The position numbers and the translations under genes were made by a program. DNA of 29,651 nt from positions 1-29,651 of the IMG/VR virus record IMGVR_UViG_3300009169_000069; one strand, written 5' to 3'. Shown here piece by piece: positions 1-29,651 of this stretch; the first letter of the stretch is position 1; every line of letters starts with the position of its first letter. Source of the stretch: a virus. A model generated the notes under the pieces. The model did not search any database and had not been told where the DNA came from. It saw nothing but the letters and a program-made list of their open reading frames with translations.

Positions 1-1738
1 CAATAGCTACTGCCTCAGCATCTTCTTTTACCTTACTACCTCGTAAGTACTTCTCTACTCCATTACGCAGATAGTTCTTATCAGGGGAGTCTCCCTTAAC
101 CCATCTACTTACTACTCGCTTAGCCTGAGATGAGATAGAAGAATCATATCTATCTAAATTATAAATAGAGTCTGCCCCAGTAAGAGCTCTTAAGTCATCT
201 AAGTGAGAAGCCTTAACAGGGTTAACTGCTAGATTAGCTTTCTCTAAAGTCTCATAGTTAGGAGCATTCTTAGTAACAGTAAACTGCCTACCTTCAAATA
301 GCTCTGGTTCTTTAGCAGCCCTAGATAGCATAGCATCAATTAGAGGTAAGTCATCTGGAGCTACTACTTTAATATCATCTACTTTCTTATTAGCTACTTT
401 TAAGAGCGAAGTCAGATAAAGAGTATCAGCTTCTACTGAAGTACCAGTAGCAATAGATAACTGAACATCAGTACGAGGTACTCCGCCTAAGCCAAAGTCT
501 TCCATGTTAGCATAAACTTTAGCAGTCAAGCCAGTAGAGTTAGCACGTGCGAATTGGTCAGCTTCCTCAATAGGAACAAAGGTATTATGTTCTTGTAAGA
601 ACACACTATCAGTAATATTAGTTACTTCACCTTTATCATTCTTAATAATCTTGGCAGTATCTTCCATTGAAGTACTTCCTACCCTAGGCAAGCCTACTGA
701 TAAGCCCTTAATCTGAGCTTCTGAAGGGGTATAGAACTTAATACCTTCAGCAGCCTTAGCAGTACCAAATGCTGGATTATTAATAACCCTCTGCATAATA
801 GCATCTCTATCTGCTTTATCAAGGGTAGCAAATGCCTCTGGTACAGACTCTTCAAACAACTTAGCTTGCTTAGCTTCTTGCTCTAACAGAGTAGACTCTG
901 CAAAAGCTTTAACTGCAGGATTAGCATTATACTCTGGATTAATAATAGCCTTGAGGTTATCTATGTTAGCTTGGTATGCTTGTAACTTACCTAGGTTAGG
1001 AGCAGCTGGGGCAAACATAGGCTCTGTATCTTTATACAAATGCTTGTTAACATCTTCTGCAATAGATGCATAGGCTGAGCCACTTACTTTACGAACCGCC
1101 GCTCTATCTGCAATATGCCCTAATCCTCCTCCTAGTACACCGCCAAAAGCTAATGAGATACCTAAGTTCTTAACAGGGTCTTCCCAGTAATCTTCTAGCA
1201 TAGGATGAGCAGACATAGTAGCTAGCATAGCAGCTTCTGCAACAGCGGCATCTAATACATTATTCTTAACTCCATTAACTAGCAAAGCCCTTCTAGCTAT
1301 ACGTTCTGCTGAAGTACCTTCTACTCCAGCTTTAATAGCCTCGTCTAATTTAGTAAGGTTAGCAGCTCTTCCTGCATCACTAAACCAGCTAGCTCCCTTA
1401 GCTCCTGCACGTAAGGCAGACATACCCTTCATAGCCAAACCCATAGGCAAGAAAGAACCTCCAATTAAGGAGGCAGTCTGTACAGCTTCTGGGTTAGCAT
1501 CATATACTGCAGCGGCATCTTTATTAATCTTAGCTAGTAAGTCTCTGGTCTCTACAGACTCCCCTCCTGCAATAGGAGCCAAAGAGTTCCATAAGGTAGC
1601 TCCTACATCTGCTACAGTCGCAGTAGCAAAGCCAGTAACCTTTGAAGCTAAGTCCATCTGAGTATCAAACTTAGCAGAGACGAGAGGAGTATTAAAGTCC
1701 TCCTCTCCCTCTATAAAGCTATTGGTAAAATTTTCCAT
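1..1738 (-). CDS. Large internal virion (DNA-ejection) protein, N-terminal part
   Basis: An open frame from ATG at 1738 runs off the window (579 codons, no stop), preceded by TAGGAGAAGTAA as ribosome binding site. The translation begins MENFTNSFIEGEEDF and is Ala/Gly-rich and mostly helical. It has two glycine-rich hydrophobic stretches, one around IGGSFLPMGLAMKG and one around LGISLAFGGVLGGGLG, that could insert into membrane. It is the last of three consecutive virion genes after the tail genes. That position and size match the large internal core protein of T7-like phages (gp16-type), which is ejected with the DNA and helps span the cell envelope. No transglycosylase motif is visible in the part present. 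Family assignment is inference from position and composition; the reading frame itself is certain. Confidence 0.72.
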   Translation of the reverse strand, partial: MENFTNSFIEGEEDFNTPLVSAKFDTQMDLASKVTGFATATVADVGATLWNSLAPIAGGESVETRDLLAKINKDAAAVYDANPEAVQTASLIGGSFLPMGLAMKGMSALRAGAKGASWFSDAGRAANLTKLDEAIKAGVEGTSAERIARRALLVNGVKNNVLDAAVAEAAMLATMSAHPMLEDYWEDPVKNLGISLAFGGVLGGGLGHIADRAAVRKVSGSAYASIAEDVNKHLYKDTEPMFAPAAPNLGKLQAYQANIDNLKAIINPEYNANPAVKAFAESTLLEQEAKQAKLFEESVPEAFATLDKADRDAIMQRVINNPAFGTAKAAEGIKFYTPSEAQIKGLSVGLPRVGSTSMEDTAKIIKNDKGEVTNITDSVFLQEHNTFVPIEEADQFARANSTGLTAKVYANMEDFGLGGVPRTDVQLSIATGTSVEADTLYLTSLLKVANKKVDDIKVVAPDDLPLIDAMLSRAAKEPELFEGRQFTVTKNAPNYETLEKANLAVNPVKASHLDDLRALTGADSIYNLDRYDSSISSQAKRVVSRWVKGDSPDKNYLRNGVEKYLRGSKVKEDAEAVAI

Positions 1739-1747
1739 TTACTTCTC

Positions 1748-3754
1748 CTATTCTTGTAACTGCCGTTCACTAAATGCCCAGTTAAACATATCTTTAATAG
1801 GCTCTGCTACTCTTCCTGCTACCTCAGATGGCTGTAAGAAAGTATAAGGAGCTACTACTTTGCTCATATTACTCAAGGCGCTTCCTGATGCATCTACAGC
1901 CCTACTTAGATTACTTGCTCTTGCAGCACTTAGTACTCTAGGAAGTTCTGCCATTACTATAGTAGAGTCTACATTACCTACTACATCGCGCTTCATATTC
2001 TTAAGTCTAGTAGCAGTAACATCACTAAGGACTTTATACTTAGCCATTGCAGTAGCAGGGTCAGAACCTACAAACATCTTACCTACATTCTCTAAGTTAG
2101 GAACTAACCCAGCCGCTACTGTATCAGCATATGCTTGCTTAAATGTAGGGTCAGTCTCTACTGGCATCCAACTACGGACATCATTAGTAAACTTCTCTCT
2201 AGCAATAGTATCCATATAAGGCTGAATAACCATTTGAATTCTAGCCAACTTAGCATCTTCTTGAGCTTGCTTGTTAGTAAGTAAGTCTGGCTTTTTAAGA
2301 TACTGCATTTGAGCTTGTAATTCAGGAGTAGGATACATAGCTCTGAAAGCACTCTCAAACATCTTAGGGTCAGTATTTAACTTGCTCATTGTTCTAAGAG
2401 TTTCGTCAATCTCAGTAGTACTCTTACCACTATCTCTCATATTGGCTACTAATAACTTCCTAGCAATAGTATTGTCAGGGTCAGATAAAGCATATGCAGG
2501 TAAGTTTCTAGGGTCAGCTTCTAGTACTGCTTTTTGCTTAGTATCTAAGCGTTTCAAATAACCTTGACGGCTAGAAGGGTCAGCAGGATTTAAAGCAGAA
2601 GTCTTGCCAGTAGCCTCTTCTTCATCTTTATCCATCTGCATTAGTCTAGCTACATTAGTCTTAGTAGACAAAGGCATCTGCTGGTCTATTAGTTCGTCTT
2701 CTAACTTACCTTTCTCTACAAACCCTGCCTTCTCCATAGCAAGAGAGGATACTGCTTTAAGCTTTTCATACTTACCTTCTGCTGACCTAATCAACATATT
2801 AGAAGCTACTGCATCTTTAGTACGTTGTTCTGCAATAGTAGTGTTAGCCTGAATTTGAGCCATTAGAGCTTTTGCATTGTTAGCAGGAAGTCCTTGAGCT
2901 ATTAGTTCATTATCCTTTTGAGTAGCAGCAGGAAGCTTAGCCTCTAGTGCTGGAATACCCAAAGCCATTTTGTTAGTATTAAGAACCTTATCAGAGAACT
3001 CTGTTACAAATGCATCTATCTGATTCTTAGTATCAACTAACTTAGTAGCAACTTGCATCTTATCAAGAGGTACTTGTACTGTTTTACCATCAGGTCCTAC
3101 TGAGGTACTAAAGCCATTAGTCATAGCTTGAATAGTCTCATCTAACATCTTGTCTGAGAAAGCAGGTTTATTAGCCTGACTTAAATCAGTACGTACTGAA
3201 GGTAATTGCCCAGTATTAATGTTAGTAAAGGATACATTACCCTTCTCATCTCTGCCTGCTACTATTCTATTAGAGCTAGCTCCGCCTGCCATTGCCGCAT
3301 CTGAAGGCTTATAGATAGGAGAACCTAATTGAGCATTAAGAGCATTAACTCGTAAGTCTTGTGGTTCTACTGGAACATTTTTAGGAATACCTTGTTGCTC
3401 TAACTTAGTATCTCTATTAGCCAAAGCCTGCTCTAAACTAACTACATCAGTAGCAGGTCTAGTAGCTTGCTTCATAATAGCATCTATTGTAGCCTGCATA
3501 GCTGGGTCAATTTGCTTAGTAGGAGCCTCAGCTTTAGGAGCAGTCATAGGGTTAGCAGGTACTGTAAAAGGAAGAGCTCCTTGAGTACTAGCATTTCGTA
3601 GTAATCCCATAATAGCTTGGAACTCTGCTTCCTTATCTACTGGAGGAGTATCAGTATTTACTGCAGGCTCACCAATAGACAAACCTCCCCCTTGCGGGGA
3701 AGAGTTCATGCCTAGTAGTAAGTTTTGGATTAGTATATCATCTTGTAAAGCCAT
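1748..3754 (-). CDS. Internal virion protein (gp15-like position), 668 aa
   Basis: The frame could start at 3787, but ATG at 3754 (MALQDDILIQ) has the Shine-Dalgarno TAAGGAG and avoids a 22-nt overlap, so I use it. The stop codon of the upstream gene is built into this Shine-Dalgarno (TAAGGAG), and this gene's own stop lies in the next gene's site (TAGGAG). This suggests translational coupling along the three genes. The protein is long, polar and predominantly helical, Ala/Gln/Lys-rich, without signal peptide or membrane segment. It sits between a 272-aa and a very large virion protein, like the middle internal core protein in T7-type ejectosomes. No catalytic motif is recognised. Function is inferred from position only. 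Confidence 0.7.
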   Translation of the reverse strand: MALQDDILIQNLLLGMNSSPQGGGLSIGEPAVNTDTPPVDKEAEFQAIMGLLRNASTQGALPFTVPANPMTAPKAEAPTKQIDPAMQATIDAIMKQATRPATDVVSLEQALANRDTKLEQQGIPKNVPVEPQDLRVNALNAQLGSPIYKPSDAAMAGGASSNRIVAGRDEKGNVSFTNINTGQLPSVRTDLSQANKPAFSDKMLDETIQAMTNGFSTSVGPDGKTVQVPLDKMQVATKLVDTKNQIDAFVTEFSDKVLNTNKMALGIPALEAKLPAATQKDNELIAQGLPANNAKALMAQIQANTTIAEQRTKDAVASNMLIRSAEGKYEKLKAVSSLAMEKAGFVEKGKLEDELIDQQMPLSTKTNVARLMQMDKDEEEATGKTSALNPADPSSRQGYLKRLDTKQKAVLEADPRNLPAYALSDPDNTIARKLLVANMRDSGKSTTEIDETLRTMSKLNTDPKMFESAFRAMYPTPELQAQMQYLKKPDLLTNKQAQEDAKLARIQMVIQPYMDTIAREKFTNDVRSWMPVETDPTFKQAYADTVAAGLVPNLENVGKMFVGSDPATAMAKYKVLSDVTATRLKNMKRDVVGNVDSTIVMAELPRVLSAARASNLSRAVDASGSALSNMSKVVAPYTFLQPSEVAGRVAEPIKDMFNWAFSERQLQE

Positions 3755-3765
3755 TATCTTTCTCC

Positions 3766-4584
3766 TTAGAAAGTGTAGTCGTCCCATACGTTCTGAGAGC
3801 CTAGGCTACCGTACCCAGAGTTACCTGATACAGGGTCTCCGTACTTATCTGTTAACACTTGCCCATTAAGCATAGCATAGGGGTCTTCTCCTACTAAGTT
3901 AGAACCTGGACCAGATGAGTTCATATTACCATACTGAGGAGTACTAGGGTTAAACGTACCATCTAGTAAGTCATCTCCCCATTTAGTAGGAGACATAGTG
4001 CCTCCGTATGATACCCCTCCGTAAGAAGAACCTCTACCTCCTGTTACAGACCCTCCACTAATTTGATTAGCATTGTTACCTTTGCTTAGCTCAATAGCCT
4101 TTAACAGAGCATCTGTAATAGGATTACCTTGTCGTGTAAGAGCCTCTAGTACTTGGTTCATGCCATTACTGATATTACCATAATCTACTGAAGCTTTAAG
4201 TCCTAAGGCTGCCGCACTTTCAGCCGCTTTATTAGCCGCATCTTGTGTAAGCAAGGCTCTCATACTACCCTTAGAAGTACCTGCGCCACTTGCTGCTGCT
4301 ATGATGCTAGGTAGAAGCTTCTCTAATGCTAGTCTAGATTGCTGGTTCTGAGCACCTACTGCATCTGCAAAAGCATTCTGCTTAGTATAGCCAGCTCGCT
4401 GTCCTTGTACATTCTGTATCTCAGTAAGCCTACGTATCTGCTCATCTCGTTGCTCTTGAGTACCTCCTCCTAGCAACTGTTGTAGTAGCTGGGTGAGAGC
4501 TGCCTCCCCTCCAGCATACCAAGTAGTACCAGACCTAGACTCTGTCTGTCCGTCTGCTAACATACCACCTAATTCTCCTGCCAT
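3766..4584 (-). CDS. Small internal virion protein (gp14-like position), 272 aa
   Basis: ATG at 4584 follows a Shine-Dalgarno AAGGAGAATATT. The N-terminal part is Gly/Gln-rich. The middle (about residues 85-165) is a helical Ala-rich segment including LLPSIIAAASGAGTSKG. The C-terminal third is Gly/Ser/Tyr-rich and looks disordered (GGRGSSYGGVSYGG), ending VWDDYTF. The position directly after the large tail gene and before two larger internal proteins is that of the smallest ejection protein in T7-like phages, which forms a pore in the outer membrane. Sequence similarity to that family cannot be asserted from reading alone. Confidence 0.65.
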   Translation of the reverse strand: MAGELGGMLADGQTESRSGTTWYAGGEAALTQLLQQLLGGGTQEQRDEQIRRLTEIQNVQGQRAGYTKQNAFADAVGAQNQQSRLALEKLLPSIIAAASGAGTSKGSMRALLTQDAANKAAESAAALGLKASVDYGNISNGMNQVLEALTRQGNPITDALLKAIELSKGNNANQISGGSVTGGRGSSYGGVSYGGTMSPTKWGDDLLDGTFNPSTPQYGNMNSSGPGSNLVGEDPYAMLNGQVLTDKYGDPVSGNSGYGSLGSQNVWDDYTF

Positions 4585-4594
4585 AATATTCTCC

Positions 4595-7500
4595 TTAATT
4601 TTTTCCTACTGTAGTTCCTCTGAACTCCATATGCTTAATATCATACTTACCTTTTACTATGATAGTATGCCATCTAGCAGATACGTCAGGGTTAAACACA
4701 ATCTCAGTAGCGTCTGTATATGCCATTACAGTAGATATACCTCCTTCTATAGTAGACCCATTCAAAGAGCTTTCTGAATGGATAGTACCAGTACTAGGAG
4801 TTCTAAAGGACATTCTAACTTCCTCTGCTGATGTAAAGCCCTCTCTGAAGTAACCCATTTTACCATAGCGCATATATGAGTCAATTGGATTTTCGTCAAA
4901 TAAAGCTATCTTACCACTTTCTAATACTACGCCACCCATCAGTCCAAAGGTCTCATAGTTTACGATATTAAGAGAAGTGTTATTAAGAGGCATATAATCT
5001 ACTAATACCTTATACTTCTGCTTCATCTTACCCCACTTCTGGAGTTGTAAGTCGTATACTAATGCACCAGGGATAGTAGGATATATCGGTCCGACACTAC
5101 CATCTTGTAACAAGAATGAGGTAGGAGGGGCTACTACTGGAGCAGTGTACCAATTGATAGGGTCTACTTGTATCTCTGGGATAGTTACAGTCTCATAGTC
5201 AAGACCACAGATACTACCACTCCCAGTATCATAGAAGCTTCCTACATCTTTATCATTTAATCTAGGCTGACCTCCTCCTGCATTTAACTGGTCTTTAGTT
5301 GGTGGTGGTTTAGGATATGTCATACCACACCCACTAGCAGGAATTGTCCTAGATACTCCATTAACATCAGTATATTCCCAACCTGTAATAGTGCAATATG
5401 GCTGGTCTCCTACTAAACAATCATCTCCATCTACTGCCGCATTATAAGCAAATCTAGTACTCTTATAGCGCTCTTGAGTGGTAGGGGTAATAGTAGCCTT
5501 AGACACTGGTCCAGTAACACCTGTAGTTAAATTACGTCCTAGTACATTTATAGTAATCTTACCTGCTGAATCAGTAGTAGTACTCTGTTCTTCCCATATA
5601 GTAATTTGAGGAGGAGAATAGAAATCATTCTTATCACCTGCGGCTGCTACGGCTCTGATATAAGCAGTAGCATCCCCTACGTTACTAAAGGTAGAAAGGA
5701 TAGCTCCTGTCCAATTAGATATATTAAAGTCAACAGCAATAGTATAAGTAACAACTGGCTCATCTGCGTGCTTAGTACTTGTAATAGTATTATACTGATT
5801 ATACTCAATGCCCAATCTAAACAGACTAAATGAACAAGGTCCAATGCGTAAAGCAGGTGCAGTAAACTGAGTAACTATAGTACCTAAGTTACAATAAGAT
5901 AAGCTATCTGCTGGCTTAGCCAAACTACCATTAGAATACCCTGTATGGCTTGAGCCATTGGTATAGCTAGTACTTGTAGGACTAACTCTGCTAGTCAAGG
6001 AAGCTATGTAATTAGCTCTTGCTCTATCCTCTGCCTCCCATAAAGCTGATTGAATTGCTATAAATCTTTCAATAGTCCAATTACCATCTACATAAGGAGC
6101 AGGAGCAGCTACTAATGCAGGTCTTACAGTATGATTAAACACTGCATCTGATGGACTCATCTCATAATTAGGTACTGGAGCTCCTAAGGAAGTAGCAGTA
6201 CAAGGGTTAAGAGTCCAAGTAATGTTACCTCCTACTGGACCTTTAGATAAGAAGCAAGACCATATAGGTTTATAAAAGGTATCAGCTTTCTTAGGAGGAC
6301 TGCTCTCAGTAATTCTATCAGTCTCAGCCTGTTCTTGTTGCTCATCAGTTGTATTCTTCTCAGGAGCTCTTCCTCCTCCTACTGTATTTAGTACAGTACA
6401 AAGAGAAGTATAATCTATTACTATTTCATCAATTACCGTAGAGTCTACGATAGGAGTATCAAAGACATAAGCAGCAGGAGGTAAAGTAAATTCCTCTGTA
6501 CTTACTAAGCCATTAACATACGTTCCGTCTAATATGCCTAAGAACAGATACCTACCTTCTAAGATTTTAAGGTACACTGGAAGCTCTGACTCTTTAAGGA
6601 AGTCTGTTACCTCTGGCACAATAACCTCTGCCTTGCCTCCTTCTATCATATATAGACCATTAGAGGTATAAGCAAAGTGCTTAGTATCAGGAGTAGCGGC
6701 ACAAACTTCTCTAGGAAGTATAATACCTGACCCTTTTACCAAAAGCCTAGAGTTCCATAACTGGCTAGTAGACTCTGTTTGTGTTATTAAAAGAATACTC
6801 TTAGTAGAGTACACTACGAAATGCTCCGCCATTCCAATGATAGTAACTATCTTACCTAGTATTTCTTGAAAGATTGTATTACCTGCCATTGTTAGAATAG
6901 CGGGAGTAAAATCAGAGAAATCATCTAAGTTAGACCATGCAATACTGTTCTCACTATCCCAGAAACCTAAGCGACCACCTGCCTTAAAGATACCTTGCTG
7001 ACCTGCCATATTAAGGAAGTTAGGAGTAATAGTCTGCACTGAACCTGCTGTATATGCTACTGGGAAATCAGTATTACCTGTAGAAGGAGTTACCCAAGTG
7101 ATACTTCCATTATCCATTATGAATAAAGTCTCTACTACTGTAGGAACTACTGCCAATGTATAATCATAGTACTGCACAACTCCATTAAAACTACGATAGA
7201 ACCTATAAGTAGCTTGCCCTATGATAGTCTGAAATGCTACTGAGATAGCTCCTAAAGCAGCAGTTGTGATAGATACAAAAGCATTACCCTGTTGCCAAAC
7301 TCCTGCAATAGCCACTGAAGCCGCATAAGCATAAGTACCAATAGCCATAGTACCAGATGCCACAAATGATAATACTAAAGGACTTACAAGAGCTCCTGCA
7401 TCTGCAAACTCTAGATACTCAGTAAGACTAGCAATCTTATAGTAAACTCCTTCTTGAGCACGATAGCAATAGAAGTCATTACTAATTACGCAATGTGTCC

Positions 7501-7885
7501 AGTTCTTTATAGTGCCTTCTTCTGGTATATCTAATACTACTGCATGAGTCCAAGCACCTACTACATCAGCACGTTTAGTCCAGATGCCATCTTCACATAG
7601 TGCAATTAAGATGTTCTCAAAGTAAGCTGTCTGAAATACTACTACATCATCTACTCTGCTAGTAAGCGCATCAATATCTAATTCAGAGGCAACTCCAAAG
7701 TAAGACTTATAGCCGTAAGAAGTAGGCATGAAGTTATACCCTTCATAAGCTACTACTGGCTTGCTTTTATCAGGAGAGTCCTCTGCTGTTACTACAGTAA
7801 AGTTCTCTGGAAATGCATTAGGGTCTACTGGAACAAAGCTACGAGTTACATCAATGTTCCTAGTACGTTGGTTCTGATAAGCCAT
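4595..7885 (-). CDS. Large tail protein, probable tail nozzle/tubular protein
   Basis: A 1096-aa frame with ATG at 7885. It is rich in beta-strand patterns, Thr, Ser, Val and Tyr, and starts MAYQNQRTRNIDVTRSFVPV. The first ~430 residues have repeating short hydrophobic strands of the type seen in beta-propeller nozzle proteins. Residues ~500-900 form a low-similarity insert with several cysteines, polar Ser/Thr stretches and a charged Glu/Gln-rich linker. The C-terminal ~150 residues return to beta structure. Size and its place just upstream of the internal virion proteins match the gp12-type tail tubular protein B (nozzle) of T7-like phages. An alternative is a tail-needle or stabilisation protein. 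No depolymerase signature is seen. Confidence 0.6.
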   Translation of the reverse strand: MAYQNQRTRNIDVTRSFVPVDPNAFPENFTVVTAEDSPDKSKPVVAYEGYNFMPTSYGYKSYFGVASELDIDALTSRVDDVVVFQTAYFENILIALCEDGIWTKRADVVGAWTHAVVLDIPEEGTIKNWTHCVISNDFYCYRAQEGVYYKIASLTEYLEFADAGALVSPLVLSFVASGTMAIGTYAYAASVAIAGVWQQGNAFVSITTAALGAISVAFQTIIGQATYRFYRSFNGVVQYYDYTLAVVPTVVETLFIMDNGSITWVTPSTGNTDFPVAYTAGSVQTITPNFLNMAGQQGIFKAGGRLGFWDSENSIAWSNLDDFSDFTPAILTMAGNTIFQEILGKIVTIIGMAEHFVVYSTKSILLITQTESTSQLWNSRLLVKGSGIILPREVCAATPDTKHFAYTSNGLYMIEGGKAEVIVPEVTDFLKESELPVYLKILEGRYLFLGILDGTYVNGLVSTEEFTLPPAAYVFDTPIVDSTVIDEIVIDYTSLCTVLNTVGGGRAPEKNTTDEQQEQAETDRITESSPPKKADTFYKPIWSCFLSKGPVGGNITWTLNPCTATSLGAPVPNYEMSPSDAVFNHTVRPALVAAPAPYVDGNWTIERFIAIQSALWEAEDRARANYIASLTSRVSPTSTSYTNGSSHTGYSNGSLAKPADSLSYCNLGTIVTQFTAPALRIGPCSFSLFRLGIEYNQYNTITSTKHADEPVVTYTIAVDFNISNWTGAILSTFSNVGDATAYIRAVAAAGDKNDFYSPPQITIWEEQSTTTDSAGKITINVLGRNLTTGVTGPVSKATITPTTQERYKSTRFAYNAAVDGDDCLVGDQPYCTITGWEYTDVNGVSRTIPASGCGMTYPKPPPTKDQLNAGGGQPRLNDKDVGSFYDTGSGSICGLDYETVTIPEIQVDPINWYTAPVVAPPTSFLLQDGSVGPIYPTIPGALVYDLQLQKWGKMKQKYKVLVDYMPLNNTSLNIVNYETFGLMGGVVLESGKIALFDENPIDSYMRYGKMGYFREGFTSAEEVRMSFRTPSTGTIHSESSLNGSTIEGGISTVMAYTDATEIVFNPDVSARWHTIIVKGKYDIKHMEFRGTTVGKN

Positions 7886-7888
7886 TTC

Positions 7889-8284
7889 CTATCCTTTCTT
7901 ATATTGAATATCCAAGCCTAAGCCAACCCACTGCTCTATTGCTTGAACGTAAATTCTACCACTTGCTGTTAGTCCTCGTACCTTAGCTCCTCCTGGAGCT
8001 ATAGCAGCTACTACAACGTGGTCTTTAGGTATCATGATTGCCTTTAGTAGAGGAGTGTCAGGACTCATTAGGATTGCTTCCGTAGTCTCTGGAACTACCA
8101 CACAAGACTCTGTAGCTAAGAATATAACGACAGAAACCCCCGCAGGGATTGTTACATCTGCGGAGGCTAGGTTAGTAAAATCTTGATAGATTAGACTCTT
8201 ACTTCTAAGAATGTCTAAGGGAATAACCTTTCCATCTCGTGTAGAGAATGGATAGTTATCTTGGGGTGTATTAGCTTGTGCCAT
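7889..8284 (-). CDS. Hypothetical virion-associated protein, 131 aa
   Basis: ATG at 8284 overlaps the end of the DUF1353 gene by 14 nt and follows AAAGGATAATAGGC. The protein is beta-rich, has no cysteine cluster or membrane segment, and contains an alternating hydrophobic stretch (VTIPAGVSVVIFLATESCV) suggesting a small beta-sandwich. It sits immediately upstream of the large tail gene (3-nt gap), so a minor tail or decoration protein is plausible. I do not recognise the family. Confidence 0.6.
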   Translation of the reverse strand: MAQANTPQDNYPFSTRDGKVIPLDILRSKSLIYQDFTNLASADVTIPAGVSVVIFLATESCVVVPETTEAILMSPDTPLLKAIMIPKDHVVVAAIAPGGAKVRGLTASGRIYVQAIEQWVGLGLDIQYKKG

Positions 8285-8660
8285 GCCTATTATCCTTTAC
8301 ACTATTATAATACTTACCGCCAGCTAGTCTTACTGCTGTATACATAGCCCACGCATGGAAGTAACTAACTCCTGCCTCTCTAAGAGCATGGTAGAAGTAG
8401 CTATCACAATTGGCTCTACTATACTTGCCTGTCTGATATAGCCAGTCATGTAATACTGCGGCTTTATGCCCTTTATTGCCTACAGCTAGATAGACTATAG
8501 GCAGTCTTGGTACAGATGCAAAGTCAGTTACAAAGCCTTCAGGGATTACTACTTCCTCTATACACTCTAACATCACATAGAAGTCAGAGGTAAGTTGGAA
8601 AGTAATGTCATTGATGACTTCTACCCTAAGCTGAGTAAGGAAAGTAACCATCTTGCTCAT
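8271..8660 (-). CDS. DUF1353 family protein, 129 aa
   Basis: The signature of this phage family is clear: GFVTDFASVPRL (residues 42-53) followed by AAVLHDWLY (67-75), including the characteristic His-Asp pair. ATG at 8660 overlaps the stop of the endolysin gene in a TAATG arrangement, so translation is probably coupled. DUF1353 proteins are common small phage proteins encoded near tail and lysis genes. Their biochemical role is not established; the conserved Asp and His residues suggest a metal or catalytic site, but that is inference. Confidence 0.85.
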   Translation of the reverse strand: MSKMVTFLTQLRVEVINDITFQLTSDFYVMLECIEEVVIPEGFVTDFASVPRLPIVYLAVGNKGHKAAVLHDWLYQTGKYSRANCDSYFYHALREAGVSYFHAWAMYTAVRLAGGKYYNSVKDNRHGTS

Positions 8661-9031
8661 TATCTTACCCCTTCATGCTCTAAGCTATAGTGATTACCAT
8701 CTTGGAACCTGCCTCCCCAAGAACCTCCCATAGCTTCCCACTTCTCTCCTACTGCCTTATGATACTCAGTCTTATCTGCGAAGTCTAACTTTCCATCTCC
8801 ATCTAAGTCACGGAAGAGATTAAGGTCTACTGCTAGACGGAGCTTATGAGCACTCTTAGGATGCCCATAGCCCCTCTTAACTCCCATCTCACCATGTAAA
8901 CGAGGGTCACGATAACCATCTCCGAAAGTAACTGCCCAGCCTTGTTGATTTATCCAGATGATAAGTTCTGCTATCATTAGACTAAATCTACGTTGTTTCT
9001 CACCTAGTGATTCTTTTCTACCTGTAGTCAT
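8660..9031 (-). CDS. Endolysin, peptidase M15 family (L-Ala-D-Glu or D-Ala-D-Ala peptidase type)
   Basis: 123 aa, ATG at 9031. The zinc-peptidase signature SAHKLRLAVD places zinc ligands at His62 and Asp69, with the third ligand in DGNHYSLEH (His114). Between them is DLDGDGKLDFAD (residues 75-86), a calcium-binding EF-hand-like loop also known from the T5 endolysin. The enzyme should cut peptide stems of peptidoglycan at the end of infection. There is no signal peptide or membrane segment, so a holin would be needed; the candidate lies about 2.3 kb upstream at 11289-11543. The length is typical for single-domain M15 phage endolysins. Confidence 0.9.
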   Translation of the reverse strand: MTTGRKESLGEKQRRFSLMIAELIIWINQQGWAVTFGDGYRDPRLHGEMGVKRGYGHPKSAHKLRLAVDLNLFRDLDGDGKLDFADKTEYHKAVGEKWEAMGGSWGGRFQDGNHYSLEHEGVR

Positions 9032-9055
9032 TTATTATCCCCTTATTAATCTACA

Positions 9056-11083
9056 TTAACCTACACACTCATTAGTTTCAATAGTTGCTACCCAGCGAAT
9101 GGTCTTAGCAGCTTCGCCTGTTACTTGGATACCGAGAGCCCCATTGGTAGTATCAGCAATAGCAGCAACAGCCCAAGCAGCAGCTCCTGCGTCTTGCCCT
9201 ATCAATGTTACAGTAGGAGTTCCTACAAGGGCAGTAGTACCTACCCCTGTTCCTCGTTTAATAGCTCCTTTAATCTCCCATACACTAGCATCTCCTGTAG
9301 TATTCTGTCTAGCAGATACCATTACACGGAAAGCATAAATACTAGCATCAGGTAGCACTGTCTGATTAGCGGCAGCAGTAGCCGCTGCATAGGCAGAAAC
9401 AACTGTCGGAGTAGCATTAGTAGTATCTTTATACATTACATTACGAGTGTATTGAGCTATCCCTGATGAGGTGTTATGACCTCCATGAACTCGCACGTTA
9501 GTACGAGCCCTAGCATTAGAATACTTACCTGATACCACTGAGGCTATGCCGTTAGCAGTATTATTAAAACCGCCTAAGGCTATAGCGTTAACAGCATTGC
9601 TAATGACATTAGTATTACCGCCTAGTATAGCCCCGTAGTCTGAGTCAATGGTATTACTTACGCCACCCCCTATGAAGGACTGGTCAGTATTAACTCCAGT
9701 AATAGAGCAAGTATTACCTCCCACTACTGAACTATTATTACCAGCGGCAGAGCATGAAGTACCCCCTGCTACGAATGTATTACCTCCAGAAGCAGTGTTA
9801 CCATTACCATTCATAACAACGCTATACTGCCCAGTGGCTTGGTTATTAAACCCATTAAATACTATTGAGGTCTGCCCTGACGCTACGTTTCTTTCCCCTC
9901 CGAATATCATAGAGTCTAGACCTGAAGCTACTTGAGTAGCCGCAGTCCTAGTCTTTCTTTGGAGGTCTATGGCTCTAGCTCCTCGTTTATTACCCCCAGT
10001 AATAGTACTATCAGGAGTATGATATAGGATAGCCCCATCACCCTTAGCTCTAATTGCAAAGTCTACGCTTGCCGCGGCATTGAAAGCAACAAGTTCTGCT
10101 ACTGGCTGAGTCGCATTAGGAGCAGTACTATTAAGGGTATCAGTGAAGTTAGTAAGTCCCCCTCCCCCTCCTCCTGTAACAGTTACTGTTACTGCACTTC
10201 CTACCGCTGCAACAGTTACCGCTGCCCCAGTAAAGTCTATAGAAGTAGCCGCCGTTGTTACATTAGTACCTTCATCTTTCACTGTAAGAGGAGAAGCAAT
10301 ATCAGCTAGTTCTAACCCAGTAGCTCCTGCATTTATCCTAACACCTTTAAGAGCATTACCAGCAAAGGTAAGACCTTCTAATGATATTAGATTAGAGTGT
10401 AATAGAGAAGTCTTCCATAAGAGGGTAGCAGAGTCATACCTTAAGTAATGCTTATCTGCTAAGCCTGTTACATCTACGTTATGTAGTTCCTCTAGCTCAA
10501 AGCCATTCTGAACTCTTACTTCTACTACTCCATTAGAAGCATTACTATTTACTACTATGCCAAGCATTACTCCATGATTAGGAGCAGAGGGTCTAGTAGT
10601 AGCCCAAGCACCCGCAGTAGCAGCAGATAAAAAGATATAATCCCCATCTACAAAGGCTGAGGTATCCATCTTAGTAAGTCTGCCTGCTACAACTACAAGA
10701 CCTGTTGCATTATTAGCAATAGCCTCTTTTACTATGCCAATGGTCTTAGATGAAGTAGCTTCCGCATCTGCTTTAGCTAGTGCTACGGTAGCATATTGAC
10801 TTGATGCCCCTGTAATATATACTGCGCTACCCTTTGCTAGAGTAACGCCAGTTGTATTCTTGATGTTCATTACAACAGTCTGTATCTCTCCAGCAGAGCC
10901 AACTGCCTCCCATTCCATAGGACTGTTGTTCTTTAATATGTAAAACACGTTAGTGTCTAGTTGACGACAGAACTTGCCTTCGTCAGCGGCTACTACGCTT
11001 AATGCTAAACGGGCGGCTTCATCAGCGACTTCCCATTGTTGTACATAGTGTATGTCGCTTGCTGCTATATTCTTATGAAGCAT
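9056..11083 (-). CDS. Tail fibre / receptor-binding protein with YadA-like head repeats
   Basis: ATG at 11083 (MLHKNIAASD) is preferred to the GTG two codons earlier because it lies 5 nt after a GGGGAGG ribosome binding site; this gives 675 aa. Residues ~1-300 form an N-terminal attachment and beta-rich part, followed by a six-glycine linker. Residues ~385-535 hold about ten imperfect 14-16-residue repeats of the pattern S-hydrophobic-hydrophobic-x-G-x-x-N-x-A-x-G. This is the left-handed beta-roll seen in YadA/Hep_Hag trimeric adhesin heads. The C-terminal ~120 residues (from WEIKGAIKRG to the end) resemble a C-terminal domain of other phage tail proteins. Likely a trimeric host-binding fibre. 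The start overlaps the previous gene by 11 nt. Confidence 0.75.
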   Translation of the reverse strand: MLHKNIAASDIHYVQQWEVADEAARLALSVVAADEGKFCRQLDTNVFYILKNNSPMEWEAVGSAGEIQTVVMNIKNTTGVTLAKGSAVYITGASSQYATVALAKADAEATSSKTIGIVKEAIANNATGLVVVAGRLTKMDTSAFVDGDYIFLSAATAGAWATTRPSAPNHGVMLGIVVNSNASNGVVEVRVQNGFELEELHNVDVTGLADKHYLRYDSATLLWKTSLLHSNLISLEGLTFAGNALKGVRINAGATGLELADIASPLTVKDEGTNVTTAATSIDFTGAAVTVAAVGSAVTVTVTGGGGGGLTNFTDTLNSTAPNATQPVAELVAFNAAASVDFAIRAKGDGAILYHTPDSTITGGNKRGARAIDLQRKTRTAATQVASGLDSMIFGGERNVASGQTSIVFNGFNNQATGQYSVVMNGNGNTASGGNTFVAGGTSCSAAGNNSSVVGGNTCSITGVNTDQSFIGGGVSNTIDSDYGAILGGNTNVISNAVNAIALGGFNNTANGIASVVSGKYSNARARTNVRVHGGHNTSSGIAQYTRNVMYKDTTNATPTVVSAYAAATAAANQTVLPDASIYAFRVMVSARQNTTGDASVWEIKGAIKRGTGVGTTALVGTPTVTLIGQDAGAAAWAVAAIADTTNGALGIQVTGEAAKTIRWVATIETNECVG

Positions 11084-11267
11084 AATCACCTCCCCAGTTT
11101 AATACGATATCTCCTGCTACGGTAGTTACTATCTCACCAGCCGCCATAACAGGCTCATAAATTTTGTACGGGATACGGGCTTGTAAGTCAGCTACTTCCT
11201 GCTCTGTGAGAGCATCTGCTGGATAGTCTCTTACTAGCTTTACTATCACATTATTTCTAGCTAACAT
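11073..11267 (-). CDS. Small hypothetical protein, 64 aa
   Basis: ATG at 11267 follows a strong GGGAGG site. The protein has no membrane segment. The middle TEQEVADLQARIPYK looks helical and the end is short and hydrophobic. It overlaps the tail fibre start by 11 nt, suggesting co-translation; a small fibre-associated protein or chaperone is possible, but nothing in the sequence shows this. Confidence 0.6.
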   Translation of the reverse strand: MLARNNVIVKLVRDYPADALTEQEVADLQARIPYKIYEPVMAAGEIVTTVAGDIVLNWGGDYAS

Positions 11268-11288
11268 ACAAGCCTCCCTTTCTTTCTA

Positions 11289-11543
11289 CTACTTTACTTT
11301 AATTTCAATATGACTCTCTACTCTAGATATCCTGCGGTCTAGCATTATCAAGTCGCTTCGTAAGTCTCGTTCTATTGCACCTAATGATTTACTAATTTCA
11401 TCTAACCTAGTATGAACTCTGTTACCAATCCATGCTAAGAGTAATAATAGTACACCGAACAGCACTCCTAGTAATGAACTTACTATAGTAAATACTATTG
11501 TGTCAGTTAGTATATGCATAATTTTACCCGTAATTAGCTCCAT
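11289..11543 (-). CDS. Single-pass membrane protein, holin candidate, 84 aa
   Basis: A longer frame reaches 11627, but ATG at 11543 has a GAGGG site 9 nt upstream and overlaps the adaptor gene by only 20 nt; an alternative ATG is at 11519. The protein has one strong membrane segment (about residues 15-39, TIVFTIVSSLLGVLFGVLLL). A charged amphipathic helix likely to form a coiled coil follows (about 44-80). This single-span-plus-coiled-coil layout is common for phage holins or holin-like proteins and the gene lies upstream of the endolysin. An alternative is a virion membrane or spanin-type protein. Confidence 0.6.
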   Translation of the reverse strand: MELITGKIMHILTDTIVFTIVSSLLGVLFGVLLLLLAWIGNRVHTRLDEISKSLGAIERDLRSDLIMLDRRISRVESHIEIKVK

Positions 11544-12099
11544 ATTTATAGTCCCTCTGAGCTGAAAGGAACATACTATTAAAAGCCTGTTCATGCTTAA
11601 CTGCTTCCGTAGGATTACCCACATCACTATAGATAGAGGCTGTAGCCTTTGCTATAATCATGTAAGGGCTAACTTCTAGAAGCCAGAAATTAGGAGAAGC
11701 ATCTGTAAGAGTAGGAGGATATCTAAAGTAACCAATTAACAAACTAGAAGTCAGCTTACACAGACTAAGCTTAACTTCATCACCAGCTACATAGTAGACA
11801 TCTCTAGCCTCTTGATGATTCTCAAAGACCTTCTGAGGGTCTCTTTGCTCTATGTACCCTTTACAGCCTGGGCTTTTAATATATGCGAACTTACGCCATC
11901 TAGTGAAACCACTCAATGGCAGAGACTGGGCATAAAGAGCAGGGTCTACTACAAAGCTACCCTCATCCATGTCTCTAGCAAAGTTCCCTTCAATACAACA
12001 AAAGTTAATAGCAGCATTAACTTCACGTCGTATACTATCCAACTTATCAGGGCGCTTAGTTATCCTAAGTACCTCAGCTACTGCTTCTGTGAAGTTCAT
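11524..12099 (-). CDS. Head-tail adaptor / tail tubular protein A-like, 191 aa
   Basis: ATG at 12099 starts MNFTEAVAEVLRITKRPDKL, then an amphipathic helix (IRREVNAAINFCC). The aromatic-rich middle YFRYPPTL and the C-terminal helical end SIYSDVGNPTEAVKHEQAF follow. This arrangement, with helical bundle, beta middle and C-terminal helices at ~190 aa, is that of the gp11/gp4-type adaptor ring that joins portal and tail nozzle in podoviruses. The location between head genes and tail genes agrees. Identification is from overall pattern, not a catalytic motif. Confidence 0.68.
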   Translation of the reverse strand: MNFTEAVAEVLRITKRPDKLDSIRREVNAAINFCCIEGNFARDMDEGSFVVDPALYAQSLPLSGFTRWRKFAYIKSPGCKGYIEQRDPQKVFENHQEARDVYYVAGDEVKLSLCKLTSSLLIGYFRYPPTLTDASPNFWLLEVSPYMIIAKATASIYSDVGNPTEAVKHEQAFNSMFLSAQRDYKYGANYG

Positions 12100-12109
12100 G
12101 CGCTACCCC

Positions 12110-12469
12110 TTATTCTACTAGTTCTACTACGCCTACTGAAGCGAAGTATTGTAGTTCTTTAAGTACATCACCTTCGGCATCTTCATAGTAACCATATGGA
12201 TTAGGCTCTACTTTCTTGCCGTTAGGAAGTACTACTCGTTTAAGACGAATTGCTCTAAAAGAACCTTTAGGAGGCTCGTAATTAGAAGCTAAGGCTAATG
12301 CTGTAATCACATTGATAGGAGTGTTCACTACATCTGTAATAGACTTCAATGAACTACCTACTGGAATGTCCTCTATATCACCTGTAACTGCAGGTTCTTC
12401 TGGTAAGATTAGCTTAGGAGTATCTCCTGAAGCACTAGCTTTTAGCTTATCTTGTAATGTTGCTGACAT
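12110..12469 (-). CDS. Small head-region protein, 119 aa, unknown function
   Basis: ATG at 12469 follows GAGGAAATA. The N-terminal 30 residues look flexible. The C-terminal half (GSFRAIRLKRVVLPNGKKV onward, ending VGVVELVE) is a compact alternating strand/turn region containing YGYYEDAEGD. It is the first gene after the capsid terminator, so it is expressed by read-through or an unseen promoter. Position suggests a head completion or capsid-decorating protein; no family recognised. Confidence 0.6.
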   Translation of the reverse strand: MSATLQDKLKASASGDTPKLILPEEPAVTGDIEDIPVGSSLKSITDVVNTPINVITALALASNYEPPKGSFRAIRLKRVVLPNGKKVEPNPYGYYEDAEGDVLKELQYFASVGVVELVE

Positions 12470-12481
12470 ATTATTTCCTCA

Positions 12482-12533
12482 TAAAAAAGAAGCCGCTGAG
12501 GGTTCGCCTAGGAGTAGAGCGTCTCAGCGGCTA
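12482..12533 (-). terminator. Intrinsic terminator after the major capsid gene
   Basis: A 10-bp perfect stem, AGCCGCTGAG at 12491-12500 and CTCAGCGGCT at 12523-12532, encloses a 22-nt loop. On the minus strand it is followed by TTCTTTTTTAT. It lies 35 nt after the capsid stop and before the next head gene, so it should reduce transcription of everything downstream relative to capsid. Confidence 0.88.
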
Positions 12534-12567
12534 TGCCTTATTCAGGCTAACTTTACAACTATCTTAC

Positions 12568-13761
12568 TTAAGCAGCCGCTGTTAAGCCTTCTACCAGAGC
12601 GCATGAGTAAGGATTAATAAGCTCAACTGCGAACTCAGTAGTCAATGAACCACCTACTGCGTCAACACCGTTCTCTACTACTTTACCGCCCATACCGTAG
12701 TCTTCAGCCTTAGTATCACGACCAGACAAGTAAGCCAGTTTAAGAGCAGCTGGTTCTACCATCAACAGAGTACCTGAACGACCTAAGCCATTGAACAGTG
12801 GGTGCTCTTTCAAGTGGATAGTACCTTTATAGAACTTGAAGCTAGAGAACTGCATACCGAAGCTAGTCTCGTTCTGGGTAATTTCTACCTGACCGTACAA
12901 GCGACCGATGTCATGCAATACTTTCATAGCAACGCTGTCTACGTAGCCAATACGCTCTGTAGGGTTACCAATATCAGTAGAGTACTGGAATGCAGTCTCA
13001 ACCATAGCAACCAACTGAGCGTACGTAGTAGTAGCAGCGGCAGTGTTAGTATTACCTGGAGCGTATTGCTCTAACGCATCAATGATACCTTGAGTAGCAT
13101 GGATAGGTGTAGCACCTGTAGTATCCATCTTAGCCTGACCCCAGATGATAGCTGTCTCAATATCCACTGAGTGGAACAGAGCACACTCTTTACGGTCTTC
13201 AGCTACGTTATCGTAACCAGCTTCTGACAGACTAGCACGAGCTGTATCAGTCAATGCCCAAGCATTACGGAAGATTTGTGTAAAGTTAGCTACGTAAGTA
13301 GTAGTCAAGCGACGTGATACTGGGCGGTTAGAACCTTCTTCAAACGCAGTACCAATTTGGAACAGTGTATCGCCAATGTTCATAGCGGCTGCTGCTACAC
13401 GACCAAAGGCACGAGTAACTGCAATTGTAGTAGCATCAGTTACAGCAGTAATACGTACGTTCTCACGAGTACGTGGGTTAAACAATACCATACCTACTGT
13501 CATACCTACTGTTGAAGGTACTACGATAGAACCATCACCAATCAGTACACCTGCCGCTAATACTTGACTAATGAAAGTCATAGTCTTAGAGAAGTAACCG
13601 TGTGTTGATGTTTTAGCCTGTGCTTTACCTGACTGTGAAGTCATAGCAAACAAAGGAGCTGAGCCGTTAGGGAAACGACGCAAGATAGTAGAAGCAAAGC
13701 TTCGTTGATTTAACTCCGCAGGGTTCTGTGGAGTACTAAAAATACCAGTAGCTAAAGCCAT
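12568..13761 (-). CDS. Major capsid protein, DUF5309 / SU10-type
   Basis: 397 aa, ATG at 13761 after AAAGGAATAAATC. The run LFNPRTRENVRITAV (residues 93-107), the segment TRAFGR, EEGSNRPVSRR (141-151) and NFTQIFRNAW (159-168) match the DUF5309 family, which contains the SU10-type major capsid proteins with the HK97 fold. The gene follows the scaffold and is followed by a strong terminator, as expected for the most abundant head protein. Codon use differs from neighbours: arginine is largely CGT rather than AGA, fitting high expression. Capsid role is well supported by family and position. Confidence 0.9.
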   Translation of the reverse strand: MALATGIFSTPQNPAELNQRSFASTILRRFPNGSAPLFAMTSQSGKAQAKTSTHGYFSKTMTFISQVLAAGVLIGDGSIVVPSTVGMTVGMVLFNPRTRENVRITAVTDATTIAVTRAFGRVAAAAMNIGDTLFQIGTAFEEGSNRPVSRRLTTTYVANFTQIFRNAWALTDTARASLSEAGYDNVAEDRKECALFHSVDIETAIIWGQAKMDTTGATPIHATQGIIDALEQYAPGNTNTAAATTTYAQLVAMVETAFQYSTDIGNPTERIGYVDSVAMKVLHDIGRLYGQVEITQNETSFGMQFSSFKFYKGTIHLKEHPLFNGLGRSGTLLMVEPAALKLAYLSGRDTKAEDYGMGGKVVENGVDAVGGSLTTEFAVELINPYSCALVEGLTAAA

Positions 13762-13792
13762 GATTTATTCCTTTTAAATTACTAGATTAAGT

Positions 13793-14530
13793 TTAGCCTA
13801 AGTAATCATCCCAATTAGTTACTTCTTTGGCAGACTGTTGTTGCCCGTTGCCAGTACCGTTAGAACCTTGTGGATTGATTGCGTTAGCCATTTGAGTGAT
13901 ATAGTCTTTAGCTTTAGCCGCAATCTCTTGAGGAGATGCATCAGGGTACTGTTGCGCTAATTGCTTAGCAACCTGTGTTAGCTGTGCTTTGACTACTGGG
14001 TGTGAGAAGCCAGGCGTATTGCCTAACTCTGAGGTGGTTAGTTCTTGCTTTACTTTTGACCCTAAGGATTTGCCTTCAAAGTCTAGTCTAGCGTTTACAA
14101 ATTTATCTGACAGAGCTGAATTATGAGCCATTGCTGCTTTATAAGAGTTCTGACCTACTGCGTTCATCACATCTAGCATAGCTTGTACATCGCCAGTAAG
14201 TGCTTTCTGCATTATCTCAGGGTTAACTCCTGTAGTGAAGTTTTGGCTAGTAGCTACCTTGTCTAGTGTCTCTTGTGGTAGATTAAAGCTAGGTGCTACT
14301 TCTGTCTGCTTGTTAGTATTATCAAACAATCCGCTAAATTGGTCAAGAGGATTTTGTGGAGTTTGAGAATTGTTACCATTAGGGTTAGCAACTCCATCAA
14401 GTACTCCATTATTCTGGTTAGCAGGCTGCCCTTGATTGTTAGGCTGTTGTTGGTTATTAGGCTGTTGCTGACTAGCAGAGCCTTCTGCAGGTTTCTTAGT
14501 ACCACCAAAGAATGTATCTAGTAAAGACAT
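13793..14530 (-). CDS. Capsid scaffold protein, 245 aa
   Basis: ATG at 14530. The N-terminal 70 residues are low-complexity and Gln/Asn/Pro-rich, with a repeated QQPNN unit. Residues ~80-225 are helical and charged, ending with EVTNWDDYLG. An acidic, flexible, helix-rich protein immediately upstream of the major capsid gene is the standard position and look of a scaffold that directs shell assembly and is then removed. No protease is visible next to it. Assigned by composition and synteny. Confidence 0.8.
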   Translation of the reverse strand: MSLLDTFFGGTKKPAEGSASQQQPNNQQQPNNQGQPANQNNGVLDGVANPNGNNSQTPQNPLDQFSGLFDNTNKQTEVAPSFNLPQETLDKVATSQNFTTGVNPEIMQKALTGDVQAMLDVMNAVGQNSYKAAMAHNSALSDKFVNARLDFEGKSLGSKVKQELTTSELGNTPGFSHPVVKAQLTQVAKQLAQQYPDASPQEIAAKAKDYITQMANAINPQGSNGTGNGQQQSAKEVTNWDDYLG

Positions 14531-14571
14531 TATATTACTCCTATTTTATTAAAGTTAATTACTACAAAAGA

Positions 14572-14820
14572 CTACACAGCTAAGTCTACAAGGTCTGCTA
14601 AAGTAGCAATAGTACCTTGTATAAAAGCATTCTTGACTTGATAGGTATGAGGGTCTTCTACTTCCTTACCCATTACTCTATCATTTGATAAAGCCATATC
14701 TGCCGCCGCATTAGTAGCTAATATCCGAAGATACTTACCTACAGCTGGGTTAGACATTGCTTCCTTTACTATCTCTATTTCTGTTTCTGTCATTACTGCT
14801 GTCTGAAACAACTTGCTCAT
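14572..14820 (-). CDS. Small head-operon protein, 82 aa
   Basis: ATG at 14820 follows CTTAGGAGAATAGT. Begins MSKLFQTAVMTETEIEIVKE; mostly helical, no membrane segment. It lies between portal and scaffold, directly downstream of the structured non-coding stretch at 14853-14979, whose 3' edge is 33 nt before this start. The function is unknown; small proteins at this place in podovirus head operons are variable. Confidence 0.7.
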   Translation of the reverse strand: MSKLFQTAVMTETEIEIVKEAMSNPAVGKYLRILATNAAADMALSNDRVMGKEVEDPHTYQVKNAFIQGTIATLADLVDLAV

Positions 14821-14852
14821 ACTATTCTCCTAAGTTTATTATGTTGTTGGCT

Positions 14853-14979
14853 GCTCACAAAGAGCTTGGTCATGGAGCCTCTCGCTATGGCATATTGGCG
14901 AAAACCAAGGGTAGCGGGAATCCCCGCCACCTAACTTGGTTATCTTACTATGCCGCTCCTCCATGCAAGCCTTTCTTGC
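14853..14979 (-). ncRNA. Candidate structured RNA between portal and head genes
   Basis: This GC-richer stretch lies in the 178-nt gap after the portal stop. The minus strand folds into a nested stem. GCTTG (14970-14966) plus CATGGAG (14965-14959) pair with CTCCATG (14877-14871) and CAAGC (14868-14864), leaving a 2-nt bulge. Inside, GGCATA (14954-14949) pairs with TATGCC (14894-14889). Then AACCAAG (14941-14935) pairs with CTTGGTT (14909-14903). Last, GGTGGCGGG (14931-14923) pairs with CCCGCTACC (14918-14910), with one G-U pair, around a GATT loop. Flanking hairpins GCAAG/CTTGC and GCTC/GAGC compete with the outermost helix, so two exclusive folds are possible. There is no poly-U tail and no match I can name among tRNA, tmRNA, hammerhead or common riboswitches. 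Confidence 0.6.
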
Positions 14980-14998
14980 GCTCCAACCCTTCCGAGCC

Positions 14999-16966
14999 CT
15001 AGACTAGAGGCGTGGCTGGCATACCTGGGGCTGATACTTCTGATACTACTGGTGCAGGCTGTCCTGGCAATTGCAAGGCGGCTGCTTGTAGATTAGGGGG
15101 AGCTACTGCATCAGGTTGCTTAGGTGAATACTCTTCTAAGCCTCTCACTCCGCCTAACTGCATCAAGTGTGCAAACATCTGAGTAATCTTATCTCCATAA
15201 GCTTGCTGTAACATAGGAGAGTTCATAATCATATTCATACCATTAGTAAGCATCTCAACACTAGCAATCTTAGACTTAGGAGTATATCCATCAGCAATCC
15301 TAAAGCTTAATACTACACTACGTAACTCGGCAATATCAATAGTAACCTCTTCTCCAGACTTCTGACTAATGATAGTAGCATTCTCACCGTACTGGAAGAT
15401 GTTAAGTGCAATAATCTGTTTAAGAGGTGCAAAGACTTGGCACTCATACATAAGCGCAGGTAATCTTAGTCTATTATCTGAGCCGCCTATTGTATCATTC
15501 CATTCTTGTACTGACTTGTTACCCTTCTGGAACTGCCCACGCTGAGGACCATTAAGACCACTAAGCTCTTGCGAGAAGCCTACCATCTCTCTAGCATCAT
15601 TGATTGTAGTCTCAGTACCTCTCATATCAAATGGTATCTGCCTATAAGCTGCTTCTAGTCCTAAGTTACTTAGGCTCTTCAATCTAACTGGTATCTTAGG
15701 GGCTGCTGCTTTACTGTTAATGTCGCTAGGGTTAATCAAGTCAGGGTTATATAAAGCTCTATCACTTACTGCCCTACGTGCTGCTGCAAATCTAATGTTG
15801 TAGAGTGTTGAAGCTCCTTCTTGGAAAGGGATACTTCCTTCTGCAATTGATTGAGTTTGATAGCCTAGGCCATCTTCTAATGGTTGCCCCATTAAGATAG
15901 GTAAGTAGTCAAAGGCACTAATAATTCTAGTAGCCTCAATTACAGTACTCATGTTAATGATAGTAAACTTCCAAATCTGTGGAGTATTCTCCATAGGAGC
16001 TTTAATACCAAAGTCAGAAGGAAGGATACGAGCATATAGTACAAACTTCTCATAGTATGAACCATCATACATATTAGCCAGTTTCTTGCCAGTCTGAGCT
16101 GGAGCAAGTCCTAGATATACGTCCCAATTGACGCCAGCATGACGACTATTAGGAGATACATACTTACTAATAGTAGGGTGCTGCTTATAATTAGTAGACT
16201 CAGCAGACCCACTTGGCGCAATCTTCTTGAAGCTCTCCATAGCTTCAGTGACATTAAGAGCTTTCTTCTCATTGGAGAGTTTGTTAGTAAGGCGTTTAAG
16301 CTTAGTCTTGCTAATAATCTCAATATAACCTGCATAGTCTCCCTCTGCCGCCATATCACCAGGAGCTACATTATAGTCCCAGATGGTGTTGTATAAGTCT
16401 ATTCGTTTAAGTCTATTGAAGTACTTCGTTGCCTTCTTAGTGGAAGTCATGTTATCAGAAGTAAAGTCATTTAGAACAGAGAACTGTTCAATAGAAGACC
16501 AATCTACCTCTAAGGCAGACAGGTTATACTTAGCTCCGTCTTTAAACATCATGAGTAACTGTCTAATATAGCCACCTAATTGAGCATGGTCATCTATTAG
16601 AGTCTCTAAAGCCTCTGCAGCTTTCTTATTTCTAGGTGAGGATACTACTGGAAAGATAGGAGAACCTGACAAGAATACATCTGCCAGATACGCTACAGTA
16701 GAGTCTACTTGAGATACTACGATAGGAGCAGTAATATTATCTTGTTCAAAGACATTACCACAGCTTACACTACCTACTGAGTCTACTCCATCATTCATAT
16801 CGCCAGATGCTTCTGCTGCTTTATACCTTGCATAAGCTTGGTCAATCACTTCCATCTTAGTGCGTAATTCAGTAAACTGTTGTTGCTTTACTATTACGCT
16901 TTTAGCATGGGCAATAATTCTAGCCTGTGCATTCTTATCTACTGTAAAGGTAGGTTCTATTGCCAT
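14999..16966 (-). CDS. Portal protein, 655 aa
   Basis: ATG at 16966 after AGAAGGAAATCAAA. The region NVFEQDNITAPIVVSQVDST (71-90), followed by YLADVFLSGSPIF, and the later RQLLMMFKDGAKYN are typical of podovirus portals, in which helices around residues 75-170 precede the clip and wing. The C-terminal ~60 residues are Pro/Ala-rich and flexible. It follows the large terminase directly (16-nt gap). The protein forms the dodecameric DNA gate in the capsid vertex. The length of 655 aa is within the range for podovirus portals. Confidence 0.85.
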   Translation of the reverse strand: MAIEPTFTVDKNAQARIIAHAKSVIVKQQQFTELRTKMEVIDQAYARYKAAEASGDMNDGVDSVGSVSCGNVFEQDNITAPIVVSQVDSTVAYLADVFLSGSPIFPVVSSPRNKKAAEALETLIDDHAQLGGYIRQLLMMFKDGAKYNLSALEVDWSSIEQFSVLNDFTSDNMTSTKKATKYFNRLKRIDLYNTIWDYNVAPGDMAAEGDYAGYIEIISKTKLKRLTNKLSNEKKALNVTEAMESFKKIAPSGSAESTNYKQHPTISKYVSPNSRHAGVNWDVYLGLAPAQTGKKLANMYDGSYYEKFVLYARILPSDFGIKAPMENTPQIWKFTIINMSTVIEATRIISAFDYLPILMGQPLEDGLGYQTQSIAEGSIPFQEGASTLYNIRFAAARRAVSDRALYNPDLINPSDINSKAAAPKIPVRLKSLSNLGLEAAYRQIPFDMRGTETTINDAREMVGFSQELSGLNGPQRGQFQKGNKSVQEWNDTIGGSDNRLRLPALMYECQVFAPLKQIIALNIFQYGENATIISQKSGEEVTIDIAELRSVVLSFRIADGYTPKSKIASVEMLTNGMNMIMNSPMLQQAYGDKITQMFAHLMQLGGVRGLEEYSPKQPDAVAPPNLQAAALQLPGQPAPVVSEVSAPGMPATPLV

Positions 16967-16982
16967 TTTGATTTCCTTCTCT

Positions 16983-18512
16983 TTAGAATGGAGTATTATC
17001 TATAACCACAGCAGAGTTACTGTGGTCTACTAAGTGTACCTTGTTGTTTCTAATCAGATGCCAGTACTCTGTTCTTACGTCTTCCCCATAAGCAGAGGCA
17101 TCTAATATGTCATCTTTGTTATCTTTCTTGCCTAACTTATAAGCCATAGCTTGGTAAGTAAATACAGCCCTCTCTTCTGGAGTCTTATGTGTATAAGTTC
17201 CCATCATTAAAGACTCTATGAACAGTCTAATCCTCTGTTCTTTAGTCCTACCATGTGGCTTTAGTTCTACTACTTCAATACCTTTAATCTGGAGAGCGTT
17301 CATAAAGAACTCAACCCAGAACTTAAGAGTTTGTTGATAGGCTACTGACTCAATAGCAATAACGCTAGCTCCATATTCAAAGGCTCTAGCGAAGGCTATC
17401 TCAATTACTTCCTTAGGATTGTACTTACCTGCATCTGTCTTGGCAATTACTCCTAAGTTATCATATATCTCATGCACTTGTATGACGTTATCATCACTGG
17501 TAGACCTAAATCCTGCAGGGTCTATAGTAATAAACACGCCATCTGCTACTGAATAAGGCAAGTCTATTCTTGGTAAGTCCTTCTGAAGTAGTGAAGTTGC
17601 TCTATTTCTAGGGTCATTCATTACCTCTGCGAACCAACCATCTGCTTCGTTGAGGCTCTCATCATGTAAGTAGCCCTCGTATAAGCTCTCAAGAGAGTGT
17701 ATCTCAGACCATAGAGGCTCCCCATTAGCTAGAATAGCGCCAGTAATTAGAGAAATCCAGCTAGGAGACTGTTGAAGTTGATACAGAATACAGTTCTCAG
17801 AGTACATATTACCTATATAGATTACCCATCTATTGCCTCTAGGCTCAATAGCCTTCTGCAAGGTATGTACAAACCAAGTCCTTAGTGCCGCTGATTCAGT
17901 CGGAGATGCGTCATTCTCCTTAGTCTGCATATCATCACAGATAATAACATCAGGTCTACTATTGTTTATATTCGTGCCACGTAAAGCAGTTCTAGCACCT
18001 TTAGCCATAATAGTAACGGGGCGCCCATTGTACATACACTGTTTAGTTGAAGTATTATCGGTATAGAGATTAGAATTCCATTTACCATATATTGCCTCCA
18101 TATTAGCAGAACCCATGATATCATTCAAGTCGGCTATTATATTCTCCGCATTAGGCTGTGTTGCAGACACTATAAGGAAGAAGGAAGCTATATTATAGGC
18201 TATCATGTAAGCTACTATAATCTTGATAAACGTAGTCTTAGCGTGCCCACGAGGCAACCCTAAGGCAAATCTTAATATCTTACCTATATCTGCAGGATTA
18301 CGCTGCATCATAAGCTCAAAGCAAGCTAGATAGAAGTAAGGTAGAGCTGATATGGCTACATCAGGAAGAGCTACGCCAGCAAAGAAGTTGATATCTACTC
18401 TGCCTCTCTCATAAGCTTCTAGCAACCCTACACTTACTTGGGCTGTATCACTCTGAGAAGGTTGCTGACTAAGCTCCTCTTGAAATATTTGCTGCACAGA
18501 AGTACTAGCCAT
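16983..18512 (-). CDS. terL: Terminase large subunit (TerL), 509 aa
   Basis: ATP-driven DNA-packaging motor with nuclease. The ATPase half shows a Walker A variant LPRGHAKTT (residues 86-94), Walker B VIICDD (189-194) and a coupling motif IYIGN (231-235). The nuclease half has an RNase H-like acidic set: Asp331 in FITIDPAG, Glu388 in AIESVAY, and Asp468/Asp471 in KDDILDASAY. The first gene to its left encodes the portal. The start is ATG at 18512, one nucleotide after the stop of a 42-aa gene, so it is probably re-initiated. Length is normal for a podovirus TerL. The RGHAKT form of Walker A occurs in other podovirus terminases. Confidence 0.95.
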   Translation of the reverse strand: MASTSVQQIFQEELSQQPSQSDTAQVSVGLLEAYERGRVDINFFAGVALPDVAISALPYFYLACFELMMQRNPADIGKILRFALGLPRGHAKTTFIKIIVAYMIAYNIASFFLIVSATQPNAENIIADLNDIMGSANMEAIYGKWNSNLYTDNTSTKQCMYNGRPVTIMAKGARTALRGTNINNSRPDVIICDDMQTKENDASPTESAALRTWFVHTLQKAIEPRGNRWVIYIGNMYSENCILYQLQQSPSWISLITGAILANGEPLWSEIHSLESLYEGYLHDESLNEADGWFAEVMNDPRNRATSLLQKDLPRIDLPYSVADGVFITIDPAGFRSTSDDNVIQVHEIYDNLGVIAKTDAGKYNPKEVIEIAFARAFEYGASVIAIESVAYQQTLKFWVEFFMNALQIKGIEVVELKPHGRTKEQRIRLFIESLMMGTYTHKTPEERAVFTYQAMAYKLGKKDNKDDILDASAYGEDVRTEYWHLIRNNKVHLVDHSNSAVVIDNTPF

Positions 18513-18513
18513 A

Positions 18514-18642
18514 CTATTTTGCTAGTGCAAATTGCACTACTTTAGTAGGTTTATTAACCATAGAAGCCAATGCCTTAGCAGCCTGTACGGTTGCGTTATT
18601 AGCAAATGCTTTCATATTCTTAACTTCTTTATTAGTAGTCAT
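18514..18642 (-). CDS. Mini-gene between terminase subunits, 42 aa
   Basis: ATG at 18642 follows a good AAGGAGAACTGAA site. The product starts MTTNKEVKNMKAFANNATVQ and ends TKVVQFALAK: basic, helical, Ala/Lys/Val-rich, no membrane segment. It ends one nucleotide before the terL ATG and begins 21 nt after the upstream stop. The good ribosome binding site and exact fit between the two genes support a real gene. Function unknown; it may serve mainly for translational coupling or as a terminase accessory peptide. Confidence 0.6.
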   Translation of the reverse strand: MTTNKEVKNMKAFANNATVQAAKALASMVNKPTKVVQFALAK

Positions 18643-18663
18643 TTCAGTTCTCCTTACTATCCT

Positions 18664-19182
18664 TTATAGAGAGACTAATTTCTCCCCACTCTTCATTCCA
18701 TCAAATAATTCTTTTACTTTACTACCAGTCATTGGACTCATTCCTATATTACCAATAGCAACTACTTCCTTATTACCGTTTAAGGTATATTCAGGGATAG
18801 TATGCTTAGGTAAAGTTAAGTTAATTTGCTGATACACAGTAGTATTACCTCTTTCAGTAGGAGAAGCCAGTCTACCCTTAGCTTTCTCTTGCCTATTGGC
18901 TACTACATCTAGAGCTTTCAATACATCTCTCATCTCTGCATTAGGTATCATACTATCTATTTGCTTTAGAAGCTTATGCTCTAAGCTAAGATATCTATTG
19001 GAGATAATAACTTCTTCATCTGCTTCTGCAAAGTACTCTTTCTGCTTAGCTTCCAGCTCACTCTTAAACTCCTCATCTTCTAGTAGGCTTTTAAGGTAAG
19101 TAGGATGACAGCCTACTATAGTAAGTACTTGTGGTATCTGGATACCCTGTGCAAGCAAATCTAATATTCTTGGGTTTTTCAC
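18664..19182 (-). CDS. terS: Terminase small subunit candidate, 172 aa
   Basis: GTG start at 19182 preceded by AAAGGGAGA; the first gene behind a strong promoter (19216-19244). Residues ~6-36 (ILDLLAQGIQIPQVLTIVGC then HPTYLKSLL) look like a helix-turn-helix of the type used by small terminases to bind DNA. A charged helical oligomerisation region follows (about 37-115). The C-terminal part (QQINLTLPKH, EYTLNGNKEV) is beta-like. Position before terL fits. Identification is from pattern and synteny. Confidence 0.72.
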   Translation of the reverse strand: MKNPRILDLLAQGIQIPQVLTIVGCHPTYLKSLLEDEEFKSELEAKQKEYFAEADEEVIISNRYLSLEHKLLKQIDSMIPNAEMRDVLKALDVVANRQEKAKGRLASPTERGNTTVYQQINLTLPKHTIPEYTLNGNKEVVAIGNIGMSPMTGSKVKELFDGMKSGEKLVSL

Positions 19183-19215
19183 TTTCTTTCTCCCTTTAGA
19201 GAGTTCTTAGAGGTA

Positions 19216-19244
19216 ATTATACTTATCTTATTTAATCTTTACAA
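19216..19244 (-). promoter_or_regulatory. Sigma70-type promoter of the virion operon
   Basis: TTGTAA (19244-19239), a 17-nt spacer and TATAAT (19221-19216) on the minus strand, with expected start near 19209. The first gene begins with GTG at 19182, giving a leader of about 27 nt holding AAAGGGAGA. A perfect -10 with optimal spacing suggests host RNA polymerase reads the virion genes. No T7-type promoter is seen here. Confidence 0.8.
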
Positions 19245-19468
19245 GTAGTAATTTAGGTTATCCTTTGCAAAATTGCTTAGAGTAGTAATACGAAGTAGAG
19301 TATCCTTTATAGCTTAGACTAAGTATAGTGTTTTCAAAAAATATAGCGGATTTTTAAGAGGTACTATATTGATACAGGGTAGAGGCGCGGCTAAAAAAAG
19401 TCCAGATGGGGGTCTAAGTCAGTAGGTTTTTGGTATAGTAGGCTAGTAAGAGGTTAGGTAATAGGCAA

Positions 19469-19496
19469 TAAAAAACCCACTCCGTAGAGTGGGCTT
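19469..19496 (-). terminator. Intrinsic terminator of the 205-aa gene
   Basis: A 7-bp stem, CCCACTC (19476-19482) and GAGTGGG (19487-19493), with a 4-nt loop. On the minus strand TTTTTTATTG follows. It lies about 28 nt after the stop of the 205-aa gene and before the virion promoter, isolating the two transcripts. Confidence 0.92.
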
Positions 19497-19521
19497 AATA
19501 GGTTAGTACTAATTAGAACTA

Positions 19522-20139
19522 TTAAAAGTCGTCTGCTTCAATCTCGTCTGCCGTTGCTGTCTCTGCAACCTTAGTAAGATACTTGTTATACTTTACTTGA
19601 TTTTCCTCTGTTAGAGTATCAATGAAGTCTGCCAAGTAACCCAAGATTTTATCTTTACTAACCTTGTCTGCTGATTTAAGCACATTCAAGTCATTGAAAG
19701 CACCAGTAATTTTAGCTTGTGCGCCTTGAGATTTTCCAAGACTAGCAACCCAAGAACTAAATAAGCCTTTAATCTCACGTACTAACTGCAAGTGGATAGC
19801 ACCACCGCCTGAACTCTCTGCTGTCAAGCCAGCCCAGTCTGTAGCGATACTAGCACCGTCTTTTAGAGTAGCTGTCTTACTTACTAACTTATTGCGAGCT
19901 TGAGCTTTAACTTGTGCGTAGATTGCTGATTGTAGCCAGTTATGCTCATCTTTCTCATAGACTGGTAATCCATCATCAGTATAAGCTAGTTTACCCTCAA
20001 GTGTACTCTGTACTGCCTCACTTACTAAGTCATGAACTACTGGCACATGAATAACTACTGTGCCGATTTTCTCGCGAGTAGTCTCACCGTTTACTTGTAC
20101 TGATTTTGTTACTTCCATGTTGATAGCTTGAAAAGTCAT
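19522..20139 (-). CDS. Abundant unknown protein with acidic DDF tail, 205 aa (ssDNA-binding candidate)
   Basis: ATG at 20139 after ATAGGAGTAATATAAA. It has a private strong promoter (20196-20239) and terminator (19469-19496), so it is a single-gene transcript. Arginine codons are CGT/CGC rather than the AGA used around it, as in the capsid gene, suggesting high expression. The N-terminal ~50 residues look beta-rich (EKIGTVVIHVPVVHDL), the middle is mixed and the C-terminal third is helical. The end, TATADEIEADDF, resembles the acidic Phe-terminated tails of single-stranded DNA-binding proteins such as SSB and T7 gp2.5. That role is only a suggestion; I do not recognise the fold. Confidence 0.7.
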   Translation of the reverse strand: MTFQAINMEVTKSVQVNGETTREKIGTVVIHVPVVHDLVSEAVQSTLEGKLAYTDDGLPVYEKDEHNWLQSAIYAQVKAQARNKLVSKTATLKDGASIATDWAGLTAESSGGGAIHLQLVREIKGLFSSWVASLGKSQGAQAKITGAFNDLNVLKSADKVSKDKILGYLADFIDTLTEENQVKYNKYLTKVAETATADEIEADDF

Positions 20140-20195
20140 TTTATATTACTCCTATGGTTTACAATCAAATTATAAAGGGCTGACTGTTTAACCCT

Positions 20196-20239
20196 TACTG
20201 CATGGATATAATTATATAACACTTTTTAATTATAACCAA
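20196..20239 (-). promoter_or_regulatory. Promoter of the 205-aa gene with CATGCAGTA start box
   Basis: TTGGTT (20239-20234), 17-nt spacer, TATAAT (20216-20211), then six bases and CATGCAGTA (20204-20196). The expected transcription start falls on the first base of CATGCAGTA. The same -10, spacing and start box occur at 20665-20708. The leader before ATG at 20139 is about 65 nt. Confidence 0.82.
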
Positions 20240-20264
20240 TTCTTATTTTTTAATTAGTCTAGCC

Positions 20265-20423
20265 TTATAGGTTAGAGTAATAAACAATCTCTACTAACAC
20301 GATATACCATATTACTAAAGTTAATGTGAATAAGTCTATTGTGTTATTCTTTTTTATAAAGGCTTCCCTAGTGTACTCCTCGTTAATTCTAGTAAGCAAT
20401 TCGTTATCTTTTCTGATTGTCAT
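20265..20423 (-). CDS. Small membrane protein, 52 aa
   Basis: ATG at 20423 with AAGGAGATTATAAA site. The first ~28 residues are charged (MTIRKDNELLTRINEEYTRE) and the rest is one hydrophobic span (DLFTLTLVIWYIVLVEIVYY), ending SNL. It is the second gene of a two-gene transcript with the 60-aa gene 30 nt upstream. The leader CTAACTAAGGAGATTA is nearly the same in both, suggesting duplication of the translation signal. An N-in, tail-anchored inner-membrane peptide is likely; role unknown. Confidence 0.62.
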   Translation of the reverse strand: MTIRKDNELLTRINEEYTREAFIKKNNTIDLFTLTLVIWYIVLVEIVYYSNL

Positions 20424-20453
20424 TTTATAATCTCCTTAGTTAGTAGTATATTA

Positions 20454-20636
20454 TTATAATGGGGTTTCATCTCTACCACAATAGAATTTTGCTACTGTTC
20501 TTTTATCCTCGCTGTCATGCGCCCATGCTTCAAAAACTCCTTGTGATATTTCTCTAACATACCAGTGAGTATTATATTTATCTGAGTAAGCTCTAGCTTG
20601 TAGTCTAGCCTTGTAAAGCGTTCTAGTGTTAGTCAT
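20454..20636 (-). CDS. Small hypothetical protein, 60 aa
   Basis: ATG at 20636 with AAGGAGATTACAGA site, in a leader of about 37 nt from the promoter at 20665-20708. The product starts MTNTRTLYKARLQARAYSDK and contains THWYVREISQGVFEAW. It is basic at the N-terminus and aromatic-rich, without membrane segments. The layout is a helix followed by a small beta sheet, resembling many early phage proteins that bind host factors. No family recognised. Confidence 0.68.
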   Translation of the reverse strand: MTNTRTLYKARLQARAYSDKYNTHWYVREISQGVFEAWAHDSEDKRTVAKFYCGRDETPL

Positions 20637-20664
20637 TCTGTAATCTCCTTAGTTAGTTAATCTG

Positions 20665-20708
20665 TACTGCATGAATAGAATTATACACGCTTTATTATAC
20701 TGTGCCTA
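20665..20708 (-). promoter_or_regulatory. Promoter of the 60/52-aa gene pair with CATGCAGTA start box
   Basis: TATAAT (20685-20680) is followed after six bases by CATGCAGTA (20673-20665), the same arrangement as at 20196-20239. The -35 position reads TAGGCA, a poor match, so this copy may need an activator or be weaker. A second TATAAT lies just upstream (20699-20694). Confidence 0.62.
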
Positions 20709-21283
20709 TTTAGAGTAAAATAAATTGTAAAGAATTGTAAAGTTTATTAGTAGTAATTTACTCTGTTTATTCCTTATATATATACCTTGTTAGAGTAACC
20801 ATAAAAATTAGATAGCTAAAATGCCAATAATGCCGATATATCCGCGATAGCCTTTTATTTTGGGGTCTCCCGTTGGGCATATTCAATAACACCTTTTTTC
20901 CTTTCTTAGTCTATCCCTTACTCCTACTGCCTAGCACCCTAGACTAGCACCCTATCAGCCAGTGAGCGCATAACAGACGTAGGTAATAGGTGGATAGAGT
21001 TATTAAGGTTGTTAGACTGTTAAAGGTATTTAGTATATCCCTTAATTTAAAATAAAAAATAAAAATTTTAACTCTACACATATAAGAGATAGGATAGTCT
21101 ACTAAATGCTTTGCATTACTACTTCTTTACCATGCAGACTAATATATTAGCTTAGTATATACTACCTTAGTCTAAGCATAAAAATATCACCTTTTATAAA
21201 TGGGTAACGTGATGGGCTAAAATAAACGGCTATTTAGGTTATATCGGTATTTTAAGCATTTTCAGTAATCAAGAATTTTTATT
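20709..21283. other. Divergent control region without genes, origin candidate
   Basis: About 575 nt of AT-rich sequence between the leftward and rightward gene blocks; no credible gene on either strand. It holds a direct repeat CTAGCACCCTA (20931-20941, 20944-20954), a near-tandem ATGCCAATAATGCCGATA (about 20821-20838), an A/T-only stretch (about 21044-21068) and an inverted repeat AATGC-TTT-GCATT (21105-21117). Two perfect 12-bp palindromes follow, CTAATATATTAG (21139-21150) and TAGTATATACTA (21153-21164), the second enclosed by GCTTAG/CTAAGC (21150-21177). Clustered palindromes beside an AT-rich stretch between divergent blocks fit a regulatory region or replication origin; this is inference. 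Confidence 0.5.
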
Positions 21284-21311
21284 TTGCAATTTTCCATTTT
21301 CATGATACAAT
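21284..21311 (+). promoter_or_regulatory. Early promoter of the rightward operon
   Basis: TTGCAA (21284-21289), 16-nt spacer, TACAAT (21306-21311) with an extended -10 TG one base upstream (TGATACAAT). The expected start is near 21318, giving a leader of about 110 nt before the first gene at 21429. Confidence 0.7.
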
Positions 21312-21332
21312 CAAGACTGTAATAAATGAATT

Positions 21333-21378
21333 ACAAGGTTAGACTAAGTAACAAGGTTAGACTGTAAGCATAGCTTAC
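21333..21378 (+). repeat. Leader direct repeats and hairpin
   Basis: ACAAGGTTAGACT occurs at 21333-21345 and again at 21351-21363, an 18-nt period. The second copy is followed immediately by GTAAGC-ATA-GCTTAC (21364-21378), a perfect inverted repeat. The unit lies in the transcribed leader, between the promoter and the first gene, where a regulator could bind DNA or RNA. Confidence 0.7.
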
Positions 21379-21428
21379 TAAGAAGTAAACGAAATATACT
21401 AACATAAACGAATAGAGGAAGATATAAA

Positions 21429-22541
21429 ATGGATACTACCATAAGCAATAAAGAGTTTATACTAAGGATAGAAGCTAATAATAGTAACAAGAGAGTAAGT
21501 AACTTAGAGGAAGCTAGGGAAGAAAAGGCTAATGATTTAAGAGCTTCTAAGTTCATTGATAGTAACAAGGTAAACTCTACTGATAGCATACTTCCTGCTA
21601 TTAGTACTGCATCTAATAAGACTAAGCAAAATCATACTGCTTTAATAGTCTGCGCTCTAAGTGGTATTACTAGCACTATGGCAACTCCTTTCCCTTATAA
21701 AGAGATACTAACTCACTCCTATCCACTAAATGCTTTCTATAGAGTACTTACTCTTACAGAGTCTGCTTTATACGAGAGTAGCGAAACAGTATTAGCAGGT
21801 ACAATCCTTGCAGTATATAAGGATAAAGGCTTACTAAGAAGCTATAATAAAAATGCTGGTATGGATAATCTCTTACTAGCAACAGCAGGTAAGTATGTAT
21901 TAGTAGAAGCTATCAAGGCTCTTAACTTCTTAGTAGTAAATAATATTGATGTAGATACTCTACCTAAGCTAGATATTAGTTATGAGACTCACTCTGATAG
22001 TATCAAGACCTTTGAGCAACCTCTTACTAATTACTTGGCTATACTAAGAGAGGAAGCTCTAGCTTCTAAGGAAATGGCTCATCTTAGATTAGTAAGAGAC
22101 GCAGAGACTAAGCGTATCGCTGATGAGTTAGCAAGAGAGAAAAGGAATAGTAAAGAGATTAAGTTAGTAGAAACTGCTTATGAGATTAAGAGGAAAGAGG
22201 CTAAGGAAGCTCTTAAGACAGTAGCCTTAGACCTTATTAGCATGAAGCATAAGAGACTAACAGAGATTTTAGTAACTGCTACTGCTAGTAAGACTGGTGC
22301 AGAGCTAATGAGTACTGAAATTAAGACTAAGATTGTACTTAGACTAGACGAACTTATTAGTAATGGCACTGATACTACTTACTTAAAAGACCTTAGACTA
22401 ATCAAAGACTTTATAGTACTTGCTAACTCTAGTAGAGTAGAGGCTAGAAAAGATAGTGCTTTAGAGAGAGTAACAGATAGCGTTATAGTAGATAAGAAAG
22501 CTAAACTAATGGCTATGCTTAAGAAAGCAAGAGGTGAATAA
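21429..22541 (+). CDS. First gene of the rightward operon, 370 aa, unknown function
   Basis: ATG at 21429 after GAGGAAGATATAAA. The N-terminal 70 residues are polar and likely disordered. Residues ~70-190 contain a compact hydrophobic part (TALIVCALSGITSTMA, then YPLNAFYRVLTLTESALY). Residues ~200-280 form a long charged helix, probably coiled coil, rich in Glu, Lys and Arg (ETKRIADELAREKRNSKE). The C-terminus ends KLMAMLKKARGE. There are no nucleotide-binding or metal motifs. As the first early gene it may act on the host or on replication, but I do not recognise it. Confidence 0.85.
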   Translation: MDTTISNKEFILRIEANNSNKRVSNLEEAREEKANDLRASKFIDSNKVNSTDSILPAISTASNKTKQNHTALIVCALSGITSTMATPFPYKEILTHSYPLNAFYRVLTLTESALYESSETVLAGTILAVYKDKGLLRSYNKNAGMDNLLLATAGKYVLVEAIKALNFLVVNNIDVDTLPKLDISYETHSDSIKTFEQPLTNYLAILREEALASKEMAHLRLVRDAETKRIADELAREKRNSKEIKLVETAYEIKRKEAKEALKTVALDLISMKHKRLTEILVTATASKTGAELMSTEIKTKIVLRLDELISNGTDTTYLKDLRLIKDFIVLANSSRVEARKDSALERVTDSVIVDKKAKLMAMLKKARGE

Positions 22542-22542
22542 T

Positions 22543-22971
22543 ATGAGCTACGTTATAGTAAAACCAGAAGTAGTAGAATTTGAAACCTTAGACAACTTAC
22601 AACTTAAGAAGCACATAAGAAAAGGCTTTCTCTCTAGTCTTATACTAAGTAAGGAAGATTTAGTAAGAGGTTATATAGAAGTAAGTGGTAACAAGTACTG
22701 CCTATACATAACAGACGAAGTAAGAGTGTTCCTCTGTATAGCCAATAAGACTGATAGACTAAATACTCTAGCTTCTTTTCAATGGCATACTAATGATGCA
22801 AGGATAGTACTCTGTAAGGTATTAGAGCATAAGAATAGAAAGAACCAAGAGTATAAGAAAGCAGTATGTAATAGTAAAACAGTAACAGCTAGAAAGAGTA
22901 AATTAGATACACTAAGAAAGATGTTTAGTATTAACAACGAAACTAATAACGAAAGCGAGACAGTATCATGA
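22543..22971 (+). CDS. Hypothetical protein, 142 aa
   Basis: The frame opens with GTG at 22534, but ATG at 22543 (MSYVIVKPEV) sits behind GAGGTG and one base after the upstream stop, so I prefer it. The N-terminal ~85 residues look like a mixed alpha/beta domain (KYCLYITDEVRVFLCIANK). The C-terminal ~50 residues are very basic (KNRKNQEYKKAV, TARKSKLDTLRK) and could bind nucleic acid. No family recognised. Confidence 0.75.
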   Translation: MSYVIVKPEVVEFETLDNLQLKKHIRKGFLSSLILSKEDLVRGYIEVSGNKYCLYITDEVRVFLCIANKTDRLNTLASFQWHTNDARIVLCKVLEHKNRKNQEYKKAVCNSKTVTARKSKLDTLRKMFSINNETNNESETVS

Positions 22972-23228
22972 TTATCAAATACTATTCAGTAGATGCAGGT
23001 ACTATAGAGACTATGACTACTTCTAATGGGTACTTAGCTAGTGTAAGAAACTACAAATACAGTAATACCTTTGCTACAATAGAGGAAGCTCTAAGAGCCT
23101 ACAATATGTGCATAACCTATCCCTTCTGCGAAATTACTATGACAGTAGAGATTAACGGCAAACAGTATGATATTGAACTTAACATAGCAGAGAACTTAGT
23201 ACAGGCTACTAATTCAGGAGAGATATAA
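22968..23228 (+). CDS. Hypothetical protein, 86 aa
   Basis: ATG at 22968 overlaps the upstream stop in ATGA, indicating coupled translation; no strong Shine-Dalgarno. The product begins MIIKYYSVDAGTIETMTTSN and is beta-rich with a helix near residues 39-47 (IEEALRAYN), ending with another strand pair (VEINGKQYDIELN). It looks like a small alpha/beta fold; function unknown. Confidence 0.7.
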   Translation: MIIKYYSVDAGTIETMTTSNGYLASVRNYKYSNTFATIEEALRAYNMCITYPFCEITMTVEINGKQYDIELNIAENLVQATNSGEI

Positions 23229-23599
23229 TGAGACTATCTAAATTAAGCACTACTACTATACTAGACTTAGAGTTCTACTTAGTAGAATTACGCAACATAC
23301 TAGATATATATGTATCAGAGCAAGCACAGTACTCTTTATATCTATGCTTATACAAAAGCAGTTACTTAGAGTGGAAGACTTTTAAAGTAATAAGACCTAT
23401 ACTAAAGCAAGCAATAGACAAAGAACTTAATAAGACCCAATCTCTATCCTTTGCAGTACACGCAGATAGACTAGGATTAAGAACTGAGAAGGACAATATG
23501 TTCTTAGTAGGTAATCAATTCAGACTAGCTTTTGTCAATAAGCAACTAAAGCAGGTACAGAGAACACTAGTTAAAAGGAACTTACAAAATGGCTACTAA
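23228..23599 (+). CDS. Hypothetical protein, 123 aa, paralogue of the next gene
   Basis: ATG at 23228 overlaps the previous stop (TAATG) and follows AGGAGAGAT. It has an N-terminal helix around TTTILDLEFYLVELRNIL and basic helices. The C-terminal block around GNQFRLAFVNKQLKQVQR aligns with GNKYRVTFMNRLIRRVRK of the next protein. The two are about the same length, with the same order of helical then strand-helix parts. A likely tandem duplication; the basic end suggests nucleic acid contact. Confidence 0.7.
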   Translation: MRLSKLSTTTILDLEFYLVELRNILDIYVSEQAQYSLYLCLYKSSYLEWKTFKVIRPILKQAIDKELNKTQSLSFAVHADRLGLRTEKDNMFLVGNQFRLAFVNKQLKQVQRTLVKRNLQNGY

Positions 23600-23975
23600 A
23601 GTAGAATTGAAAGACCTTACTCTAACAGAGTTACAGGATATTAAGCAAGCACTCTTTACTCTTAAAGCTAACTTCTATACTAGGAGGAAAGCAGACCCTC
23701 AAGGTAGTGCCTTTCTATGCTGTATTATACAAAGGCTAGTAAAGGATAATCTAATCTCTGAACTAAGTTCTAAGTACTTACAGTATGAGATAGAATTAGA
23801 AGTAGGTGGTAGTAAGATACAGACTCTAGGAAGTGTAGCCTATAAGCTGAATAAGAACCCTTATAAGTTTAGAGAGTCTACTGACGAATATGTTACTAAA
23901 GGCAATAAGTACAGAGTAACTTTTATGAATAGGCTAATACGCAGAGTGCGTAAAGCTATCGCAGATAAGGAATAA
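23589..23975 (+). CDS. Hypothetical protein, 128 aa, paralogue of the previous gene
   Basis: ATG at 23589 overlaps the upstream gene by 11 nt, with AAAAGGAAC as ribosome binding site. The opening LTLTELQDIKQALFTLKANF parallels the ILDLEFYLVELRNIL helix of its neighbour. The end, GNKYRVTFMNRLIRRVRKAI, parallels that protein's C-terminus. Strongly basic at the end. No catalytic motif and no recognised family. Confidence 0.7.
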   Translation: MATKVELKDLTLTELQDIKQALFTLKANFYTRRKADPQGSAFLCCIIQRLVKDNLISELSSKYLQYEIELEVGGSKIQTLGSVAYKLNKNPYKFRESTDEYVTKGNKYRVTFMNRLIRRVRKAIADKE

Positions 23976-23979
23976 TAAA

Positions 23980-24387
23980 ATGAACACTATAAACAAGATA
24001 CTGAACAGACAGGACTTTACTATTAAAGGAGTACACGTAAGGACTCTCACTGATAATATACTAAGACAGAAACTTAGTAACATTAACTATGTAATACTAC
24101 TAGCTACTAAAGACGAGCCTAATACTCCTATTCTTTACCAACGCTATGCAGACTACATAGACAAAGAGAGCTTAGATAGTCTAAGACTACAAGAATGTGA
24201 ACAGCCTTATCATATAGACTCTAACAGATACCCTCTTAGTAGTAAGCATATAAAGCATATAGCTTGGTGGGATTGGGTAAGGGATAACTACCCTAATGAG
24301 CAATCCTCTATACTAGGGCATTATGTACAGTCTGGGGAATACTTACAGGAATTTGAGGATTATTACAGTAAAGGAGTAGAGGTATGA
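23980..24387 (+). CDS. Hypothetical protein, 135 aa
   Basis: ATG at 23980 behind AAGGAATAATAAA. The product has a central block rich in Tyr, Trp and His (HIAWWDWVRDNYP) and an acidic C-terminus (LQEFEDYYSKGVEV). No membrane segment and no nucleotide-binding motif. Its stop overlaps the next ATG (ATGA at 24384). Unknown function within the compact early operon. Confidence 0.7.
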   Translation: MNTINKILNRQDFTIKGVHVRTLTDNILRQKLSNINYVILLATKDEPNTPILYQRYADYIDKESLDSLRLQECEQPYHIDSNRYPLSSKHIKHIAWWDWVRDNYPNEQSSILGHYVQSGEYLQEFEDYYSKGVEV

Positions 24388-24623
24388 AAGCCTTACAATT
24401 TACAGTAGAGGCAGGAGACTGGGAGAGCGTTAACAAAAGACTACAACTAGTCATTAAGTTTAAACAGATATACCCTAGCTTAGATATAGCCTCTGACAAA
24501 TACGATAGACTACTACATGAAGATGGATACGGTCATAGAAGTATGTATATCATGCACAATAATATAAAGTACTTAGTACTGAAAGGAAGTCCTTATGTCC
24601 AACTTACACAAACCAACTCTTAA
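24384..24623 (+). CDS. Hypothetical protein, 79 aa
   Basis: ATG at 24384 with a strong AAAGGAGTAGAGGT site, overlapping the upstream stop. A small alpha/beta protein (MKALQFTVEAGDWESVNKRL, then YIMHNNIKYLVLKG). The 3' end overlaps the helicase start by 29 nt, so the two are probably co-translated. No family recognised. Confidence 0.68.
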   Translation: MKALQFTVEAGDWESVNKRLQLVIKFKQIYPSLDIASDKYDRLLHEDGYGHRSMYIMHNNIKYLVLKGSPYVQLTQTNS

Positions 24624-26751
24624 AGAAGTACTAGCAGAGAAAGCTAGACTAAAAGAGTTAAGTAGTAGTCCAGTAGTAGCTAGTCTAAGCGAAAATTCAG
24701 AACGTACAGAAAACGCTTTAAACGAGTTAAAAAACAAAATCAATACTAATATATTAGTTAGTAACGAACACGCGCCAAAAACGCTTAAACCTACGTTACA
24801 AGAGATTTTAAACGGTAAAAAAGCTAGTTTACCCATTAAACCAAGCGAGGCGGTGCATATTCCTGCTACTAACACTAGCACCTTTACTAAGACAGACCTT
24901 GCTAGTGCTATTGCTAATGCCTCTAAGCAGATTACTCTTAAAGAGAGACTTGCTATAATGGCTCATACGCAGAAGCAAGTAGCTCAAGAGCTTAACATTA
25001 AGACAGTAGAGGAAGCTAAGGAGTTTATTAGTAAGCCTACTGCTAGAGAGGCAGGTAACTTGCCTGATAATGTAGGGCAAAGCTTGAAAGATAGACTAGC
25101 AGGCTTAGTAAAGAAGCACGTACCTGAATTAGCAGTCCCAGTAGAGGAAGCAGTAAAGGAGACTGTTAGACAGAATGAGACATTCTCACTAAACATTACT
25201 CTTAATGAAAGACAGCAAGCCGCAGTAAACTTTGCAGATAGTGGAAAGAGCTTTGTTCTACTAGGTGCGGCTGGTACAGGTAAGACTTCTAGTGAAGGTG
25301 CTATGCTACATAGAATACTAGATAGTAATACTATAAGTACTACACAGTTCAAAGGTGGGCGAGATGTTCCTAGTGTAGCTGTATGTGCTTATACCAGACG
25401 TGCTGCCGCTAACTCTGCTAAGGCTATTCTTAAAGACCCTATACTAAGAGAGCAACTTACTGGTAACATCATGACTATCCATGCTTTACTAGAGTATATC
25501 CCAGAGACTTACTATGATGTAGTAGATGATAAAGAGAAGTTCCGATTTGCTCCTACTAAGACTGCTAAGAACCCTCTATCAATTACTACTCTAATCATTG
25601 AGGAGGCTACTCTAGTAGGCTTAGACTTATGGGAGTACTTGTATGATGCTCTACCTTATGATGTACAGATTATCTTTGTAGGAGATATTAACCAGTTACC
25701 TCCAGTATTCGGACCAAGTATACTAAACTATGCTCTTACTAAGCTACCAGTAGTAGAGCTTAAAGAAGTATATCGTCAAGCAGAAGGTTCTCCTATCATT
25801 AACAATGCTCATAGGATACTCAAAGGAGAGAAGTTAGTAGATGGTTCTAATGCTCAAGGTAAGTTCCAGCTTATTACAGGTAAGCAAGATACTAAGATAG
25901 GACAAGCTAAGACAGCCGCGGCACTTGCTAATATGTTCAAGCAGTTCTATGATAATGACTTGTATAATCCTGAAGAGGATATGATACTATCCCCATGGAA
26001 TAAGCAAGAGCTAGGTACAGATGCTATCAATACAATCATTAGCGAGTTCCTTAGTATAAAGCATCAGAAGCTAGTGTACGAAGTTATAGCAGGCTTTCAT
26101 AAACTCTACTTAGCAGAGGGAGATAAGGTAATCATTAACAAGAGAGACGCTTTGATAGTTAGTATAGAGCGTAACCCAGCTTATGTAGGCAAAGAACCTG
26201 CTATGGCAGGACATGACCTTAGTAGATACGGAGTAAGACGAATGAGTGCAGAGAACGCTCACTTGTTAGACGAACTTAGCTTAGATGATGAGATTGATAG
26301 CATAGACTATAGTAACTTCTCCTTAGAAGATATGGAAGAGACTGCTATGGAACGTAAGATGCAAGCCTCTCATAAGGTTATGGTAGCGTATGATGATGGT
26401 TACACAGATACTATTACAGCCGCAGGAGACTTAGCACCTAGTGTATTCCAACTAGGCTATGCTATGACAGTACATAAGTCTCAAGGTTCTGAGTGGCGTA
26501 GAGTATTCATTATATTCCACCCTGACCACCTTATCAGTCTGAATAGAGAGATGCTTTATACAGCTATCACTAGGGCTAGGGAGGAAGTCTACTTAATAGC
26601 TAAGAGGTACGTAGTAGATAAGGCAGTAGATGTACAGAAGGTTAAGGGTAATACACTAGAGGATAAGATTGCACTATTCAACAGTGGATACAAGGAGATG
26701 AACTTAGGCTCTATCCGAGTTACTAAACCTAGCTTGGGTGTACGCGACTAA
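24595..26751 (+). CDS. SF1 DNA helicase, RecD/Dda-like, 718 aa
   Basis: ATG at 24595 behind AAAGGAAG. Helicase motifs in order: Q-like NITLNERQQAA (~200-210), Walker A GAAGTGKT (224-231), Walker B LIIEEA (333-338), motif III VGDINQLPP (362-370), motif V TVHKSQGSEW (625-634) and motif VI YTAITRAR (655-662). These place it with RecD2/Dda-type 5'-3' helicases. Dda of T4 unwinds DNA and strips proteins from forks, so a role in replication start or recombination is likely. The first ~200 residues precede the helicase core, look partly disordered and carry several copies of a short LKExLA-like motif. No second domain such as nuclease or primase is seen. Confidence 0.93.
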   Translation: MSNLHKPTLKEVLAEKARLKELSSSPVVASLSENSERTENALNELKNKINTNILVSNEHAPKTLKPTLQEILNGKKASLPIKPSEAVHIPATNTSTFTKTDLASAIANASKQITLKERLAIMAHTQKQVAQELNIKTVEEAKEFISKPTAREAGNLPDNVGQSLKDRLAGLVKKHVPELAVPVEEAVKETVRQNETFSLNITLNERQQAAVNFADSGKSFVLLGAAGTGKTSSEGAMLHRILDSNTISTTQFKGGRDVPSVAVCAYTRRAAANSAKAILKDPILREQLTGNIMTIHALLEYIPETYYDVVDDKEKFRFAPTKTAKNPLSITTLIIEEATLVGLDLWEYLYDALPYDVQIIFVGDINQLPPVFGPSILNYALTKLPVVELKEVYRQAEGSPIINNAHRILKGEKLVDGSNAQGKFQLITGKQDTKIGQAKTAAALANMFKQFYDNDLYNPEEDMILSPWNKQELGTDAINTIISEFLSIKHQKLVYEVIAGFHKLYLAEGDKVIINKRDALIVSIERNPAYVGKEPAMAGHDLSRYGVRRMSAENAHLLDELSLDDEIDSIDYSNFSLEDMEETAMERKMQASHKVMVAYDDGYTDTITAAGDLAPSVFQLGYAMTVHKSQGSEWRRVFIIFHPDHLISLNREMLYTAITRAREEVYLIAKRYVVDKAVDVQKVKGNTLEDKIALFNSGYKEMNLGSIRVTKPSLGVRD

Positions 26752-26761
26752 TCAAAAGGAA

Positions 26762-26785
26762 GTACTAGGAGCTTGCTCCTAGTAC
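26762..26785 (+). other. Intercistronic hairpin with CUUG loop
   Basis: GTACTAGGAG (26762-26771) and CTCCTAGTAC (26776-26785) form a perfect 10-bp stem around the stable tetraloop CTTG, 11 nt after the helicase stop. No U-tract follows (ACAAAGGAGAAC), so it is not a typical terminator. It more likely protects upstream mRNA from 3' exonucleases, is an RNase III cleavage site, or influences translation of the next gene, whose AAAGGAG site lies a few bases downstream. Confidence 0.8.
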
Positions 26786-26801
26786 ACAAAGGAGAACTAA
26801 T

Positions 26802-27047
26802 ATGACTATGTATAGAGTTAAAACCCTATGGGAAGATGAAGATAACAGTATTATAGAAGGAGAAATCATTAATGGCTCAAAAGGTAGTGTACTTATTACA
26901 GGAGTATGGGTATATAATACTAGGAATAATTGTCTTATAGGCAACCAAGTACTACGACAGACTATTACTTGTAAGAAACTATCTCCTTACCAAGAGGCTA
27001 GAGTAAGAGTGGGCAAATCTAAGATGCAACTAAGAAAGGGGAACTAA
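26802..27047 (+). CDS. Hypothetical protein, 81 aa
   Basis: ATG at 26802 after AAAGGAGAACTAAT. A beta-rich small protein with alternating strands (IIEGEIINGSKGSVLITGVW) and a basic C-terminal tail (RVRVGKSKMQLRKGN). No membrane segment. The strand pattern and basic end suggest a small nucleic-acid- or protein-binding barrel, which is inference only. It is followed 1 nt later by the next ATG. Confidence 0.7.
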   Translation: MTMYRVKTLWEDEDNSIIEGEIINGSKGSVLITGVWVYNTRNNCLIGNQVLRQTITCKKLSPYQEARVRVGKSKMQLRKGN

Positions 27048-27048
27048 C

Positions 27049-27318
27049 ATGACTACTTTAAACAGACCAATCGTTATAACAGAGGCAGAAGCTATTAACC
27101 AATGGAGACTAAATACTATTCTCTTATTAGTCTTAGTAAGCATAGCTTTCTTTGGTGGCAAGGAGATAGGCAAGCAAGAGGTAGAGAAGAAACTTATTAC
27201 AGACTTGCAAGATGGTACAGTGGACTGCCGAGTAGTAGAGTATCATAGTAGTAAAGACAGAGTAACAGTAACTAGACTAGGCACACTAGATAAGGGAGTT
27301 GAAAAAATTCTTAATTGA
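27049..27318 (+). CDS. Single-pass membrane protein, 89 aa
   Basis: ATG at 27049 behind AAAGGGGAACTAAC. One hydrophobic span at about residues 21-37 (LNTILLLVLVSIAFFGG), then a charged segment (KEIGKQEVEKKLITDLQDG) and a small C-terminal domain with one Cys. It has N-in or signal-anchor character. A role at the inner membrane is likely but not identifiable. Its end overlaps the promoter-like sequence at 27315. Confidence 0.7.
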   Translation: MTTLNRPIVITEAEAINQWRLNTILLLVLVSIAFFGGKEIGKQEVEKKLITDLQDGTVDCRVVEYHSSKDRVTVTRLGTLDKGVEKILN

Positions 27319-27342
27319 CAAAATAACTAAAATTGCTAAAAT
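27315..27342 (+). promoter_or_regulatory. Internal sigma70-like promoter
   Basis: A perfect TTGACA (27315-27320), 16-nt spacer and TAAAAT (27337-27342), expected start near 27349. The next ATG with a ribosome binding site is at 27362. It falls where the previous gene ends, as expected for an internal promoter boosting the downstream genes. Confidence 0.6.
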
Positions 27343-27361
27343 GACAAATCAAGAGGGCATT

Positions 27362-27688
27362 ATGCAAATAGACTATTCTAAATACATAGACACTAGATTA
27401 TACCTTACCATAGGACTTATATCAGTAGGCACTAGCTATAGTAATACAGTAAGAATTAACATAAGCGACTACTGCCTATTAGTAAACTGGTTACAGGTTG
27501 AGCCTAATAAAGAAGTGGAAGATATGATGGCAGAGATGCCTAGTGGCAGGTTGAATGGTCTAGGCTTCGTACTCAAAGGCATACTCAAATGTAGTGAGAG
27601 TTATGTAGGCTTGCATATAGACTACTACAAATACAATACAATAAAGGAATACTTTAATGACTACCAGTTATTTAAGAGGCTCATCTAA
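27362..27688 (+). CDS. Hypothetical protein, 108 aa
   Basis: The open frame reaches back to a TTG at 27299, but that part overlaps the promoter-like sequence and the previous gene. ATG at 27362 (MQIDYSKYID) has AGAGGG upstream, so I choose it; ATG at 27341 is also possible. The protein is beta-rich with a hydrophobic N-terminal strand pair (LYLTIGLISVGTSYSN) and a short C-terminal helix. It overlaps the next gene by 32 nt. Function unknown. Confidence 0.62.
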   Translation: MQIDYSKYIDTRLYLTIGLISVGTSYSNTVRINISDYCLLVNWLQVEPNKEVEDMMAEMPSGRLNGLGFVLKGILKCSESYVGLHIDYYKYNTIKEYFNDYQLFKRLI

Positions 27689-27881
27689 GAAGGTTACTTT
27701 AGACAGTACACCTGAAGCAATAGAGAATGATGGGTTTCATAGGGCTAAGGTTAAGATGGGTAAAGACCCTATTCCTCCTTTCTTAGTAGGTACTGTGCAG
27801 TATAGACAGTGGATGAAAGGCTGGAATAGGTACTTAGAAGAACACGCTAACAATGAAAGGAAAAAGAATGGAACAGAATGA
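27657..27881 (+). CDS. Rmf/CrpP-like small protein, 74 aa
   Basis: ATG at 27657 after AAAGGAATACTTTA. The central part has the spacing of Rmf (ribosome modulation factor)/CrpP-like small phage proteins. Ala30 and Gly35 come before PFLVGT (41-46), and a Trp-x-x-Gly-Trp follows (QWMKGW, 51-56). In bacterial Rmf this fold binds the 30S subunit during ribosome hibernation; in phages the role is mostly unknown. The flanks are basic (N-terminal KK, C-terminal NNERKK), which would suit RNA binding. Family call is from motif spacing only. Confidence 0.6.
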   Translation: MTTSYLRGSSKKVTLDSTPEAIENDGFHRAKVKMGKDPIPPFLVGTVQYRQWMKGWNRYLEEHANNERKKNGTE

Positions 27882-28200
27882 GAAAGATACTGATGTACTA
27901 GCAGAAGATGTTAGTATGACAGTACAAGAACTCTACGCTCAACTTCTAATGTCTGATGAACTTATCTTAACAGTAGAGGCTCATGCAATAGAGGAGATTA
28001 AGAAAGGACTTATCAGTGTTAAAGGCAAGGAGAACTCTAAACTCAAGGCTAAGAATATGCCAACAGACGAGAGTAAACTTAGTATCACTCTGCTTAAGTC
28101 TGAGGAAGATACTCCTCCTAACATGGTACGAATTCATATAGCCTTAGCAAGACGTAAGTCTTTTACTATAGCTAAGATAGAAGCTCCTAGCGACTTCTAA
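27868..28200 (+). CDS. Hypothetical protein ending in SDF, 110 aa
   Basis: The frame includes an earlier ATG at 27853, but ATG at 27868 (MEQNEKDTDV) has AAAGGA upstream and overlaps the previous gene by 14 nt. An acidic helical N-terminus is followed by a Lys-rich middle (KGKENSKLKAKN) and two beta strands (SKLSITLLKS, VRIHIALARR). It ends AKIEAPSDF, an acidic-Phe ending like two other proteins of this phage. No family recognised. Confidence 0.7.
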   Translation: MEQNEKDTDVLAEDVSMTVQELYAQLLMSDELILTVEAHAIEEIKKGLISVKGKENSKLKAKNMPTDESKLSITLLKSEEDTPPNMVRIHIALARRKSFTIAKIEAPSDF

Positions 28201-28212
28201 GAAAGGACTATC

Positions 28213-28755
28213 ATGGCAAGTTTGAAAGAGATGTTAGCGGCTAAGATAGCTTCTAATAATGTTAGTAGTACAGTAGAACAGAAAGAAGTACCTAAGGTAG
28301 AACACCCACCTATAGTAGTAACAGCAGTAGTAAAGGAAGAGCCTAAGCCAGTAAGCATAGTAGATAACTTAAAGAGCCAACTTGATGCAATAGAGGATAA
28401 GCAAGGCAAGTCTTTAGACGAAATACTAGATGAACCTTTGGGCAAAACTGACAGTAAGATAATGGAAGATGCTCTAATCACAACAGCAGATATAGTACCT
28501 CGCATTAGACAGCTTAATAGTCTAAGTGATATGGAAGCTGAGAAAGAAATGAGCTTACTAAAGATTGCTCTTATGGCTAACCCCGAAGCAGTAGCTCTTA
28601 TGTTACCTGAAGATGTAGGCTTGTTAGTAGCTACTCTACGCAGGATAGTTAGAGAAGAAGTGATAGCAACAGCGGCTAAGAAAACTACTAAGAAAGCTAA
28701 GGAAACTAAGGTAGATGCTAAGACGCTATGGGCAACAGACGTAGATGACTTTTAA
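28213..28755 (+). CDS. Protein with LKEMLA start motif and acidic DDF tail, 180 aa
   Basis: ATG at 28213 behind GAAAGGACTATC. It starts MASLKEMLAAKIASNN, the same short motif found several times in the helicase N-terminus. Residues ~20-60 are disordered and Val/Pro/Lys-rich (VVKEEPKPVS). Residues ~85-160 are helical with repeated Leu/Met/Glu. A Lys-rich linker (AAKKTTKKAKETK) leads to the ending LWATDVDDF. Basic linker plus acidic Phe-terminated tip is the C-terminal design of SSB-type proteins. It could be a helicase partner or loader; this is inference. Confidence 0.72.
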   Translation: MASLKEMLAAKIASNNVSSTVEQKEVPKVEHPPIVVTAVVKEEPKPVSIVDNLKSQLDAIEDKQGKSLDEILDEPLGKTDSKIMEDALITTADIVPRIRQLNSLSDMEAEKEMSLLKIALMANPEAVALMLPEDVGLLVATLRRIVREEVIATAAKKTTKKAKETKVDAKTLWATDVDDF

Positions 28756-28770
28756 TAATAGGAGATTAGT

Positions 28771-29235
28771 ATGATTGAAAAAGAAATGAGACAGGAAGCA
28801 CCTATGGGACACGCAGAAGATAAGAATACAGTACTGCCACAGAGTTCAGTAGAAAGTGCTAGACGTAAGTTCCTTAATAAAGTAGAAGGTATTGTAAATC
28901 ATAACCGTAACAGTGAGTATGGTACAGCAGAAGACAGCTTTGAGACTATTGCAGAGTTCTGGGTTACTTACCTAAGAGCTAGGCATGGTATTGTACTAGA
29001 CCTTACAGCACTAGACATAGCCGCTATGATGGACTTGCTCAAGACTGCCCGTATTGCTACTAACCCTAACCATATGGATAGTTGGCTAGACAAGGCAGGG
29101 TACTCTGCTTGTGCAGGAGGTATCTTAGTAGAAGGAGAGATTGCTAAGGAACAGTTTAATGACGCTTGTAAGCAAGCCGCTAGTGCAGTAGTAGCCGTAG
29201 TTAATAAAGCACCTAAGCGTAGAAGTAATAGTTAG
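28771..29235 (+). CDS. DUF6378 family protein, 154 aa
   Basis: ATG at 28771 after AGGAGATTAGT. Conserved elements of the phage DUF6378 domain are YGTAEDSFETIAEFW (50-64), LDIAAMMDLLKTAR (81-94) and SWLDKAGYSACAGG (104-117). The all-helical domain with acidic residues in two helices recalls MazG/dUTPase-like pyrophosphatases, but activity is not established. The C-terminus is a basic tail (KAPKRRSNS). It is the last gene before a gap holding a 12-bp inverted repeat. Confidence 0.82.
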   Translation: MIEKEMRQEAPMGHAEDKNTVLPQSSVESARRKFLNKVEGIVNHNRNSEYGTAEDSFETIAEFWVTYLRARHGIVLDLTALDIAAMMDLLKTARIATNPNHMDSWLDKAGYSACAGGILVEGEIAKEQFNDACKQAASAVVAVVNKAPKRRSNS

Positions 29236-29250
29236 ATAGTATCTAGCCTG

Positions 29251-29316
29251 TAATAACATAAGTGGAGAGAGTACCTCACCGTCTAGTATTCTTTTTATAC
29301 ATAGCTTATGTTATTA
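29251..29316 (+). repeat. 12-bp inverted repeat around a 42-nt loop
   Basis: TAATAACATAAG (29251-29262) and CTTATGTTATTA (29305-29316) are perfect inverted copies in the 119-nt gap after the DUF6378 gene. The loop contains GTGGAGAGAGTACCTCAC, able to form a small inner stem, and CTTTTTATAC. There is no U-tract after the right arm, so simple termination is unlikely; an operator or processed mRNA boundary is possible. Confidence 0.75.
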
Positions 29317-29354
29317 TGGAGTAGGTATTACAGATAGAATAACAGGAGAACGAT

Positions 29355-29504
29355 ATGAAACCAGTAACATTATACTTAGTAATCTTTTCAATAATAACAA
29401 GTCCTATTATGTTAGCAGGTTTTATCGCAAGGAATACTTGGGTAGCCTTTAAGGTAGGCATGGAACTAGCAGATGATGTAGTGCGTAAGTTATACAACCG
29501 CTAG
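29355..29504 (+). CDS. Small membrane protein, 49 aa
   Basis: ATG at 29355 after AACAGGAGAACGAT. One hydrophobic segment at residues ~4-24 (VTLYLVIFSIITSPIMLAGF), then a short amphipathic basic tail ending RKLYNR. The stop TAG is part of the next gene's TAGGAG ribosome binding site, the same stop-in-site arrangement as at 1748 and 3766. A small inner-membrane phage peptide; function unknown. Confidence 0.66.
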   Translation: MKPVTLYLVIFSIITSPIMLAGFIARNTWVAFKVGMELADDVVRKLYNR

Positions 29505-29513
29505 GAGACTATA

Positions 29514-29651
29514 ATGAAATTATACTTCAGAGAAGATAGTAAAGAACTAGGAGTACCATTTGGCAAACCTCTTAAAGGAGTAACCTATAAAGGAGAAAAG
29601 CCTTATCGTATTCAGATATTCAGGCAAGAGAGTGTAAGAGATACAACAGAG
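29514..29651 (+). CDS. Partial gene at the right edge, 46 codons
   Basis: ATG at 29514 with TAGGAGACTATA site; open to the end of the window. Starts MKLYFREDSKELGVPFGKPL and is beta-like and basic. Too short to identify. Confidence 0.6.
   Translation, partial: MKLYFREDSKELGVPFGKPLKGVTYKGEKPYRIQIFRQESVRDTTE

Follow-up and report, generated by a model that had tools for sequence, protein, structure and literature searches.

A probable member of a set of hairpin RNAs at the portal/capsid gene junction of podoviruses

The window, by which we mean the whole 29,651-base stretch analysed here, is an IMG/VR virus record from a podovirus. Its portal protein is 51% identical to the portals of EBPR podovirus 3 and Polaromonas phage Tiera, and ~38% identical to those of the Pseudomonas aeruginosa phages PaP2, 119X and PaMx41 (Fredfastierviridae, Jamesmcgillvirus). 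The head genes run on the minus strand in the order terminase, portal, a 178-nt gap, an 82-aa gene, a gene in the scaffold position and the major capsid gene. Upstream of the gap (14821-14998) lies the portal gene (14999..16966, 655 aa; phrog_15554 portal, E 1.4e-135). Downstream come the 82-aa gene (14572..14820), whose function is unassigned and whose product is 36% identical to that of Tiera_006 at the same place; the 245-aa scaffold-position gene (13793..14530, phrog_16263), directly before the capsid gene; and the capsid gene itself (12568..13761, phrog_1328). An ordinary intrinsic terminator follows on the same strand (12491..12532, AGCCGCTGAG...CTCAGCGGCTTCTTTTTT), and similar ones occur after the capsid gene in many relatives. 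The window also encodes a small-terminase-like gene, of terminase type but distinct from the large subunit (phrog_16503), and at 29237-29330 carries an imperfect inverted repeat with 26-nt arms that are 77% complementary.

The gap, whose sense strand is the minus strand, holds a structured non-coding element (14840..14998), and covarying RNAs occupy the same site in sister clades. An initial annotation had described four nested helices and a GATT apical loop, and these are present on the minus strand as stated. In the MFE structure, a closing helix joins GTTGG (14983..14987) to CCAAC (14846..14850) around an outer stem of GCTTG+CATGGAG (14959..14970) with CTCCATG-AC-CAAGC (14864..14877); inward, the fold continues with a second stem (GGCATA, 14949..14954, with TATGCC, 14889..14894), a third stem (AACCAAG, 14935..14941, with CTTGGTT, 14903..14909) and the apical hairpin GGTGGCGGG-GATT-CCCGCTACC (14910..14931). 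The fold includes only one G-U pair. A possible 5' hairpin, GGCTC-GGAA-GGGTT with G-U pairs counted, can be read directly after the portal stop (14985..14998). The AGGAG ribosome binding site of the 82-aa gene (14827..14831) is outside the main stem and starts 21-22 nt after the element, close to the 25 nt or so first given.

The fold is far more stable than that of shuffled sequence. Folding 14821-15000 of the minus strand against shuffled controls, a check proposed with the initial annotation, gave -67.1 kcal/mol versus a shuffled mean of -50.9 (z -4.35, 0/200 shuffles); the 178-nt gap alone gave z -4.1 (0/500), and the core hairpin first reported (14853..14979) has an MFE of -57.5 with z -5.5 (0/1000). 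A sliding scan places the lowest MFE of the entire window here. The plus strand of 14821-15000 folds well too (-57.8, z -3.1), because the element is a near-palindrome. The gap is indeed richer in G+C than its surroundings (~0.55 versus ~0.41), but this rise continues for ~150 nt into the 3' end of the portal gene, and is therefore no argument by itself. No convincing reading frame was found that would give the gap a coding origin. Nor is there an intrinsic terminator at the window element in the sense of a stable hairpin with a U run immediately after it: what was flagged there is only the apical hairpin plus CTTGGTTTTC, which lies inside the larger stem and is not conserved in kin.

Relatives were retrieved from IMG/VR with terminase and capsid as baits (the portal, used as an IMG/VR bait, returned none); bacterial genomes gave no hint of a host and held just three distant relatives of the capsid. 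Site occupancy was compared at 110 distinct related loci, anchored on the capsid gene, as the longest non-coding run between portal and capsid. At the 93 loci lacking the RNA this run has a median of 28 nt and reaches 100 nt in two, neither well folded. The RNA-bearing rows, window included, have gaps mostly of 112-245 nt that fold strongly, and among the 110 loci every gap above 121 nt is a strong fold. At the portal junction itself the interval is -8 nt in EBPR podovirus 3 and 9 nt in Tiera, i.e. no element, and lies between about -8 and 30 nt in nearly all terminase-found IMG/VR relatives. When 139 loci were scanned for folds (18,954 windows), the very first rank went to the gap before gp10 of 119X, which is 175 nt long and lies at the corresponding place, after gp09, which in turn follows the portal gene. 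Other strong folders in the relatives, post-capsid ones included, were set aside as mostly terminators or coding sequence.

In the capsid tree, three basal lineages of a 71-row group have the RNA throughout. One is class A, the Pseudomonas phages PaP2/119X/PaMx41 and kin (the PaP2/119X group of 16 near-identical records, L117 and L172); another is L119 with L232; the third is a ten-member clade comprising class B (L222, L209, L228, L231, L207, L213 and L203) together with L234, L235 and L218. Rows L164, L218 and L235 of the tree were automatically labelled as lacking the RNA; L164 is PaP2, and L218 and L235, whose model scores are weak, were assigned an element by eye. In most lineages the element precedes the small gene, while in L119 and L232 it comes after it, right before the scaffold gene. 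Aeromonas phage P5, outside the 71-row group, has a shorter head-site element. The 55-row clade to which the window belongs is without the RNA except for the window itself, and the window's sister L006 lacks it. The initial annotation had held that homologous phages without the segment would speak against an RNA, and on this the relatives divide: three sister clades carry one, but the nearest relatives of the window phage do not. At L007:3817-3980, a 54-aa ORF (MPKELEKRLRKEAAAKG...) takes the place of the RNA at the portal/small-gene junction, so the site accepts insertions. In L016, L020 and L021 the portal gene ends ~500-700 nt later than in kin, and an extra stretch or gene may sit between terminase and portal.

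Double changes were counted in the two classes. Class B has them at 17 of 41 pairs (0/500 shuffles), with a covariation score of 0.387 against 0.176 +/- 0.023 when shuffled and at most 0.08 in slid controls; class A has them at 8 of 47 pairs (1/500 shuffles). The L117 element matches that of the 119X group by blastn (E 2e-20 to 1e-17) as non-coding DNA, between phages whose capsids are only 61-63% identical. G-U outnumbers A-C in paired columns of both classes (25 v 2 and 20 v 1), although these counts are tilted in that direction, the sense strand having been the basis of the structures. Of 17 head-site elements, 16 are more stable on the sense strand. The G-U excess, which a DNA cruciform would not give, and the sense-strand stability argue for RNA rather than DNA, and the alignments indicate that the head-site element acts as a sense-strand RNA in the clades of classes A and B. 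Loop nucleotides in both classes, and the outer stem in class A, are conserved beyond the need for pairing. Rfam searches with the window element and its kin, at the gathering threshold and at E up to 10, gave nothing relevant, and a scan of IMG/VR with the class B core pattern returned only the seven known class B contigs. These results support an undescribed structured RNA of these podoviruses at the portal/capsid site. To that extent the initial proposal of an undescribed structured RNA holds, for a covarying, non-Rfam element of sister lineages; for the window copy, homology is only suggested.

The window resembles the RNA-bearing set in its gap of 178 nt (>100 nt) and in its multi-helix sense-strand hairpin with z below about -4. 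Covariance models were built from relatives of classes A and B, another check foreseen at the outset; neither model (R1, R2) finds the window element, and a model of the window element found no relative. Its best global alignments have z of 2.8 (L232) and ~2 (119X). R1 does recognise L119, which had been left out of it, at the correct position (E 0.012), and L232 aligns to L119 at z ~7; there is thus a chain 119X-L172-L119-L232, to whose end the window appears weakly attached. By eye, the GGAA-loop hairpin after the window's portal stop resembles GATTC-GGAA-GAATT of 119X, and the closing helix GTTGG/CCAAC is similar to GAATT/AATTC in 119X and L117 and to TATTC/GAATA in L172, a correspondence between the window and class A that is suggestive only. 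Searches with the element by blastn against phages and plasmids gave chance matches only, a 16-mer scan gave 24 chance-like matches with no alignment beyond 19 nt, and scans with 19- and 22-mers gave no exact copy in viral or bacterial collections; there are no further copies in the 29.6-kb record, which may be incomplete. With shared architecture, no significant sequence similarity and nearest relatives that lack the element, the window copy is a probable, not proven, member of the portal/scaffold-junction RNA set: place, size and architecture speak for membership, which sequence does not show. Because the window alone in its 55-row clade has the element, its copy either survived several losses or is a newcomer to this position.

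Two relatives also carry palindromes dispersed through the genome. In the L233 phage (G017, IMGVR_UViG_3300033407_000030), a search of whole records with R1 found three more copies (E 5e-8, 5e-8 and 5e-5), and a motif search brought the total to six (L266:7807-7935, L266:16805-16937, L267:5054-5184, L267:5452-5583, L267:14117-14249 and L268:1064-1194). They have the ends GGAGTGGC...GCCTAGCGTA and a TAGCGT loop in common, while their stems differ, with compensation at 9 of 17 pairs (a covariation score reached by 0/500 shuffles) and equal numbers of G-U and A-C (2 v 2), i.e. no G-U excess; copies within one genome are only ~69% identical. Phage P5 (L275, OM519319.1) has five large palindromes in addition to its head-site element, at 4960-5120, 12078-12252, 17952-18118, 37960-38130 and 45055-45236, built on a three-way-junction core (GTCAAGGG..CCCTTGAC) that resembles the class B core. 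Four of the five fill intergenic gaps and one lies in the 3' end of CDS P5_0037. Dispersed copies mostly follow gene direction, with one per genome opposed. No Phage_integrase (tyrosine recombinase) or Y1_Tnp domain was found in 10 records, and an attC-like reading was dropped when the box order proved wrong by eye. It seems that the family exists both as dispersed copies, which may act as DNA, and as a fixed copy in the head operon, which behaves as RNA. What these multi-copy relatives inherit is structure and not sequence, an unusual trait in a dispersed element. An RNA-less relative, L293 (record G021), has four very strong hairpins within 3.5 kb (~22740-26200), one of them in repeated GCAATAATTGC-like units.

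The explanation that we prefer, with a probability of roughly 0.4, is that the element belongs to the late polycistronic head-gene message and comes from an undescribed set of 130-180-nt hairpin RNAs, found in several lineages of this podovirus group where the portal gene meets the block of small gene, scaffold and capsid. The window copy would be a fast-diverging member of that set. It would act in cis where the portal and capsid messages meet, as a stem-loop for processing or protection. Such a stem-loop could allow the portal message, needed in few copies, to differ in stability or abundance from the scaffold/capsid message, needed in many. Portal protein is needed in about a dozen copies per particle, and scaffold and capsid proteins in hundreds; the RNase III sites of T7 are a precedent for such differences in message stability or abundance. 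The mid-message site and this contrast in copy number favour a role at the level of the transcript (processing, protection or a stability boundary), as does the position after the small gene in L119 and L232, which means that the element is not tied to one start codon. Neither a promoter-like site above chance nor a conserved terminator was found at the element.

The dispersed copies raise the possibility, which we think unlikely but serious, that the element is a mobile palindrome, the window copy having inserted independently into an intergenic site that tolerates it, and the conserved head-site copies being of long standing and perhaps having acquired a role as RNA. This would fit the shared ends and compensating stems (9/17 pairs) of the six G017 copies, the intergenic gaps filled by nearly all of the five P5 palindromes and the head-site one, the presence of the window in an otherwise element-less clade, the single G-U pair of its element, and the ORF at the same spot in L007. 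But copies that are ~69% identical within a genome and have compensated stems are unlike the products of recent transposition, the 10 records lack both kinds of recombination enzyme, the head-site position is kept in three clades, and the window element has no exact copy in the viral and bacterial collections or elsewhere in the window. A combined account is put forward just as tentatively: palindromes whose stems drift with full compensation would have become anchored at the portal/capsid boundary and be used there as RNA in head-gene expression or head assembly, a new class of phage element in a group to which the PaP2/PaMx41-like Pseudomonas phages belong. That the window merely holds a chance hairpin in an unconstrained gap is hardly credible; z values near -4 to -6 do occur in sliding windows elsewhere when few shuffles are used, but the core was matched by none of 1000 shuffles, has the lowest MFE of the window, and sits at a site where gaps above 121 nt contain only strongly structured sequence.

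A trans-acting RNA for head assembly or DNA packaging, after the manner of phi29 packaging RNA, is distinctly doubtful, even with a location among packaging and head genes and a size near the 174 nt of phi29 pRNA. Conservation of loop and class A outer-stem bases beyond pairing need speaks for a binding partner, but the window encodes a terminase-type gene besides the large subunit (phrog_16503), and pRNA phages are not known to have a classical small terminase; moreover, no promoter of its own was seen, neither the pRNA family nor any other in Rfam is matched, and most relatives with the same head genes do without the RNA. Structure is kept while sequence varies, as one study (PMC12670572) reports for pRNAs. 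The initial annotation had likened the alternative small hairpins GCAAG..CTTGC and GCTC..GAGC, both of which do exist in the window, to those of RNA switches. In 119X and L117, the Shine-Dalgarno region is able to form part of a 3' hairpin that cannot coexist with the closing helix; in a switch, alternative pairings would make the next gene's ribosome binding site accessible or mask it. A cis translational switch of this kind is nonetheless improbable: the window's alternatives are not conserved elsewhere, L172 breaks the exclusive 5' hairpin of class A (two broken pairs), the downstream gene varies between lineages, and the window's ribosome binding site is outside the main stem.

The head operon of known Pseudomonas aeruginosa phages contains a conserved structured RNA that annotations have so far missed, and it offers a directly testable handle on how a tailed phage sets its portal:capsid ratio, or on the use of RNA in head assembly outside the phi29 group.

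Among known systems, RNase III hairpins of T7-like phages are long imperfect stems between the genes of polycistronic messages, sometimes several per genome. The elements here share the long imperfect intergenic stem in a phage message but are longer, and in classes A and B some nucleotides of the loops are conserved; their processing is a proposal. Phi29 pRNA (RF00044) is likewise a phage-coded structured RNA of similar length with a head/packaging association and a structure conserved over varying sequence, a property also described in PMC12670572. It differs in lying at the genome end, not inside a head-gene operon; a small-terminase-like gene is present here, the element is absent from most relatives, and cmscan of 14780-15060 found no match to the pRNA family model at E up to 10. 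The CBASS-activating phage RNA (cabRNA) is a structured RNA from a phage packaging-gene region as well: the first, of ~400 nt, maps within terminase genes, and from phage to phage the cabRNAs have no sequence in common (PMC10686824). Ours is instead a dedicated non-coding element, covarying and conserved; given the precedent that host defence can sense structured RNA from packaging-gene regions (PMC10686824), its sensing by host defence is possible as a side effect. REP elements, attC sites and other dispersed palindromes are GC-rich with conserved ends and variable stems, as are the copies in our two multi-copy relatives; but no Y1 transposase or tyrosine recombinase accompanies these in the records, the attC-type order of boxes was not seen by eye, and the conserved head-site copies show the G-U bias typical of RNA.
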